Below, one piece after another: positions 1 through 64,000 of a stretch of 64,000 bases of DNA. The notes below the pieces were generated by a model. The model worked only from the letters and a program-made list of their open reading frames with translations, had not been told where the DNA came from and ran no database searches. A program made the position numbers and the translations under genes. The first letter of the stretch is position 1. Each line of letters starts with the position of its first letter. Location of the stretch: positions 248,001-312,000 of the forward strand of contig JAXHMJ010000005.1 of NCBI GenBank assembly GCA_034521575.1, read 5' to 3'. Source of the stretch: a candidate division KSB1 bacterium. GTDB lineage: Bacteria; Zhuqueibacterota; Zhuqueibacteria; Residuimicrobiales; Krinioviventaceae.

Positions 1-695
1 GATGAGCAAAGTCAAACCGATGACAATACCTCCCTGGGGAATCAGACCACCGGCGATACATTTTTGAACATTTGCAGAAGATTTTGACAGTTTACAACCA
101 AGAAACGTACCACAATATTTCCCACTCGCTCGAAAAATAACAAAAAGCTTGATGTGCAATGCTTATATTAACACTAAAGTTAATAATTCCGAGAATGTCA
201 TCAAATGCGGCAACCCTCATGATAGTGGAGGTAACCTCACCCTTTGCATAATATTCATGTTCGACCGCCAAAGTGGCAGACGGGTCTATTGGCGAAGCAA
301 GAGAAGCCAAAAGCAAGCCAGGCGGGATAAAATATGTCAACAAACCATGCTCAGAAGGCATGATCAAAGGAGCCAAAAAAACAAGAGACAGCAACGAACA
401 GGTAAGCGAATTCAGCTTCAAAAGGAACAATATATAGAATAGATTTGCCCAGAGTGCGGATTTTGGAATACAGCAATGTGCCGCCGACAGAGAAAGTAAT
501 AAATGATAACGCAATATTGGTTACCAGACTGGTATGATCGACGACTGAAGCCGGAATAATATGTGTAATGCCGGGATTGACGATCAATCCCGGCAAAATA
601 TAACCTGGTACTTTGGGTAGCCCAAAATGAAAACACAATTCTCCCACTATGTAACCGGTGAATAATATAATACCTAATAAAAGAATTGGCGGCAT
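1..695 (-). pseudogene. Monovalent cation:proton antiporter (CPA2/Kef type), broken and cut by window edge
   Basis: From an ATG at 695 the minus strand reads as a polytopic membrane antiporter. It has the family signature SPIDPSATLAV followed by FDDILGI, the acidic residues expected in the ion-binding core. Such proteins exchange protons for sodium or potassium across the inner membrane. The frame changes near 360-400. Near 165-175 it jumps from the FDDILGIINF region directly to a late segment (FRASGKY, then GGLIPQGGIVIGL), which in this family normally lies some 80-100 residues further on, so an internal piece seems to be missing. The 3' end leaves the window. I infer a pseudogene or a misassembled gene. 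It is unrelated to glycan breakdown and probably marks the left border of the locus. Confidence 0.7.
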
Positions 696-711
696 ATCGC
701 AACACTTTCAA

Positions 712-1393
712 TTTTATACAATCGACTGCAGGTCAAACCAGCCATAAAAATTGTCCAACTCGATGGTCCATTCCATCTGCCTAGTGTTTCGCTTCTCAAA
801 AGATCAGAGACGTTTATTTCTAACAGACCAAATTTTGGGCGTGTATACCACTCTTTATCCCAATCGATCCGAGTGTTTCAGATTTATATTCAACGACTTT
901 CTGTTGCGAGTGCATTCCCAGGCACAGTAACTCCCTTGGCTGATCCGGACAATTGCTACAATCTCGTGCGCTTCGTGTGGCACCGTAAAAAACCCCGTTT
1001 TTTTGGTTTACTTTTATAAAATATCCAATTTTGGACAAGAACGCAAAAAAAGGGGCAAGCCAGGAATTTAGGAACAGGGAATCGAACAGGTATTGCGACT
1101 GCCTTTTTCAATGACGCCATTAAACAACTGAAACTGGCTGTAGATGCGGGAGCATCAGATATTCGGGGTACAAAATCCGAAAATCGCCGAAATCGGTTTT
1201 GCCAGCATTATGGGAAGCACCGAACAACGTTCATTCGGAACGTTTGAGATTATCGGCATCTTCTATTACTTGCATCATGTCTTCCGTCTGAGGCATCATC
1301 AAGCACTTTTATTCGCCCCGGAAATACCTTTGAGGGAATAGGATCGACCTCATATTAAGTCCTCCATGCAATATTTTAGGGATGCATCATCAT
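712..1393. other. Region without an intact gene (scar next to the locus border)
   Basis: No open reading frame longer than 72 codons with a recognisable product is present on either strand. A 72-codon minus-strand frame at 820-1038 has a CxxC-containing stretch (ARDCSNCPDQP) faintly like the zinc-ribbon part of some DDE transposases, and a 65-codon plus-strand frame lies at 1144-1341. I could not assign either. The segment separates a decayed antiporter from a decayed GH95 gene, so it may be the remains of genes lost at the locus edge. Confidence 0.45.
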
Positions 1394-3127
1394 TTAAAAA
1401 GTCCTGAGCGTATAAACTCCTCCGGCCTGCGTGGACAGATCATACATAAACGTGGGTTCAATATCGACCGCATTGAGCTCGGCGGCGTCTGAAATCAGCG
1501 GTTTTTTGATTTCAGGAATCCAGTAAAACGGATTCGGATTTTCGCCCCGGGCCGGTTTCATCTCAGCGGATCCTTGCACCTGAATCGGACAGCGGGCTCG
1601 AATCCGCCGCGGGCGCGCAGACCCGCAACACTGCCGGTATCCCATGCATCGGGAAGCGCGGGCAGAATATCGATACAGCCGTCGTCGCTTTGCACCAGCA
1701 TTTCGGCCACACCGGATGTAAACCCGAAATTACCGTCGATCTGGAACGGCGGGTGCGCGTCGAACAGGTTGGGATAGGTGCCGCCTGTTTCAGAAAATCC
1801 ATTCCCGTCCGAATCCCCATGCCGCGACGGTTTGATCTGTTCCCGCATCAGCTTGCAGGCGTGATTCCCGTCGAGGAAATGCGCCCATAGATTGATTTTC
1901 CAGTTCATCGACCAGCCGGTCGAAGGATCGCCGCGAAATAACAGCGAGGTGCGGGCGGCTTCGAACAGCTCTGGCGTGCGAAACGGCGATATCTGGTTTC
2001 CGGGAAACACTCCGTACAAATGCGACACATGCCGATGATGATCGTCGGGATCATCCCAGTCGTGCATCCATTCCTGCAATTGACCGTACTGTATGATCTG
2101 CATCGGGGGCAATTGTTCAAGCGCGCGGTTGATGCGCGTTATAAACTCGGGGTCCCGGTTCAACAGCTCCGCCGCTCGAATGGTCCGGGTAAACAAATCA
2201 AACAGCAGTTGATTGTCCATGGTGGTTCCGGCGGCAAGAGAGACATCGGGATGACAGGCCGGCGCGTTTTCCGGAGAAATTGATGGAGAAACGACCAGCC
2301 AGCCGTGCTCCGGTTCCCTAATTAAAACATTTAGATAAAATTCGACCGCGCCTTTCAGCACCGGGTATACCGATTTCAGAACATCGATATCCCCGCTGAA
2401 CGCATATTTTTCCCACACATGCTGACAGAGCCAGGCCCCGCCCATAGGCCACATCCCCCAAAACGCTCCGTCGATGGCGCCGGTCATACGCCAGATATCC
2501 GTATTGTGATGCAACACCCACCCGTCAGCGCCATACATCGTCTTTGCGGTCTGTTCGCCCTGAACGGCAACCTCACGCACCATCTGAATCAACGGTTCGT
2601 TCAGCTCGCTGAGATTTGTGGTTTCCGAGGGCCAGTAATTCATTTCCGTGTTGATATTGACCGTATATTTACTGTCCCAGGCCGGTAAAAGCCTGTGGTT
2701 CCAGATGCCCTGCAGATTGGCCGGTTGACTGCCGGGACGCGATGATGAGATCAACAAATAGCGACCATACTGAAACAGTAAAGCGACCAGCTGCGGATCA
2801 TGTGCCTGCGCAAACTGTTCGATCCGAATATCGGTGGGATTGTTCACCGAATCAGTAACGCCCAGATATAGGCGGACCCGGTTGAAATAGCGCTGATAAT
2901 CAGCGATATGATCATTCAGGACCTGGTGCACAGGTTTCCGCAGAGCATTCCGCAGAAACCGTTCAGCTCGTTCTTCGGCAACGGCGCTGATATCGTGAAA
3001 ATTCTTGAAATTCGTGGCAATGGAAATGTAAAGTGTTGCAGTGTCGGCGCCGCTGACCCGAATACGCCCTGCTTCCGCCGAGACCTGACCGCCGTTTGCG
3101 GTGACGTTGACCTGTACCTGAAACCGG
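1394..3127 (-). CDS. GH95 alpha-L-fucosidase, 3' part (frameshifted, damaged C-terminus)
   Basis: This part carries the (alpha/alpha)6-barrel catalytic domain of GH95, inverting enzymes that release alpha-linked L-fucose (some members act on L-galactose). Visible family residues are the asparagine pair in [11 protein letters not shown], the general-acid glutamate in SISPEN and the aspartate in QIDGNFG. The frame joins the 5' part at a run of seven C on the plus strand (3128-3134). Reading one base fewer restores PGGRFQVQ. The main frame stops at 1558. The expected C-terminal end (GENPNPFYW, then [13 protein letters not shown]) follows in another frame down to 1394, but roughly 35 residues expected between the two are absent, so a small deletion is likely as well. 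It is the last enzyme of the minus-strand series. Confidence 0.75.
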
Positions 3128-3134
3128 CCCCCCC

Positions 3135-3782
3135 AGGAACGGACTCGTGATCGCTGGTCACGCCGGACATGACCAATCGGTTGCCGTCGATAACGGACAA
3201 ATCGACCGGCGCCGGATGATTCAGCAAAGCGGTAAAACTGATGCTTGCCGGTTGACTCGCCATCAGGTTGACCACTATGACCTGATCCGGATGGGACGCA
3301 AAGACCTGACGCTGATATGTGACACCGTCCATGTCATAGCGCGTGGTCGCCACAGCAGACCCGATATCCAGTTCACGATAATAATTTCGAGTCCGTTCAT
3401 GTCCGGGGAATAAAAGATGCAGATTGCCGGCTGTTTGATACGGCATCCCGTGTGCATTCCGTGCGATGAATGACCGGTTGACCAGATCCTGGGCCTGCTC
3501 ATACTTGCCATCGAAAATCAGTTGCCTGACTGGCGCCAGGGCATCTCTGGCGTCCTGACTGTCATTTCGATAAGGCTGTCCGGCCCAGATTGTATGTTCA
3601 TTGAGTTGAACGTTTTCCCGGGACGGTGTTCCGAAAACCATGGCGCCGAGGCGGCCGTTGCCCACCGGCAGGGCTTCAACCCAGTACTCGGCGGGTTGAT
3701 CGTACCACAATCTCAGCAACGAGTCAGTCTGCGCCAGTAAACATTGCGCGATTAAAGTGATCAGCAGCGCTTTCTGTATCAT
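3135..3782 (-). CDS. GH95 alpha-L-fucosidase, 5' part (frameshifted)
   Basis: This is the N-terminal beta-sandwich of the same GH95 gene. The ATG at 3782 is preferred over one six codons upstream because GGAGAGG lies just before it and the protein then begins directly with a signal peptide ([18 protein letters not shown]). After the signal come the family's typical start motifs: WYDQPAEYW, then [15 protein letters not shown] and [10 protein letters not shown]. Frame is lost at the seven-base C run at 3128-3134. Joined with the 3' part the protein would be close to the usual GH95 length of about 780 residues. There is no T9SS tail, so a periplasmic location is likely. It starts about 30 bases after the stop of the upstream GH51 gene, which suggests co-transcription. 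Confidence 0.75.
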
Positions 3783-3811
3783 ATCCTCTCCGAAATTCAT
3801 ATTATTCGATG

Positions 3812-5341
3812 TTACTTTTCAACATTGACCTTAATTTGGACAAAAGAATGCGGCGGAAATGAATAACTGAATTTGTTATCCGTGACCGGGAACTCGTCGG
3901 TTTGCGGGACATATTGGTCGCATTTGTCATAGCTAAAGGGTTCAGTCAGTGAATCGACAGTGACGAGTTTGGCGACCGCTTTTCCCTTAAATGTGCAACC
4001 ACTGTTGAGAATATCCGCGGTCAGGGTTTCGATTTTATGCCGGTTCACGACGTTGAAATAGACGACGTTCTTTTCCGGATCGTACACGCTTGTCACATTT
4101 AGATAAGGAATCCCTTTGTATCTTTCGGTGTTAAAGGTATCGCATTCGACATGAGTGTCGAGCGACCGGCCCAGACAGTTATTCGAGAACAATTTAAAAG
4201 TATGAAATAAGGGTGACTTGTAAGTTCCGTGTTCCCGGTCCATACTCAACAGAGAAGTCATCAACGTAAAATTGGTCATTTTAACCACATCGGCATGACT
4301 CAGAAAGGAATTCAGACATTGCGCTATGGGCAAAACGGACAAAAAATCGCGTCCCCAAACGCCCCATTCGTCAAAAGAAATATAGACGGGGTTTTTGAAA
4401 CCTTTCATGGCTCTCGCGGCTTTGATCTCGGCAGCCGTAACGGTGATCTTTTCTTCGAAATCCATAGCGCTTTGTCCCATGAACGTATAATAATCTTCCG
4501 ATTGTTCCCAGTAGCGATGCACGGAAATATAATCGATCACATCGCCGAGTCCGGTCAACACCTTCCAGTTCCAGTCCACCCACTTGCCAGTGCTCTCATA
4601 ATACGATGAACCGGACGCGACCAGCTTTATTGAATGATCCACGGACCGCATGGCCTTGGCCGCTTCTCTGGCAATCTTGACGTAATCCGCCGCGTTTTTA
4701 TGACCGAGTTCCCAGGGCTCGCCGTCCACCTCATTGCCGAGGTCCCAAATCTTGATATTATACGGTTCTTCATGGCCGTACTCGGCTCGCAGATCGGAAT
4801 AGTAGGTGCCTTTGTCGTAATTGCAGTATTCAACCCAGTAACAGGCATCCTGTATCGTGGCGAGACCCAGATTGACACAAATCACATTTTGGCTGCCGAT
4901 GGCGTTGTTCAGGGCAATCCACTCATCCGTGCCGACGTGATTGTTATCGATTCCGCCCCAGGCGAGGTTGATGCGCGCCGGCCGCTGGTCTTTGGGCCCG
5001 ATGCCGTCCTGCCAGTTATAGCCCATGACGTAATTGCCTCCGGGCCAACGCATGTTGGTAATTTTCAACTCCTTCATCGCTTCGATATAATCGGTCCGAA
5101 ATCCGTTTTCATCGGCAAGCGGATGAGACGGATCGTATAAATTTCCATAAAGCGTATTAAAACCGGCGGTATCGGGCAATCCCATACGTGCGCCGCTGAA
5201 ATGAATCGGTTCCATAAACACCCCATACATTTTGGGATCGATCTCTCCGATTGTTCGATCGAGATCGATTTTAATTGTCGCTGTCTGAGCAAAGACTGAA
5301 AAAGCAAGAGCGAGCAGTAGAATGATTGCTATTTTTTTCAT
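3812..5341 (-). CDS. GH51 alpha-L-arabinofuranosidase
   Basis: This is a 509-residue protein with a clear signal peptide (MKKIAIILLLALAFSVFAQ) and no sorting tail, so it is probably periplasmic. GH51 enzymes are retaining arabinofuranosidases that remove L-arabinose side chains from arabinoxylan, arabinan or their oligosaccharides. The family landmarks are present: MRWPGGNYVMGYNW and DGIGP near residues 95-120, the acid/base glutamate in DLGNEVDG, and the nucleophile glutamate in SFDEWGVW, followed by a C-terminal beta-sandwich. It is one of three GH51 genes here and the most divergent (for example LGNEVDG where the other two have GNEVWGCGG or GNESWGCGG), so it may prefer a different linkage. 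It sits between GH27 and GH95 on the same strand with short gaps. Confidence 0.88.
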   Translation of the reverse strand: MKKIAIILLLALAFSVFAQTATIKIDLDRTIGEIDPKMYGVFMEPIHFSGARMGLPDTAGFNTLYGNLYDPSHPLADENGFRTDYIEAMKELKITNMRWPGGNYVMGYNWQDGIGPKDQRPARINLAWGGIDNNHVGTDEWIALNNAIGSQNVICVNLGLATIQDACYWVEYCNYDKGTYYSDLRAEYGHEEPYNIKIWDLGNEVDGEPWELGHKNAADYVKIAREAAKAMRSVDHSIKLVASGSSYYESTGKWVDWNWKVLTGLGDVIDYISVHRYWEQSEDYYTFMGQSAMDFEEKITVTAAEIKAARAMKGFKNPVYISFDEWGVWGRDFLSVLPIAQCLNSFLSHADVVKMTNFTLMTSLLSMDREHGTYKSPLFHTFKLFSNNCLGRSLDTHVECDTFNTERYKGIPYLNVTSVYDPEKNVVYFNVVNRHKIETLTADILNSGCTFKGKAVAKLVTVDSLTEPFSYDKCDQYVPQTDEFPVTDNKFSYSFPPHSFVQIKVNVEK

Positions 5342-5394
5342 AAAGTTACTCCATGTTGGATGTCTCGTGGGGTTAACACTTTCAAAATGGATTA

Positions 5395-7218
5395 CTATTC
5401 TTCAGACCTGTTGAGTTTATATATTTTTAGCAACTTTGCGCCATGTTTTTTGACCCATACGGACATGTTGTCATTGAATTCGCCGATATCCTTTTTTGTC
5501 CACAAATCACGAACCCGGCATCTCTCTGTGATACCGATTTGTTCGAGTTTCAAATCGATTTTTATCGAATCCTGAGGCGATGCGCCGGTCGGATAGCGCG
5601 TAAACACATGAAATCTGACCGTTGCCCCGTCCGTGTGCTGTACGCACTCGCCATCGAGTCCGGCCAGCGCGGAAAACGTATCATATCCATCGGGGATATC
5701 ATAGGTGATAATCGAGGGCGCATGCGTGCCGATGCCGTTCTCATATACCTGGCCGTCCACAATGAGTTCATTACCGCCGACACTCTTGTTTACGGTGGTC
5801 GTTCCCCATCCGGAGGTCGCCTGAACCCACGGCACATTAATCAGTTGAAGGGAACCGTTTTCACCGGACAGTGTCGGTTCGATCCAGTCCGCGTGATCCC
5901 AGTGACTGCCGTCTCCGCCGTCCGTGACCACCAGATACAGTTTTTCAGCGCCTGTGATGTCCACATCGATTTGCGTCGACTGTTCGCCGGGTTTGTGGGT
6001 GATCACAGGACTGGTGTACAATGCCAGATTCTCCTGAATCGGTTTTTGATCGCCTGAATAGAAAAGTGCGATATATTTTCCCCGGCTATCCGGATCATCG
6101 GCAGTCCAGGCGATTGCCTCACCGTCGTTAAACAGCAACCGGTTGTTTTCGCTGTTTTTTAAAACAGCCAGCGCTTCCTCGTTGGTCAGCAAGCTTTTGG
6201 TAAACGCGTCATTATCCGGCAAATGTCCGCCAAACATCAACGGAGAATGGCAGATCAGAAAAAGCGACATCAGGGTCATCTGTTCTTCGCGGGTCAATCG
6301 GCTCATTCGATCGTCACCGCGTTCAGCGCGAATACCGATTCGTCCCAGAGGCAGCATATCGCCGTCCGGCCAGTGTCCCGGTTCCATATAGGGAATCCAT
6401 TTTTCAAACAGGGCAAAATGCTCGTTCACCTGAGACCAGTTGTCCCAAAAGTCACCGATAATCCGCCACATGTTGGCATGGGCGCTGACATGCTGAGCAT
6501 TTTCGATCGGCGTTTCTCCGGGCGATGTGCTGAGCACCATCGGGCGTCCGCACCGATCAATGGCGTGCCGAATCATTTCAATTTCATCTTTATGATACGG
6601 ACGCGACAGATCATCCACCTTGACAAAGTCAACATCCCAGGCAGCGTACAGATTAAACAGCGAATTATAGTATGCCTGCGCGCCCTTTTTATCAGCATCC
6701 ACAGTGTACATATCACCTAGCCAGGTGCATAATTGCTCCGTGTTGTAGATATTCTGAGCTGTGGCATCACTGCCCAATACCGGAGTATTCTGTTCAACTG
6801 CTATCTTGGGAATACCGCGCATGAAATGGATGCCGAACTTTAGACCTTTGCTATGAATATAATCAGCCAGCGGCTTGAATCCTTTACCCCCGGCAGCAGA
6901 GGGAAACCGGTTTACCGCCGGCAGGAATCTTCCGTATGAATCCATAACGTAATCCGGATTGCTTTCATTATAGCCATGAGTTTTCGGATTTTCCACATAC
7001 CAGCGGATATCCACCACGATATACTCCCAGCCGTAGGATTTTAAATACTCTGCCATATAATCGGCATTCACCTTGACTTCCTGCTCGGTCACAGTGGGAC
7101 CGAAACAATCCCAGCTGTTCCAGCCCATGGGCGGGGTCAGGGCATAGTCAGCAAAATCCTGACCGGAGACAACAGCGCTAAACAAAAAGAGAACAACCAA
7201 GATAATTCTTTGTCTCAT
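5395..7218 (-). CDS. GH27 alpha-galactosidase / beta-L-arabinopyranosidase with NPCBM domain
   Basis: The protein is about 607 residues. An ATG at 7218 preceded by GAGAGTG is preferred to a TTG four codons upstream and gives a clean signal peptide (MRQRIILVVLFLFSAVVSG). The GH27 barrel opens with TPPMGWNSWDCFG. The nucleophile aspartate lies in FVKVDDL near residue 200 and the acid/base aspartate in IGDFWDNW near residue 255. Residues of about 475-600 form an NPCBM-type carbohydrate-binding domain (YENGIGTHAPS). GH27 includes alpha-galactosidases, alpha-N-acetylgalactosaminidases and beta-L-arabinopyranosidases, and in an arabinoxylan setting the last is possible. There is no T9SS tail. The gene ends in TAG, which shows that TAG is a normal stop in this genome. 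Confidence 0.85.
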   Translation of the reverse strand: MRQRIILVVLFLFSAVVSGQDFADYALTPPMGWNSWDCFGPTVTEQEVKVNADYMAEYLKSYGWEYIVVDIRWYVENPKTHGYNESNPDYVMDSYGRFLPAVNRFPSAAGGKGFKPLADYIHSKGLKFGIHFMRGIPKIAVEQNTPVLGSDATAQNIYNTEQLCTWLGDMYTVDADKKGAQAYYNSLFNLYAAWDVDFVKVDDLSRPYHKDEIEMIRHAIDRCGRPMVLSTSPGETPIENAQHVSAHANMWRIIGDFWDNWSQVNEHFALFEKWIPYMEPGHWPDGDMLPLGRIGIRAERGDDRMSRLTREEQMTLMSLFLICHSPLMFGGHLPDNDAFTKSLLTNEEALAVLKNSENNRLLFNDGEAIAWTADDPDSRGKYIALFYSGDQKPIQENLALYTSPVITHKPGEQSTQIDVDITGAEKLYLVVTDGGDGSHWDHADWIEPTLSGENGSLQLINVPWVQATSGWGTTTVNKSVGGNELIVDGQVYENGIGTHAPSIITYDIPDGYDTFSALAGLDGECVQHTDGATVRFHVFTRYPTGASPQDSIKIDLKLEQIGITERCRVRDLWTKKDIGEFNDNMSVWVKKHGAKLLKIYKLNRSEE

Positions 7219-7326
7219 ATTCACTCTCAATGTTTTTAATTACAGATTTACTTCCGACTTGTTTTTTTGATGATTTTGCAAAACCGGCTGCTCTGTTGTT
7301 GTAATCATATTTGAATACCTTTTTCA

Positions 7327-8931
7327 TCACTCTTTTAATCGGACATCCATTGAAACCACAGTCACAGATTGCGGCGATAGAGTCAGTGAAATTTTATTTT
7401 CAAAGACAACAAGATCAAGGGTTTCAGGCAACACATTTTCCGGCTTTTCAAAGGTGTTGATTGCATCAATTGAGGATGCATAGAGAGTCTCGCCTTTGGC
7501 ACGAATTATCGAACAATCCTTCAATGAGAGGTCGATCATAGCGGGCTTGTTTGGATCGATATTGGTGACAGCCAACAGAATCGTGCCATTCTCTCCTTTT
7601 GCTGCAATGGCGTCAACACGCGGCAGCTTTATATCCTCAACCTGATAATGACCCGCATCATAGTCGATCCCGAGCCGGGTAGCATTCTGAAAGGGCACAT
7701 ACAGACGGAATGTATGATAGGTCGGTGTCAATATCATTTTTTCTTTGTCTGTGAGAATCATAGCCTGCAGGACATTAATCATTTGAGCAATATTCGCTCC
7801 GCGAACCCGATCGGCGTGTCTGATGAATATATTGAAATTCAATGCTGCAACAATGGCATCGCGCTGTGAATTCTGCTGTTCGAGATACCCGTCAGGGGTG
7901 CCTTCAGCAGGCGCATACCAGGTTCCCCATTCATCCACTAAAATCGATACTTTTCTTTCAGGATCGTATTGGTCCATGATTGCTTTATTGCCGGCAATAA
8001 ATTCATCCATACCAAGGGTTTCTTCTATCACTGAAACATACTGATGTTCATTGAAACCGGTGGCAATAATATTGGGCGGCCATCCATTTCGAGTATAGCG
8101 GTGCAACGACAGTCCCTGAATGTCCCATGCCCAGCTTTTTGTGGACCAGGCTTTCATAATCACCTCGGTGTATTCCGCAAAACCGGTTACATCCGGTCCT
8201 ACGGCCACCTGTTGCGTCTGCATATCATTGTTATAATTGGTGCTGAAATTGGAAAAACGCTTTAGTTTTACAAGATATTCTTCGGCTGTAAACGGGCCGC
8301 CGCAGCCCCAGACTTCATTTCCAATCCCCCAAAAGGCCACTTTATAGGGTTCAGGATGGCCGTTACGGGCCCGCTCCTTGGCAAGTGTTGATTTTTCGGC
8401 AGTCAAATACTCCAGCCAGTCAGCAGCCTCCTTGACGGTGCCGGAACCGACATTGGCGGAAATAAACGCTTCAGCTCCTATCTGTTCGAGAAAATCAAAA
8501 TACTCATGTGTGCCAAAGGTATTGGGTTCAATGCGTCCGGCCCAGCTGGCGTTGATTCGGGTTTGTCGTTCTTCCGGTTTGCCGATGCCGTCCCGCCAGT
8601 GATACTCGTCAGCGAAACAGCCGCCGGGCCATCGAACATTGGGTACATTGAGAGTTTTCAGAGCCTCCACCACATCATTTCGTATTCCTTTTGTATTCGG
8701 TATGTCCGATTCAGGACCCACCCAAATCCCTTCATAGATACCGCGTCCCAAGTTTTCAGCAAACTGGCCAAAGATGTGTTTATTAATCACCGGACCGGTT
8801 TGAGCAGGATCAACCACCAGGTTTATCGGGGTATCATTTTCAGCATAAATCTAATCTGTGCTGATTGAAAAAGCAAAAATTAGAACTATTTTAAAATATT
8901 TTGCAAAGAACTGCAAAAGTGCAGAATTCAT
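7327..8931 (-). CDS. GH51 alpha-L-arabinofuranosidase with in-frame amber codon in the signal peptide
   Basis: The catalytic part has the GH51 motifs NVRWPGGCFADEYHW, the acid/base glutamate in GIGNEVWGCGG and the nucleophile in LVDEWGTW. An uninterrupted frame from GTG at 8817 lacks a signal peptide. Reading upstream in the same frame gives IYAENDTPINLV, then a TAG codon (plus-strand 8851-8853), then a typical hydrophobic signal sequence beginning MNSALLQFFAKYF at ATG 8931. The natural gene therefore probably starts at 8931 and is interrupted by one nonsense codon, either a point mutation or a sequencing error. Without repair a cytoplasmic product from 8817 is conceivable but unlikely. It is closely similar to the GH51 at 49985-51550. 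No sorting tail is present. Confidence 0.82.
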
Positions 8932-9089
8932 AGCTTTTTCCTTTTTATCATCATGTAAACCCTATGGATTACAGCATTATACAAGCTATACCACATAAAA
9001 AGCTATTATAATACGTTGCAACTATTTCTCCAGTCATTCAAGTGTCATTTTTCAGTCTCTTTTGTTTATCCAATATTGTTTCACGATCA

Positions 9090-10165
9090 TCATTGACTCT
9101 TGACTATAATTTTAGCGGCCTCGAGTCCGGGCGATTTTGCGGTAAGAGTGATAGACCCCGAATCGTCTGACCGCGACCGTACGATCCCCAAAGCCAGTCC
9201 GTTAAAAGCCTTTCGTTTCTGAGACGGAAATGGTGTAAAATCCGTCGGATTGCCGTTATCAGTAGCCACAATCTCGCCGGGACCGGTTACCTCAAAATGA
9301 ATCACATGATCAGCCGTCGGAACCGTCAGACCGTTCTTATCAGCGACTTTGACCGTGACAAAGGCCAGTTCCTTACCATCAGCCCGGATGGTTTTGCGGT
9401 CAACAGAGGCTAGCAGCCGAGCCGGTTTCCCGGCGGTTTGAACCGTATCTTCAGCCCAGGGTTCGCCATTTTTATAGGTAACAACCCGAAGCTCACCGGG
9501 TTGATAAACCACATCATCCCAGCGCAGACGATATTCGTATTGTTTCTTTTCTTTTTTTCCGAGTGAAACACCATTCAGAAACAGCTCGGCTTGATCTCCG
9601 GAAGTAAACGCATGCACCGGTGTGACTTTGCCGATGCGGTCCGGCCAGTTCCAGTGCGGCAGGATATGCGCCATGCGCAGGTCGGGACGCCAGCGCGACT
9701 GATACAGATAATACCGGTCCTTTTTGAATCCCGCCAGATCAATAATGCCAAAATACGAACTGCGTGCTGAGTAAAAAGGCGTCGGTTCTCCCAGATAATC
9801 CCAGCCGCTCCATACAAATCCTCCGGCCACATAGGGATGCCGGTCCAGAGAACGGAACACCTTGTCTGCTGAAGACCCGAAATCGGCGGTATGCAGTTCA
9901 TAGGCACTGACATAATGATGCTCCGGATCACAGCCCAGACTGTCATTGATCGGAGCGCTGATACTTTTATGCACCGGAAACACATAGGTGCCGCGGCTGC
10001 TCAGCGCCGCTGCGTTTTCACTGCTGACAATCACCTTGTCAGGATATTTTTCATGAAACGCCGGATACAGCGGAGACGTGGTGATGCCGTTGAGATGCGA
10101 ATAGGCCGGTGCATTGCGGATTCCCTCTCCCTGATAATTCAGACTGATTAAATCCATGTGTCGGC
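9090..10165 (-). CDS. GH2 beta-galactosidase-like enzyme, C-terminal part (frameshifted)
   Basis: This third piece of a split GH2 gene begins in the right frame with MDLISLNYQGEG. It contains the nucleophile glutamate in VIVSSENAAALSSRGTY, the end of the catalytic barrel (FVWSGWDYLGEPTP) and two C-terminal Ig-like beta-sandwich domains (HAFTSGDQAELFLNG; ADGKELAFVTVKV). Frame with the middle piece is lost near 10160-10165. The YVFPVHKS region and Ig domains resemble secreted GH2 beta-galactosidases of Bacteroidota. Joined, the protein would be around 900 residues. There is no sorting tail. The substrate is probably terminal beta-galactose on xylan or xyloglucan side chains, but GH2 also includes beta-glucuronidases and mannosidases. 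Confidence 0.75.
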
Positions 10166-11105
10166 GAGAACGGCATATCCGGTTTGGCATAGTTCATCGA
10201 TGCGGTCGCGGGCCGGGTGGAATCTTCCTGTTTTAGAATGTTGTGCAGCCGCTGCGCCAGAGCCGCCCCCTCTTTACCGGTGTACTGCTCGCCGACTTCA
10301 TTGCCGAAACTCCACATAATCACCGACGGATGATTGCGGTCGCGGCGGATAAACGCGCGCAGGTCAGGTTCATGCCAGTCCGGAAAGATGAGATGAAAAT
10401 CAAGAGGTGTTTTTTTGCGCGCCCAGATGTCAAATATCTCGTCCACCACCAGAAATCCCATACGGTCCGTCAATTCCAGCAGTTCAGGAGCCGGTGGATT
10501 GTGTGCGGTGCGGATGGCGTTACAACCCATATCGCGAAGTATTTTTAACTGACGTTCGGCAGCACGGATGTTGAACGCCGCACCCAGCGCGCCGAGATCG
10601 TGATGCAGATTAACACCCTTGATGTAGATGTGTTCGCCATTTACAAAAACCCCGGAATCCGGATCAAAACGCAGAGACCGGATACCAAAGCGGGTTATAT
10701 ATTGATCCACAGGCTTTTCATTCTGCCATAATGTCGTGACCGCGGCATAACGGTTGGGACTCTGACCCGGAGGCGGCCCCCACAGTTCGGGGTTTTTTAG
10801 AATCACACTGGATTCAGTTTGTTTGCTCTCTCCTGCCGAAATCGTTATGTCAAGCGGTTCAAAAGCGGTCACAGCTGTTTCGGATGTCTGACCATCAGCA
10901 CTCAGCGGGTAAATCCGGGTCACGGCTTTGACAGCCACATCCGTTTCTGAATCATTATCAACCGTCACAGCTAAATTGACCGTAGCAGATGCGCTTGACA
11001 CATCGGTCGTCGTGATAAACGTGCCCCATTGTCCGACGTGCACGGAATGTGTTCTAGTCAGCCAAACATTGCGGTAAATACCGCCGCCGGAGTACCAGCG
11101 TGAAG
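10160..11105 (-). CDS. GH2 beta-galactosidase-like enzyme, middle part (frameshifted)
   Basis: In the correct frame this piece starts with SRWYSGGGIYRNVWL, the end of the GH2 sugar-binding domain. It continues through the Ig-like domain 2 (ELWGPPPGQSPNRY) into the barrel (VNGEHIYIKGVNLHHD) and ends after the acid/base glutamate in MWSFGNEVGEQ. Its nucleophile is in the downstream piece, so neither piece alone could be active. At the upstream side two shifts (near 11155 and 11105) separate it from the N-terminal part, with a short stretch in a third frame (VVPGTENQLAIRLDN). At the downstream side the frame changes after KPDMPFS near 10162. This is the most fragmented gene in the window. Confidence 0.72.
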
Positions 11106-11121
11106 AATGATCTGGGATTGT

Positions 11122-11844
11122 CTAATCGAATAGCCAGCTGGTTTTCAGTACCCGGAACAACATAGGGGTTAGGTCCAGACGCCAGGATGCATAGCCGAAC
11201 GGCCATCCCCCCACCAGGTTGCCATTCAGCCATACCATCGCATACGACATGGCACCATCGATGTTGAGAAAGATTGATTTACCAGCATCCGATTCCGGAA
11301 TATCGAGTTTTTTTCTGTACCAGGCGACGCCCGGACTGGGTAAGCGTCCCATGCCGCCACGAACTTTGGGTTCTTTACCTTTATAAAAGGGGCCTTTGAT
11401 CGCCCAATCATGCGGCAGATCCACTTGCTCCCATGAGCGGTCATCAAAGGTTTTTTGCACAAAGGCAAAGTCATGTCCGGGGTGACCTTCCGGTCGCGAG
11501 TGGCGGTTGTCCGGATTCTTGATAAAGTCGTTGCCGCTGGGAAGAATCCAGGGTTTTAATACCTGTTTTGAAGATGTGACATGTTCCGCTTCGGTTGGTT
11601 CATCATCGGCATGCCCAAAGGTCCAGTTATCCGGCACCTCGGGCCGCACATCATAAATCAGTGAATCGGCTTGATCTGCTGATTCATACTTGAAAAAACG
11701 CCAGTCGGCGTTGATCGAGATACGCTGCCGGGGGCTGTTTTTCATTTCAGAGTCAGAACTGTTTGCCAACACCAACAGGGGCAGCATGACCATCACAAAA
11801 AAGATACCCTTTATTATGTCTTTTTCGTTGACATTGCGTTTCAT
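11122..11844 (-). CDS. GH2 beta-galactosidase-like enzyme, N-terminal part (frameshifted)
   Basis: The ATG at 11844 follows GAGAGGTG and is preferred to one five codons upstream. A signal peptide (GIFFVMVMLPLLVLA) is followed by the jelly-roll sugar-binding domain of GH2. Typical strings are INADWRFFKYE, VDLPHDWAIKGPF and WYRKKLDIPE, and a glycine-rich stretch (GGMGRLPSPGVAWY) marks the domain core. The frame ends at 11122 after running out of homology near 11160, where LDLTP should continue as YVVPGTENQL in another frame. The three GH2 pieces are collinear with no missing block, so single-base errors explain the split better than large deletions. Confidence 0.75.
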   Translation of the reverse strand: MKRNVNEKDIIKGIFFVMVMLPLLVLANSSDSEMKNSPRQRISINADWRFFKYESADQADSLIYDVRPEVPDNWTFGHADDEPTEAEHVTSSKQVLKPWILPSGNDFIKNPDNRHSRPEGHPGHDFAFVQKTFDDRSWEQVDLPHDWAIKGPFYKGKEPKVRGGMGRLPSPGVAWYRKKLDIPESDAGKSIFLNIDGAMSYAMVWLNGNLVGGWPFGYASWRLDLTPMLFRVLKTSWLFD

Positions 11845-12023
11845 ATTTTCACCTCTCAATCAACAAAGAACGATACTTTACATTACTTGCAAATCATGGA
11901 GCATACAAACAAAACGAGCATTTGGTGTTGAACCTGCAAAAAAAATCCCGCCGGAAAATTTCCCGGTATTCGATAGCTGAAAAGTCAGGCTGTAATTCTT
12001 TATTAAACGGCATTTATCCTGCA

Positions 12024-15000
12024 TTATTTGAGTACCATTATCTTTCTGGTATCAACAAATTGTCCTGCCTTCAATTGATAAAAATAGGTGCCGTTTGAGA
12101 GTTCAGAGGCATCAAATGGAATTGTATACGTGCCTGCCTGTTTTTCATCATTGACAAGAGTTGCCACTTTATGGCCAAGAATATTATAAACATCTAAAGT
12201 GACATGCTGATGATTTGGCAGAAAATATTGAATATTGGTTTGAGGATTAAATGGATTCGGATAGTTTTGTTCCAATAGAAAGCACTCGGACGTTTCCGAT
12301 CTATTTTCCACCCCTGTCGGGTCACATAGATTTTCAGCCTCTCCCCCCATTCCTTCCGGGGCTATTCCGGTATTTGAAATAGTGATTTTATCCAGCAGGG
12401 CGCCATCTTCACGATAGCCTATGGTCAGGCTGTGTTCTCCCGGACTCAGCATATGATCATCAAACTTCATCCATTCCCAGCCGCTGGTCACCAAACTGTT
12501 GTACATGATAAAACTTTCGTCGTCCACCCGGACCCAGAACGAATCATCATCATAGGTCGGACAATTAATTCGGGCATATATTGAAAAGCTTCCACTTGTA
12601 TCCACAGAAAAGGGAATAACTATGGTATTCTCACTGCCCGCAGGCGCCTGCTCAAGACTTTCTACACCCGGTTTTACAGTAACATATTTTTCATTGGATG
12701 CCCGTGCATCGCTCAGGATATCCCAATTATCACCCACTGCGGCGCATTCAGCTTCCAGCCAAACCTCTATGTCGTTAACAGGCGTATCATCAAGACACCA
12801 ATCTGCACGCTCCATAAATTCCTTTTGAAAGTCATCGCTCCACATTGAAATCGATGATTTGCCCGGCCCGTCAATATAATGATTCGTCGAGTCATTGCGC
12901 ACATATTGTCCGCCCCAACTTGGTTGCGTTGGATCTTTAGGATCATTTATACCACGATTTGCACTGACCAGATAAAGAAACGAAGGCGTATCTCCCTCAA
13001 TCACACCGTCACCTCCCATAGCTGAGGGAGGGTAGATTGCACACAGGGGGCCGTGGTCGTTAATAATATTTGTTTCAACCCATTCACGACTATCGGCACC
13101 GAACATTCCCTGGTAGGTTGTTCTCGACTCGATTATAAACAGATCGGGGAAATTACTCACAAGCCACTCGTGGGTTGCATCCTGACAAGCAATCAGATAG
13201 ACACGAAGCTTGCTGATAAAAGTGTCAAACTCCTCGCGGCTTTGAGTATTCTGCACCTTCCATATTGCCTGGGCAATCTCCCGCGGACCTCCCCAGACAC
13301 AGATATAAATCGGCCGGGGATCATCTTTGCCTGCAGCAGCAATAATCGCGTCAGAAGCCTCACTGTCCCTGCCTTGTCCGATAATATCGGTCCAGGATTG
13401 CTCATCGCACCCCCACTTTATATTAATATTATGATTATTACCCAATCCCTCATAGGTAACAGCACGCAAATCGTCTGCGGTAGGATACTGTTCATCATAT
13501 TGTCTGAGATTTTCATCAACCAAATCATATTTATCCAGCACAGCCTGAATATTCTTTTTTTCTGCTACCATATCAAATGTGCCTGCTGAAGCAATCAATC
13601 CCTCTATATCAAATTCATTTGCATAAAGTAAAAAGCGAACCATCGATTGTACGTCGTCCGGGTCACTGTTCGTGACCGGAAAGGGCGGAAAATCCGTCGA
13701 TATCATTACCCGCCGCCTGGTTGTATCAAGAACATTTATGATCACACGCCGATATGCATAAAGACCGGGCTGACCTGAATCGTGTAACTCTAAAATGATA
13801 TGAAGCTCTTGTCCATCAGCATCTGAAGGAATCGTTACGATGGGCGTAGCTGTGCTGCTATTTTTGATGGTCAGAGGCCGTCCCTTATAGGTTCCCGCTT
13901 CTTTGTAATAAAGCCATCTGTATGAAAGCGAATGTCCATCAGGATCAGATGAACCCTCTGCGCTAAGCCCGACAGTGGAGCCGGGAAGTGCAGACACGTT
14001 TAAAACATTTCTGGTCGTATCGCCATTTACTACAGCTGCAGGATGGTGGTTGGCTTCTGAATATTGACTTGTTACAGACCAGTCCATTCTTGCCGCAAAA
14101 TCATTATGATACCCGGATGACCAGCGGCGAATACCGCTACTACTTGATGCGTTAGTATACATAAAGTAGGGATCATATACCTGATCCTCCCCGGCCATAC
14201 AAGACATACCCCGAACGGCAGGTTGCTTTTCTCGTCCAAAACGGCCGCCCCAGCCGCCCTGCCATACCTCATCGGGATCGTTAAGTCCATTCGGGAAAAG
14301 ATGCAGAAATGCAGGGGTATCTCCTTCGGTCGCATATTTCCGGTCAGGGTATACAGCTCCAAGGGGACCATGGTTTTGTACATGACTGTCCAGCCATCCG
14401 TCACTTGGCTGCCAGTCATAGACTTGCGTGGCCCTGATATAAGTGATACCGGGAAAATTTTTGGCTATCCATGTGCCTGCATTATCCTGACCCAGAACGT
14501 CATACACACGAATTTTGCTTATAAACTTTTGCAGTTCATCCTCTGAGCGGGTATTCTGAACTTTCCATAGCGCCTGGGCAAGGGTATTACCTCCTCCCCA
14601 AAAACAAATCCAGATAGGACGGGGATCATCTTTGTCAACAGCAGATATGATCAATTCAGAGCCCGGGCTGTCTTTACCATTGCCAACATCGCTCATACCG
14701 TATCCCCGCTGACCCAATACGGAAATAGACTGCAGATATTCGAGAGAAGGGAATTCCGCATCATGTACCTGAAGGTTAGAAACAACCTCTCCATAAGCAT
14801 TGAGTAGATCATTCAACATGTTAATATTGGACTGAGACTTTTTCCAGCAGCCGGTCGTTACAATCAGTCCTTCAACATCGTATTCGTTACTCTGCACCAG
14901 AAAGCGGACCATAGATTGTTCATCGTCCGGATCGGCGCCCAGGTCAGTCATGTTAATGATTCTCGGTTTTTGTTGAATTTCCTGCGCAGCGATCTGAAAA

Positions 15001-15044
15001 ACAGGCACCAGGAATATAAACATAGAGATAAGAATTGTTTTCAT
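12024..15044 (-). CDS. Tandem Sde182 nucleoside-hydrolase-like (DUF1593) protein with CBM-like module and T9SS tail
   Basis: This intact 1006-residue secreted protein has a signal peptide at 1-21. Two DUF1593 (Sde182 nucleoside-hydrolase-like) domains follow at about 25-335 and 446-755, the first opening with TDLGADPDDEQSMVRF and the second with NSDPDDVQSMVRF. Between them (about 340-445) is an Ig-like Sde182 C-terminal domain (SSDPDGHSLSYRWLYY). A beta-rich carbohydrate-binding-like module lies at 760-915 (WLEAECAAVG; DDDSFWVRVD; SGWEWMK; YREDGALLDK), and a T9SS sorting domain ends the chain (EQNYPNPFNP). The single-domain founder of the family was described as cellulose-binding, and its enzymatic role is unclear. 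Here it travels with xylan enzymes, so a hemicellulose-related role is plausible. The tail should send it to the cell surface or outside. Confidence 0.85.
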   Translation of the reverse strand: MKTILISMFIFLVPVFQIAAQEIQQKPRIINMTDLGADPDDEQSMVRFLVQSNEYDVEGLIVTTGCWKKSQSNINMLNDLLNAYGEVVSNLQVHDAEFPSLEYLQSISVLGQRGYGMSDVGNGKDSPGSELIISAVDKDDPRPIWICFWGGGNTLAQALWKVQNTRSEDELQKFISKIRVYDVLGQDNAGTWIAKNFPGITYIRATQVYDWQPSDGWLDSHVQNHGPLGAVYPDRKYATEGDTPAFLHLFPNGLNDPDEVWQGGWGGRFGREKQPAVRGMSCMAGEDQVYDPYFMYTNASSSSGIRRWSSGYHNDFAARMDWSVTSQYSEANHHPAAVVNGDTTRNVLNVSALPGSTVGLSAEGSSDPDGHSLSYRWLYYKEAGTYKGRPLTIKNSSTATPIVTIPSDADGQELHIILELHDSGQPGLYAYRRVIINVLDTTRRRVMISTDFPPFPVTNSDPDDVQSMVRFLLYANEFDIEGLIASAGTFDMVAEKKNIQAVLDKYDLVDENLRQYDEQYPTADDLRAVTYEGLGNNHNINIKWGCDEQSWTDIIGQGRDSEASDAIIAAAGKDDPRPIYICVWGGPREIAQAIWKVQNTQSREEFDTFISKLRVYLIACQDATHEWLVSNFPDLFIIESRTTYQGMFGADSREWVETNIINDHGPLCAIYPPSAMGGDGVIEGDTPSFLYLVSANRGINDPKDPTQPSWGGQYVRNDSTNHYIDGPGKSSISMWSDDFQKEFMERADWCLDDTPVNDIEVWLEAECAAVGDNWDILSDARASNEKYVTVKPGVESLEQAPAGSENTIVIPFSVDTSGSFSIYARINCPTYDDDSFWVRVDDESFIMYNSLVTSGWEWMKFDDHMLSPGEHSLTIGYREDGALLDKITISNTGIAPEGMGGEAENLCDPTGVENRSETSECFLLEQNYPNPFNPQTNIQYFLPNHQHVTLDVYNILGHKVATLVNDEKQAGTYTIPFDASELSNGTYFYQLKAGQFVDTRKIMVLK

Positions 15045-15592
15045 TTTTAAATAACTCCTAAAATATGTAATGACTGCCGAATATCGGCTATTATGAGTTA
15101 ATCACAAAACCCGTATATCAGAAAAGTTTTGAGGTTTCCAGGTTTGAAATATCTATCTTTCATTAATGCACCACACATTTCCGCCCAAAGGGTACCGAGC
15201 ATGATCGTGAAACTGCACTTTTTTCCTTCTGCTAATATATTCTCCAAATATATAATAAACTACCCTATTTTGAGTTAATATGACCTGTATTCCGATATAT
15301 TTTAAGATATTTGACCATAAGCGCACGGCAACCAAACTGTATGATTTACGGCAGCAGGGTCAGCCGAATGCCTTGAGAATCAGACCCGGATACAGGAAAA
15401 GGCGGCATTTATATCCGGGAAAATGGAGTCGCCCGCATTGGATACCGGAATGTGCGGTTTCCTGTAATATCGGGGGACAGACCGCGCAAGCGCATTTTTG
15501 CCTGCAAATCGCGGATCAGCTGAACAAAACGGGCTTTCCGGCCTCAACAGATGAACGGTTTGCAGCCTGCAGCCATAAATCGTGTCGGCAAA
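15045..15592. other. Intergenic region with no assignable gene
   Basis: The half nearest the Sde182 gene (15045-15280) is AT-rich. It holds a short GCCGA/TCGGC hairpin just upstream of the Sde182 start and, on the minus strand, a TATATTTG box (plus-strand 15245-15252) like a Bacteroidota -7 element, but no matching -33 TTTG at the usual distance. The other half (15300-15592) is more GC-rich and code-like. A minus-strand frame there reads FVQLIRDLQAKMRLRGLSPD before a stop, but I do not recognise a family. It could be a remnant of a lost gene. Confidence 0.4.
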
Positions 15593-18259
15593 CTATTTAA
15601 CCAGAATAAATTTTTTAGTATCAGCAAATTTTCCCGCTGTCAGCCGATAAAAATAGGTCCCGGTTGAAAGTTCAGAGGCATCAAATGGAATTGTATAGGT
15701 GCCTGCCTGTCTTTCTTCATTGATCAGGGTTACCACTTTATGACCGAGAATATTATAAACGCTTAACATAACATATTGACGGCTTGCCAGGAAAAACTGA
15801 ATACTCGTTTCCGGATTAAATGGATTCGGATAGTTTTGTTCCAATAGAGAACACTCCGGCAGTTTCGAGCTGTTTTCCACTCCTGACGGGCTACACAGAT
15901 TATCAGCTTTTCCGCCGATTCCTTCCGGGACCTGGTCATAGTTCGAGATACATATTTTATCCAGGTTGGCGCCGTCTTCACGATAGCCTAGGGTCAGGGT
16001 GTGCTCACCACCCCTTAACCTATACTCATCCAATTTGATCCATTCCCAGCCGCTGGTCACCAACCCGTTATACATTTCAAATGCTGAATTGTCCAGTTTG
16101 AGCCAAAACGAGTCATCGTCATAGGTCGGGCAATTTAAACGCGCATAAATAGAAAAATTGCCACTTGCCGTCAAAGTAAAGGGAATGACAATAAGATTCT
16201 CGCTGCCTGAAGGCGCGCGATCCAGACTTTCCGTACCCGGTTGAACAGCGACGTAATGACCATTGGAAGCCTGGTCATCATTCAGAATCTCCCAATTCTC
16301 TCCGACTTGCGCGCATTCCGGTTCCAGCCACACAGCCGACCCCGCACTGACCGTGACATGAACCGTTGTTGATTTTGCGTCACCGATTTGTCCCTGATAG
16401 CTTAGGGTAATGTCCACCTCACCCTCGTTCAACGCGGTAATCACGCCTTTTTCTACGCTTACAATTTCAGGTTTGGGATTATCATAGGTTGCTTTTTCGG
16501 TCACATCTTCAACGTGTTCATCGTTAAATTCCGCCCAAACTTGTATTGACATTGTCGTCCCGGAAAATAATCCAATATCGCTTTCATCTGTATAAATACG
16601 GGAGACTGCAAGCTCACTTTCTCTGTTCTTCACAACAACCTTGACACGGTCCGACATATCCCTATAAGCGGCGATGACCGTCACAGCGCCATAGGAAAGG
16701 CCGGTCACCACACTGTCCGAGATTGATATAATGTTTTCCGGATCGAACGTGAAAAAAGTTTCTGTGGTAATATTTTCGGCGCTTCCATCGGTGTACATAG
16801 CGTTGACTGTGATATTCGTGTTGTTGTATCCGTCAACCGTATCAATTTTAGAATCCTGAACAACCGCATTGACCGCCAAAAGAGTATGTTCATCTGTTTT
16901 CGGGGTGTACTGCCAATAATCAAAGTTGAACAAACTTTCGACGTTTTCACCTTTAAACACAAAACAGACATCGTGCATACCCGTCACCTCATCCACAGCA
17001 ATCGTTTCTGTTTTCCAGCTATCCGGTCCGCCGGTGTACGAAACGGGGACAGTTCCGATAAGCGGTCCGGCTTTGTCGTCCAGTCGAATTTCTATCGATC
17101 CGCCTGTCAAATCGCCGATTTTCAGATCACTTGCGATGCCGGCGGTAAAAGCGGCCGGGCCGGTCGCGCCGAAATCAACGCCGCGAACCTTGATCCAGTC
17201 GCCGTCTTCGATGCTCGTCACGTTCATACCGCCTGCACTGCAGACCTCGGTTTCAATCCCGTTTTGGTCGTCCATGGTTTCTGCTTCCATCCGTTCATAA
17301 GGATTGACATGGCCGACTTGTTCAACGCCGTCCACCGTATTCACCAAGGTTTCGATCGTACCATCCTCATTATGGCTGAATTGATCCAGTGCGAGGTTGC
17401 GTTTATAGGTAGCGGGAATTCCAGCCTGTTGAGCCACAATCCGGTTATGATAGGCCTGATACCACTCGCCCTCGAATTCGAATATAGCCTGATGGTTATT
17501 GTTGTTATTATAGGGAGGCTGATTGGAGAGCACGCCTCCGTAGGTGAATCCTGATATGGGATTGTCGCTTGTCATATAGTCAATCCGCATCCCGTTACCC
17601 GGATTGGTACAGTAAGAAAAATAATAAGCGCCATTTTGCTTGTGCATCCAGGCCGCCTCAAAAAAATAGGGCACATGGAAACGGGTTGCGGCCCCGTCCA
17701 CACTAATCAAATCATTGTTCAATTTGATCACGCGCAAATTATCCTCGCCGTTACCGCCAAAATACATATAGGCCTGGCCATCGTCATCAATAAATGTCAT
17801 GGGATCAAATAACCACATATTCTCAGCCGGTAACACACCGGGAGTACTTGTACTGACCAGTCGTTGTCCAATGGGATCGATAAACGGACCGGTTGGACGA
17901 TCTGAAACCGCAACGCCTATTCCGTTGCCGCCATTGCCAAAGTAAAGATAAAACTTGCCGTCACGTTCAGCAGGCGAAGGCGCCCAGCTGTTTTGCGCCC
18001 AGGACGCATGTTCAGGGACCTGAAAAACAACACCATGATCGGTCCAGTTTTTCAAATCACTGCTTGATACACACACGATAGAATGCATTTGATATCCGTC
18101 GTCTTCGGTATTATCGTCATCATTCGAACAGTAAATATAAACCCGCCCGTTGTACACCAGCGCGCCGGGATCTGCCAGATGTCTGTGCGATACGATCGGA
18201 TAATCGGAGAATGCATAACTCGTTAATCCAATTACAACAAACAGTGAAATTATTTTCAT
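15593..18259 (-). CDS. GH43 arabinofuranosidase/xylosidase with CBM6, two BIG2-like domains, CBM-like module and T9SS tail
   Basis: This intact 888-residue secreted enzyme has a signal peptide at 1-18. A GH43 five-bladed propeller covers about 20-315, with the general-base aspartate in RHLADPGALVYN and the likely acid glutamate in PYFFEAAWMHK. GH43 members are inverting xylosidases or arabinofuranosidases on arabinoxylan. A CBM6 (YERMEAETMDD ... GDWIKVRGVDFG) spans about 320-450. Two bacterial Ig-like (BIG2) repeats follow at 460-638. The CBM-like module shared with neighbouring proteins is at 640-800, and a T9SS sorting domain (EQNYPNPFNP) ends the chain. Its last 250 codons are very similar to those of the Sde182 gene, even at the DNA level. 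Its extended shape and sorting tail suggest a surface enzyme. Confidence 0.87.
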   Translation of the reverse strand: MKIISLFVVIGLTSYAFSDYPIVSHRHLADPGALVYNGRVYIYCSNDDDNTEDDGYQMHSIVCVSSSDLKNWTDHGVVFQVPEHASWAQNSWAPSPAERDGKFYLYFGNGGNGIGVAVSDRPTGPFIDPIGQRLVSTSTPGVLPAENMWLFDPMTFIDDDGQAYMYFGGNGEDNLRVIKLNNDLISVDGAATRFHVPYFFEAAWMHKQNGAYYFSYCTNPGNGMRIDYMTSDNPISGFTYGGVLSNQPPYNNNNNHQAIFEFEGEWYQAYHNRIVAQQAGIPATYKRNLALDQFSHNEDGTIETLVNTVDGVEQVGHVNPYERMEAETMDDQNGIETEVCSAGGMNVTSIEDGDWIKVRGVDFGATGPAAFTAGIASDLKIGDLTGGSIEIRLDDKAGPLIGTVPVSYTGGPDSWKTETIAVDEVTGMHDVCFVFKGENVESLFNFDYWQYTPKTDEHTLLAVNAVVQDSKIDTVDGYNNTNITVNAMYTDGSAENITTETFFTFDPENIISISDSVVTGLSYGAVTVIAAYRDMSDRVKVVVKNRESELAVSRIYTDESDIGLFSGTTMSIQVWAEFNDEHVEDVTEKATYDNPKPEIVSVEKGVITALNEGEVDITLSYQGQIGDAKSTTVHVTVSAGSAVWLEPECAQVGENWEILNDDQASNGHYVAVQPGTESLDRAPSGSENLIVIPFTLTASGNFSIYARLNCPTYDDDSFWLKLDNSAFEMYNGLVTSGWEWIKLDEYRLRGGEHTLTLGYREDGANLDKICISNYDQVPEGIGGKADNLCSPSGVENSSKLPECSLLEQNYPNPFNPETSIQFFLASRQYVMLSVYNILGHKVVTLINEERQAGTYTIPFDASELSTGTYFYRLTAGKFADTKKFILVK

Positions 18260-18309
18260 TTTTTCTGCCCTTGATTTTGAACACGGTTATAATTTAAAGT
18301 AACTTACTT

Positions 18310-19297
18310 TTAGTTTTCAAAGGACCGCATTTGATATTTGGCTTGTAAATGGGTTAGTTTTAATGAAAAACACTCGGACATTTCCAGGCTGTTTCCAACC
18401 CCTGTAGGGTCACACAAATTCTCAACTTCTTTGCCCATACCTTCAGGAAGCTTGCTGCTTGTTGAAATGCATATTTTATCAATCAAAGCTCTATTTTCCC
18501 GATAGCCAATGGCAAGTGTATGATCGCCGGCTGTCAGATTTGAACTGGATAACCTGACCCAATTCCAACCCGATGTGCCTAAATAATTAAACATTTCGTA
18601 CGCGCCGTCATCCACTCGCAACCAAAATGAATCATCATTCCCGGTTGGAAAATTGACACGCGCATATACAAAATAGATTGTGGTGCTGTCTGCCGTAAAA
18701 TTAATAGAAATACGCGCCTCATTTGAAACAGGTGCTTCTGAGAGACTTTCCAAATCCGGCCTGACGGTTACATATTTTCCGTTCGATGCGTTACGATCCG
18801 TATGAATTTCCCAATGGCTTCCCACCGTTTCGCATTCGGGTTCAAAATAAAGTCTTTGAATATCATTATCCAAGCTATCCTCTGGCGAAAAAACCGGATT
18901 GCCGGTCCCCCACCATGCAAACCAGCGGGAGTCATCAATGCAATCAAAAGGATGAACCGTAATATTCGTATTTGCCGTAGTATCACCCAATAAAAATTTA
19001 TCTACAAATGCTTCAATGGCAGATCGTTGACTATTAGGGATACTGCAATGCCCATGCCCACCATCGATATAAAAACCGAATCGGTCCCCGATGCCGAATG
19101 TTTTGTACACTTTGTGCGCGGCTCTTGCGGAAACATAACAAGATGGATTGGCCAGCCATTCATAATCGGTATTGCCCGTCACCAGGAGCGCTCTGGGCGC
19201 GCACATGGCCATCAATTCATGATGATCTTCGGGGAGTTTGGATACATTGAAACGGCCAAACTGAAACATACTTTCTTTGAACCAGTTGTGATCCGTG
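18310..19297 (-). CDS. CE15 glucuronoyl esterase, 3' part (frameshifted) with CBM-like module and degraded T9SS tail
   Basis: This is the second half of a CE15 gene. In the correct frame it begins TDHNWFKESMFQFG and continues through LPEDHHELMAMCAPRALL and the catalytic histidine in DGGHGHCSIP. The shared CBM-like module follows (YFEPECETVG; DDSFWLRVDD; SGWNWVRL; YRENRALIDK). After SECFSLK the sorting domain should start, but the text becomes LTHLQAKYQ and stops. Another frame shows only TNPFTSQISN, a shadow of the NPFNP motif. The tail is therefore truncated and the protein may no longer be recognised by T9SS. The join to the 5' part is near 19297, where one C too many in the coding strand (TACCACGG) breaks the frame. 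Confidence 0.78.
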
Positions 19298-20146
19298 GTA
19301 TGGCAATTTTTCCACATTTCCAAGGGTCTCCGAGACCCGCCAGGCCGGAGCACCGCCGCCCCCGGATTCCTGTGCAATGGTAAGCGCGATCCGCTCGTCC
19401 AATGCACCGGCAAACAGCGCCATTTTGCCGGCATAGGAACAGCCCGTAACAGCGAGGCGCTCGAGGTCTATTGCCAGGCTATCCTGTACAAGCTCCAGAC
19501 CGTCGATCAAACGGCTGACGCCCCAGGCCCAGGCGCTGTATTGGCCTGAATTATCGAGATTCTGGTCCGGATAAAGCCGGTAAAACGGATCAGAATTTGA
19601 CGGACTGGCGCCGGTAAATGGGTTGGCATAGGTAGTCACCTGATCATGGACAAATTCGATGGAAGCAATGTTCCGGCTGGTAAATATATCCACGGGCAGA
19701 CTGCCGGTGCTGCCAAAACCGGGAACCAGCGCCATACCAATGACAGCCGGAAAGGGTCCGTCTCCGGCCGGTAAAGTAATTCGCAAAGCCAATGTCAGCG
19801 TATCCCCGTTCCGTATAACATTTACGCTAACAAGAGTGTCGCCGGTAAAACGTGCCGTGATGCTGTCCGGTCGGTCCGGTTTCAATCCGATTTCGTAATG
19901 TTCAATCTCGGCGCGCCGGCAGCTCCAGCTTGCAAAGGTTGTATCGCGTCCGCTTCCGTCGGACCATACAAACGGATCAGGAAGCGGTTCAACAACCGGA
20001 AGATCTTCAAAAGCGGGTAACGGAGGCGGCTCACACACCGAACCTGTGTTCTCTACATCATAGACCAACGAAATTTTCTGAGCCGACAGGTTGAAAGCAG
20101 TAAAAATGTTCAACACACACAGAAACAGTATTATTATTTTTTTCAT
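19290..20146 (-). CDS. CE15 glucuronoyl esterase, 5' part (frameshifted)
   Basis: After a signal peptide (MKKIIILFLCVLNIFTAF), this piece holds the N-terminal half of an alpha/beta-hydrolase of family CE15. These enzymes cut the ester between 4-O-methyl-glucuronic acid on xylan and lignin alcohols. The nucleophile serine lies in VTGCSYAGKMALF near residue 236, and the acid in AQESGGGGAPAWRVSE is also typical. The WAWGVSRLIDGLE motif precedes the nucleophile. The frame is correct to about 19297 and then reads nonsense to 19217. Together with the 3' part all three catalytic elements are present. It lies between GH30 (glucuronoxylanase type) and GH43, which fits action on glucuronoxylan. Confidence 0.82.
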
Positions 20147-20173
20147 ACGGCAATCCGAACATAAATTGTCATG

Positions 20174-22138
20174 TTATTGTAAGACAAACGTCGTTATACT
20201 TTGCGGTTCCAATGTATATTTGAATAATCCATCTTTAACATCCACCGGATTTCCCTGTTCACAGTTCTTGTTTTCCGATGTTGTATAGGGTGTAAAAGTT
20301 GTTGTTATTATATTATTGTTGAACCTGAACGCATTTTCTTTTTCAGAAGAAGCGGAATTGACAGCAACAATAACCATTTTAGATGATGCCGGGTGCTTAT
20401 AAGCCGTCACATCAACATCCCGCAAAACAGGGGCGAGGTCACCCTCAACCCGAAAAAAGCCGGGATGAATAAACCTGGAAAACTGTGATAAAACATAACC
20501 TTTTTTGGTCACCTCTCCTTTCGCCGGATAATATTCCATGGGATCTTGAGGATTCGCGGCTCTGTTTCCATCACCTATAGGACCGTAATACCTGATCATC
20601 GTCCACCATACATAGGCACTCATATCAGCCTGCATGACATTAGTGATATTATGTGCAAGTTCCATAGCCCAATACATATTATTGCCCGAATTATTTTCAC
20701 CCATCAAATACTCGGTCATCCATACCTCTTTTCCTTTTTCTTTGGCTAGCGGATATTCGAATAAACCGCCGCCGTAAATATGTCCACAGATAATATCTGT
20801 ATTCGCACAGGCAGTCGAATCATTCAGAATGAGATCAGAATATGAGCGACCAAAGTTGGAAACCTCCGGAGACATGACATAGGTCCCTTTTATTGCACCG
20901 GCATAATCGCGCATGAACGTAAACATTTCCTGTGGAGACCAGTTTGTCCAATCCCCCATTTCTGGTTCATTCTGAACAGATAATCCATAAATAGATACGC
21001 CATTTTTTTCCATAAATTTTACAAAAGAATTTAGATGGTCGGCATACTCGGCATATTTATCCAGCTTGATTCGTGTTTCACCGTCTCTGTATTCAGTCAG
21101 ATGGTCCGGGGCGTACCAGGGTGCGGCAATAATTTTTGCTCCCATGTCCTGGGCTTTCCTTGTAGAAGGAATCCATTTGGCCCATAGATTACTATCCGCT
21201 TCAACCGTTATCCTGTAAATCGAAAGTCCGATCTGCCCTACATCCATCCCAAAAGCGCTTTCAATCTCAGAGTCGGTCGCTGTCGGCAAATACCATGGAC
21301 TCGCAGCCCCATATCCTTGAATAATTTGATGGAGGCTATCAAAATCAAATGTTGCCAGGGGTGTATATTCGACATAAAAATTTATAGTCGTATCATTTTG
21401 AATGGTCACAGGCTCCATCTCTTCGGGAACCAGCAAAGGCGAAGTTGCTGGCGTGTTCTCAACCCTGATTGCAAAGGCATTCGCGTCTACCAGATGTGTT
21501 TTCCTCAATGCGGGATGAAAATTTTGCGAGAGAACAACAGAATGACTCCCACTCGGATCCAGGGTCATCTTTTTGACAATCGACCCTTTATCAGATTGAA
21601 TCTTGTAAAAATAAACCCCGTTCGCCACTCGATTGCCAAACTCATCCCGGCCATCCCAGACGATGTGATGTGCGCCGACTTGCTTTGCTCCAGTTACAAA
21701 TCTGCGGACTCTTCTGCCAAGTACATCATAAATTGTGATTGTTACATCAGATTGCACATTTAACTGATACAATATCGCCGTTGAAGAAGAAATGGATTTG
21801 GGATAGTTTTGTGATAACTCGAATGTTTCCGGGATATTCTCGGCTTCCGATACATTCGATATGACGATATCAATCCGGTATCGGCCTGAATTATCTGTTA
21901 AAGCCGATATTTTTTTCGTGGTGTCTGCCATGTCAATAAATGTGACAGAGGCATTGCGTATGGGAATCCGGTTTGAAGATATTTTTCCGTTGATTGTAAT
22001 GGTTTCGCTGTACACCCCGGAAAACAGCAATATCTGAATGAGAATAAAATACTTTACAGGTTGACAGGTTAAAGAGCCATCAGTTGATCCATTTACATTA
22101 AAGGTAACCCGATTTCGCTTGAAAAGCTGAGTGAACAT
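20174..22138 (-). CDS. GH30 glucuronoxylanase-like enzyme with internal sorting-like domain
   Basis: This intact 654-residue protein starts at an ATG preceded by AAAGGA. A long n-region leads into a hydrophobic signal (YFILIQILLFSGVYS). A short carboxypeptidase-regulatory-like repeat (TINGKISSNRIPIRNASV) occupies about 45-100. Next, at about 105-190, is a FlgD/T9SS-type beta-sandwich (ELSQNYPKS; TIYDVLGRRVR; NGVYFYKI), unusually placed before the catalytic domain instead of at the C-terminus. The GH30 barrel spans about 265-654, with acid/base glutamate in SVQNEPEM and nucleophile in WMTEYLMG. The overall fit is to GH30 subfamily 8-type xylanases, which need glucuronic acid side chains, though that specificity is inferred. 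A 28-base gap separates it from CE15, suggesting coupled expression. Confidence 0.83.
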   Translation of the reverse strand: MFTQLFKRNRVTFNVNGSTDGSLTCQPVKYFILIQILLFSGVYSETITINGKISSNRIPIRNASVTFIDMADTTKKISALTDNSGRYRIDIVISNVSEAENIPETFELSQNYPKSISSSTAILYQLNVQSDVTITIYDVLGRRVRRFVTGAKQVGAHHIVWDGRDEFGNRVANGVYFYKIQSDKGSIVKKMTLDPSGSHSVVLSQNFHPALRKTHLVDANAFAIRVENTPATSPLLVPEEMEPVTIQNDTTINFYVEYTPLATFDFDSLHQIIQGYGAASPWYLPTATDSEIESAFGMDVGQIGLSIYRITVEADSNLWAKWIPSTRKAQDMGAKIIAAPWYAPDHLTEYRDGETRIKLDKYAEYADHLNSFVKFMEKNGVSIYGLSVQNEPEMGDWTNWSPQEMFTFMRDYAGAIKGTYVMSPEVSNFGRSYSDLILNDSTACANTDIICGHIYGGGLFEYPLAKEKGKEVWMTEYLMGENNSGNNMYWAMELAHNITNVMQADMSAYVWWTMIRYYGPIGDGNRAANPQDPMEYYPAKGEVTKKGYVLSQFSRFIHPGFFRVEGDLAPVLRDVDVTAYKHPASSKMVIVAVNSASSEKENAFRFNNNIITTTFTPYTTSENKNCEQGNPVDVKDGLFKYTLEPQSITTFVLQ

Positions 22139-22309
22139 GTTAATTCCTTTATCACTTTTAATGCTATCATATTTAAAATTTGTCCTGAAACACTTTCAGC
22201 CTGGATCTTTAGTCGTTTCAGCCTGGTACATTTGCCACAGCAATGAACTCGTATTCAGAATTAAACTTTTCTATATCCTCCACTGAGTGTATAACAATGA
22301 CAGCTAAAC

Positions 22310-23923
22310 CTATTCCTTGTCCAAATTGCTAAAAAGACGCGGTTGCATACGAAACCAGTCAAAATCCACATAACCGCCGGGCTGTATTTTTGGAAAATGA
22401 AACAGACAGAATTTATTCCCGGTAAACACCGATAAATTGAACTGCATGTGCAGCACATTGCCAATTTGCGTAAACGTCTTATTATCCAGACTGTAATAAA
22501 ATCTTGCCGTACCGGTGCCAGGAACTGTATCGCCGCCGTAATACAGAGCGGCGCCTGACCCGTGAACCGGTTCAGTTCTCAGGTAAATACAGGACGTTTC
22601 AATCGGTACGGATTCAACGAGTTTGCCGTTATTAACCATCACCGCCGAATGCCGTCCGTCTTGTTTGTAAATTCCGACATAGGCATAAGGATTTTGGAAT
22701 ACCGCCAATCCGGCCATATCACCGTCCATCATATGCTCAAAATTCATTTTGACCGTCCCCACAGTAGCAACCGAATCGGAATACCAGGCAAACATCCTCT
22801 GGGTAAGCGTATTTCTCGCCACAGGCAGACTATCGGCAACTCTTACCGTTTCGAGACGCAAATGACCGGGATGTTCCGTCAACGACCATTTTGTCGAATC
22901 CGGGTTGTGGTTCCAGCCCCACTGCAGGCCCAGCTCAGAATTATCAAATTCATCCGAGGTGGGCAATGTGGTGGCCGGGTATTCGCGACCGACGTCCGGC
23001 TTTCGGCAGGTCACCACTGCTTTGCCGTCCACACCGACCATCGGCCATCCCTCCTCCCAGGTAACCGGCTGCAGCGACGGGAAACGTCCAAACGGGCCGC
23101 TATCGGCAAACAGCATCGTCCACCATTCGCCGGTCTGCGTCTGCACCAGGGCGCCCTGATGTATGCCGTAATTCGGGCCGTGCGTGGTATCGCGAATCAC
23201 CACTTTTTGTTCATAGGGCCCGTAGATATCCTGTGAGCGCAACGCAACCTGAAATCCGTCCAGTCCCCCATAGGTACAGTAGAGATAATAATAGCCGTTG
23301 ATTTTATACACATGCGCACCCTCCAAACCCTTTCGTATATCACCGCTATACACCAGTACATCTTTGTCTTTGGCAACAAAATTCGAATCAATTTCGGTGA
23401 TATAAATATCATTATAACCATGCGCCACATAGATTTTACCGTCATCATCAAAAAACAAACCGGGATCATAGAATCCCCGTGGCAATTTCCGGATTGCCCA
23501 GGGACCCTCAGCCCGGTCTGCCGTGCATACAAATCCGCCTTCATCCAAAGTGATGAACAGCAAATAGAATTTGCCCTGGTGATAGCGCAGACTCGTCGCC
23601 CACTGACCATGGCCGTATCGATTGCAGCCGTCCAGATTGTAACAGGGACTGTAATCAAAACGCTGAACGGCATGACTGCAGTATTCCCAGTTGACCAGAT
23701 CCTGCGATTTGAGCACGGTTACACCCGGGAAAATAAACATAGTCGTTGATACAAAGTAATAGGTATCATCCACACGGATCACATCCGGATCCGGGAAATC
23801 CGCTGGGATGACGGGATTGGTATAGGTTCCGTCGCCGTTGTCGCTGTGTGTTTTGTATGCCGGTTCATGTGCACAGCTGAACATCAAAATCAGCAGCATG
23901 AGAACCACAAATTTTGATGTCAT
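22310..23923 (-). CDS. GH43 (subfamily 12-like) lipoprotein, beta-xylosidase/alpha-L-arabinofuranosidase
   Basis: This 537-residue lipoprotein has the lipobox LMFSC after a hydrophobic signal (VVLMLLILMFSCAHEP), so it is probably anchored in a membrane. The GH43 propeller covers about 30-320, with the base aspartate in PADFPDPDVIRVDD and the acid glutamate in GLEGAHVYKI. A C-terminal concanavalin-like beta-sandwich (about 340-530; EFDNSELGLQWGWNHNP) is the accessory domain typical of subfamily 12 and related xylosidases. It is the first gene after the strong terminator at 24126-24157, so it likely opens a new transcription unit that continues into GH30 and CE15. The ATG has GGAGTAGATC upstream. 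It is the only lipoprotein among the glycoside hydrolases here. Confidence 0.86.
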   Translation of the reverse strand: MTSKFVVLMLLILMFSCAHEPAYKTHSDNGDGTYTNPVIPADFPDPDVIRVDDTYYFVSTTMFIFPGVTVLKSQDLVNWEYCSHAVQRFDYSPCYNLDGCNRYGHGQWATSLRYHQGKFYLLFITLDEGGFVCTADRAEGPWAIRKLPRGFYDPGLFFDDDGKIYVAHGYNDIYITEIDSNFVAKDKDVLVYSGDIRKGLEGAHVYKINGYYYLYCTYGGLDGFQVALRSQDIYGPYEQKVVIRDTTHGPNYGIHQGALVQTQTGEWWTMLFADSGPFGRFPSLQPVTWEEGWPMVGVDGKAVVTCRKPDVGREYPATTLPTSDEFDNSELGLQWGWNHNPDSTKWSLTEHPGHLRLETVRVADSLPVARNTLTQRMFAWYSDSVATVGTVKMNFEHMMDGDMAGLAVFQNPYAYVGIYKQDGRHSAVMVNNGKLVESVPIETSCIYLRTEPVHGSGAALYYGGDTVPGTGTARFYYSLDNKTFTQIGNVLHMQFNLSVFTGNKFCLFHFPKIQPGGYVDFDWFRMQPRLFSNLDKE

Positions 23924-24125
23924 GATCTACTCCACTGCAAAATATCCTCTGCACGTTTCATGATCGTCTCCTCTCAATCTATAATCCCCGATAAAACGAG
24001 TACAACGGGAAAAATGATCATATTCAAATTTTTAATTTGATAAGCAGAGATTTTTATATACGTTTCAAGCCATTTGATTCAAGCTGATAAAAAAAGTGCT
24101 TTGAAATAAAAGTGTTAAAAATTTA

Positions 24126-24157
24126 TCGGGACAGCAGACTAGAATCTGCTGTCCCGA
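24126..24157 (-). terminator. Rho-independent terminator after the DUF362 gene
   Basis: A perfect 13-bp inverted repeat (24126-24138 with 24145-24157) surrounds a six-base loop. Read on the minus strand the GC-rich stem is followed by ATAAATTTTTAAC. It begins 24 bases past the stop of the DUF362 gene and separates two blocks of the minus-strand cluster. Confidence 0.8.
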
Positions 24158-24181
24158 ATATTACGAGTCCTTGCTAATGTT

Positions 24182-26989
24182 TTATTTTATCAAGGTACAT
24201 TTTTTAACCGCACTGTAGAGTCCGGCTGTCATTTTGTAAAAATAAACACCGGACGCGAGCCCGGATGCATCCCAGTTGATGGAATGAGTTCCGGCGTTCT
24301 GCGTTTCATCCACCAGCGTTGCAACTTTACGGCCCGTCATATCATAAACCGCAATGTGCACCTGCGAGCTTTTCGGCAAAGTGTATTGTATTTGTGTCAC
24401 CGGATTGAAGGGATTGGGATAATTCTGGATCAAACTGTAATCCGATATGATATGTTGACTGTTTCTATCCGCGACAGCAACGGTCTGCGCTGTATCGACC
24501 AGCATGATGGTTCCAAAATGATCCGCATTGATCCAGTGGTTGTTCGAATCCTGATGGGCAACCGTCACCGACCCGAAAAAATGATCCCGGGTTTTGGGAG
24601 ACTCGTCCGGATCATCATTGTCGCAATAGGCCATGGAAAATCCGATCATTTTATTTTCAGTCAGATTGACCCGCGACGCTTCCGGCTGATCAATATCGAA
24701 ATCATCGCTGTACATCTTTAGTGAAAATTCATAAATGTTTTTATGACTGTACTGTTTCACAGCAAATTCGGGGAAATGATCCGAGTAATTTACAGTTTGA
24801 TTCCATTCATACTGATCCATCGCAACCAATTCGTGTGTCGTGTTTCCATCACCCGGGAAATTCACATTCATATGATAGGCAAACGCATTTTCCGAATTCT
24901 GAGCGCCCTGGCCCTGTTGATGCAGTCCGCCGGAATAGTCTTCATCCACAAACAGTTCCAGAACATCATATTTGTAATAGCCGCCGTCTCCGACCTCATA
25001 TCCATCCACAAGGACATCGTCTTTAATGTCCACCAAAAAATAAACCCGGTTGCTGTCGCTGTTCCAGATACATTTATACCGGCCGTTAAAATCATCGGAC
25101 AGCACAAAGGCATCATAGGGCATCCAGGTTTGTCCGATTTCCTGCCAGTCTGTTTGCCGCCAGCATGCATCGTCAGCATTGCCGTCGATGACAGGCACAT
25201 CCGTCACATGATGAACAAGTACCGTATCATCCTGGGTATCATTGCTGGCATCCCGGGTTACCAGCTCGATCCCCGAATCCAGTCCCGATATCTCTGAATA
25301 CTGTTTATCAACCGGGTTATTCCAGTGCTCATGAACACCCAGAGACGAAATGGGAGTGCCGTCATTTTCCGGATCAGATATTAAACCTTCCGGCCAGTTG
25401 GCTGAATCCGCCGCCTGGTGTAAATAATCATCCGCGCCCTGCATTTGCGCATAGCTCAGGTCCGGATGCCGTTCCCGGGTATACTCGTTTCTGAGAAAAT
25501 CATATCCCACCGATTCAATGGCCACCTGATCCTGGGAAATAAAAATAGAGGAACTCCAGTCATGATTAAAAGGCGCGGTTTTCCATTTGGAGGGCTGAAT
25601 GACTTCATGTCCTGCGGACCACAAAGCATCCATCAGATAAATCAAAGCCTTTTTTCGGATAAATTCCCATCCCATCAGATCAACCTGAACCCGGTACATG
25701 CCATAATCATAGCGTTCGTTTTCAGGTATTCTGCCGGGTTCATCAGGACACACCAGCCCCATATGCAGATGTTTCGCTCCATCCCGGGTATGCGATCCAA
25801 AATGATTTTTCGCAAACATGGTTACACCGGCTCGCCGATGTCCCTTGAGTGTGGGCACATTGATTAAATACTCACAGTCCTCAAAAATCTTGTAAAAATA
25901 ATCCTGATAAACCGGATCACCATCCCCCATATTCGTCCAGGTTCCGGTTCTGAGCACCGATCCGCGGTCCGAATAATAAATAGCAGAATCTCCTGTTTCA
26001 ACGGTCTCCCGTCCGGCATCGGTTCGATGATGATCCAGAACATGAATATCCGGAAACTCGGGTAGCCAAAGATCCAAATCCGCCTTGTACAGGTGTTTCA
26101 TGGGATCCCCCACATAGATATTCGCCTGATCAATACCAACCTCATTGACCAAATGCCGCAGCAAAGATAAAATCAGCTGAGGAGATGTTTCCGAGGTTCC
26201 AAAGTACGTATTCTGTCCCCGCGTAAAATCATCTGAAATATTTGCGTTCCAGCCGCCCATGCCCCAGGCGCTGGTTCGATTCACTTTGATAAATATTTTT
26301 TCATCCTGATCAAATTGATATCCAATGTCACCTTTGCCTCTTTTTGCATTATTGATTTTGAATATCTTGTCCCAGGCTCTGACAATATCGGTCTCTCCGG
26401 TTATTTCTTTTACCGCTTTTGACAGCATATCATCGACCACCCCCTGATCATTATGCTCAGGCTTGAACCAGCCGTCGCCATCACAAATGGCTTGATTGGT
26501 GAGTTCCTCATTGGTTGCATCGGCATTGTGTATCCATACCACGCGTCCGGGATAATAGCCTTGCGCATTTCCCATGGGAATGTTGGGTTGCTGCTGGATG
26601 GTGATGTACTCGGCATAACCGGGCTGACTTGTGCTTGACACCATGACACCCAACCCGATAAAGAAAACTATGGACAGAAAGGATATTAATACTATGCTTG
26701 TTTTTTCTTTATGGAACAATGATTTTATTTTATGAAATGATAAAACAGACGTTAAAAGACCGCCGAGAAAAACAAACAATGAACCGGAGATCGGAATAGC
26801 AACTTTCATACAGGGATAACTCAATCGGCTGGGTTTTGGAATTAACCGAATCAAAACCCATAATGTTGCCAGGACTCCCCAGAGGGGGAAACCCAGGTAA
26901 TAATACCAGTTCTTTTTAAATTTTAAACCTTTAATTTTCCCGGTTCTATCGCAGGTTCTGAAAAATTTTTGTTTCCATCCTGAATCCAT
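24182..26989 (-). CDS. Membrane-segment DUF362 protein with CBM9-like domain and T9SS tail
   Basis: This intact 935-residue protein starts at an ATG after AAGGAG. Three hydrophobic segments lie at about 28-50, 62-85 and 93-118. A DUF362-type domain (about 200-520) shows IKVNRTSAWGMGG, YLINVPTLKGHRRAG and FAKNHFGSH. A CBM9-like sugar-binding domain (about 598-800; VPVIDGNADDACW, then DDVLVDGYEVGDGGYYKYDVLELFVDE in two adjacent stretches) follows, and a T9SS domain (QNYPNPFNP; GVYFYKMTAG) ends the chain. DUF362 proteins have no firmly established activity. Several transmembrane helices before a sorting tail is unusual, because T9SS cargo normally carries one cleavable signal. The third segment (VMVSSTSQPGYA) might act as that signal. 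The CBM9-like part suggests contact with plant polysaccharide, but the function is unknown to me. Confidence 0.72.
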   Translation of the reverse strand: MDSGWKQKFFRTCDRTGKIKGLKFKKNWYYYLGFPLWGVLATLWVLIRLIPKPSRLSYPCMKVAIPISGSLFVFLGGLLTSVLSFHKIKSLFHKEKTSIVLISFLSIVFFIGLGVMVSSTSQPGYAEYITIQQQPNIPMGNAQGYYPGRVVWIHNADATNEELTNQAICDGDGWFKPEHNDQGVVDDMLSKAVKEITGETDIVRAWDKIFKINNAKRGKGDIGYQFDQDEKIFIKVNRTSAWGMGGWNANISDDFTRGQNTYFGTSETSPQLILSLLRHLVNEVGIDQANIYVGDPMKHLYKADLDLWLPEFPDIHVLDHHRTDAGRETVETGDSAIYYSDRGSVLRTGTWTNMGDGDPVYQDYFYKIFEDCEYLINVPTLKGHRRAGVTMFAKNHFGSHTRDGAKHLHMGLVCPDEPGRIPENERYDYGMYRVQVDLMGWEFIRKKALIYLMDALWSAGHEVIQPSKWKTAPFNHDWSSSIFISQDQVAIESVGYDFLRNEYTRERHPDLSYAQMQGADDYLHQAADSANWPEGLISDPENDGTPISSLGVHEHWNNPVDKQYSEISGLDSGIELVTRDASNDTQDDTVLVHHVTDVPVIDGNADDACWRQTDWQEIGQTWMPYDAFVLSDDFNGRYKCIWNSDSNRVYFLVDIKDDVLVDGYEVGDGGYYKYDVLELFVDEDYSGGLHQQGQGAQNSENAFAYHMNVNFPGDGNTTHELVAMDQYEWNQTVNYSDHFPEFAVKQYSHKNIYEFSLKMYSDDFDIDQPEASRVNLTENKMIGFSMAYCDNDDPDESPKTRDHFFGSVTVAHQDSNNHWINADHFGTIMLVDTAQTVAVADRNSQHIISDYSLIQNYPNPFNPVTQIQYTLPKSSQVHIAVYDMTGRKVATLVDETQNAGTHSINWDASGLASGVYFYKMTAGLYSAVKKCTLIK

Positions 26990-27076
26990 GTTCTCTCCTT
27001 TTTTTTAATAGAATGATATCCAATTGTAAACCAGCATTCTGGTCCTTCAAAACTTTTTAACAAAGGGGCGAAAAGG

Positions 27077-29107
27077 TTATTTTATCAACATTAGTTTTTT
27101 AACATGAGTAAAATCGTTGGTTTTTAGTTTATAAAAATAAATTCCGGTGGCCAGATTTGAAGCATCAAATGTAACCGTATGATAGTCCGCTGAAAATGGG
27201 CCATCAGCCAGGGTCGCCACAGTCCTGCCGGTGACATCATAGAGGACAAGCTTGACATCACTTTGTTCTGGTAATTCAAATTCAATATGCGTTGTCGGAT
27301 TAAACGGATTCGGATAATTCTGGCCCAATTGATATCCGGCTGGATTCTTTAATGAACCGTCCACACCGGTCGGATTGCATAGATTTTCAGCGTCCCGGCC
27401 CATTCCGGTCGGAGCAAGCGCAGAATTGGAAATGCATAGTTTATCAAGCCTGGCTCCGTCTTCGCGATAAGCGATCGTCAGGATATGTTGCCCCGCGGTC
27501 AATGAATAATCACCTGTTTTTTTCCATTCCCATCCGTTGGTCACCAGTCCGTTATACATCTGAAACGCCGCACTATTCATTCGTACCCAGAATGAATCAT
27601 CATCAAAAGTGGGACAATACACCCGGGCATAAACTGAAAATGTATCCGTGCTATCAACTGAAAAGGAGATAGAAAGGGTACTTGTATCACGGTCCGGCGC
27701 CTGGTCCAGGCTTTCCATACCCGCCTGCGCTGTGACATAGGTTCCATTGGACGCCTGATCATCCTGAACAATCTCCCATTCTTCTCCCACATTTCCGCAT
27801 TCAGGCTCAAAATACCAGGACCGGCTCTTATCAGTAAAACTCACGGTGTCATCGCCTGTAAACAAGGCTAGATCAACCGCCTCCGCCATCATCCGGTGAC
27901 CGGTTTCATTGGGATGCAGATGATCGCCGGTATCCGCCTCGGGCTTGAGCCTCAACGTATCCGCCGGATTGCGCAGGGCTTTGTCCAGATCAATCACGGC
28001 ATCGAATGCGCCGCTGTTCCGGATCCATTCATTCACGCTCTGCCGTGCAGCTTCATGCGCCTCGCTGTAATAAAAGGAATCCTTCATCGGCAGCAGAGTG
28101 GCGCCGTAGGCAAAAATGCCGTTGGCGTGGGCCTGGTAGATCATCTGCTGATATGCCTCAATGAGTTCATGGCCTACATCCGCCCCCTGAGATCCACCGA
28201 TATCATTAATGCCCTCAAAAATGATCACCCATTTTATACCATTCTGATTGATCACATCACGCTGAAAGCGGCTCAATGCGGTCGGTCCCAATCCGCCGCG
28301 CAGCACGGCATTGCCGCCGATTCCCGCGTTCAAGACGGCAACATGTTCGGTGGCCGGATTTTCCTGCAGGCGTCGGGCCAGCTCATCCGGCCAGCGGTTC
28401 TGTTTGTTGGTGCCGGAACCGCGGCCGTCGGTAATCGAATTTCCAAGTATGGCCACAGCATAGGACGTATCGGGTGCCAGCACGTCAAGGGTATTGATCA
28501 CATACCAGTGATCGGTCTCGACAGAGCCTTCAAAATCAGGCTCGCTCACATGATTACCGGTGAGAATATAGGAAGTGGTTCTTGAACCAGGATGACCGGT
28601 CACATCCGGCGACGTTTCGCCGAAAAATATGGTAATGGTCACATTGCTCAACGGCTGCAATGCGAACCGGAACGGATCTGAGGTCACGGCAGCGCCCGGC
28701 TCCATGGTGACCTCCGGAGCGCCGCCAAACGTCAAAGCCTGATTCGTGCTCGTATCAATGGCGCTGCCACCTGCAGATACCGCAAGGTGCACCGATTTCA
28801 GGGTCACCGGACTGGCGCTGAATTCATTGGAAAAGCGCATCTGCAGACTGTCTCCGCCGATAGAAACATGCACCACCTGGCGCAAAGTGTTATGACTCAA
28901 ACCGGGGGACGGCGGATTGTTGCGCTGTTCCACCAGCTGCGGGGAGGTGGTCCAGGTTCCCACCCATTTTACAGAATCAATGGATTGGGCAAAAGAACAG
29001 GAAATAAAACCAAAGGTTAAAAAGACAAGACAAAATATTATAAATATCTTGAAAAATTCCAGAGACCCACAAATCGATTTAGAATAAGGACTGATGTTCT
29101 GTTTCAT
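27077..29107 (-). CDS. SGNH/GDSL-type esterase with CBM-like module and T9SS tail
   Basis: This is an intact 676-residue secreted protein. After a signal peptide ending near SCSFAQ comes a beta-domain (VKWVGTWTTSPQLVE ... MRFSNEFSASPV) and an SGNH hydrolase core. The core has block I serine in ILGNSITDGRG (about residue 220), glycine in AGIGGN, asparagine in EGINDIGG, and the Asp/His pair in DHLHPNE. Such two-part enzymes are commonly carbohydrate acetylesterases. Here O-acetyl groups on xylan are the likely target, by inference from context. The shared CBM-like module lies at about 430-590 (YFEPECGNVG; DDDSFWVRM; NGWEWKK; YREDGARLDK) and a T9SS domain at 595-676 (QNYPNPFNP). It is followed by the DUF362 gene and preceded by GH3, all on the same strand. 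Confidence 0.85.
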   Translation of the reverse strand: MKQNISPYSKSICGSLEFFKIFIIFCLVFLTFGFISCSFAQSIDSVKWVGTWTTSPQLVEQRNNPPSPGLSHNTLRQVVHVSIGGDSLQMRFSNEFSASPVTLKSVHLAVSAGGSAIDTSTNQALTFGGAPEVTMEPGAAVTSDPFRFALQPLSNVTITIFFGETSPDVTGHPGSRTTSYILTGNHVSEPDFEGSVETDHWYVINTLDVLAPDTSYAVAILGNSITDGRGSGTNKQNRWPDELARRLQENPATEHVAVLNAGIGGNAVLRGGLGPTALSRFQRDVINQNGIKWVIIFEGINDIGGSQGADVGHELIEAYQQMIYQAHANGIFAYGATLLPMKDSFYYSEAHEAARQSVNEWIRNSGAFDAVIDLDKALRNPADTLRLKPEADTGDHLHPNETGHRMMAEAVDLALFTGDDTVSFTDKSRSWYFEPECGNVGEEWEIVQDDQASNGTYVTAQAGMESLDQAPDRDTSTLSISFSVDSTDTFSVYARVYCPTFDDDSFWVRMNSAAFQMYNGLVTNGWEWKKTGDYSLTAGQHILTIAYREDGARLDKLCISNSALAPTGMGRDAENLCNPTGVDGSLKNPAGYQLGQNYPNPFNPTTHIEFELPEQSDVKLVLYDVTGRTVATLADGPFSADYHTVTFDASNLATGIYFYKLKTNDFTHVKKLMLIK

Positions 29108-29122
29108 TGGGACCGGCTCCTG

Positions 29123-31891
29123 TTAATTACTTTCAATCTTGATTGTTTCACTCAAACGAATATCTTTGCTGGAACTGCCAATTTGAATTTCCCATAGGCC
29201 CGATTCCGTTTCAAAATCGTTCATTTGCGTGCTATAGAACGAGAACTCGGACACCGGTATGTCAAAAGTCAGAGTCTTGTTACGGCCGGGAGCGAGCGTT
29301 ATTCGTTGAAAACGCTTTAATTGATGAATCGGGGTTTTGATGGATGAATTGATCGCATGCACATAGACCTGGGCGACTTGATCACCTTTTAATTGACCTG
29401 TATTCTTTACTGTAAATTGTATTTTGACATTACCGTCCTGTTCAAGTTTTAAATCACTGTATTCGAATTGAGTGTATGACAGTCCGTGTCCGAACGGATA
29501 CAAGACCGGCTTTTCAAAATACATATAGGTGCGCGGTTGATTGATGATATCATAATTAGAAAAAGGAAAAAGCTGTTGGGTTGAGGCATAGAACGTTTGC
29601 GGGAGTTTGCCGCCCGGATTCACATCGCCGAACAAAACATCGGCAATGGCTTTGCCGCCAAATTCACCTCCATACCACGCTTCAACGATCGCATTGACTT
29701 TGCTTTCCGTTCCGGCCAGAGAAACAGGTCCTCCATTGACCAAAACAACGATCGTATTGGGATTAACGGCCGTGACTTTATGAATGAGATCCACTTGAAC
29801 CTGGGATAATTCAATTTCAGTACGATCAAGTTCCTCGCGGGAAATGTCCGGGGAGGTTCCAAGAACGAGAATGACCGCATCATTCCCGGCAGCTATTTTT
29901 TCCACCGTTTTAAAATCTTGTGTTCCAAAATCCCTTACCAATCTGGCAATGGCACCCAGACCATTATCATAGTATTCAAATTTAATTGTATACTCTTTTC
30001 CCGCCTTTAATTCGACATTGGCGCTGTTTTGCGCTTCACTATGGTCACGCCAGTCATCGATGACCAGATCTCCATCCACCCAAAGACGAGCTCCGTCATC
30101 GTTACTTGTTCCGATCCGATGGATCGTTTCAGACGGAACAAGGGTGCCTGTCCATCGTATCGAAAATTGATCATCCGGAATACCGGGGGCGGGAGAATCC
30201 GTGCCAAAATCAAAATTCACCACAGAATCGATACGGGTCAGGACAGGTTCACCGGACAAGTTCATATTATCAAAATATTCGCCTTTCAATCCGGTTTTAT
30301 GGCTGCCTTTAATCTTACCGTAATATTCCGGTTCAATGGGTCTTAATACACCGTCTTTGATCACCGAACCCAATACATAGTCGACATGAATTCCATATTG
30401 ATCTGCTTTTTCCTTTATGCCTTCAAGAGGACTGACCTGAACATTGGGCCAACCACTGTAAATTCCCAGTTGCGTTTTTGCGGCATTCGGACCGATAACC
30501 GCGATTGATTTTATTTCTTCTTCATCTAACGGCAATGCGCCATTGTTCTTGAGAAGAACAATGGATTTATGTGCAACCTTTAAGGCCAACTCGCGATTTT
30601 CACGACTATCGAGTTTATCCTCTGTAATGGAGCTATAAGGGACGCTCTCAGGCGGATCAAATTCACCCAATCTGAATCGCGCCGAAAGGACGCGTTTCAA
30701 AGCACGATCCAGGTCTTTTTCCTCCAGCAATCCCCGATCAAGCGCCTCCTGAAGATACAGATGATACAGACGCCCACAATTTAAATCACAACCGGCGAGA
30801 ATGCTTCTCGCCACAGCCTGAGCGCCGCTCTCGAAAAAACGATGGTGGTATACCATATCGGCAATCGCACCGCAATCCGAAACGACAAACCCGTTAAAGC
30901 CCCAGTTATGCCGAAGCAGATCGGTTAATAAAAACATATTTGAATTGCAGGGAACATGATTCAGTTCATTGTACGCGCCCATGATAGAATAGGCTTTACC
31001 CTCGACAATAGTTTGTTTGAATGCAGGTAAATAATACTCATGCAGATTGCACATATCCACATCGGAAGAGCTTGAATGGCGTCGCACTTCTTCATTATTT
31101 GCAATAAAGTGCTTGGGCGTGGCAACCGTTTTCAAATAATACGGATCATCACCCTGCATACCGGTTACGAACGCAACTCCCATACGGGATAAAAGATACG
31201 GATCTTCACTATAGGATTCTTCATTGCGTCCCCAGCGCGGATCGTGCGCAATATTAATCGTGGGACTCCAATAGGTTAATCCTTTACCGTCAACAGCATG
31301 GATAGCCCGGGCTTCATCCGAAATAACCGACGCCGCACGATGGACCAGATCGGGATCCCATGTCGCTCCCATGGCAACTGATTGCGGGAATGATGTCGCT
31401 CCGCTTGCTACAACACCGTGCAGGGCTTCATTCCAATAGTTATAGGCTGCGACGCCCAGACGGGGAATCGCATCCGCCATGTTGGTCGATTGGCTGATTT
31501 TTTCCTCAAGCGTCATCAAACGGATCAGGTCAACAAGTCTGTTCTGATAGGAATGCGGTTTGAACACATTTACGACCGCGGAACTTTTTACAGAGTTTTC
31601 CTGTCCCGTACCGGACAAGTACAATAAATAATAGCCGGGACGGGAAAACGTAGCCTCCGTAACGGGATTATCCGCCTCTTTGAATGTGACATTGGAATTC
31701 TGCGGGCATATCCATTCTACTTTAATATTGTTGGGAGAAACACTTCCGTTGAGTTGTACAGACCGGGTCTCTTCCCAGTTGATCATCTGAATACTGCCGG
31801 CATTGATTGTTATCGTATCAGCAAAAACAAAAGAGTATATGAATAAAAAAACCACAACTGTAAGACCTGATAAGGATATGTTTCGTTGCAT
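29123..31891 (-). CDS. GH3 beta-xylosidase/beta-glucosidase with PA14 insert
   Basis: The protein is 922 residues from ATG 31891. An ATG at 31930 overlaps the upstream GH43 stop (ATGA) but would put 13 extra residues before the signal (MQRNISLSGLTVVVFLF). After an Ig-like N-terminal domain the GH3 barrel begins LIRLMTLEEKISQ. The nucleophile aspartate is in FVVSDCGAIADM. A PA14 domain (GLKGEYFDNMNLSGEP ... DDGARLWVDGDLVIDDW) is inserted in the (alpha/beta)6 domain, and a C-terminal fibronectin-like domain follows. GH3 enzymes with this plan release terminal xylose or glucose from oligosaccharides. There is no sorting tail, so it is probably periplasmic. The overlap with GH43 suggests translational coupling. 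Confidence 0.86.
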   Translation of the reverse strand: MQRNISLSGLTVVVFLFIYSFVFADTITINAGSIQMINWEETRSVQLNGSVSPNNIKVEWICPQNSNVTFKEADNPVTEATFSRPGYYLLYLSGTGQENSVKSSAVVNVFKPHSYQNRLVDLIRLMTLEEKISQSTNMADAIPRLGVAAYNYWNEALHGVVASGATSFPQSVAMGATWDPDLVHRAASVISDEARAIHAVDGKGLTYWSPTINIAHDPRWGRNEESYSEDPYLLSRMGVAFVTGMQGDDPYYLKTVATPKHFIANNEEVRRHSSSSDVDMCNLHEYYLPAFKQTIVEGKAYSIMGAYNELNHVPCNSNMFLLTDLLRHNWGFNGFVVSDCGAIADMVYHHRFFESGAQAVARSILAGCDLNCGRLYHLYLQEALDRGLLEEKDLDRALKRVLSARFRLGEFDPPESVPYSSITEDKLDSRENRELALKVAHKSIVLLKNNGALPLDEEEIKSIAVIGPNAAKTQLGIYSGWPNVQVSPLEGIKEKADQYGIHVDYVLGSVIKDGVLRPIEPEYYGKIKGSHKTGLKGEYFDNMNLSGEPVLTRIDSVVNFDFGTDSPAPGIPDDQFSIRWTGTLVPSETIHRIGTSNDDGARLWVDGDLVIDDWRDHSEAQNSANVELKAGKEYTIKFEYYDNGLGAIARLVRDFGTQDFKTVEKIAAGNDAVILVLGTSPDISREELDRTEIELSQVQVDLIHKVTAVNPNTIVVLVNGGPVSLAGTESKVNAIVEAWYGGEFGGKAIADVLFGDVNPGGKLPQTFYASTQQLFPFSNYDIINQPRTYMYFEKPVLYPFGHGLSYTQFEYSDLKLEQDGNVKIQFTVKNTGQLKGDQVAQVYVHAINSSIKTPIHQLKRFQRITLAPGRNKTLTFDIPVSEFSFYSTQMNDFETESGLWEIQIGSSSKDIRLSETIKIESN

Positions 31892-31926
31892 TGAATCCTC
31901 AATGATTGATATCATATATATTGCAT

Positions 31927-33270
31927 TCATTTGCTAAAATGGATCCAGTCTATTTCAACGTCTTGATCTTTGTTCAGAACAATAAGGTTGTGTATTCCAA
32001 CCTGGTTTTGGGTCAAGGGTGAACCGACAATCTTCCAGCTTTTGCTTTCAGGAACGTTTACATGTGCAATGGCCTGGTTATCTATTTTGTTCAATTTTAC
32101 GTGCAAAGTGCAGCCGGTCTTTGACCTGGCTCTTATATGAACCGTTTTGAAATGCTTTTGACCAAAATCAACAGCGTTGTATTGTATCCAGGCGTTGGGT
32201 TCATCGAGTATCGTCTTCCAGCCCTCGAATGTATTGAGCGGATCCATGAATGCAATCGATGTACCGTCCTGACTTTTTTGGCTGTATCGGTCAATCTGAA
32301 TTTTTTGTGAAGCATTGGTTAAACCCACTCCTCTTAATGTCGGTATAACGCTTTGAATGGTACCCTCTTTATTAAAGAACAGGCTGTCAATCCTGACGGA
32401 TCGGTTCTTATCAAATTGGGGCGACAAATCATTATTATGATAAAAAAGATACCACTGATCTTTAAACTCGATTATCGAATGGTGATTGGTCCAGCAATCA
32501 AGCCTTTGCTCCATGATGATACCGGTTGGCTCAAACGGCCCGAGCGGATTATCACCTATAGCATATTCAAGTCGTTCCGTCGAATCCGCTACATGTGGAA
32601 AGGTCATATAGTAAACATTATTTCGCTCAAACACAAACGGTCCTTCTTTGAGTCCCTCATCCGGCAGGCCTTTGATCGATTTGGGTTCTGAGGCGAGTTC
32701 CACCATATTGTCTTTAAGCGCTGCTGCATAAAATCCTCCCCGGCCGGCCCAGTATAAATAAGCCTGTCCGTCTTTGTCGACAAACACGTTCGGATCGATT
32801 CCGTGTACGTTTTCAATGGGATCAGGTTGCGGAGTAAACGGACCGGAAGGATGATCCGCAATCGCAACACCAATACGAAAACCCCGGCCGTAGTTCTCCT
32901 TGGGAGGCGTGGGAAAATAAAAATAATACATACCGTCTCTGCCTATACAATCGGGCGCCCACATACTGTACGCGGTCGAATCCACCCACGGAACGCTGTA
33001 TTGGCTTATAATCACACCATGGTCGGTCCAATCCGTAAGATTTTCAGATGAGAACACATGATAATCTTGCATACAAAACCAGTTCTCCCGTTTCTGTCCT
33101 TCCACAGGAGGAATGTCGTGGGAGGGATAAAGATAAACTTTAGCGTTAAATACCCTGGCTGAAGGATCTGCGGTAAACTGATCCGTAATGATCGGATTTT
33201 GAGCAGATACACAAATTGTCCCCAAAAAAGAACAAACTGCCGCTAATAATAACGCTTTTAAATATATCAT
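31927..33270 (-). CDS. GH43 enzyme with C-terminal CBM6
   Basis: This 447-residue secreted protein has a signal peptide MIYLKALLLAAVCSFLG and a ribosome site GGAGTAAC 5-12 bases before the ATG. The GH43 propeller spans about 25-320. The base aspartate is in DQFTADPSARVFN, the middle aspartate in VHGIDPNVFVD and the acid glutamate in GLKEGPFVFERN. The last 115 residues match a CBM6-like beta-sandwich (NAWIQYNAVDFG ... IHNLIVLNKDQDVEIDWIHF). Its likely role is removal of arabinose or xylose from arabinoxylan oligosaccharides. It has no T9SS tail and is probably periplasmic. Its stop codon overlaps a possible start of the next gene, the GH3. Confidence 0.84.
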   Translation of the reverse strand: MIYLKALLLAAVCSFLGTICVSAQNPIITDQFTADPSARVFNAKVYLYPSHDIPPVEGQKRENWFCMQDYHVFSSENLTDWTDHGVIISQYSVPWVDSTAYSMWAPDCIGRDGMYYFYFPTPPKENYGRGFRIGVAIADHPSGPFTPQPDPIENVHGIDPNVFVDKDGQAYLYWAGRGGFYAAALKDNMVELASEPKSIKGLPDEGLKEGPFVFERNNVYYMTFPHVADSTERLEYAIGDNPLGPFEPTGIIMEQRLDCWTNHHSIIEFKDQWYLFYHNNDLSPQFDKNRSVRIDSLFFNKEGTIQSVIPTLRGVGLTNASQKIQIDRYSQKSQDGTSIAFMDPLNTFEGWKTILDEPNAWIQYNAVDFGQKHFKTVHIRARSKTGCTLHVKLNKIDNQAIAHVNVPESKSWKIVGSPLTQNQVGIHNLIVLNKDQDVEIDWIHFSK

Positions 33271-33405
33271 TTCAGTTACTCCATAATGATTTTTTTAAAA
33301 GAGGTCAATCCATGTAATTAAACGATAAGCACAGATTGAGATTCTGCTTTTTTCCAATTGATATTTTTTTACTCTCAATTCAATCATTTCCATGATAAAT
33401 GCTCA

Positions 33406-35991
33406 CTATTTGTTATTTTTGATCTCATTTACAGCATTCGAAAGAAATATATAATCAGCACAATTATCCAATACACATTCGTTCTGCCCCCACAAAAATG
33501 GCCAGTCCTCTTTGTTTTCGAGAAAATCCGGCTGCAGCAGCAAAAGACCGGGGACGACTCCACCCGCAATAAAGGTAAAATCAGCCCTGTTGCTCCCGTA
33601 CGTCACTTTTTTGGATACAGTGCCAACAGACGAAACAAAGGATAAATTCGAATAGGGATGGCAGCCGAAAATATAATCCAGACCTTTAAAAATATATTGG
33701 GGGCCAATAATATCCGGGTAAGCTTGATTTGCAAAATAATTGGTAACAGCCCAATTTATTACCATGCGATTTCCACCCCAGCCTCTAGAAATTATTGGAA
33801 CACCATAGGGATTTTCTTTTTCGAGTTCATCAATATAATATTTGTATTGAATAACATAATTTTCAAGTCGAGTCTGAAATTCATTATCCATATATGGCAA
33901 GGCTTGAAGTGCAGTGGAAATACTTACAGGCAAATTTTTATCTAATGATGGCCAGATCAATTCATCAAAATGCTGTATATATTGCTCTTTCTCTGTTGAA
34001 ATATATAGCTGAAGCAACGCCGTTAATTTCGCACTATTTCCAAACCATCTGGCCATCCTTGATGTATCAGCTTCTTTGAACAGATTAGACGTTTCTTTCC
34101 AAAGATTCTCAGCCATCACCAAACATGTATCGGCCAGAGGTTTGTCAAAACTCTGGAGAGCACGGTTCGAAGCAGCTAAAGCAGCAACAGTAAAACAGTC
34201 TGTCCAAGACGTTCGTTCCGTAAAGGCCCATCTGTCATCCAGGGTCCCGCTCGATTTACCATCGGATTCGTAGGGCTCTAATTCCGGATTATAGGGAAGA
34301 TTATCGGTTTCTGTTGATGCATCGCCAAGATGGTGATACTGGTGCAAATTGGGAACAATAATACCTCTTATCGGAAATCCAATACTTTTAATCTGTGCGA
34401 CCAAATTCAGGGTCCCGTGTTGAATCTGCTGTAGAATATCCGGTTTGCCATCCGGACGATGAATATCAACATATCGAGTCGCCTGATTAATATAGGTTTG
34501 ATCACGATCCAGGCCAAAATGTTCCCAGGTATCAACCAGGCTTAAAATAGCACCGCAATGAGATCCTGTTTGAATATCAAAATCGCCGGCATCGAACCAT
34601 CCGCCTACAGCCAGTCCGGGAATACGCTCCAGGGGCTTGTATTTTGTTCCGGTGGTCGGTCCCATGGAATAACCGTCAAAATGCTGATGATTAACGGGCG
34701 CCTGAAGCGCATCATCCAGAAACGGTACACCATGCCATGTACGATAGGCTTCGTTTACCTTCATATGATCCATTTGAACCGGAAACCAAACATCAAGTGT
34801 GGGATGCCAAATATCTTGATAGATATTTGTGTGAATGGGAAAAGTATTTGTTTTCTGATCGCCATATTTGATGTAATAAAGTCCCGGTTCTGTTACAGGT
34901 GTAAAGTCAATTTTTGCATATTGATACCGCAAAAATTGCCCCCATGCTTTCACATCTGATTTAAATATCTCTATAGATTTTCCTTCCGGTGTAACCTGAA
35001 CAACAGATGCAGTCACTAACGGCGTATCATTTTCATCTAATTCGATAACAGCCACTTTATCCTGGTCAGGAAGATATCCCACCTGAGAAAATCCAATCAT
35101 CGGCTCCCGTTTCCAATCGGGAATAGCATTGGGTTCCAGATACCAGGTAATGACTTTACCTGTTTTTTCTGGCGGAATCAAACTGCGAACAATAAACCAT
35201 CCGTTTTGCCCCAGATTGCGCCCATCAAAAAGCATTAATTCATTTTCATAAGAGCGAACTTTTACAAAACGTTCAGGGTCTTCAGGCGCCAGCACGATGG
35301 ATTGACCGGCCGCAAGAGGTTGGGGGACAATAAATTCATTCCGGCCTTTGTCATCAAAGGTGGAATGACCGGCAAACTGGAGAATTTTTTCCGATTTTGG
35401 TTTAATGGACGTATTGCCTGATGGATATAAAGGAAAAATTCCTGGTTTTCCATCGACCAGGTAAGTTTTTTCAAAATAAGATGCCGGCAGAAACTCGAAA
35501 TTTAATCCGGCCTGACCTTTTAGTTTTTTCGGAAGCGGTTCATCAAGATAAACACTGATTTCCACACCTTTATCTTTGGCTGATACACGGATCCTTGAAT
35601 CAAATCCGATTTCTTCATACCGCAGTACGACATCAATGGTGTTGTTTTGTTTATTCACATTGCGGTCAACAACTTTGGGAACCAGGTCCCATTGCTCCGG
35701 TGTATGCTGCAGTCTGATTGCGCCGCCTGTGGCCGTTCGGACACCGTGATGAATCAACTCGATGCCGGCGGTTTTCTCGTCAAAAAAGAATCCGTTGTAC
35801 TGATTGCTAAAGACCAACACATTCACACCCGGAGTTTCAAAATAACCCAGATCATTTACATGCAAGGTTTGAGCCGATATATTGCAGGTCAGAATAAAAA
35901 ATATAAAAAGAAAAAAAACTGTCGATTGTTTTAATAACAAGGTTTTTGCATTTTGAAAAAAATAACTGCAGTTTTTGTATGGACCGTACAT
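33406..35991 (-). CDS. GH9 glycosidase (endoglucanase family) with large N-terminal beta domain
   Basis: The protein is about 861 residues. ATG 35991 with AAGGAGTTGATC is preferred to a TTG two codons earlier. A signal-like segment ends near TCNISAQ. About residues 30-330 form a beta-rich region of unclear family, and an Ig-like domain typical of GH9 follows. The GH9 barrel has the catalytic aspartates in GGWFDAGDFD (about 467) and the acid glutamate in GQNECVLDNCADY (about 838). GH9 contains endoglucanases, cellobiohydrolases and exo-glucosaminidases. Here it might act on glucan or xyloglucan mixed with xylan. The usual active-site segment before the glutamate is HPYSNLSFVSSVG in place of the common NP.G.SYVTG, so substrate preference may differ. 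No sorting tail is present. Confidence 0.83.
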   Translation of the reverse strand: MYGPYKNCSYFFQNAKTLLLKQSTVFFLFIFFILTCNISAQTLHVNDLGYFETPGVNVLVFSNQYNGFFFDEKTAGIELIHHGVRTATGGAIRLQHTPEQWDLVPKVVDRNVNKQNNTIDVVLRYEEIGFDSRIRVSAKDKGVEISVYLDEPLPKKLKGQAGLNFEFLPASYFEKTYLVDGKPGIFPLYPSGNTSIKPKSEKILQFAGHSTFDDKGRNEFIVPQPLAAGQSIVLAPEDPERFVKVRSYENELMLFDGRNLGQNGWFIVRSLIPPEKTGKVITWYLEPNAIPDWKREPMIGFSQVGYLPDQDKVAVIELDENDTPLVTASVVQVTPEGKSIEIFKSDVKAWGQFLRYQYAKIDFTPVTEPGLYYIKYGDQKTNTFPIHTNIYQDIWHPTLDVWFPVQMDHMKVNEAYRTWHGVPFLDDALQAPVNHQHFDGYSMGPTTGTKYKPLERIPGLAVGGWFDAGDFDIQTGSHCGAILSLVDTWEHFGLDRDQTYINQATRYVDIHRPDGKPDILQQIQHGTLNLVAQIKSIGFPIRGIIVPNLHQYHHLGDASTETDNLPYNPELEPYESDGKSSGTLDDRWAFTERTSWTDCFTVAALAASNRALQSFDKPLADTCLVMAENLWKETSNLFKEADTSRMARWFGNSAKLTALLQLYISTEKEQYIQHFDELIWPSLDKNLPVSISTALQALPYMDNEFQTRLENYVIQYKYYIDELEKENPYGVPIISRGWGGNRMVINWAVTNYFANQAYPDIIGPQYIFKGLDYIFGCHPYSNLSFVSSVGTVSKKVTYGSNRADFTFIAGGVVPGLLLLQPDFLENKEDWPFLWGQNECVLDNCADYIFLSNAVNEIKNNK

Positions 35992-36339
35992 GATCAACTC
36001 CTTATGAGGTTATAATTAAAGTTGTAAAATTTTATTTTCAAATAGGTTATATGATATTCTCATTTTCAGTAAAGCTCACTCGTTCGAAAAAGTCATGCCG
36101 TCGCTAATTAATTTGGGACATTTAAGCTGACTAAATGCTGAAACCTGAAAATATATAACGATAAATACAAAGCTTTTAAATTTCATAACAATACCAAATT
36201 TCTTTTACACGTCGAATAGAATAAGCATATCGGCAAATTTTCATTTCAAGGTATTTATTCACAAAGCAAAATCAAATAATCAAAAATGCTGTCCAAAATA
36301 ATCATCTCTTATAAAGAATTATAGGAACTATTTCACCAA
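35992..36339. other. AT-rich intergenic region between GH127/146 and GH9
   Basis: No gene is visible on either strand. The sequence is AT-rich with many short A and T runs and would be the leader of the GH9 gene on the minus strand. I searched for a Bacteroidota -33/-7 promoter on the minus strand and found none with correct spacing, and I saw no clear hairpin terminator. Confidence 0.5.
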
Positions 36340-38745
36340 TCAATTTTTTATATGTTCAGATTTAAGCAAACGAATAAAATATACTGCTCCCGCAGTACTT
36401 TCCGCAAGCGCTTTAAATTTAACTCGTATATTATTTTTCCCTTCAATCATCCTGTTTGGAATTTTATATTCAACATCCTTAAATACTGATTGATACCATC
36501 TGCCTGTATTATCTTCAGTCAACAGTTTCTCATTATCGATAAATATATCAAATCTCCGGTTCCCCCATTCATAACCAAAATAATGAACCCTTAAAGACAA
36601 ATCTGTTTCTCCATTTGTATTCAAACGATAGCTAAAATACCCGCCAGCTTTGGCATCCCGCCAGAATTCATCCAAGAAAACGCCTGAATTCGAATTTAAA
36701 CTTTTCATATCATGATCAGTCTCCGGTTGCTGCTGACCCGGCGCGACCGAATCAATTGTACGATTTTCCAATGCAAGCTTGTTTTTTTCCGCTACGGCGA
36801 TTGAATCAATACGTGTTTCGTATTGATTTGGTGTCAATGCCATCCAGTACATCATATATCTTGCATCATGAATATTATAAAAAGGTTCCAGCACAAAATT
36901 TTGAGGATTTACCATTTTTAGATTTGAAATTTTAAATTGCAGGGGTTTATCCTCAATCGGTGTCAATTTATCGGTAATCCTGGAAAGATCATCCGCAATG
37001 AGTATCGGCGCTTTATCAACAGGCAGCCGTTTTCCGGCTGGAATTTGTCCCCACCTGCTGTCATCAGCCACCAAACCGGCCAAATCCTCTTTACCGGTTT
37101 GGGCACACAGCAGAATCGGACCATGCAAAAATGCTATATAGTCAGGGACATTGGGCAACTGTTCAACTGAATGATGCATGGGTAAAATAATCTGTACATT
37201 ATCGCCGGTTCTCCATAACCGTTCAATCGCAAAATAAAAAGACGGACGGGATTTAATCGGTATCGATTTGCCGTTAACCCTAATTTTTAATTCCCCGTCT
37301 TTTACCCAGGAAGGATAGCGAATCATCAATGCAACTCGAGCAGAGCCTCCTGTAACTGTTAATTTGGTTTTCGCTTGATCAGGAAAATTGGTTTCCTGTT
37401 TTATTTTAATACCTTTTTCTTTCCAATTTAATTCGGAAGCGATAAAGAGATTTACATAAATAGAATCTTTATGGCGTGTATAGATCATTTCATTGTATTT
37501 GCCATGATTTTCCATACCTGTACCCACACAACACCACATCGCCTCGTTTGGAGATGAGTAAACTCTATAATGACGCGGACGTGCCGGAGTAAAGTACACA
37601 TGACCACCATGTGCGGGATGTTGTATTGACAGAATATGATTGTACAAAGTTCTCTCATAATAATCCATGTACCTGACTGTAGGGTTAAACCTGAATAAAT
37701 GTTCGGTTAACTTGAGCATATTATATGAATTGCAGGATTCAGGGCCTTCGACATCGTTAATAAAATCACCGCATGCTTTCACACTTGGGAAATGCTCTTT
37801 TCTACTGTTCCCGCCAAATACCAGACTTCGATTTTGGGTTACAGTGTGCCAAAAGTAGCTGCTTGCCTTTGCATAGTCTTTATCGTTGGCAAGTTCTGCT
37901 ATTCGTTGAAAGCCCACAACTTTGGGAATCTGGGTGTTCGCATGTTTGTTATCGAGATTATCATTGCCCACTGACATGGGTTTTAGCAACGCCTTGTGAG
38001 AAAATCGTTTAGCGGCAGTTAGATACTTTTTATCACCTGTCAGTTGATAGGCATCAGCAAACATTTCGTTGATACCGCCGTGTTCCGAGTCAAGCATGGT
38101 TTGCATTTGGGCGTCTGTCAATTCAAGTGTGAGATGAATTCCCCAGTCACAAAATTTCAGGAAAATAGTTTTAGCTTCTTCGTTCCCGGCATATAGCCAT
38201 GCATCTCTCAAGCCGGCATACATTTTATGTATATTGTACCATGGCGCCCATGATCGCCGGTACGTGCCAAAATCTCCATTTTTTACAGAATTCCATATCG
38301 CTTCACTATTCGGCATCCCGCCTGCATATCCAATTCCCCAATCAGGATAAACGATTGCGTTTGCGTCCTGGCAGGCTTTAATTTCCGATATCATATATCT
38401 CATTCTTTTTCTACATTCGGAATTCCCGGTAGCCGCGTAATTCATCGCCATTGCCGACAAATAATGCCCGCCAACATGTCCATCTAATCCCGCCCAGTTC
38501 GGATAACCTGGCGCTTTTGGTTCCAGTCCCGCCTCTTTTCTATAGGGCGCTAACAGTCTGTCAATATCATATTCTAAAAGCACTTTAATGTTGAGATCAC
38601 GAGCATGTTTAAACGGTCCCTCCAACAATTTCACATCACCGACGGGAAAGGTCTCGGGATATAGTCTATCCTGCGCTTGAAGAATGAACGGCAATCCCGG
38701 ACATAGAAAAAAAAGGATCCATAGTTCCGGCTTTATATTTTTCAT
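36340..38745 (-). CDS. GH127/GH146-type beta-L-arabinofuranosidase (DUF1680)
   Basis: The protein is about 801 residues. The ATG at 38745 starts a good signal peptide (MKNIKPELWILFFLCPGLPF), whereas an upstream ATG at 38859 would add 38 unlikely residues. The (alpha/alpha)6 barrel shows GLDGHVGGHYLSA and YNIHKMYAGLRDA. The metal-binding residues known from this family are present: Glu and Cys in PESCNSYNML (about 333) and the Cys pair in MWCCVGTGMENHGKY (about 403), the first of which is the expected nucleophile cysteine. Beta-sandwich domains and a C-terminal domain (SVFKDVEYKIP) follow. These enzymes remove beta-linked L-arabinofuranose from plant glycans. There is no sorting tail. The start is 121 bases after the stop of the upstream GH10 gene. 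Confidence 0.87.
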   Translation of the reverse strand: MKNIKPELWILFFLCPGLPFILQAQDRLYPETFPVGDVKLLEGPFKHARDLNIKVLLEYDIDRLLAPYRKEAGLEPKAPGYPNWAGLDGHVGGHYLSAMAMNYAATGNSECRKRMRYMISEIKACQDANAIVYPDWGIGYAGGMPNSEAIWNSVKNGDFGTYRRSWAPWYNIHKMYAGLRDAWLYAGNEEAKTIFLKFCDWGIHLTLELTDAQMQTMLDSEHGGINEMFADAYQLTGDKKYLTAAKRFSHKALLKPMSVGNDNLDNKHANTQIPKVVGFQRIAELANDKDYAKASSYFWHTVTQNRSLVFGGNSRKEHFPSVKACGDFINDVEGPESCNSYNMLKLTEHLFRFNPTVRYMDYYERTLYNHILSIQHPAHGGHVYFTPARPRHYRVYSSPNEAMWCCVGTGMENHGKYNEMIYTRHKDSIYVNLFIASELNWKEKGIKIKQETNFPDQAKTKLTVTGGSARVALMIRYPSWVKDGELKIRVNGKSIPIKSRPSFYFAIERLWRTGDNVQIILPMHHSVEQLPNVPDYIAFLHGPILLCAQTGKEDLAGLVADDSRWGQIPAGKRLPVDKAPILIADDLSRITDKLTPIEDKPLQFKISNLKMVNPQNFVLEPFYNIHDARYMMYWMALTPNQYETRIDSIAVAEKNKLALENRTIDSVAPGQQQPETDHDMKSLNSNSGVFLDEFWRDAKAGGYFSYRLNTNGETDLSLRVHYFGYEWGNRRFDIFIDNEKLLTEDNTGRWYQSVFKDVEYKIPNRMIEGKNNIRVKFKALAESTAGAVYFIRLLKSEHIKN

Positions 38746-38865
38746 AAAAGTACCTGTCAATTGATGATTCAAACGCGCTCGGCAAAATAGTTTGCAGTCA
38801 CGTTGATTAACGATGACCATAGAAATAAAGTTTTTTAAAAAAGAACATCCTCTGGTCATATAATC

Positions 38866-41262
38866 CTATTTGATATACAGCATTTTTTGTGTCCGAACCT
38901 GATCACCGGACACCAATCTGCAAAAATAGGTACCGCTTGCAGCCTGGCCCTGATCGACGTTCCAGGTAATCGTGTAAACACCTGCGGTTAAATCCTTATT
39001 GACCAATGTTGCCACTTTTCTGCCGAGAACATCATAAACAACAAGACATGTTTTCGCAGGTTCTGGGATACTGAATTCTATAGTCGTATTCGGATTAAAC
39101 GGATTGGGATAATTTTGTTTTAGTTTAAAAACAGGTATTATCGTCTTTTCGTACTTTTCCACTCCGGATACATAATCTTGAATATATTGAGCCAGCCATT
39201 CCATAGCGGGTCTCCAGGCGCCGTCATAATGCACCAAGTAACAGGTGGGCTGCCACATCTGATTTTCAATATATCCCCAGAGAGTGATTCCTTTTACCGA
39301 CGGATGTTCCCACAATACCGGAAAGATTCTTTTATACAGGGTCAATTGCTGATCATCATCAGGCGTCCCGGCGTCATTTAAATTGCCCAGATCCAATTCA
39401 GATATATAAATGGGCAAACCGGTTGCTGCCAATCGATCCAGATTGTGCTTTAACGTTGTGGTGCTGGCATATTCCAGTTCAAAACGATGCCCTTGTACAC
39501 CAATACCGTCTATGAGCCCTCTATCCCTGAGCAGATTAATAATTTCCAGATATGATGTGGTAGCTGAATGATTATTAATAATGTGGTAATCATTTATCAA
39601 TAATTGAGCATTGGGCAGATATGTTCTCGCCAATTCGAAAGCTTTTATGACCCAGTCCCAGCCTGTTTCACCTTTCCCCCCCAACGCAGCCAGATAATTT
39701 CCGTTTGACTCGCCTGAAGGCGGATCGTGTAAAGGTTCATTGACCACATCGACCATATCCATATCCGGATACCGTTCCCCGACCATCCTAAACCAGGCTT
39801 TGATGTAAATGAGTTGCTGATCCGGATCAAGACTTTCAATCCAATTTGGCTGCTGGTTGCCCCAAATCAGGCAATGGTCTTTGAAAATCAAATCATTAGA
39901 TTTTGCATAATCATACAGATCATCCAGTCCACTCCAATTCCAATTATTGGTATCGCTGCTCGTCGCTACAGACCCCCATTTCCCCTCATTCCCGGGAGTC
40001 AACTGATTCCAGTAATCGGCAAAATTGTTATTGCCCAGACCTTTGACATTACCCAAAAATTTTGACGCGCCTTCCGCCAAAGGCGGTCCCCGATAGAATT
40101 TACTTGAATCCTGCTCCGGCGGGGTGACCGAACCCGGCAGTCCCTCATCAAGATATTCAACTGTATAGTACAAGTCAGATCTGCCGAATGCAAACTTGTC
40201 AAACCACAACCCGTCTTCACGACTGCCGATTTGAAATGTTTTTAAAAGGCTGCCGCTGCTGACATAAAATGTCTCCTGCGGCAGTTCGCCCGGAAAAAAA
40301 TTTTTGGTCAGGTTTACCCACTTCCAGATTTCCGAACCGGCCACACCCGGCCCGTTTACAATATCCGTGGCATGGGCAAATCCCACATCGGCAAGCCCGT
40401 TAAGAAAGACCCAGTCCGCACGCGCCGTATCGTTTTTATCGCCGAATCCGTGTGCAGCAAAAAAGCTGTCGTCATCCCATTCGTTGGGACCCACGCGTAA
40501 CCGGGCAAATAAATTGTAATGTCCCGAGTCCTCAAAGGTTACCTGGTAGGTTATCATACTGCTGGTGTCTTCCGGACTGGTTTGACCCAAATAATCGCTT
40601 GTCGTGGTCACATAGGTTATGGTATCGCTCTGTTGAACTGAAAAACTGCTGCCGATGATACCGGATTCTGCTTCAACCACAACAGGCGTTTTACCAAAAT
40701 TAACATCCGTGATCTGCAGATTATCCAGATAAATGGCATTTCCTGCATTTGCTGCATAACTGAAATGAATAGGCGCCCGGATATAGGTTTGATTGTCACT
40801 GACTGTAAACTGCATGGTAAATTTCTTCCATTGGGTGGTAAGCGTTGCGGGGCGAATGACATTGTATTCCGAATAGGAATAATTGCCTACCGTAAAATTC
40901 ACCTGCGCGCCGGCTTTTTCAGCTTTTGCCCATACCGAGTAATTATAAGTTGCGCCCTGAGTGACCGGAATACTATCGGCAACAACCTGGATATCCCATT
41001 GATTACTACCCAGACCGTTCACGGTCGTTTTCAAGGCGTGATTTCCTTCTGCAACCGGTTCGTTCACAATCTCGAAAACAGGCGGAGTTATATCGTCTCC
41101 GAAAATCATTAACCATCCTGGTGTACCGGTTTCAGTCATGCCACCGACATCCGAATTTTCAAAACCACCATTGGTCACAAGTTGAGCCGATACCGGGCCC
41201 GATATAAAAATAAGAATGGAAAAAATCAGAGCAATTGCCAATCGATTGCAGCCATGATACAT
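38866..41262 (-). CDS. GH10 endo-xylanase with two carbohydrate-binding modules and T9SS tail
   Basis: This is an intact 798-residue secreted enzyme, with AGGAGTCTCCC before the ATG and a signal peptide ending SGPVSAQ. A CBM4/9/22-like domain (GGFENSDVGG ... IYLDNLQITDV) covers about 25-185. A second module at 190-370 (VVEAESGIIG; DDDSFFAAHG; WKWVNL; SREDGLWFDK) is related to the module in neighbouring secreted proteins. The GH10 barrel at about 395-705 has acid/base glutamate in VDVVNEPLHD and nucleophile in PIYISELDLG. A T9SS domain (QNYPNPFNP) ends the protein. GH10 enzymes cut beta-1,4-xylan and tolerate substituents. Its twin at 51670-54236 shares the second module but has a LamG domain in place of the first. 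A cell-surface location is expected. Confidence 0.9.
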   Translation of the reverse strand: MYHGCNRLAIALIFSILIFISGPVSAQLVTNGGFENSDVGGMTETGTPGWLMIFGDDITPPVFEIVNEPVAEGNHALKTTVNGLGSNQWDIQVVADSIPVTQGATYNYSVWAKAEKAGAQVNFTVGNYSYSEYNVIRPATLTTQWKKFTMQFTVSDNQTYIRAPIHFSYAANAGNAIYLDNLQITDVNFGKTPVVVEAESGIIGSSFSVQQSDTITYVTTTSDYLGQTSPEDTSSMITYQVTFEDSGHYNLFARLRVGPNEWDDDSFFAAHGFGDKNDTARADWVFLNGLADVGFAHATDIVNGPGVAGSEIWKWVNLTKNFFPGELPQETFYVSSGSLLKTFQIGSREDGLWFDKFAFGRSDLYYTVEYLDEGLPGSVTPPEQDSSKFYRGPPLAEGASKFLGNVKGLGNNNFADYWNQLTPGNEGKWGSVATSSDTNNWNWSGLDDLYDYAKSNDLIFKDHCLIWGNQQPNWIESLDPDQQLIYIKAWFRMVGERYPDMDMVDVVNEPLHDPPSGESNGNYLAALGGKGETGWDWVIKAFELARTYLPNAQLLINDYHIINNHSATTSYLEIINLLRDRGLIDGIGVQGHRFELEYASTTTLKHNLDRLAATGLPIYISELDLGNLNDAGTPDDDQQLTLYKRIFPVLWEHPSVKGITLWGYIENQMWQPTCYLVHYDGAWRPAMEWLAQYIQDYVSGVEKYEKTIIPVFKLKQNYPNPFNPNTTIEFSIPEPAKTCLVVYDVLGRKVATLVNKDLTAGVYTITWNVDQGQAASGTYFCRLVSGDQVRTQKMLYIK

Positions 41263-41339
41263 GGGAGACTCCTGTTTGAGTTTATGAGATAGTTTTGATG
41301 TTCAGATTTATCTTTTTTGCATTTGTATTTTAATCTGTG

Positions 41340-41585
41340 CTATTTGAGATTTGATTTCATTTCCTCACCTGAATACAGGATCGTTTTACCGACTGATGTT
41401 GCCATACCGGCGCCTTTGTTTTTGTTGACCACTACAATATTAAACATACGCTCATCCAGCATGCCGGGAAAGGACCCTTTTCTTTTATAAATGGTCAATA
41501 CGTTTTTTGAATCATTCCAGTTGAAGGTTATCGTAGAATAAGCGCCTTTTTCGTAATTATAATTATCGTATCTCTGATCAAACAT
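41340..41585 (-). pseudogene. C-terminal remnant of a GH31 alpha-xylosidase (DUF5110 domain only)
   Basis: An 81-codon frame reads NYNYEKGAYSTITFNW and RKGSFPGMLDERMFNIVVV, the hallmark of the DUF5110 beta-sandwich that ends GH31 alpha-xylosidases and alpha-glucosidases. The catalytic part, about 600-800 residues, is missing. The fragment starts seven bases after the stop of the upstream GH3 gene, so the front of a GH31 gene appears to have been deleted up to the GH3 end. It has no signal peptide or enzyme activity of its own. It implies that the ancestral locus also contained a GH31, which is common in xyloglucan or xylan clusters. Confidence 0.75.
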
Positions 41586-41591
41586 ATCATT

Positions 41592-43667
41592 TTATTGAAT
41601 CGTTATTGTGGTTATCTTTAAATCGTTATCAGCTGAACTATGACCATAATACACCATGTACTTTCCCGGGTTGACCGCCATTTTAAGCTGATTCCAGTCG
41701 TAAAATTCAAAAGAACAAGGCGGCAGGTCTATCGTTACTTGCCGTGTTTTGCCGGCTTTAACAAATACTCGCTGGAACCCCCTCAGAGTTTTCAGAGGAC
41801 CGTCGGGATCATTCTCTTTTCGTACATAAATTTGTACAATCTCGGTACCGTCACGGTGGCCGCAATTCGTTACGGGAATTGTCAATCGAATGGTTTCATC
41901 AGCGGTGATCGACGTTTTGTTTGAACAAGCAGCACCAATTTCAAATCGGGTATAGCATAGTCCGTATCCAAACGGAAAAAGTGCATTGTCCATATAACGA
42001 TAAGTCCGTCCTTGCATTGAATAATCTTCAAAACCAGGGAGCTGCTCTGAATTTTTATAAAATGTGACGGGCAGTTTTCCCGATGGATTGTAATCGCCAA
42101 AAAGCACATCGGCCACAGCTTGTCCGCCCGATTCACCGGCGTACCAGGCCTGAAGAATGGCGTCACAGGTTTCAGTTTCGGGTTTAAGTGCGACGGCTGA
42201 ACCGGAACAATTTACGAAAACAACTTTTTTACCCGCCTGTTTGAGTGCTTTTAAACAATTGCGTTGCACAGGCGGGAGTTCGATATGGGTGCGGTCGCCC
42301 CCTTTGAATCCAGGATAGGAAACCGGCATTTCTTCACCCTCGAGCTGCCCGGAGAGGCCGCCTGCAAACACCACCAAATTGATACCCTCAAGTTTTTTTA
42401 AAAGATGAGTGTAATCTACATCTACTTCTTTACCAAAATTAAATTCGAGGTTTGCCTGCCAATTGTGCATCTGGGCGTAACGGATTTCGATCTTGTATGT
42501 TTTCCCGGCTTTGACCTCGAATGGATGTCGTGACGGCAGTGTCCGCCAATTGTCATATTTTGTCAAGGATTCGCCATTTACCAGCAATTCAAAGTGTCCT
42601 GTCGCTCCGCCTTTAAATACAATTTCTTCATCTTTTTCGGGTACAAATTCGGTTTCGTATTTGGCCGAGAACCCTTCGAGCTTAACCCCCGGCGCAAATT
42701 CGTGTTGCCCAGCCGTGGTTAATTGAATTGGATTTACAATTTGCTGCGTGGTAACAATGTCACCGGTGAGTTCAGGGTTGTTCCAGTAGGTCGCCTTGAA
42801 GCCTTTTCGGCCTTTGAACGAACACTGATCAAAATAGCTTTGCGTCACTTTGTCCTCAACCAGATCACAGCCTTTATCATATAGAATCTTGTCGGATGCA
42901 AGCTTTGAGGAAATCCCGTCGAGAATGCTAATCGTCCGTATCGGTGTGCCGTTGTAATTTCCCCACAACATGGGTTCATCATCGGCATTGGGTCCGATCA
43001 CAGCCAGCTTTTCGATCGATTTCTGTAGAGGGAGAATCTCGTTTTTATTCTGCAGAAGCGTCATCGATTCCCGGGCCATCGTCAGGGCAAGGTTCCGGTG
43101 CTCCTCGTTATTCACCACCGACATGGGAATGTGGGCCCAGGGCACAATCGAATCGTCGTCCATTTCCCCCAGATCAAATCGTCCGGTCAACACCCGCATC
43201 AAACTTTTATCTATTTTTTCTTCTTTGATCAGATCTCTTTTAACCGCTTCTGATAAGGTTTTAAAAGGATAATTTTCCCAAACGCATTCGATATCCGTTC
43301 CGGCAAGAACAGCCTTGGACGCGGCATGGACCGCATCGGATGACACATGATGACTGTTGAAAAAGTCGGTAATGGCGCCGCAGTCGGAAACAACAAGGTA
43401 CTCATATCCCCACTCATCACGCAGAATACGTTGCAGCAGCCGTGTATTGCCACAACAGGGATCGTCATCCAGACGCTGATAGGCGCACATCACCTGGCGG
43501 ACATCGGCCTGTTGTACCAGAGCTTTAAAGGCCGGCAGATAGGTTTCATATAAATCGCGAGGATTAATAGTATTGAGATTAATTTCATGCCGACTCCATT
43601 CGGGCCCGGAATGAACCGCATAATGCTTGGCGCAGGCCAATAATTTTCTGTATTTTGCATCCTGGGA
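41592..43667 (-). CDS. GH3 beta-xylosidase, 3' part (frameshifted)
   Basis: In the correct frame this part begins DAKYRKLLACAKHYAVHSG. It contains the nucleophile aspartate in LVVSDCGAITDF, the (alpha/beta)6 domain with a PA14 insert (FKATYWNNPELTGD ... ATGHFELLVNGESL), the string GGLSGQLEGEEMPV and a C-terminal fibronectin-like domain ending at 41592. This arrangement is that of Xyl3A-type beta-xylosidases, which release xylose from xylo-oligosaccharides. The frame joins the 5' part near 43664-43666. One more C in the coding strand (CCCC instead of CCC) would give GPQDAKYRK. It differs clearly from the other GH3 at 29123-31891, so the two probably have distinct substrates. There is no T9SS tail. 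Confidence 0.8.
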   Translation of the reverse strand, partial: SQDAKYRKLLACAKHYAVHSGPEWSRHEINLNTINPRDLYETYLPAFKALVQQADVRQVMCAYQRLDDDPCCGNTRLLQRILRDEWGYEYLVVSDCGAITDFFNSHHVSSDAVHAASKAVLAGTDIECVWENYPFKTLSEAVKRDLIKEEKIDKSLMRVLTGRFDLGEMDDDSIVPWAHIPMSVVNNEEHRNLALTMARESMTLLQNKNEILPLQKSIEKLAVIGPNADDEPMLWGNYNGTPIRTISILDGISSKLASDKILYDKGCDLVEDKVTQSYFDQCSFKGRKGFKATYWNNPELTGDIVTTQQIVNPIQLTTAGQHEFAPGVKLEGFSAKYETEFVPEKDEEIVFKGGATGHFELLVNGESLTKYDNWRTLPSRHPFEVKAGKTYKIEIRYAQMHNWQANLEFNFGKEVDVDYTHLLKKLEGINLVVFAGGLSGQLEGEEMPVSYPGFKGGDRTHIELPPVQRNCLKALKQAGKKVVFVNCSGSAVALKPETETCDAILQAWYAGESGGQAVADVLFGDYNPSGKLPVTFYKNSEQLPGFEDYSMQGRTYRYMDNALFPFGYGLCYTRFEIGAACSNKTSITADETIRLTIPVTNCGHRDGTEIVQIYVRKENDPDGPLKTLRGFQRVFVKAGKTRQVTIDLPPCSFEFYDWNQLKMAVNPGKYMVYYGHSSADNDLKITTITIQ

Positions 43668-44179
43668 CCTTGCAGACCTTTGACAACCGAAACGCCCATT
43701 CGCGACATCAAGTAGGGATCTTCGCCGTATGTCTCCTGGCCGCGTCCCCAGCGGGGATCACGAAAAATATTAATATTGGGCGTCCACACCGAAAGACTCA
43801 GAAAGCGGCGATTTTCCAATCCCTTGCGTCGGGATTCATTGTACTTGGCTCGGATTTCATCGGAAACCGCATCGAAAATACGATAAACCAGTTCATCATC
43901 GAATGAGGCCGCCATACCAATAGGCTCTGGAAATACCGTAACACTGTCATTATTGGCGAGACCGTGCAGAGCCTCACTCCACCAATTGAACGTCTTGATG
44001 CCCAAACGCGGAATGGCATCCGACTGGTCACACATTAAAGAAACCTTTTCGTCAAGCGTTAAGCGCGAAATCAAATCTCTGGCCCGCTCTTTGGAATCCA
44101 GGTTGGGGTCCTGAAAAGGATATTGCTGTTGTCCCCATAGACTCGTGATTAAAAACAAAATCGTTATTACTTTTCTCAT
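43660..44179 (-). CDS. GH3 beta-xylosidase, 5' part (frameshifted)
   Basis: This is the N-terminal piece, with signal peptide MRKVITILFLITSLWG and the start of the GH3 barrel: RLTLDEKVSLMCDQSDAIPRLGI, followed by FNWWSEALHGLA, and later NINIFRDPRWGRGQETYGEDP. Homology stops after VVKGLQGP near 43667, and the frame then continues as unrelated sequence to 43490. With the 3' part the full protein would be about 860 residues. The gene follows the GH29 gene after a short gap, on the same strand. Confidence 0.8.
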
Positions 44180-44233
44180 ATGATAAAATTTCCTATAATA
44201 ATGAACAGTTAATTTTACAGCTCAATATGTGTT

Positions 44234-45668
44234 TTATTCTTTTACCTCTTTAAAAATCATTTTGTCAAGATTAAAGTAATCGCCATCAACGACCAGTTTC
44301 AATACATGCTGACCAGCATCCAGCTTTACGGTCTTTTTTACTGGTTTCCAATTTTGATAACCGGCAGTATTCGGGATTGAAATAATCCCCGTTTTGTTTA
44401 CCCCATCACATTCAAGATGCAGCTTTCCACTTTCGGAAGCGGACGCGATATAGAACGAAATCCGATATGTCGCGGTTTGATTCACAGTAACTGTATAGGC
44501 CAGCCATTCTCCGGCACGAGTCCAGCCCAACGCATAGCCGCCTGCAGAGCAATTATCAATATCCACACCTTCATGATAACGATATTGTCCGCCTTCATTT
44601 ATCTCATCGGTATCGTAATACGCATCGCCGGAACAGCCGGTATCGTAATCTTCAGCTTCAATGGTTCCCGGAATAGTATGTGGTTTGAAAGCTTTTTGCT
44701 CAATTTCGCAGACTTCTAACAGCTTCCATCCGAAAGAGAAACCATCCTCGGAATTGACCAACTCGACTCTTTCACCTTCGGTCAAGTCATTATTTATCGC
44801 TAGTACATACGAAGGAAATTGTTTGTAAAAGATGGCAAGTAATCCATTATACGAATGTTCGATTTTCCATAATTGACTGTCTTTGTCGGAAACATCTGAA
44901 ATAAATAGTTCATGACTGGATGATCCGGAAACACGACACGCCAATACTTTTTCATGGTTCTGACGGTTCAGAATTCTATAAAATCCTTTTCCCAATGCTT
45001 CCAATTTCCATTGGTTGGCATGATCTTTTCTTTTACCTGCCAGTCTCAAATCCGAACCAAGAATCAAACGACCTGTATTTTCACCTGGAACAATATAATA
45101 ATGCGGAGTACAATTGACATCTGCATAAAGGTCAATAGGCGGAATCGTGCGGTCAAAGCTGAGTTTCAAAACATAGGCCGGTTCTTTAAAAGGGCGTTCG
45201 GGCAATCTAACCTCCAACCCTTCCGTATTCTGATTATAATCTAATGTTAGGTATTTTCCAGCTTTGCCATTGATGAGTTCGACCGAATTCAGGTTCTTAA
45301 TGTCAATTCTGTCAGAAGATAATGATTTAAGTATAACATTTTTTTGATCTCGTTCCCAGCCAAGCAGAATGGCGTAAAGTGTCGTATTATCTTTGGACCG
45401 TGTATAGCGAACATCTTGTGCACTCCCTTCCGCCGGAGCGGTAAATACACCGTGACCCGACCCCATTTTTGTCGGACCTTCTCCATATTTTTGCCACGCC
45501 CGTGTGCTATACACCGCTTCGCCGTATTTTTTAAGCCATGAACCCATTGCAAGCAAAAGGTCTTTTTGTTCCTGGGGGATTGTCCCATCTGCTTTGGGTG
45601 ATATATTCAACAGTAAATTGCCGTTTTTGCTTATTCTGTCAATAAAACCATGAAGCACTTGTTTTTTC
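44234..45668 (-). CDS. GH29 alpha-L-fucosidase, 3' part (frameshifted) with ricin-like lectin and CBM6 domains
   Basis: In the correct frame this part starts at KQVLHGFIDRISKNGNLLLN, the end of the GH29 barrel. It continues with a C-terminal beta-sandwich (YTRSKDNTTLYAILLGW), a ricin-B-like beta-trefoil (QWKLEALGKGFYRILNRQN; SQLWKIEHSYNGLLAIF) and a final CBM6 (IPGTIEAEDYDTGC ... LDKMIF). The frameshift lies in a run of six T on the plus strand (45662-45667). One base fewer gives YYSEKQVLHG and restores a continuous protein. The two extra binding domains suggest attachment to insoluble glycan, yet no T9SS tail is present. Together with GH95 it indicates that fucose occurs on the target polysaccharide. 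Confidence 0.8.
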
Positions 45669-46661
45669 GGAATAATATCCAATCCCCTCGGTGTAGCACC
45701 AGCTTGAGGAACTGATCGCATCATCGGTAAGCCAGTAATTTTCAGTTATATCGACGGGTCCGCCGCGTTCATAATCGAGAACAGCGCAATCGGGATTCAG
45801 ACCATCCTTGTAGGTAGCCACCACATTTTTATTCCATTCGGCTGACTGATTGTAATAGTAAGATAAGAACTGGAGAAGAACAGATTGAGAGATCACATGC
45901 AGATTAAAATCCTGCCAGATAATATCGGGTTTATATTGACTTATTATTTCCTTATGTTTACTCAGCCACATGGCTTCATTCGCCTCTTTTCCCTGCTGTC
46001 CGTAAAGCTTTTGGAGTTTTGGATCGTCTGTTTGCGGTACCGCTTGATAAAATCCGGTAATGTTGTACGCATGGTGCATGGAGAGGATAACCCTCATATC
46101 TTGCTTGCGGATGGCATCCGTCAATAAACCAACCAGATCCAGTTTCGGTCCCATGTCCTTGGCGTTCCATGGATTCACCTCGCTGGCCCACATGGAAAAC
46201 CCGTCGTGGTGCTCAGCCACCGGACCGGCAAATTTTGCTCCGGCATCCGCAAAGAGCTGAGCCCATTCGTCAGGATCGAATGATCCGCCGTTTGATTTGA
46301 GCCTGGGCGAGAACTGAACAAAATTTCCCTGCTTGTCCTTGTCACCGGTAATAAAGTGATCGTATGGCCACTGAGAAACATCGCCATAAACTTTTGTGTG
46401 GTGTTTGTTTTCCGCTGATCCTTTTATATACATATTCCGGGGATACCATTCGTTGGCATAGGCAGGAACAGAATAAACACCCCAATGGAAATAGATACCG
46501 AACTTGGCGTCCTTGAACCATTCCGGAACAGGATTGGCTTTCTCAAGAGATTCAAACGTGGGCTCATAAACATATTTTTGGGGTTGAGACAAGATTTCAG
46601 AATATCCTGCTTTAACGATCACAATAAATGCAAACACGAGAAAAAAAATATAACTTTTCAA
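45660..46661 (-). CDS. GH29 alpha-L-fucosidase, 5' part (frameshifted, TTG start)
   Basis: This piece holds the GH29 catalytic barrel, a retaining alpha-L-fucosidase. The protein begins with a signal peptide (KSYIFFLVFAFIVIVKAGYS), and the only start codon that covers it is TTG at 46661, with AGGAG nine bases upstream. Family strings are WFKDAKFGIYFHWGVYSVPA, AKFAGPVAEHHDGFSMW and the nucleophile region DIIWQDFNLH. The frame is correct up to GYYSEK near 45668 and then stops at 45639. The gene lies between GH43 and GH3 on the same strand. Confidence 0.82.
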
Positions 46662-46760
46662 AAGTAGTTACTCCTAATTTCTAATTGATATGGACAAGCC
46701 ATTTTTCATGCTACAATTACAGAATATTTAGGATATAGAAAATTTTGTCTGCTCATATCT

Positions 46761-47885
46761 TTAATATTCAACAATTTGTTCTGTCCATCTGGGGCCGTCG
46801 ATATAAAGTCTGCCATTTTTATAGTACACCGGTTCATATCCCATTTGAGGGGTTAATTCCCATGATTTAAAGGTTTGACTGTACGGATAAGGCCGTTTTT
46901 CATACATCATGTAATGACAGGAACTCCAAATTTGGCCATCCGGTCCTTCGAACAAGGCATTATGCCCGGTTTCACAATAAGGGTCTTCCGTGTCCTCAAA
47001 CTTTAAATGATCATATCCCCCACTCATGGCCAATTCACGACGATATCCTTTTTTTCGGGTGCCAAAGATCGGTTCCCGTGATACCAGTTCCCAGGGACCA
47101 AGCGGTTTTTTGGATTTCAGCAAGCCCACCTCATATCCTCGGGTCCAGGTTGAAAAGAACATAAAGTAGGTATCATCGCGTTTTATGACAAAAGGCCCTT
47201 CTATTCCTCCCATCATCCACTCGGGATAACCGGGTTCACGTTTGTCAAGAAACTTATCAATAGGCGTTGTCAGTGTTCCGGTTTTTAAATCTATTTTTGC
47301 CTGAAAAAGACCATTACCGCTGCAATAAAAATAAACCTGTCCATCGTCGTCTTTAAAAAGGGTCGCGTCGTTATTGTATTGACCCGTCAACGGTCCGTTT
47401 ACCAGTATATAAGGACCGGTGACCTCATCGGACGAAAAAAGCCAAACACTGTGCGCACTCATGCCTTTGGGGTCTTGTTCGGTGACTTTGCCGCTATTGA
47501 TCGTCAGCCAATATTTGTTTTGTATATAGTGAATCTCAGGGGCCCAGAAACGACCGTTGTAAGGACAATCTTCCGGTAGTTTACCCGCATCGATCAACCA
47601 GGAATGGTGCTCCCAGTGTAACAAATCATCAGAAACCAACAGCCGTACTCCCGGATTGGGTCCAGTCCAAACAGGCCTGGATGTTCCCGTGCAATACCAC
47701 TTTTCTCCTACTTTAATAATACAATAATCGCGCATTGAGATGGATGTGTTCCTGGTAATTGGATTTGTATATCGGAAAGTATGTGTCGTATGATCCTCTG
47801 ACAATGTTCCAGTATTTGAGTTGACCTGTGCAAAACAGGCAGAGGCCATCAAGATTGATAAAAATAACCATAATTTATAATACAT
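46761..47885 (-). CDS. GH43 glycosidase (arabinofuranosidase/arabinanase type)
   Basis: This intact 374-residue secreted enzyme has signal peptide MYYKLWLFLSILMASACFAQ. It is a single propeller without accessory domains. Family residues are the base aspartate in SISMRDYCIIKVG, the middle aspartate in QYNNDATLFKDDD and the acid glutamate in GGIEGPFVIKRDD. The WAPEIHYIQNKYWL string is typical. Subfamily and substrate cannot be fixed by eye. Removal of arabinose or exo-cleavage of arabino-oligosaccharides is likely from context. There is no sorting tail, so it is probably periplasmic. A GGAG lies about 11 bases before the ATG. Upstream lies a discoidin-domain remnant. Confidence 0.82.
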   Translation of the reverse strand: MYYKLWLFLSILMASACFAQVNSNTGTLSEDHTTHTFRYTNPITRNTSISMRDYCIIKVGEKWYCTGTSRPVWTGPNPGVRLLVSDDLLHWEHHSWLIDAGKLPEDCPYNGRFWAPEIHYIQNKYWLTINSGKVTEQDPKGMSAHSVWLFSSDEVTGPYILVNGPLTGQYNNDATLFKDDDGQVYFYCSGNGLFQAKIDLKTGTLTTPIDKFLDKREPGYPEWMMGGIEGPFVIKRDDTYFMFFSTWTRGYEVGLLKSKKPLGPWELVSREPIFGTRKKGYRRELAMSGGYDHLKFEDTEDPYCETGHNALFEGPDGQIWSSCHYMMYEKRPYPYSQTFKSWELTPQMGYEPVYYKNGRLYIDGPRWTEQIVEY

Positions 47886-48127
47886 GACAATTAATTCTCC
47901 ACAATATGTGACGGTTTAACATATGGACGTGCATGCTGAGCCGGGCTTGCTGATAGGCACCGTCATTAATGATCATTTTAGAGTACAACTTTCAGGTTCA
48001 TCTGTCGAATATTTAAAACAATAAAACATAAACTCGGCTCATTATATACTCTTATTATTATCCAATGGAATAAAAAAATCGGCACTTTGGCAGGATAATA
48101 TCCGGCGGATGAGCCGAAAACGGAAAA

Positions 48128-48660
48128 TTACAGCAATCCCGATGGAATATGCTTTGGCCAATCCGTCAAAGTCAGTCTGACAAAACGACACCTTACCGGA
48201 GTTATGTCCTCAAAAATCATATGACACAGAACGGTATTTTTTATTTGATCAAGCGCCGTCCTGTACGTCTCACCGTCTGTGAACATATCGTTCTTGTATT
48301 GATAAACAAAATTCAAAGATTCATCACCTGAGACCGCCACCCTCTCCGGCGTCCGCCGTTGGACATCAGACGGACACCATCGACGGTGAACAACTGCGCC
48401 ACATCAAAACGTGTATCCGGTGAAAGCTCAATCGTCAAAACCGGTTGAAAATCTGCCGGGGCGGGTTGCCACCAGGTACCGCTGGGGTTGTCCACGGCAT
48501 AGGCCGTGTCACGCCCCGGCTGATGAGAGGAGGATGATGAGAGAGCGTTCATTTTTTTGATCGTCACCGATATCGAACCGCTGTTGCCTCGCTCAGGATC
48601 GCAGACCGCTCCCGGAGCCCATTGCGGCGTTTCGATAACCTCGATCTCTATATATTTCCG
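48128..48660 (-). pseudogene. Remnant of a glycosidase C-terminal discoidin-like (F5/8 type C) domain
   Basis: Two overlapping minus-strand frames together read IETPQWAPGAVCDPE, then YAVDNPSGTWWQPAPAD, TRFDVAQLFTVDG, and after a one-base shift near 48345 SLNFVYQYKND and RCRFVRLTLTDWP. This is the tail of a discoidin-like carbohydrate-binding domain of the kind attached to GH43 and similar enzymes. No catalytic domain precedes it. The piece begins about 65 bases after the stop of the CE1-type gene. It lacks a start and a signal peptide and also contains a frameshift. I infer that most of a glycosidase gene was deleted here. Confidence 0.6.
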
Positions 48661-48725
48661 TTCTGATCAAAGATAAAACGATTCATTCACATAGATTAAA
48701 TGACTGATAAATAAAAGTCATAAAC

Positions 48726-49871
48726 TTAATCCTGAAACAAAAGCGGCGCCAATTCGTTCAGACTGCGCCGCCAGCTTTGCCATTCATGAGCCGTATTCGG
48801 AGATACATAGAAATGCGCATTAATACCTGCGTCCTTGATCGCTTTGGTATTTTCCCGGGGATCGCCTCCCCAGCCGCGTCCGCGGTCCAGTTCACGGCTG
48901 CCATAGCTGACAAATACGAGTTTGACTTTTTCTTTAAAATCCGGCGTATTTTCGACATCCTCCGGACTGATACTTCCGCCACTGAACAGACCGATATGGG
49001 AGAAAAGATCGAGATTTTTCAAAGTGATTAATCGGGTTTCAAAGCCGCCCATCGAAAGACCAGCCATAGCGCGATGGGACTGATCGGCAAGCGTGCGGAA
49101 ATTCGAATCAATATACGGTATCAACTCGTCGATGAGAACCGTTTGAAACGGTTTGATATCGAAATTTCGCAAACCACCCATCTTGACTTCATTCGTCATG
49201 CCATAGGCCATGACAATGATAAAAGGATTGGCCTTGTCCTCCGCGATCAAGTTATCCATAATGAGATTAACTTTGCCCTGATTGGGCCAGCTGGTTTCAT
49301 TCTCACCCCAGCCGTGCTGCAGGTACAATACCGGATATCGTTTGGTCAGATCCTGGTCATAACCAGGCGGGGTGTAGACAAAAGCTCGGCGTACAGTATC
49401 GGTGCTTTCCGAGTAAAAAAGAATCTTTCGAATTTGACCGTGCGGCACATTCTTGAGGGCGTAAAATTCCTGATCATGGGCCGGAATTTCAATGCCGCTG
49501 CCCCAGCGCATGGCGCCATAAAAGTACAAGCTGTTGGGATCGGGAACCGCGGCCCCGTCAATCCAAAGCTGATAGTAGTGAAACCCTTCGTCCTGCGGAT
49601 TCGAGTCCCCGATCCAGACGCCATTTTCATCCTGAGTCAGGTCGTATTTGACAGCACTGATATCCAATTGAACTCGCCTGGCTTCCGGCGCCAAAATTCT
49701 GGCACGCACCCGGCCTTCAGAATTAACTTTGGGAAATTCCTTACCCGGCTGATTGGTAGAGGCAGGTTTAAAGTCTTCGACCGCGCCGGAATCAGCAGCA
49801 TTCATTGGAACAGGACAAATTCCGTAGGTTATGAAAATCGCCAATAGTAGAAAAACATAAAAATTCTTCAT
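48726..49871 (-). CDS. CE1-type esterase (feruloyl/acetylxylan esterase) with N-terminal CBM48-like domain
   Basis: The protein is 381 residues. The ATG at 49871, preceded by GGGAG, starts a clear signal peptide (MKNFYVFLLLAIFITYG), and an upstream ATG at 49916 is not needed. An N-terminal Ig/CBM48-like domain (VRARILAPEARRVQLDIS) precedes an esterase-D-type alpha/beta hydrolase. The latter has YPVLYLQHGWGENE, the nucleophile serine in MAGLSMGGFETR and the histidine in TAHEWQSWRRSL. CE1 enzymes of this plan release ferulate or acetate from arabinoxylan. There is no T9SS tail, so it probably works on imported oligosaccharides. It follows GH51 by about 110 bases on the same strand. Confidence 0.85.
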   Translation of the reverse strand: MKNFYVFLLLAIFITYGICPVPMNAADSGAVEDFKPASTNQPGKEFPKVNSEGRVRARILAPEARRVQLDISAVKYDLTQDENGVWIGDSNPQDEGFHYYQLWIDGAAVPDPNSLYFYGAMRWGSGIEIPAHDQEFYALKNVPHGQIRKILFYSESTDTVRRAFVYTPPGYDQDLTKRYPVLYLQHGWGENETSWPNQGKVNLIMDNLIAEDKANPFIIVMAYGMTNEVKMGGLRNFDIKPFQTVLIDELIPYIDSNFRTLADQSHRAMAGLSMGGFETRLITLKNLDLFSHIGLFSGGSISPEDVENTPDFKEKVKLVFVSYGSRELDRGRGWGGDPRENTKAIKDAGINAHFYVSPNTAHEWQSWRRSLNELAPLLFQD

Positions 49872-49984
49872 GTGTGGGTCTCCCTTGATGGTTTGATCTG
49901 AAAACGCTTGATGCAAAAATAAATCACATTCATCTCGCTGTAAGCTCGGGGATAATCAGATCAATTTTGACTCTAATTCGAAAG

Positions 49985-51550
49985 TTAGTTCTTTAGCGCA
50001 ATGGTCACAACGGACTTTGCCGGCAAGTCAACTTTAAGTACATTATTTTGCACGCTAAAAGACGAGAACTCCTGAATATTCACTTTTTCGGGTTTTCCAA
50101 AATCATTATAATCATTTTTATTCGGCGCCGCGATAATCTCACCGGCGAAATCGGACCATTGATTCGAACCTCGCAAATCAATCTCTATGCTTCTGTCATT
50201 GTGCAGATCTATGTTGCAAAGAGATATGTGGATAACTCCGTTTTGATCTTTGGAAGCGGAGGCGCTTATGCTCGGCAAGGACATACCGTCGTATGAATAA
50301 TCTTTGCAAACCACATCAATCGGTAAAAGCGTGGCATCATGATGCACTTTGTACATTTTGAAAACGTAAAAAGTCGGAGTTTTTACGATCTGTTCCTCTT
50401 TGGTGAGCAGCATGGCCTGCAGAACATTGATCATCTGGGCAATATTTGCCATCTTGATCCGTCTGGCGTGGTTGTTATAAATATTAAGATAAAGAGCGGC
50501 GGTTACAGCATCGCGCAGCGTGTTCTGTTGATACAAAAAGCCCGGATTCGTTCCCGGCTCAACATCGAACCAGTTTCCCCATTCATCTGCCATGATGCCG
50601 ATTTTATTTTCCGGATCATATTCATCCATTAATGCAATGTGTTTTTCAAGACGCTCTTCCATGATCAACGTATTTTTCATGGTATAGAACCAGTCGTTTT
50701 CATCGAACTGTGTGGCGGAACTTTTGTCATCCCAGCCATGACAAAACGTATAGTAATGAAAAGAGTATCCCTGAATTAAATTTGTATAATTTTGTGTCTT
50801 TTTTAGAATGGTTTCCGTCCATTCAAAATCCGGATCTGTTCCGCCGCTGGCGACCCGAAACGGACGCCCGGAACGCATATATGTGGAAAATCTTTTATAC
50901 AAATCCGCATAATAATCCGGAGTCATATGGCCGCCGCAGCCCCAGCTCTCATTACCGACTGCCCAGTATTTCACATTCCAGGGCTCTGCTCTTCCGTTTT
51001 GCTTTCGCAATTCCGTCATTGGACTTTTTGCATCGGAATTTACATATTCCACCCAATCCGCGGCTTCCTGAACCGTCCCGCTGCCCACATTCACACAAAT
51101 GAACGGCTCGGCACCGATCAGTTCGCAAAAATCCAAAAATTCGTGCGTTCCAAAACTGTTATCCTCGGTTACACCACCCCAATGCGTATTCACGATGGAA
51201 GGTCGTTCCTCCTTTGGCCCGATACCGTCTTTCCAGTGATATGTGTCCGCAAAACATCCGCCTGGCCACCGCACAACGCTGGGACCAATTTCCTTAAGCG
51301 CTTCTACAACATCATTCCTAATACCGCGTGTATTTGGAATATCAGAATCTTCCCCAACATAAATCCCACCATAAATACATCGACCCAAATGTTCGGCAAA
51401 ATGACCATAAATAAATTTGCTGATAGTTTCTTTACCAAGATCAGCATTCACAACAATCCGATTTGTTTTTTTATTTTGGCTATCCTCAGCATTCAGTAAA
51501 CCTGTAGCCAATGCGAATACTACCAAAAACAAACACTTGATAAATTTCAT
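49985..51550 (-). CDS. GH51 alpha-L-arabinofuranosidase
   Basis: This intact protein is 521 residues, starting at ATG 51550 with AGGAGAAGAAA upstream. An in-frame ATG ten codons earlier lacks such a site. The signal peptide MKFIKCLFLVVFALATGLLN is followed by the GH51 landmarks VVRWPGGCFADTYHW, acid/base glutamate in AVGNESWGCGG and nucleophile in IMADEWGNW, with the LYLNIYNNHA segment and a C-terminal beta-sandwich. It is closely related to the GH51 at 7327-8931 and probably arose from the same duplication. It releases arabinose from arabinoxylan oligosaccharides, likely in the periplasm since no sorting tail is present. Confidence 0.9.
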   Translation of the reverse strand: MKFIKCLFLVVFALATGLLNAEDSQNKKTNRIVVNADLGKETISKFIYGHFAEHLGRCIYGGIYVGEDSDIPNTRGIRNDVVEALKEIGPSVVRWPGGCFADTYHWKDGIGPKEERPSIVNTHWGGVTEDNSFGTHEFLDFCELIGAEPFICVNVGSGTVQEAADWVEYVNSDAKSPMTELRKQNGRAEPWNVKYWAVGNESWGCGGHMTPDYYADLYKRFSTYMRSGRPFRVASGGTDPDFEWTETILKKTQNYTNLIQGYSFHYYTFCHGWDDKSSATQFDENDWFYTMKNTLIMEERLEKHIALMDEYDPENKIGIMADEWGNWFDVEPGTNPGFLYQQNTLRDAVTAALYLNIYNNHARRIKMANIAQMINVLQAMLLTKEEQIVKTPTFYVFKMYKVHHDATLLPIDVVCKDYSYDGMSLPSISASASKDQNGVIHISLCNIDLHNDRSIEIDLRGSNQWSDFAGEIIAAPNKNDYNDFGKPEKVNIQEFSSFSVQNNVLKVDLPAKSVVTIALKN

Positions 51551-51669
51551 TTTCTTCTCCTGGTTTATTTCTGAGTTCAAGTAACAAGTGCAACAGTATT
51601 TCTGGCATCATTCAGTGCATAGCACTAATCGAACTTACGGCCAAAATATTGAAATCTATTCAATTAAAT

Positions 51670-52911
51670 TCACTTTAAAAGTATACATTTTTTCATATCT
51701 GTAAAAAGTTCTCCACTCTTGCTAACAACCTGAATGTTATAAAAATAAATTCCTGTACTCAGGTTTTCCGCGTTCCACCTCATTTCATGATATCCGGAAG
51801 ATTTAAATTCATCCAGTAGCGTAAAGATCTCCTGGCCAAGCATATTATATATTTTTATGCTCACCTGGCCATCAACCGATAATTGATATCCGATTCGTGT
51901 TTCCATATTAAACGGATTGGGATAATTATTATACAGATTGAATTCCACAGGTACCTCTGCAACTTTTTCAACTGTAACAGTTGCTAAATCCAAACTATCC
52001 AAATAGTGCCGCATCCATTCCAATGCAGGACGCTCCGTGCCATCTTGATTAAGCAGGTAAGCACCCTGATCATCGCGCCACAATCCACGTCTCCAGCCCC
52101 ACAAGGTAATTCCTTCGACTCCTGGATGTTCATAAAGAGCCGGAAAAATGCGCTGATAACTTGAAAGTTGTATGGCATCGGATGGGCCATCAATATCCAA
52201 CTCTGTAACTTGAACAGGCAATCCTGTCGTTGCTAAAGAATCAAGATTCCGTTTCATAATGACCGTTGATGCATTGGTCGAAAAAGCGTGCCCCTGAACA
52301 CCTATAATATCAACCAATTCTTCTCTTTGAAGTAATCTTACAAGACTCAGATATTGGGCCGTACTGCTTGTGCTATTGATTATGCCAAAATCATTGATCA
52401 TCAGTTCTGTTGTAGATGGAAAAACCTCTCGAGCCAGCTTGAATGCATTGACCACCCAATCCCAACCCGTATCTCCATTTCCTCCCAAAGCAGCTTTGTA
52501 ATTCGCACGCCCGCTGGTGCCGTCAGGGGGATTATGACCCGGCAATGGTTCATTGACAACCTCTAAATAATCAATGTCATCATACCGCTCCGCCACCGCT
52601 TCAAACCATTCCCGTATCTCCGCAAGCTGCTCTTCGGAGGACAGAGAATCCAGCCAGTTCGGCTGCTGTGCTCCCCAAACAAGAACGTGAAAATGGAATG
52701 GAAAATCATTATCCTTTGCAAGATTATAAGCGGCATCCAGGCCGCTCCAATTCATATTGTCACGGTTACCTTCAACACTCCCCCATTTACCCGCATTCTC
52801 AGGCGTTACCTGGTTCCAGTAGGATTCAAAATTAGCCACCTGAGGGGAACTGTAAACATTCCCGACAAATTTTGGCTGATCGGAAGCCAAAGGCGGACCT
52901 TGCCACACATC
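51670..52911 (-). CDS. GH10 endo-xylanase, 3' part (frameshifted): catalytic domain and T9SS tail
   Basis: In the correct frame this part starts DVWQGPPLASDQPKFVGN, the beginning of the GH10 barrel. The acid/base glutamate is in YLEVVNEPLPGHN and the nucleophile in PVQVTELDIDG, with ITLWGWRRGLWRDDQGAYL near the end. A T9SS domain follows (YNNYPNPFN; GIYFYNIQV). The join with the 5' part is near 52909-52913, where one base is missing in the coding strand (GAGATG where GA-GATG is needed). It is a close relative of the GH10 at 38866-41262. As the first gene of the minus cluster next to the regulator, it would be transcribed first. Confidence 0.85.
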   Translation of the reverse strand, partial: DVWQGPPLASDQPKFVGNVYSSPQVANFESYWNQVTPENAGKWGSVEGNRDNMNWSGLDAAYNLAKDNDFPFHFHVLVWGAQQPNWLDSLSSEEQLAEIREWFEAVAERYDDIDYLEVVNEPLPGHNPPDGTSGRANYKAALGGNGDTGWDWVVNAFKLAREVFPSTTELMINDFGIINSTSSTAQYLSLVRLLQREELVDIIGVQGHAFSTNASTVIMKRNLDSLATTGLPVQVTELDIDGPSDAIQLSSYQRIFPALYEHPGVEGITLWGWRRGLWRDDQGAYLLNQDGTERPALEWMRHYLDSLDLATVTVEKVAEVPVEFNLYNNYPNPFNMETRIGYQLSVDGQVSIKIYNMLGQEIFTLLDEFKSSGYHEMRWNAENLSTGIYFYNIQVVSKSGELFTDMKKCILLK

Positions 52912-54236
52912 TCAGCCGGAATCTCTGCGGACCCTATTTCCCTGTTGTCCAGATTTTCGACTGTATAATACAAGTACGACTTTCCGAACGCCAGCTTGTC
53001 AATATCCAAACCGTCTTCCCGTGCGCCAATCTGAAATGTTTGTGTTAAACTGTCATTAACAACAGTGAACGCAATACTCGTATCCCCTTGATAGGCATTC
53101 CGGGAAAGATTGACCCATTTCCACATCCCGGCACCCAGGCCCCCAGGATCACGCACCACATCATTCGGTTCCGAAAATCCCGCCGTAGCCAGACCATTGA
53201 TAAATATCCAGTCCGCATTCTCTGAACTGTCCTTTTCTCCAAATCCGTTGCCGTAGAAAAAACTGTCATCATCATCAGTGTTCGGTCCAACACGCAATCG
53301 AGCAAACAAATCATAGGTTCCTGTGTCCGGAAACGTAACCTCATAGGAAATCATACGGGCGCCACTGACTGGATTGAAAGCAGTGGCATTGGATTCTATC
53401 ATCACATAACCAACACTATCATCCTGCAATACACTGAAATCACTCCCCATATTGCCAGATTCCGCCTCGACAACAACGGGTTTTAAGGCTTCCTCTCCAA
53501 CCCAATGAAAAGTGTTCTTTCCATTTTCAAAAAGATAAAGGACATTATCCGCTGTTAACGCCTTGTTATAGATATTAAACTCGTGTATATAGCCTCTCCA
53601 GGTTGGATCGCTATCATACAAACTTTTTGCCAAATAAGCATAAAGGGGACTGATCTCTGAAATGCGATTATTGGAATCCAGAGGCGTAGTCGTTTGCAAC
53701 TCTCCATCGATATATAAAGTAATACTCGTCGAATCAAGTGTACTCACCATGTGATGCACCGTACCATCATCGTATTCAACACCATTTGCCCCGGTTTCAC
53801 TGCTCCAGGGAGTATTCGCATCTCCACAAGAAATGGCCGTGCGACTGACGTCATCTGCACGTGCAGCTGTCATAAAAAAATAATCGGTACCAAATGTATT
53901 TTGTGTGTTCCCAAACGATACCAGCATAGTAAATCCGGTATTCCCATTCGGAACAGATTGAAACCAGGTCTCAATTGTAACCTCAGCATAAGTGTTAATT
54001 GCAATCGAATCAGCAGGCAAAGACAGCCAAGAGTCCGATTCAGTTGTATTAAGGGCACCTTGTAAAATTTGGGCTGATCCCATTGTGTTTCCCTCTGCAC
54101 CAACCATATCTGTAGCGGTGCCATCATCAAATGTCCAGGAATGAGTTAAATTCTCATCTCCCGGATCGATCTGTGAGAATACATTCATACATGCGATCAA
54201 TATGATCCCAAATATAAAGTCAAGTTTTATTATCAT
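52905..54236 (-). CDS. GH10 endo-xylanase, 5' part (frameshifted): LamG and CBM-like modules
   Basis: The ATG at 54236 with GAGGAGCGAGAT upstream starts a signal peptide (MIIKLDFIFGIILIACMNVF). A LamG/concanavalin-like domain (LTHSWTFDDGTATDMVGAEG ... GYIHEFNIYNKALT) covers about 25-245. The CBM-like module shared with the other GH10 follows (VVEAESGNMG; DDDSFFYGNG; WKWVNLSR; AREDGLDIDK) to residue 440. Homology continues into the linker (YTVENLDNREIGS) and is lost after PAE near 52911. Joined with the 3' part the protein would be about 855 residues. The LamG domain is the clearest difference from the other GH10 and may direct the enzyme to another part of the substrate. Confidence 0.83.
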
Positions 54237-54671
54237 ATCTCGCTCCTCAATTAAAAGCATAGAAATATAAGCTGACCAGTGCCAGCAGCTAAAGCCGTTT
54301 CAATTTCTGAATCAGATGAGTAGAGTGATTAATTTTAAGCTCAGGACTAAACAAAAAAACGGGCTTGCAAAATAATTGGCAATTTTTGTTAACAATAGAT
54401 CCGAATGAACACCCCCGAATATCAGGATTCATACAGATGTCAATAAAATTAAATTGTCCATACTCAAGATATAATATAAATCTAAAAAAATCCTGTAAAT
54501 ATTGCATATTTTTTCTCCAACATGAAAAACTGGATTATACTGCAAAAACCAAAAAATTAAATAATAAGGCTCAAGTAAGATTTGCAACCTTTTGAAATGT
54601 ATAACTATAAATATTAAAAAAAAAGCCACTTTAAATAAAATATTAACCAAATAGCGTCAGGGAAAAGCAAA
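54237..54671. other. AT-rich intergenic region between GH10 and the regulator gene
   Basis: Only short frames rich in Leu, Ile and Lys are found and none resembles a protein. The region should hold the promoter of the minus-strand enzyme cluster near 54260-54500 and the 3' end of the regulator transcript near 54616-54655. I found no exact Bacteroidota -33/-7 pair on the minus strand. Confidence 0.5.
54616..54655 (-). terminator. Possible terminator of the xylR-type gene
   Basis: On the minus strand, GCTATTT (54655-54649) can pair with AAAGTGGC (54632-54625), including G-U pairs, and a run of nine T follows at once. The stem is weak and the loop long, but the T run and the position 17 bases past the regulator stop support the call. 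Confidence 0.4.
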
Positions 54672-55811
54672 TCAGCGGGGTTGATAACGTTTGCGAAATT
54701 CTCTCAAACTCAAACCTTTTTCAATTTTAAAATAGCGGGAAATATGCTCCAAATCAGTAAAATCAAAAATTGAAGAAATTTGAGAGACGGGCAGATCAGT
54801 TTCAATTAACATTTTTGCAATCAATTCAATGCGCATTCTACGAATTTCACTATATATGGTTCTGTGAATTGACTCTTTAAATCTCCTCTCCAATGTTCTC
54901 CTGCTAAGACAGGTTGTTTTGACAACATCTTTTACAAAAAGTTTATTCTTTGCATTTTTTCTGATAAAGGCTATTGCACGGGCTACTTCCGGATCATTTA
55001 CCGCAAGAATATCTGACGACTGCCTTTGTACAACATGTGTAGGAGATACTATAATTTTTTTCCTGATAATTTTACCACTATTTATCATTTCATCCATCAA
55101 ACCAGCAGCCTGATAGCCGGCAGATTGAATATTTAGTGCAATACTTGTAAGTGGAGGGTCACCAATATCACAAACCAGGGGATCATTATCTACCCCGATA
55201 ACAAGAACTTCTTCAGGCACTTTAATTTTCATCATCTTGCATACTTCCAGTACATGCTGCCCACGGTCATCATTACATGTAAAAATACCAACGGGTTTAG
55301 GCAAAGATCGAATCCAGTCGGCTACATGTTCCTGTTCTATGTCCCAATCATTCTTTGTATTATTTCTAAGAGAACGATAATTAAACACCTTGAAACCGGC
55401 TTTATTAATATACTTGTTAAAATGTAACTTGCGCCCCTCTGACCACTTGTAATTATCAAAACCACAAAAGGCATAATTTGTCAATCCTTTTTCAATTAAA
55501 TGACTGCTTGCCATTTTTGCAATAGAATCAGAATCTGTGCTTATAACAGGTAATTTTGGGGGATAATTGGAATCATGCACAGCAAGAATGGTAGATATAT
55601 TTAATTTCAATAATTCGTCTGTGATTAAAGAATCGCGCATAATAATTCCATCAGGCTTCCAACTCGTTAAATGCGGAATGGACGACTTGAGATCGATGGG
55701 TTCTTTATAGAAGGACCAGGGACCGTGCATTCTTGAGTAACGAGCAATGCCAATAATCAACTCTCTGCCAAAGGCACGAGATGTTTCTAAAAGCAGAATA
55801 ACTCTTTTCAT
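54672..55811 (-). CDS. xylR: XylR-type transcriptional activator (LacI-like sensor plus AraC HTH)
   Basis: This is a 379-residue cytoplasmic protein without signal peptide. Residues 1-270 form a periplasmic-binding-protein-like sensor, opening LLLETSRAFGRELIIGIARY and containing GIFTCNDDRGQHVLE and VIGVDNDPLVCDI. The last 100 residues are an AraC-type helix-turn-helix pair (CLSRRTLERRFKESI; FTDLEHISRYFKIEKG). This plan is that of XylR, which activates xylose genes when xylose binds the sensor. The usual length is about 390 residues. It is divergent from the TonB-dependent receptor and lies upstream of the minus-strand enzyme cluster, so it is the obvious candidate to control both. Its ligand here could be xylose or another pentose. 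Confidence 0.88.
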   Translation of the reverse strand: MKRVILLLETSRAFGRELIIGIARYSRMHGPWSFYKEPIDLKSSIPHLTSWKPDGIIMRDSLITDELLKLNISTILAVHDSNYPPKLPVISTDSDSIAKMASSHLIEKGLTNYAFCGFDNYKWSEGRKLHFNKYINKAGFKVFNYRSLRNNTKNDWDIEQEHVADWIRSLPKPVGIFTCNDDRGQHVLEVCKMMKIKVPEEVLVIGVDNDPLVCDIGDPPLTSIALNIQSAGYQAAGLMDEMINSGKIIRKKIIVSPTHVVQRQSSDILAVNDPEVARAIAFIRKNAKNKLFVKDVVKTTCLSRRTLERRFKESIHRTIYSEIRRMRIELIAKMLIETDLPVSQISSIFDFTDLEHISRYFKIEKGLSLREFRKRYQPR

Positions 55812-55893
55812 AAGCAGCCACTTTAAGCTATCAGGAATGAATTTCTGTGAATTACCAGCTGATGCAAGGTATTGGATTTAATAATTTGATTTA

Positions 55894-55970
55894 TTTTTTT
55901 GACATTTTTTTACATTTATTTACGTTTTTACTTTTTTTACTTGACTTTTTGGAGCAAATTTTCGTATTAT
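55894..55970 (+). promoter_or_regulatory. Candidate promoter with phased T-tracts for the TonB-dependent receptor
   Basis: TTGACT (55941-55946) and TATTAT (55965-55970) are separated by 18 bases, a sigma70-like arrangement. Upstream, runs of 5-7 T are centred near 55897, 55907, 55927, 55935 and 55948, close to helical phase, which would bend the DNA or act as an UP-like element. If it is used, the receptor transcript would have a leader of about 200 bases. The Bacteroidota TAnnTTTG motif is absent here, so the assignment is tentative. Confidence 0.35.
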
Positions 55971-56063
55971 TGAAAGGTGCTGATATTGTATGAAACGATT
56001 CAATATATGAAATTCTTTGATAAAATTCAAAACATTCACTGTAATTATTATTAAAATTAATCC

Positions 56064-56085
56064 CTGCACCATCATTATTGTGCAG
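56064..56085. promoter_or_regulatory. Perfect inverted repeat in the xylR/receptor intergenic region
   Basis: CTGCAC (56064-56069) and GTGCAG (56080-56085) form a 6-bp perfect inverted repeat with a ten-base spacer, about 95 bases upstream of the receptor start. It could be an operator for a dimeric regulator or a small hairpin in the leader. No second copy was noticed near the minus-strand cluster start. Confidence 0.3.
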
Positions 56086-56179
56086 ACCGTTACTATAAAT
56101 ATTCATATCGGACTCGTAATTTTTTAGAATAAGCAATGGACTATAATTTACTTTTAAACAAAAATAAAGGATTCCGCTC

Positions 56180-59100
56180 ATGAGAAAACTGCTAAACTGT
56201 TTTATGCCGCTTTTTAGATCGGATATGGATCATAATGGTCCTCTACCCGGTACTCGAGCGCTTTTGCTCGTGGGATTTGTCTGTGTACTCCTGACAGGCC
56301 AGGCACAACCATTAATAGCAAAAGCAACCATCAAAGGTCAGGTTATCGACAACATCACCGGTGAAGCACTGCCTGCTGCAAATGTTGTAATACAAGGCAC
56401 CAACTTCGGAGCAGCAGCCGATTTTAATGGATTCTATACTATTACTAACGCACCCTCTGGAGAACAGACCCTGTTAGTCTCGTATATCGGTTATGAAAGC
56501 ACAGAGATTAGTGTGGATGTTCCTGAGAGCGGTAGCGTAACCAAAGATATACTGCTAAAAGCTGTTGCCGTAGAAGGTGAAGAAATTACAATTACTGCCC
56601 AGGCCAGAGGTCAGAGAGAGGCAATCAATCAGCAAATCAGGGCTGACGCCATTAAGAATGTCGTATCATCCACTAAAATTCATGAACTCCCTGACGCAAG
56701 TGCTGCTGAAGCTCTAAGCAGATTGCCGGGAGTATCATTAATGGAAGGGGATAAAGTTGTTATCCGCGGTGTCGAATCTAAACTTAACCAGGTATTAATA
56801 AATGGTATAGAACTTCCTTCTACTGACATGGAAGACCGTTCGACGAACCTGGGGTTTATTTCATCAAATCTTTTATCAGGCATTGAAGTGACCAAAGCTA
56901 TAACACCGGATATGGATGCCAATACAATCGGTGGTGTTATTAACTTGAGGTTAAGAGAAGCCCCTTCCGGTTTGCACTTTGATGTCTTTACACAAGGCGC
57001 TTTGAATACTCAGGATAGAACCTACGATAATTATAAAGCCTGGGCCAGCATCAGCAACCGGTTCCTGGACGACAAATTGGGTGTTTTTCTTCAGGGAAAT
57101 GCCACACGTTTTGACGGAGGACAAGATCGGGTTGGCTCTGATTGGGAAATTGCGCAGGATCTGCCCTACGGAGAAGCACCTTATATGATGAATTCTATTA
57201 CGCTTAATGATCAATGGAATGTGAACAATGATCGCGGCGGAAGTCTTATTCTGGATTATAAATTACCTGACGGTAAAATCGTTCTTCAAAATACGATTGC
57301 AAACAATGTGAGTGATAATACTGCATTCAGAACTATTTATGCCTTTAATGAAACACTGGCAGAATATGCCATAACCCGGGATAAGTATAAAAAAGATTTA
57401 ATGATTAACGCGTTACAGGCGGAATATAATTTCGGCAACTTGAACACACGACTTTCAGCTTCACACTCTTCTACAAATAAAGCGACCGATATTCGCTATG
57501 GAGATGTGGGGCAATTCATGAGCTTTCAGAATACGAATTCCCATCCCTATGGCTATGATGATGAAGGAAACAGGATACAATTTTTAAATGAACGACGGTT
57601 TTTTACCATTGAAGATGCCTTGGACATACCCAAAGACGAGACTGATGCCAATAACGCCACGATACAAGGCTGGGTTGTCGCTCGGGATGAAGAATTCGAA
57701 CAGCATTTATACAATTATACTCTGGATTTTACCCTGCCGGTCGCCATCTCTGACAATATTCAATCCGAGTTTAAATTCGGCGGGAAAATAAAAACATCCG
57801 AGCGTACGAACGATGTTGAATCTTATTTTAGCGGGTCTTATGATACTGATTATTATAACGCGACTTCTGATTTTTTCCCGGACCACCCGAATCTCTCACC
57901 TACTAATCCTGTTATGTATACGGATTTGCGGGACCCTGATTACAAACGAGGGGAATACTTTTTAGAGGGAGAACACGAGTTTAAATTCGCATATGATCGG
58001 GATTTGATGGATGATTATATGAAGACCTCTATCAAAGGCTGGACTCCTGCAAGACATATGCCCTATTCGGAACGAGATGATTTTAGCGGCTCTGAAACCT
58101 TTTCAGCCGGTTATTTCATGGGCAATTTCAATATTGGTCCCCGGTTGACACTGATTGGCGGATTGCGATATGAACATTATAATATGGATTATAATGCCAA
58201 TTTTGTTTATTGTACACACTCTGTGTATGGAGACGGCGCTATATTTGATACACTCAATACGGTTGATCGTAACGACGAGGACATTTTCCCCAATTTCCAT
58301 ATTCGTTACAAGGTTACCGATTGGTCTGATATCAGACTTGCTTATACTGAGGGCATTTCCCGTCCGGATTATCGCGCCATTATGCCAAGCATTTATTTTG
58401 AGCCGGGCGGCTATGCCTTGGCTGGAAATCCAAAACTAAAACCGGCAAGATCCGCAAACTATGACGCCTATTGGTCTGTTTATAATAATGAGATCGGTCT
58501 GTTTACATTAGGAGGGTTTTATAAAAAAATCGATAACACATTCTTTCAAACCGGTATTTTTTATCCGAACCTGAATCATTATGATGCATCATTTCCGGGA
58601 GATGATGTCTGGGATACTTTGGGTGCTCAGTCGCCGACTGGATCACAGACCGTAACCACCTATATTAATAATCCAAACCCTGCCCATGTCCGCGGTCTGG
58701 AGGTGGAATGGCAGACAAATTTCTGGTATTTGCCAAAACCACTGAATTCGATGGTACTGAATATCAATTACACCCGATCATGGTCTGAAATGGATTATCA
58801 GCAATTAAGGAATATTGATTCCACCTATAAAGATCCGGACAATCCCAGATTCCTGAAACATAAATATATCACCAGAGATACAGCCCGTACTGCAAGGCTG
58901 CTGCACCAGGGTAATCATAATCTGAATGTTGTCCTTGGAGCGGATTATAAAGATTTTAGCGGGCGTATTTCGTTTAGAATGCAGGGCGATGTGATTACCA
59001 GTGTGGGGGCAAGACCCGAGGAAGATGCGTTTACCGGGAATTTTTACAGATGGGATTTTACTCTCAAGCAAAAATTGCCATTTCTGGACGGTTTGAGTGT

Positions 59101-59248
59101 GGCTTTAAACGGTGTAAATGTCTTTCATAATCCGCTTTACGAATATCGAAGATTTAGAAGAACGGTTGACGGAAACATTAAAGACAACCAGACATCAATT
59201 GCCTATTCACCCAGAATTTTTGAACTCAATTTAAGATATAATTTTTAA
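56180..59248 (+). CDS. TonB-dependent outer-membrane receptor with carboxypeptidase-like N-terminal domain
   Basis: This is an intact 1022-residue protein. The signal segment (ALLLVGFVCVLLTGQAQ) follows a long n-region. A CarboxypepD-reg-like domain (TIKGQVIDNITGEALPAANV ... GFYTITNAPSG) spans about 50-135. The plug (about 150-280) has ELPDASAAEALSRLPGV, VIRGVESKLNQVLINGI and IGGVINLRLR. A 22-strand barrel should fill the rest and ends in the terminal phenylalanine signal (LRYNF). The plug and barrel motifs resemble oligosaccharide receptors of the TonB-Xanth-Caul type more than classic SusC, and no SusD follows. It probably imports xylo- or arabinoxylo-oligosaccharides using TonB energy. It is divergent from xylR, which suggests xylose-responsive control. 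Confidence 0.9.
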   Translation: MRKLLNCFMPLFRSDMDHNGPLPGTRALLLVGFVCVLLTGQAQPLIAKATIKGQVIDNITGEALPAANVVIQGTNFGAAADFNGFYTITNAPSGEQTLLVSYIGYESTEISVDVPESGSVTKDILLKAVAVEGEEITITAQARGQREAINQQIRADAIKNVVSSTKIHELPDASAAEALSRLPGVSLMEGDKVVIRGVESKLNQVLINGIELPSTDMEDRSTNLGFISSNLLSGIEVTKAITPDMDANTIGGVINLRLREAPSGLHFDVFTQGALNTQDRTYDNYKAWASISNRFLDDKLGVFLQGNATRFDGGQDRVGSDWEIAQDLPYGEAPYMMNSITLNDQWNVNNDRGGSLILDYKLPDGKIVLQNTIANNVSDNTAFRTIYAFNETLAEYAITRDKYKKDLMINALQAEYNFGNLNTRLSASHSSTNKATDIRYGDVGQFMSFQNTNSHPYGYDDEGNRIQFLNERRFFTIEDALDIPKDETDANNATIQGWVVARDEEFEQHLYNYTLDFTLPVAISDNIQSEFKFGGKIKTSERTNDVESYFSGSYDTDYYNATSDFFPDHPNLSPTNPVMYTDLRDPDYKRGEYFLEGEHEFKFAYDRDLMDDYMKTSIKGWTPARHMPYSERDDFSGSETFSAGYFMGNFNIGPRLTLIGGLRYEHYNMDYNANFVYCTHSVYGDGAIFDTLNTVDRNDEDIFPNFHIRYKVTDWSDIRLAYTEGISRPDYRAIMPSIYFEPGGYALAGNPKLKPARSANYDAYWSVYNNEIGLFTLGGFYKKIDNTFFQTGIFYPNLNHYDASFPGDDVWDTLGAQSPTGSQTVTTYINNPNPAHVRGLEVEWQTNFWYLPKPLNSMVLNINYTRSWSEMDYQQLRNIDSTYKDPDNPRFLKHKYITRDTARTARLLHQGNHNLNVVLGADYKDFSGRISFRMQGDVITSVGARPEEDAFTGNFYRWDFTLKQKLPFLDGLSVALNGVNVFHNPLYEYRRFRRTVDGNIKDNQTSIAYSPRIFELNLRYNF

Positions 59249-59263
59249 AGTATCTAATATTTC

Positions 59264-59341
59264 GCTGCATGGATTATACAACAAAGGATCGCAAATCTGC
59301 TTCTCATTGAGAATCGTCCAAAACAATCTAATCCATGCGGC
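59264..59341 (+). promoter_or_regulatory. Structured RNA element between the receptor and beta-helix genes
   Basis: GCTGCATGGATTA (59264-59276) pairs with TAATCCATGCGGC (59329-59341) over 13 positions with one G-U pair. Inside the 52-base loop sits a small hairpin TTCTC-ATT-GAGAA (59301-59313). The element starts 16 bases after the receptor stop. It could protect the mRNA, attenuate or end transcription, or bind a factor. No strong U tract follows (CTTGTTTAAAAA). Confidence 0.45.
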
Positions 59342-59520
59342 TTGTTTAAAAATTCTATACATACACAAAATCAGAAAGGAGGAGGATAATTCAAGAAAAA
59401 CTGCCAATCATAAGGGTTGAATGAGAACATTTATTGAACAGGAAAGGAGGCAGACAAAAGAAAAAAGGGTTTTAAAAAATTTTTGTAAACTAATCTTAAA
59501 AAAATTTGAGGAGCTACACT

Positions 59521-60195
59521 ATGAGAAAGTTACAGTTTATTTTACCCATGCTTCTTCTGTTAATGACCTCTTTGGTTTTTTCACAAACTTTGGACGACTT
59601 TGTCGATCAAGTGCGCGGAGATACGCTGGTCATTAAAGATTTCTTTGATATGGGAGAAGAACAGAACTCTTTATATCAGGCGCTGACTCTGGATACTGAT
59701 GCTCCCGAGGGCCGTGTTTATATGCTGAAAACAAACGGCTATTATCCGCTTGTCAACAGCCCGACCACACAAATGCCCACTGTTATCGTCGGAGAAGATG
59801 ATACGAGATTGGTGCAAAATGACGATGCTGCTGCTGCTCCTCCACTTGTATGCGGCGCTGCATGGGAGGGTGGTTCAAATACGGGTTCCATATCTCATCC
59901 TTATGATTTGACCCTCAAGAATATTAACATTGTTCCCGCATCAGCAAAAGCCGACTTGGGCTGGAGCTTTTCTGGCCCCGGAGCCGATGGTGTTACTCTG
60001 GATATTGAAAATTGTATGTTTGAGCGTACACGATGGGTATTTATGAATACCGGTTCCAAAGATGTCTCGTTCAAAATCAAAGACAGTTATTTTGTCAATA
60101 TGGTTGGTCAGCCGTGCCGCCGTAATGGTGGTGTCATGGATGTATTTAATACTGAAGACACTCTTTTGGTTGAAAATCCCAGCCACACGTTATGG
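59521..60195 (+). CDS. T9SS-secreted right-handed beta-helix protein, 5' part (frameshifted)
   Basis: The ATG at 59521 has GAGGAG eight bases upstream and opens a signal peptide (MRKLQFILPMLLLLMTSLVFS). A TTG five codons earlier is less likely. The mature part shows short repeats of beta strands (LTLKNINIVPAS; VTLDIENCMFERTRWVFMN; VSFKIKDSYFVNMVG) like the rungs of a right-handed beta-helix, as found in DUF4957/DUF5123-type proteins of polysaccharide loci. No catalytic residues are obvious, so binding of glycan is as likely as lyase activity. Homology is lost near 60190-60195. It lies directly downstream of the receptor, where Bacteroidota loci have SusD. Confidence 0.7.
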
Positions 60196-61280
60196 CTCAG
60201 GGCTACATGTACAAGTTCCGTCAATACCGGTTTAACCGAGTGATGATTAACCATAGTACCTTCATTAACATCAGCGGGTATGTATTCCTCGATTTGGGAT
60301 ACCAGGGTGATTTTAGCACGACCAACAACATCTTTGTGAACAGCAATGTGCAGGCTTATCATGGTGTACCTGAAATCGACGCCGGTGAGCAGGATCCTGA
60401 TGGACTTCCCATGGGTCTTGTTAATGTGATTGAATTGCCGGATAGCGTGGATTATCCGAGAAAATACCTGTTTGAAGGAAATGTGGTGTACTGGGATGAC
60501 CGGCTCTCGGATATCGCATCGACACTGAGCGCGGATGAAGTTAATGGAATCAGTGACTGGAAAGACCAGCAGATTGTCATGAATGAACGAACCCAGCAAA
60601 TGTTCGATAACGATGCTGAATATCCTTATCTGACATTGGGCACGAATTATATGGATGTTCTTCCCAATTTTACCGATCCTGCAGATCTCTTGACTGATCA
60701 GGTTGATGCATTAAAAGAATACAGTATTGCATCTGCAGATACCGCGGGTACCGCTGTTATGGATGCCTGGCGCCTGGTCAATGTGGGTGAGGATTATTAC
60801 ATTTATCCGGATTGGCCGATTCCTGTGGATCTTTCTTATGATGACACGAATTTGCTTTCAGGCGCTACGGGTGGTTTCCCGGTTGGTGACTTGAACTGGT
60901 TCCCGGATGAAAAAGCTGCCTGGAATGCTCAAAGATCCGCTGAATACGCCGCGATTCATGAAGCTTTGAATTCCGGCACGACAACTGTTGGTGTTGAGGA
61001 AATGAATGTACCGGAAGCTTTCGATCTCCAGCAAAATTATCCAAACCCGTTCAACCCGACAACAGAGATTAAATATTCAATTCCGACTTCAGGCAATGTG
61101 ACGCTAACAGTTTATAACACTCTGGGTCAAGAAATCGCTACTTTGGTAGATGGTTATAAAACGGCTAACCACATGCACAAAGTGACATTTAATGCTTCAA
61201 ATCTGACCAGTGGTGTTTATTTCTATTCACTGCAGACTGAAGATTTTTCACAGACAAAGAAAATGCTCCTGGTAAAATAA
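60190..61280 (+). CDS. T9SS-secreted right-handed beta-helix protein, 3' part (frameshifted)
   Basis: This continues the same gene in another frame from MAQGYMYKFRQYRFNRVMIN. It has further helix rungs (NRVMINHSTFINISGYVFLD; STTNNIFVNSNV), then a region rich in Asp and Trp (YYIYPDWPIPVDLSYDD; PVGDLNWFPDEKAAWN) and a C-terminal T9SS sorting domain (QQNYPNPFNPTTEIKYSIP; GVYFYSLQTEDF). The complete protein would be about 585 residues. The tail sends it to the cell surface or medium. A strong terminator lies 36 bases after the stop. The frameshift is near 60192, where ACGTTATG lacks or gains one base. Confidence 0.75.
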
Positions 61281-61315
61281 AAAGTCGGAACTTTAACAGA
61301 AATTGCTTGTACTTT

Positions 61316-61351
61316 AACCAAACCCTGATATTTTACTATCAGGGTTTGGTT
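61316..61351 (+). terminator. Rho-independent terminator after the beta-helix gene
   Basis: A perfect 15-bp stem (61316-61330 with 61337-61351) encloses the six-base loop TTTTAC and is followed by TATTAAAT. It ends the receptor/beta-helix transcription unit. It would also work on the opposite strand, but no gene converges on it. Confidence 0.85.
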
Positions 61352-61418
61352 TATTAAATCAGATTGTTCCTGACGTGTCGATTTTAGCACGTATTTTTAA
61401 ACTTGAATCATAAAATTG

Positions 61419-61449
61419 TTTGTCATGATTTTTAAATATTGTATATTTG
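61419..61449 (+). promoter_or_regulatory. Bacteroidota-type promoter of the parvulin gene
   Basis: TTTG at 61419-61422 and TATATTTG at 61442-61449 are separated by exactly 19 bases, matching the -33 TTTG / -7 TAnnTTTG consensus used by the Bacteroidota housekeeping sigma factor. The start codon of the next gene lies 95 bases downstream, and a terminator lies just upstream. Confidence 0.6.
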
Positions 61450-61543
61450 GTTTCTTGCTAACTGCTTTAGGGGATATAATATATCAAAAAAGTATATTGC
61501 TGGTATGATATAATATTTTTACACATTCATCGAAAGGCAGGCT

Positions 61544-62998
61544 ATGAGGTTATATAATTTATTATTTTTTCTGTTGATTGGCATCGTTACTGTCTGCATG
61601 ACAAGTTGTGCAGAGCATCCCCGAAAAGCTTCGAATGTCGTGGCTAAAATTGATAATGATTATACGATTACCTTTAAGGATTTGCAGGATTATGTATATG
61701 ATTGGTTTTATGATAAAAGATATCGGGATATGACAAGAGCCTATCATGACGCCCTTGATGCCATGGTAACGAATCAGCTGAAACGATTCGACTTTTTTGA
61801 AAAAGAATTACACAAAGATAAAGAATTGATTCAAAGCATTCGACGTATTATTAATGAGCAACTTGTAAACGAATATTACACCAGGCAATACGTGAATAAA
61901 TACGCGAATAAAGACAGCGCCAGAAAAGTGTATGATATGATGGACAAACAGGTTGGCTACCGGGAAATTTTTCTCAACATACCTGAAAAATCCACAAAGC
62001 AACAGATCAAATCAATTAAACAAAAAGCATTGGAAATTAAAACTGAAATTGAGAATGGAAAAGATTTTGGCAAATTGGCAAAATTGTACTCTCAGGATAC
62101 CACATCATTCAGTGGATATACCCGGCATATCGGATGGGAACAAGCCATTTCTAATCCAATCCATAGAGTTATATTTAAACTTGATGCCGGTGATGTTCGT
62201 GTTCTAATTGCGAATGACGGATTTCACATAGTCAAGGTGACAAATATTGGTAAAATCAAAGTTAAACCCTTTAACGACATTAAGAATGAAATAATAAACA
62301 AATTAAAGAACGCCTATTATAACAAGACGTTGGAAGAATATGAGCATGATAAAAATAAATTGATTGATGAAAACAGGTTAACCTGGAACGAAAAAGCTTT
62401 ACAGCAAATTGTCAAATGGTCAAAGAACCCCCAATTTTATGAAAAAATGTATAAAGACACCTTGCCGAATGCTATTGCTCATAATAATTTTACAATCTTG
62501 ACATATTCTGAAGGCAATATCGATTTGAAAGAATATTTCCGTTTGTTAAACAATGTTCTGATTCCAAAATCAGCCGATAATACAACGGACGAGGACATTA
62601 AACGATTTATCCTGGAAGCGATTCGCACCGATAAAATCGTCAAAAAAGCTAAAACACTTGGACTCGAAAACAATATCTTTCATGCCCGGACTGCTAATCC
62701 GGTATTACAAAATAAAATTGCATACTTGTATAATGTCGCTGTGATTGACTCACAAATTCCAGGGCCAACGGATGAGATGCTGCATACATTTTACAAGCAG
62801 CAAAAAGATTCTCTATATTATCAGTTGAAAAAAGTCAATATATACGCAATGATTTTTTCTGAGGAACAAAAGGCAAAAGATGTCATGCAGCGGATCAAAA
62901 ATGGTACTCCTTTTGAAGAAATAACCGGGAGATACCTGGTCAAAACATTTATACGAGATCGGGACGGTAACATTAAAACCTTCAAGAGCGCCGAGAAC
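61544..62998 (+). CDS. Parvulin-type peptidyl-prolyl isomerase lipoprotein, 5' part (frameshifted)
   Basis: This is a SurA/PrsA-like protein. The signal ends in a lipobox (VCMTSC), so it is a lipoprotein of the periplasmic side. An N-terminal helical domain (ITFKDLQDYVYDWFYDKRYR) is followed by a parvulin domain at about 140-235 (IFLNIPEKSTKQQIKSIKQ; NGKDFGKLAKLYSQDT; DAGDVRVLIANDGFHIVKV). A second parvulin domain starts near residue 425 (KVNIYAMIFSEEQKAKDVMQ). Parvulins help outer-membrane proteins fold. The frame is lost near 62990-63003, in front of the last parvulin strands. It has its own Bacteroidota-type promoter and is separated from the glycan genes by a terminator, so it is probably a housekeeping gene beside the locus. 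Confidence 0.78.
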
Positions 62999-63284
62999 GC
63001 CCTTTTTAGGCAAAGCTGCATTTGAATTAAAGCTACATGAAACAGCCGGGCCGGTGAAAGTTGTTGATCCCGAGAAAGGTGATCAATATGCAATCATCAA
63101 ATGCGCGCATATTCGGCCTGAAAAACAGCTGTTATTTGATGATGTGAAAAATTCCATCGCTAAAGATTACAGGAATCATCATAAAGAAAAATTGATGAAT
63201 AAAGTGAAAGAACAGCTGTGGAAAAAATATGATGTTAAAATTTATGAGAATATTCTGTCCAATAAATTAGAATTAATCAAATGA
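62999..63284 (+). CDS. Parvulin-type peptidyl-prolyl isomerase lipoprotein, 3' part (frameshifted)
   Basis: In the frame that continues the gene this piece reads PFLGKAAFELKLHETAGPVK and then DQYAIIKCAHIRPEKQLLFD, the end of the second parvulin domain, followed by a C-terminal helix (HHKEKLMNKVKEQLWKKYDV). One surplus base near 62990-63000 (for example AA for A) explains the shift. The stop codon overlaps the start of the next gene (ATGA at 63281-63284), a sign of an operon. Confidence 0.7.
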
Positions 63285-64000
63285 TTAAAACTTCAGTTCT
63301 CTATTTTGCTATATTGATCATATCAGCAAGCATTGTTTGTTTTGAAATAATTTCTACACGAATTTCATCGGTAATTTTTGTTAATAATTATGCCTATATC
63401 ATTCTTTCACTGGCTATTCTCGGCCTGGGAATGGGGGGAATTTATTCGCATTATAAAATAAAATCCAATAAAAACACCGGCGTATCCAGTATAATTTTAA
63501 AAACTGTCCTTCTCTTGGGAATTTCACTCTCTTTTTTTTTAGTTACCATCATTTTATTCAACGTTACGAATACGTTCCTATACTTTATTCTTCTCTTTTT
63601 CCCGTTTTTTCTTGCCGGAATTGTCTATGCACAACTATTTAAATTTTATGCAAAAAAGAGCTTTTAATCTATGCTTTTGACCTGACCGGCGCTGCTTTGG
63701 GTTCAGTGCTGTCCATTTTTCTATTGAATTATCTGGGAGCTCCCAACAGTGTCCTGTTTCTCTCTATCCTGATTTTCTGCTCCTTGATATTATTTTTACG
63801 GCAAAGATTGAAAACAGCACAAAAGATCGGGTCATATGCTATTCTGGTGATATTTGCTGCAGCACTCATGATAAACGGAGACGCCGATATTTTAGGAAGA
63901 ATTTCAATAGGACGCTTTCCTGAAAAGGATTTTTATCATGTCTATCCAAATGCTGAAAAAATATCCAACATTGCCGATAGCCGTTGGAGTATTTACGGAA
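63281..64000 (+). CDS. Spermidine-synthase-like polytopic membrane protein (partial, frameshifted)
   Basis: The ATG at 63281 overlaps the preceding stop. Several hydrophobic helices follow (VLYFAILIISASIVCFEII; YAYIILSLAILGLGMGG; VLLLGISLSFFLVTIILF), with a frame break at a run of four T (63662-63665). A fifth T would give KKSFLIYAFDLTGAALGSVL, which continues open to the window edge. The YAFDLTGAALGS string and helix pattern match the membrane part of large SpeE-related proteins, in which an N-terminal transporter-like bundle is fused to a spermidine-synthase fold. That second part would lie beyond 64000. The function of such fusions is not well established. Confidence 0.6.

Follow-up and report, generated by a model that had tools for sequence, protein, structure and literature searches.

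Within the window, by which we mean the whole 64,000-nucleotide stretch of a candidate division KSB1 genome analysed here, one minus-strand gene would, on a reading that we hold to be somewhat better than even, encode a secreted LarA-fold DUF362-CBM9 enzyme that carries a membrane leader and an internal signal peptide and is exported by the type IX secretion system (T9SS). A sequence-only reading of the same DNA had offered an undescribed surface enzyme as one possible product, and our comparisons of homologues, conserved residues and predicted sorting signals support a surface enzyme as the likely one.

Domain architecture and its recurrence

The gene is a normal 935-codon open reading frame with an ATG and a strong ribosome-binding site (Table 1). 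Pfam placed DUF362 at residues 357-497 (E 3.7e-9, 37.4 bits against a curated cut-off of 24), CBM9_1 at residues 601-832 (E 4.1e-18, 66.4 bits against 23.4) and Por_Secre_tail at residues 857-931 (E 9.5e-13, above its curated cut-off), and NCBIfam concurred on the tail. The architecture claimed in the sequence-only reading, with three membrane segments ahead of DUF362, a CBM9-like domain and a T9SS tail, is thus real, as judged by Pfam, hydropathy and the same order of domains in homologues. That reading had also raised the possibility that the N-terminal helices reflect a misplaced start; this is not so, since homologues are conserved up to residue 6, and the candidate alternative start, a TTG near residue 91, was rejected on that conservation and because the ATG as annotated is preceded by a strong ribosome-binding site.

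Table 1 Features of the DUF362-CBM9 gene and its predicted product (positions in the window)
Feature	Position	Strand	Evidence
Whole gene (935 aa: leader, DUF362, CBM9, T9SS type A tail)	24182..26989	-	ORF calling, Pfam, NCBIfam; full layout kept in L028-L032
Shine-Dalgarno AGGAGAG ahead of ATG	26993..26999	-	Sequence
Hydrophobic helix 1 (residues about 30-50)	26840..26902	-	Hydropathy, conservation
Near-invariant loop R48-x-x-P-K-P-x-R-x-x-Y-P-C60...P66, helix 1 to helix 2	26792..26848	-	Conservation
Hydrophobic helix 2 (residues about 65-84)	26738..26797	-	Hydropathy, conservation
Hydrophobic helix 3 (residues about 97-120), proposed internal signal-peptide core	26630..26701	-	Hydropathy, site conservation, L244
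Predicted signal peptidase I site G124-Y125-A126 / E127	26612..26620	-	[AVSTGIL]xA past helix 3 in 51/51 homologues
Mature DUF362 (predicted LarA-fold) domain, residues 127-590	25220..26611	-	Pfam, hhalign, Foldseek
H384-x9-K394-x14-H409, placed like LarA His174/Lys184/His200	25763..25840	-	50/50 invariant, motif statistics, PMC11770544
CBM9-like domain, residues 601-832; W819 aligned to binding Trp175 of TmXyn10A CBM9-2	24494..25189	-	Pfam, PDB profile search
T9SS type A sorting domain, residues 857-931	24197..24421	-	Pfam, NCBIfam; SprA homologue in genome

The search for homologues with the same order of domains that had been proposed alongside that reading retrieved five proteins with the full layout, namely L028 (79% identity to the window protein, in a MAG that carries the label Candidatus Neomarinimicrobiota), L029, L030 and L031 (~55%) and L032 (42%). 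By sequence comparison, then, the gene is not a chance chimera, since relatives in other phyla share the whole domain order. The genome behind L035 encodes a further DUF362-CBM9 fusion of 1016 aa. L035 and L036 encode the CBM9 protein separately, in the gene immediately upstream of the one for DUF362; in L034 a gene comprising a DUF362 fragment and CBM9 lies upstream. The majority of relatives in the window's phylum retain the leader, DUF362 and the tail without CBM9. Searches of plasmid and viral sequence collections found no homologues.

Leader, putative internal signal peptide and export

Hydrophobicity peaks at residues 32-50, 65-83 and 99-117, and the same three segments were seen in all 24 homologues examined, with the loop RVIPKPSRxxYPC almost invariant across 53 sequences. 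Past helix 3 the sequence becomes variable save for a small residue at -3 and an alanine at -1, the signal peptidase I rule. A site of the form [AVSTGIL]xA follows helix 3 in 51 of the 51 usable homologues, compared with 29.4 expected from shuffling the same stretch (nominal P 5e-15, which is too strong because the sequences are related). In the homologue L244, from another genome, an unrelated gene lies upstream, then come AAGGAGGT and a TTG start, and in place of all three helices there is a plain signal peptide. It ends in LYA at the equivalent position, after which the domain begins with the conserved PGRVVW. Helix 3 therefore looks, on the simplest reading of these sequences, like an internal signal peptide, and the cleavage after the third segment suggested earlier gains support from both the conserved site and L244. 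The earlier concern that several helices are hard to reconcile with T9SS cargo is not borne out, and neither is any necessity for an envelope-spanning protein, since an internal signal peptide would explain export.

Helices 1 and 2 constitute a conserved leader around the near-invariant loop; in the model proposed here the two-helix leader with its invariant YPC loop would remain in the membrane and probably aid maturation of the enzyme (cofactor or folding) before release. Across 82 genomes of the window's phylum and 395 of a relative's phylum this leader was found on DUF362 proteins only, and the idea that it is a general module was rejected, as every match inspected was either a DUF362 protein or a fragment that was broken or lay at a contig end. 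The YPC leader is also present on L141, a divergent DUF362 protein. The leader thus appears to track the DUF362 domain and not T9SS, given its restriction to DUF362 proteins and its presence in L238, which has no T9SS tail. Loop 1, which is expected to be periplasmic, carries ~4 net positive charges and fits badly with that position under the positive-inside rule.

A T9SS tail is present on nearly all homologues with a complete C-terminus, and the window's genome encodes a homologue of SprA, the T9SS component searched for. Reviews describe an N-terminal Sec signal peptide on every T9SS effector (PMC10202324, PMC12618676). Among T9SS-tailed DUF362 proteins we found single Sec-like leaders (L207-L213) as well as Tat-like leaders (L215-L217, L219, L220, L222, L224); the combination of a Tat-like leader and a T9SS tail on DUF362 proteins goes without mention in those two reviews, and our literature search found no paper that speaks of type IX secretion together with an internal signal peptide. 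T9SS-tailed proteins need not, it would seem, have a simple N-terminal signal peptide, as in this lineage their leaders are Sec-like, Tat-like or membrane-embedded. This diversity bears on the prediction of secreted proteins and on the ways in which cargo with a cofactor may be readied for T9SS.

We propose that the protein would be inserted into the inner membrane through helices 1 and 2, with the third helix acting as an internal signal peptide, and that signal peptidase I would cut after Ala126 to free the mature DUF362-CBM9-tail protein into the periplasm, from where T9SS, to judge by the tail and SprA, would take it to the cell surface. Membrane insertion, cleavage and surface delivery together are predicted with good confidence.

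The DUF362 domain and its likeness to LarA

The domain itself is genuine DUF362 by profile comparison: hhalign against ordinary DUF362 gave a probability of 98.3% (E 1.2e-14), and divergent family members match DUF362 at positions 1-200 with E values down to 2e-16. Our literature search found no DUF362 protein with a tested activity, and the family is widespread. DUF362 and LarA families share Pfam clan CL0471 (PMC11770544), and one protein of the window's genome matches both profiles (Lar_N E 1.6e-47, DUF362 E 8e-6). An AlphaFold2 prediction of residues 131-590 built from nine sequences yielded a weak model (mean pLDDT 54, pTM 0.67), for which Foldseek nevertheless returned the malate racemase Mar2 (7s91) on top (E 1.6e-3, probability 0.99, with a TM-score of only ~0.3) and as the sole match below E 0.1 among solved structures, the runner-up having E 0.12. 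A first model that included the leader (pLDDT 52) was set aside as Foldseek returned nothing usable for it. Direct hhalign comparison of the family profile with LarA was not significant (1.5% probability), and a PDB sequence search with the family profile gave no matches; the same search with an ordinary-DUF362 profile was discarded, because among the matches listed at least 60 were to ferredoxin-type domains at the profile's C-terminus.

The acid/base residues of LarA are His108 and His174; its nickel-pincer nucleotide is held by Lys184 and Arg75, and His200 coordinates the nickel (PMC11770544). H384, K394 and H409 of the window protein are invariant in 50 of 50 family members, and the spacing of H384 and K394 (10) equals that of His174 and Lys184, while K394 and H409 lie 15 apart against 16 in LarA, a match that is positional and not structural. 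The pattern H-x9-K-x12-16-H occurs in 44 of 50 family members, 19 of 20 LarA-like proteins and 27 of 32 ordinary DUF362 proteins (5.4, 2.4 and 1.7, respectively, after shuffling). K235 and H555 are also strictly invariant across divergent members, and D295 nearly so. Counterparts of the LarA partners R75 and His108 were not identified in alignments of the window protein. Taken together, the fold search and the invariant residues make it fairly probable that the domain is a LarA-fold enzyme with H384, K394 and H409 at the catalytic, cofactor and nickel-ligand places of LarA; H384 would then be the catalytic histidine, K394 the lysine that holds the cofactor and H409 the histidine that binds nickel. 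Such residues, aligned with the LarA active site, would narrow DUF362 to a short list of testable chemistries.

The cofactor may differ from that of LarA. The window's genome (96% complete) encodes four LarA-like (Lar_N) proteins despite having no detectable LarB, LarE or LarC, in that LarC was not found and LarB and LarE stayed below their cut-offs (42 of 175 bits and 37.5 of 150 bits, respectively), which makes LarA's own cofactor doubtful for the window protein. Among 30 relatives, LarA-like proteins occur in all 30 and LarC in only six.

Polysaccharide context, rival explanations and known systems

The gene sits in a long, mostly minus-strand run of genes for arabinoglucuronoxylan breakdown, with several GH43, GH30, GH3, GH10, GH127, GH9, arabinofuranosidase-type C-termini, a CE15-like (glucuronoyl-esterase-like) protein and a GDSL esterase. 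In raw counts, five of the seven CBM9-fused copies adjoin glycoside hydrolases (the window protein, L028, L029, L031 and L033, the last visible only from residue 573 onward) and L030 and L032 do not, whereas among the 25 commonest families in 110 neighbours of unfused copies the only glycoside hydrolases were GH20, GH88 and GH5, with two proteins each. The sequence-only reading would have been weakened by homologues lying consistently outside polysaccharide loci, and this holds in part: unfused copies are mostly outside such loci and CBM9-fused copies mostly beside glycoside hydrolases. As glycoside hydrolases adjoin mostly the fused copies, the core DUF362 enzyme does not appear to be tied to polysaccharides, while its CBM9 branch does.

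A glucuronoyl-esterase-like gene (18310-20146) and a GH2-like gene (9090-11043) are each apparently split over two overlapping frames, and a frame change interrupts a DUF362 paralogue that lies elsewhere in the genome (G000:C3:177898-179597), all of which look like assembly or sequencing frame errors. A GH30-like xylanase (20174-22138) has a FlgD_ig/T9SS-tail-like domain near its N-terminus (residues 112-191) and not at its C-terminus, and L028:13022-15100 has a similar matching stretch at residues 147-226. Also in the xylan cluster is a T9SS-tailed protein (12024-15044) that is Sde182-like, cellulose-binding and nucleoside-hydrolase-like.

A profile of ten CBM9 copies matched only CBM9-2 of Thermotoga Xyn10A (1i82) in the PDB (E 0.0026). 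W819, aligned to the sugar-clamp Trp175, is invariant in 10 of 10 copies; the position of Trp71 is not Trp, with Tyr residues nearby, and sugar binding has been shown for a CBM9 in which Tyr replaces that clamp Trp (PMC8280721). The xylan breakdown around the gene and the CBM9 itself suggest substrates for DUF362. As a working guess of low probability, CBM9 might keep the enzyme on plant polysaccharide chain ends, where its target might be a group of hydroxy-acid type (uronic or aldonic acid) that the xylan enzymes encoded alongside release or expose. A wider proposal, which we regard as a long shot, is that YPC-leader DUF362 proteins form a class of LarA-type isomerases that work outside the cell on the sugar-acid ends of plant polysaccharides. 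Each would mature at the inner membrane through its own two-helix leader, which has the invariant Cys and is cleaved off, and the cofactor would either differ from the nickel-pincer nucleotide or be made by another route.

Export could be read otherwise, with all three helices uncleaved and anchoring the protein in the inner membrane for a periplasmic function, the T9SS tail being inherited but unused, or with the protein bridging the envelope. The helices and loop do rank among the most conserved parts, and leader-bearing members without a tail, such as L238 and probably L143, indicate that serving T9SS is not what the leader is for. We consider such an anchor unlikely, however, in view of the 51 of 51 signal-peptidase-like sites, the signal peptide that stands alone in L244, the plain Sec or Tat leaders that secreted DUF362 relatives combine with the same tail, and the CBM9 and polysaccharide locus, which point to the outside.

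Two further explanations concern the DUF362 domain. It might be no LarA-type catalyst and instead a metal or iron-sulphur related binding or electron-transfer domain that CBM9 merely places on its substrate, which would suit the genes directly upstream in L030 (a Fer4_5 membrane protein) and L031 (redoxin/thioredoxin), the three Cytochrome_C7 neighbours beside unfused copies and the frequency of DUF362 in iron-sulphur proteins (PMC5742341). Such redox neighbours are inconsistent, though, Pfam and NCBIfam report no 4Fe-4S motif in the window protein, and the invariant residues match LarA active-site positions, so that we rate this explanation as rather doubtful. Quite improbable, in our estimate, is an inactive LarA-fold scaffold that binds sugars or surfaces with varying accessory partners (fused CBM9, propeller, lipoprotein). 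The partner does vary: a beta-propeller protein lies next to the DUF362 gene in ~8 loci (L032, L034, L037, L038, L042, L044, L051, L056; Reg_prop or SMP-30/gluconolactonase type, most of them T9SS-tailed), and a small lipoprotein-like gene (~230 aa) lies directly downstream of an unfused DUF362 gene in 10 loci (L055, L124, L126-L128, L130, L132-L134, L138; mostly with a lipobox-like Cys). The strict invariance of H384, K394, H409, K235 and H555, together with near-invariant D295, nonetheless suggests a working active site.

The reading that we prefer, a secreted LarA-fold DUF362-CBM9 enzyme, can be set against several known systems. With the LarA superfamily (LarA1; Mar2, PDB 7s91) the window protein has in common the Pfam clan, the top structural match and near-identical His/Lys/His spacing, but it is predicted to be exported, is fused to CBM9 and comes from a genome without detectable LarB, LarE or LarC, and its LarA-like activity is a prediction. 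Like T9SS type A cargo it has a C-terminal sorting domain and a genome with a SprA homologue, and differs in that its signal peptide is apparently internal, behind a two-helix module; in L244 the signal peptide is N-terminal. Its CBM9 is homologous to that of Thermotoga maritima Xyn10A and keeps the binding Trp175 position, whereas the Trp71 position is non-Trp and the partner is DUF362 instead of a xylanase. Similar in composition are the DUF362-CBM9-dockerin proteins reported in 2017 from beaver and moose gut metagenomes and a DUF362-CBM9 protein of Sorangium cellulosum (PMC5742341), which likewise join DUF362 to CBM9 in the secreted enzyme systems of lignocellulose degraders; the gut metagenome proteins carry a dockerin where the window protein has a T9SS tail. 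The DUF362-CBM9 pairing is therefore not new, while the leader, the predicted LarA-type site and the T9SS version mark a new variant.
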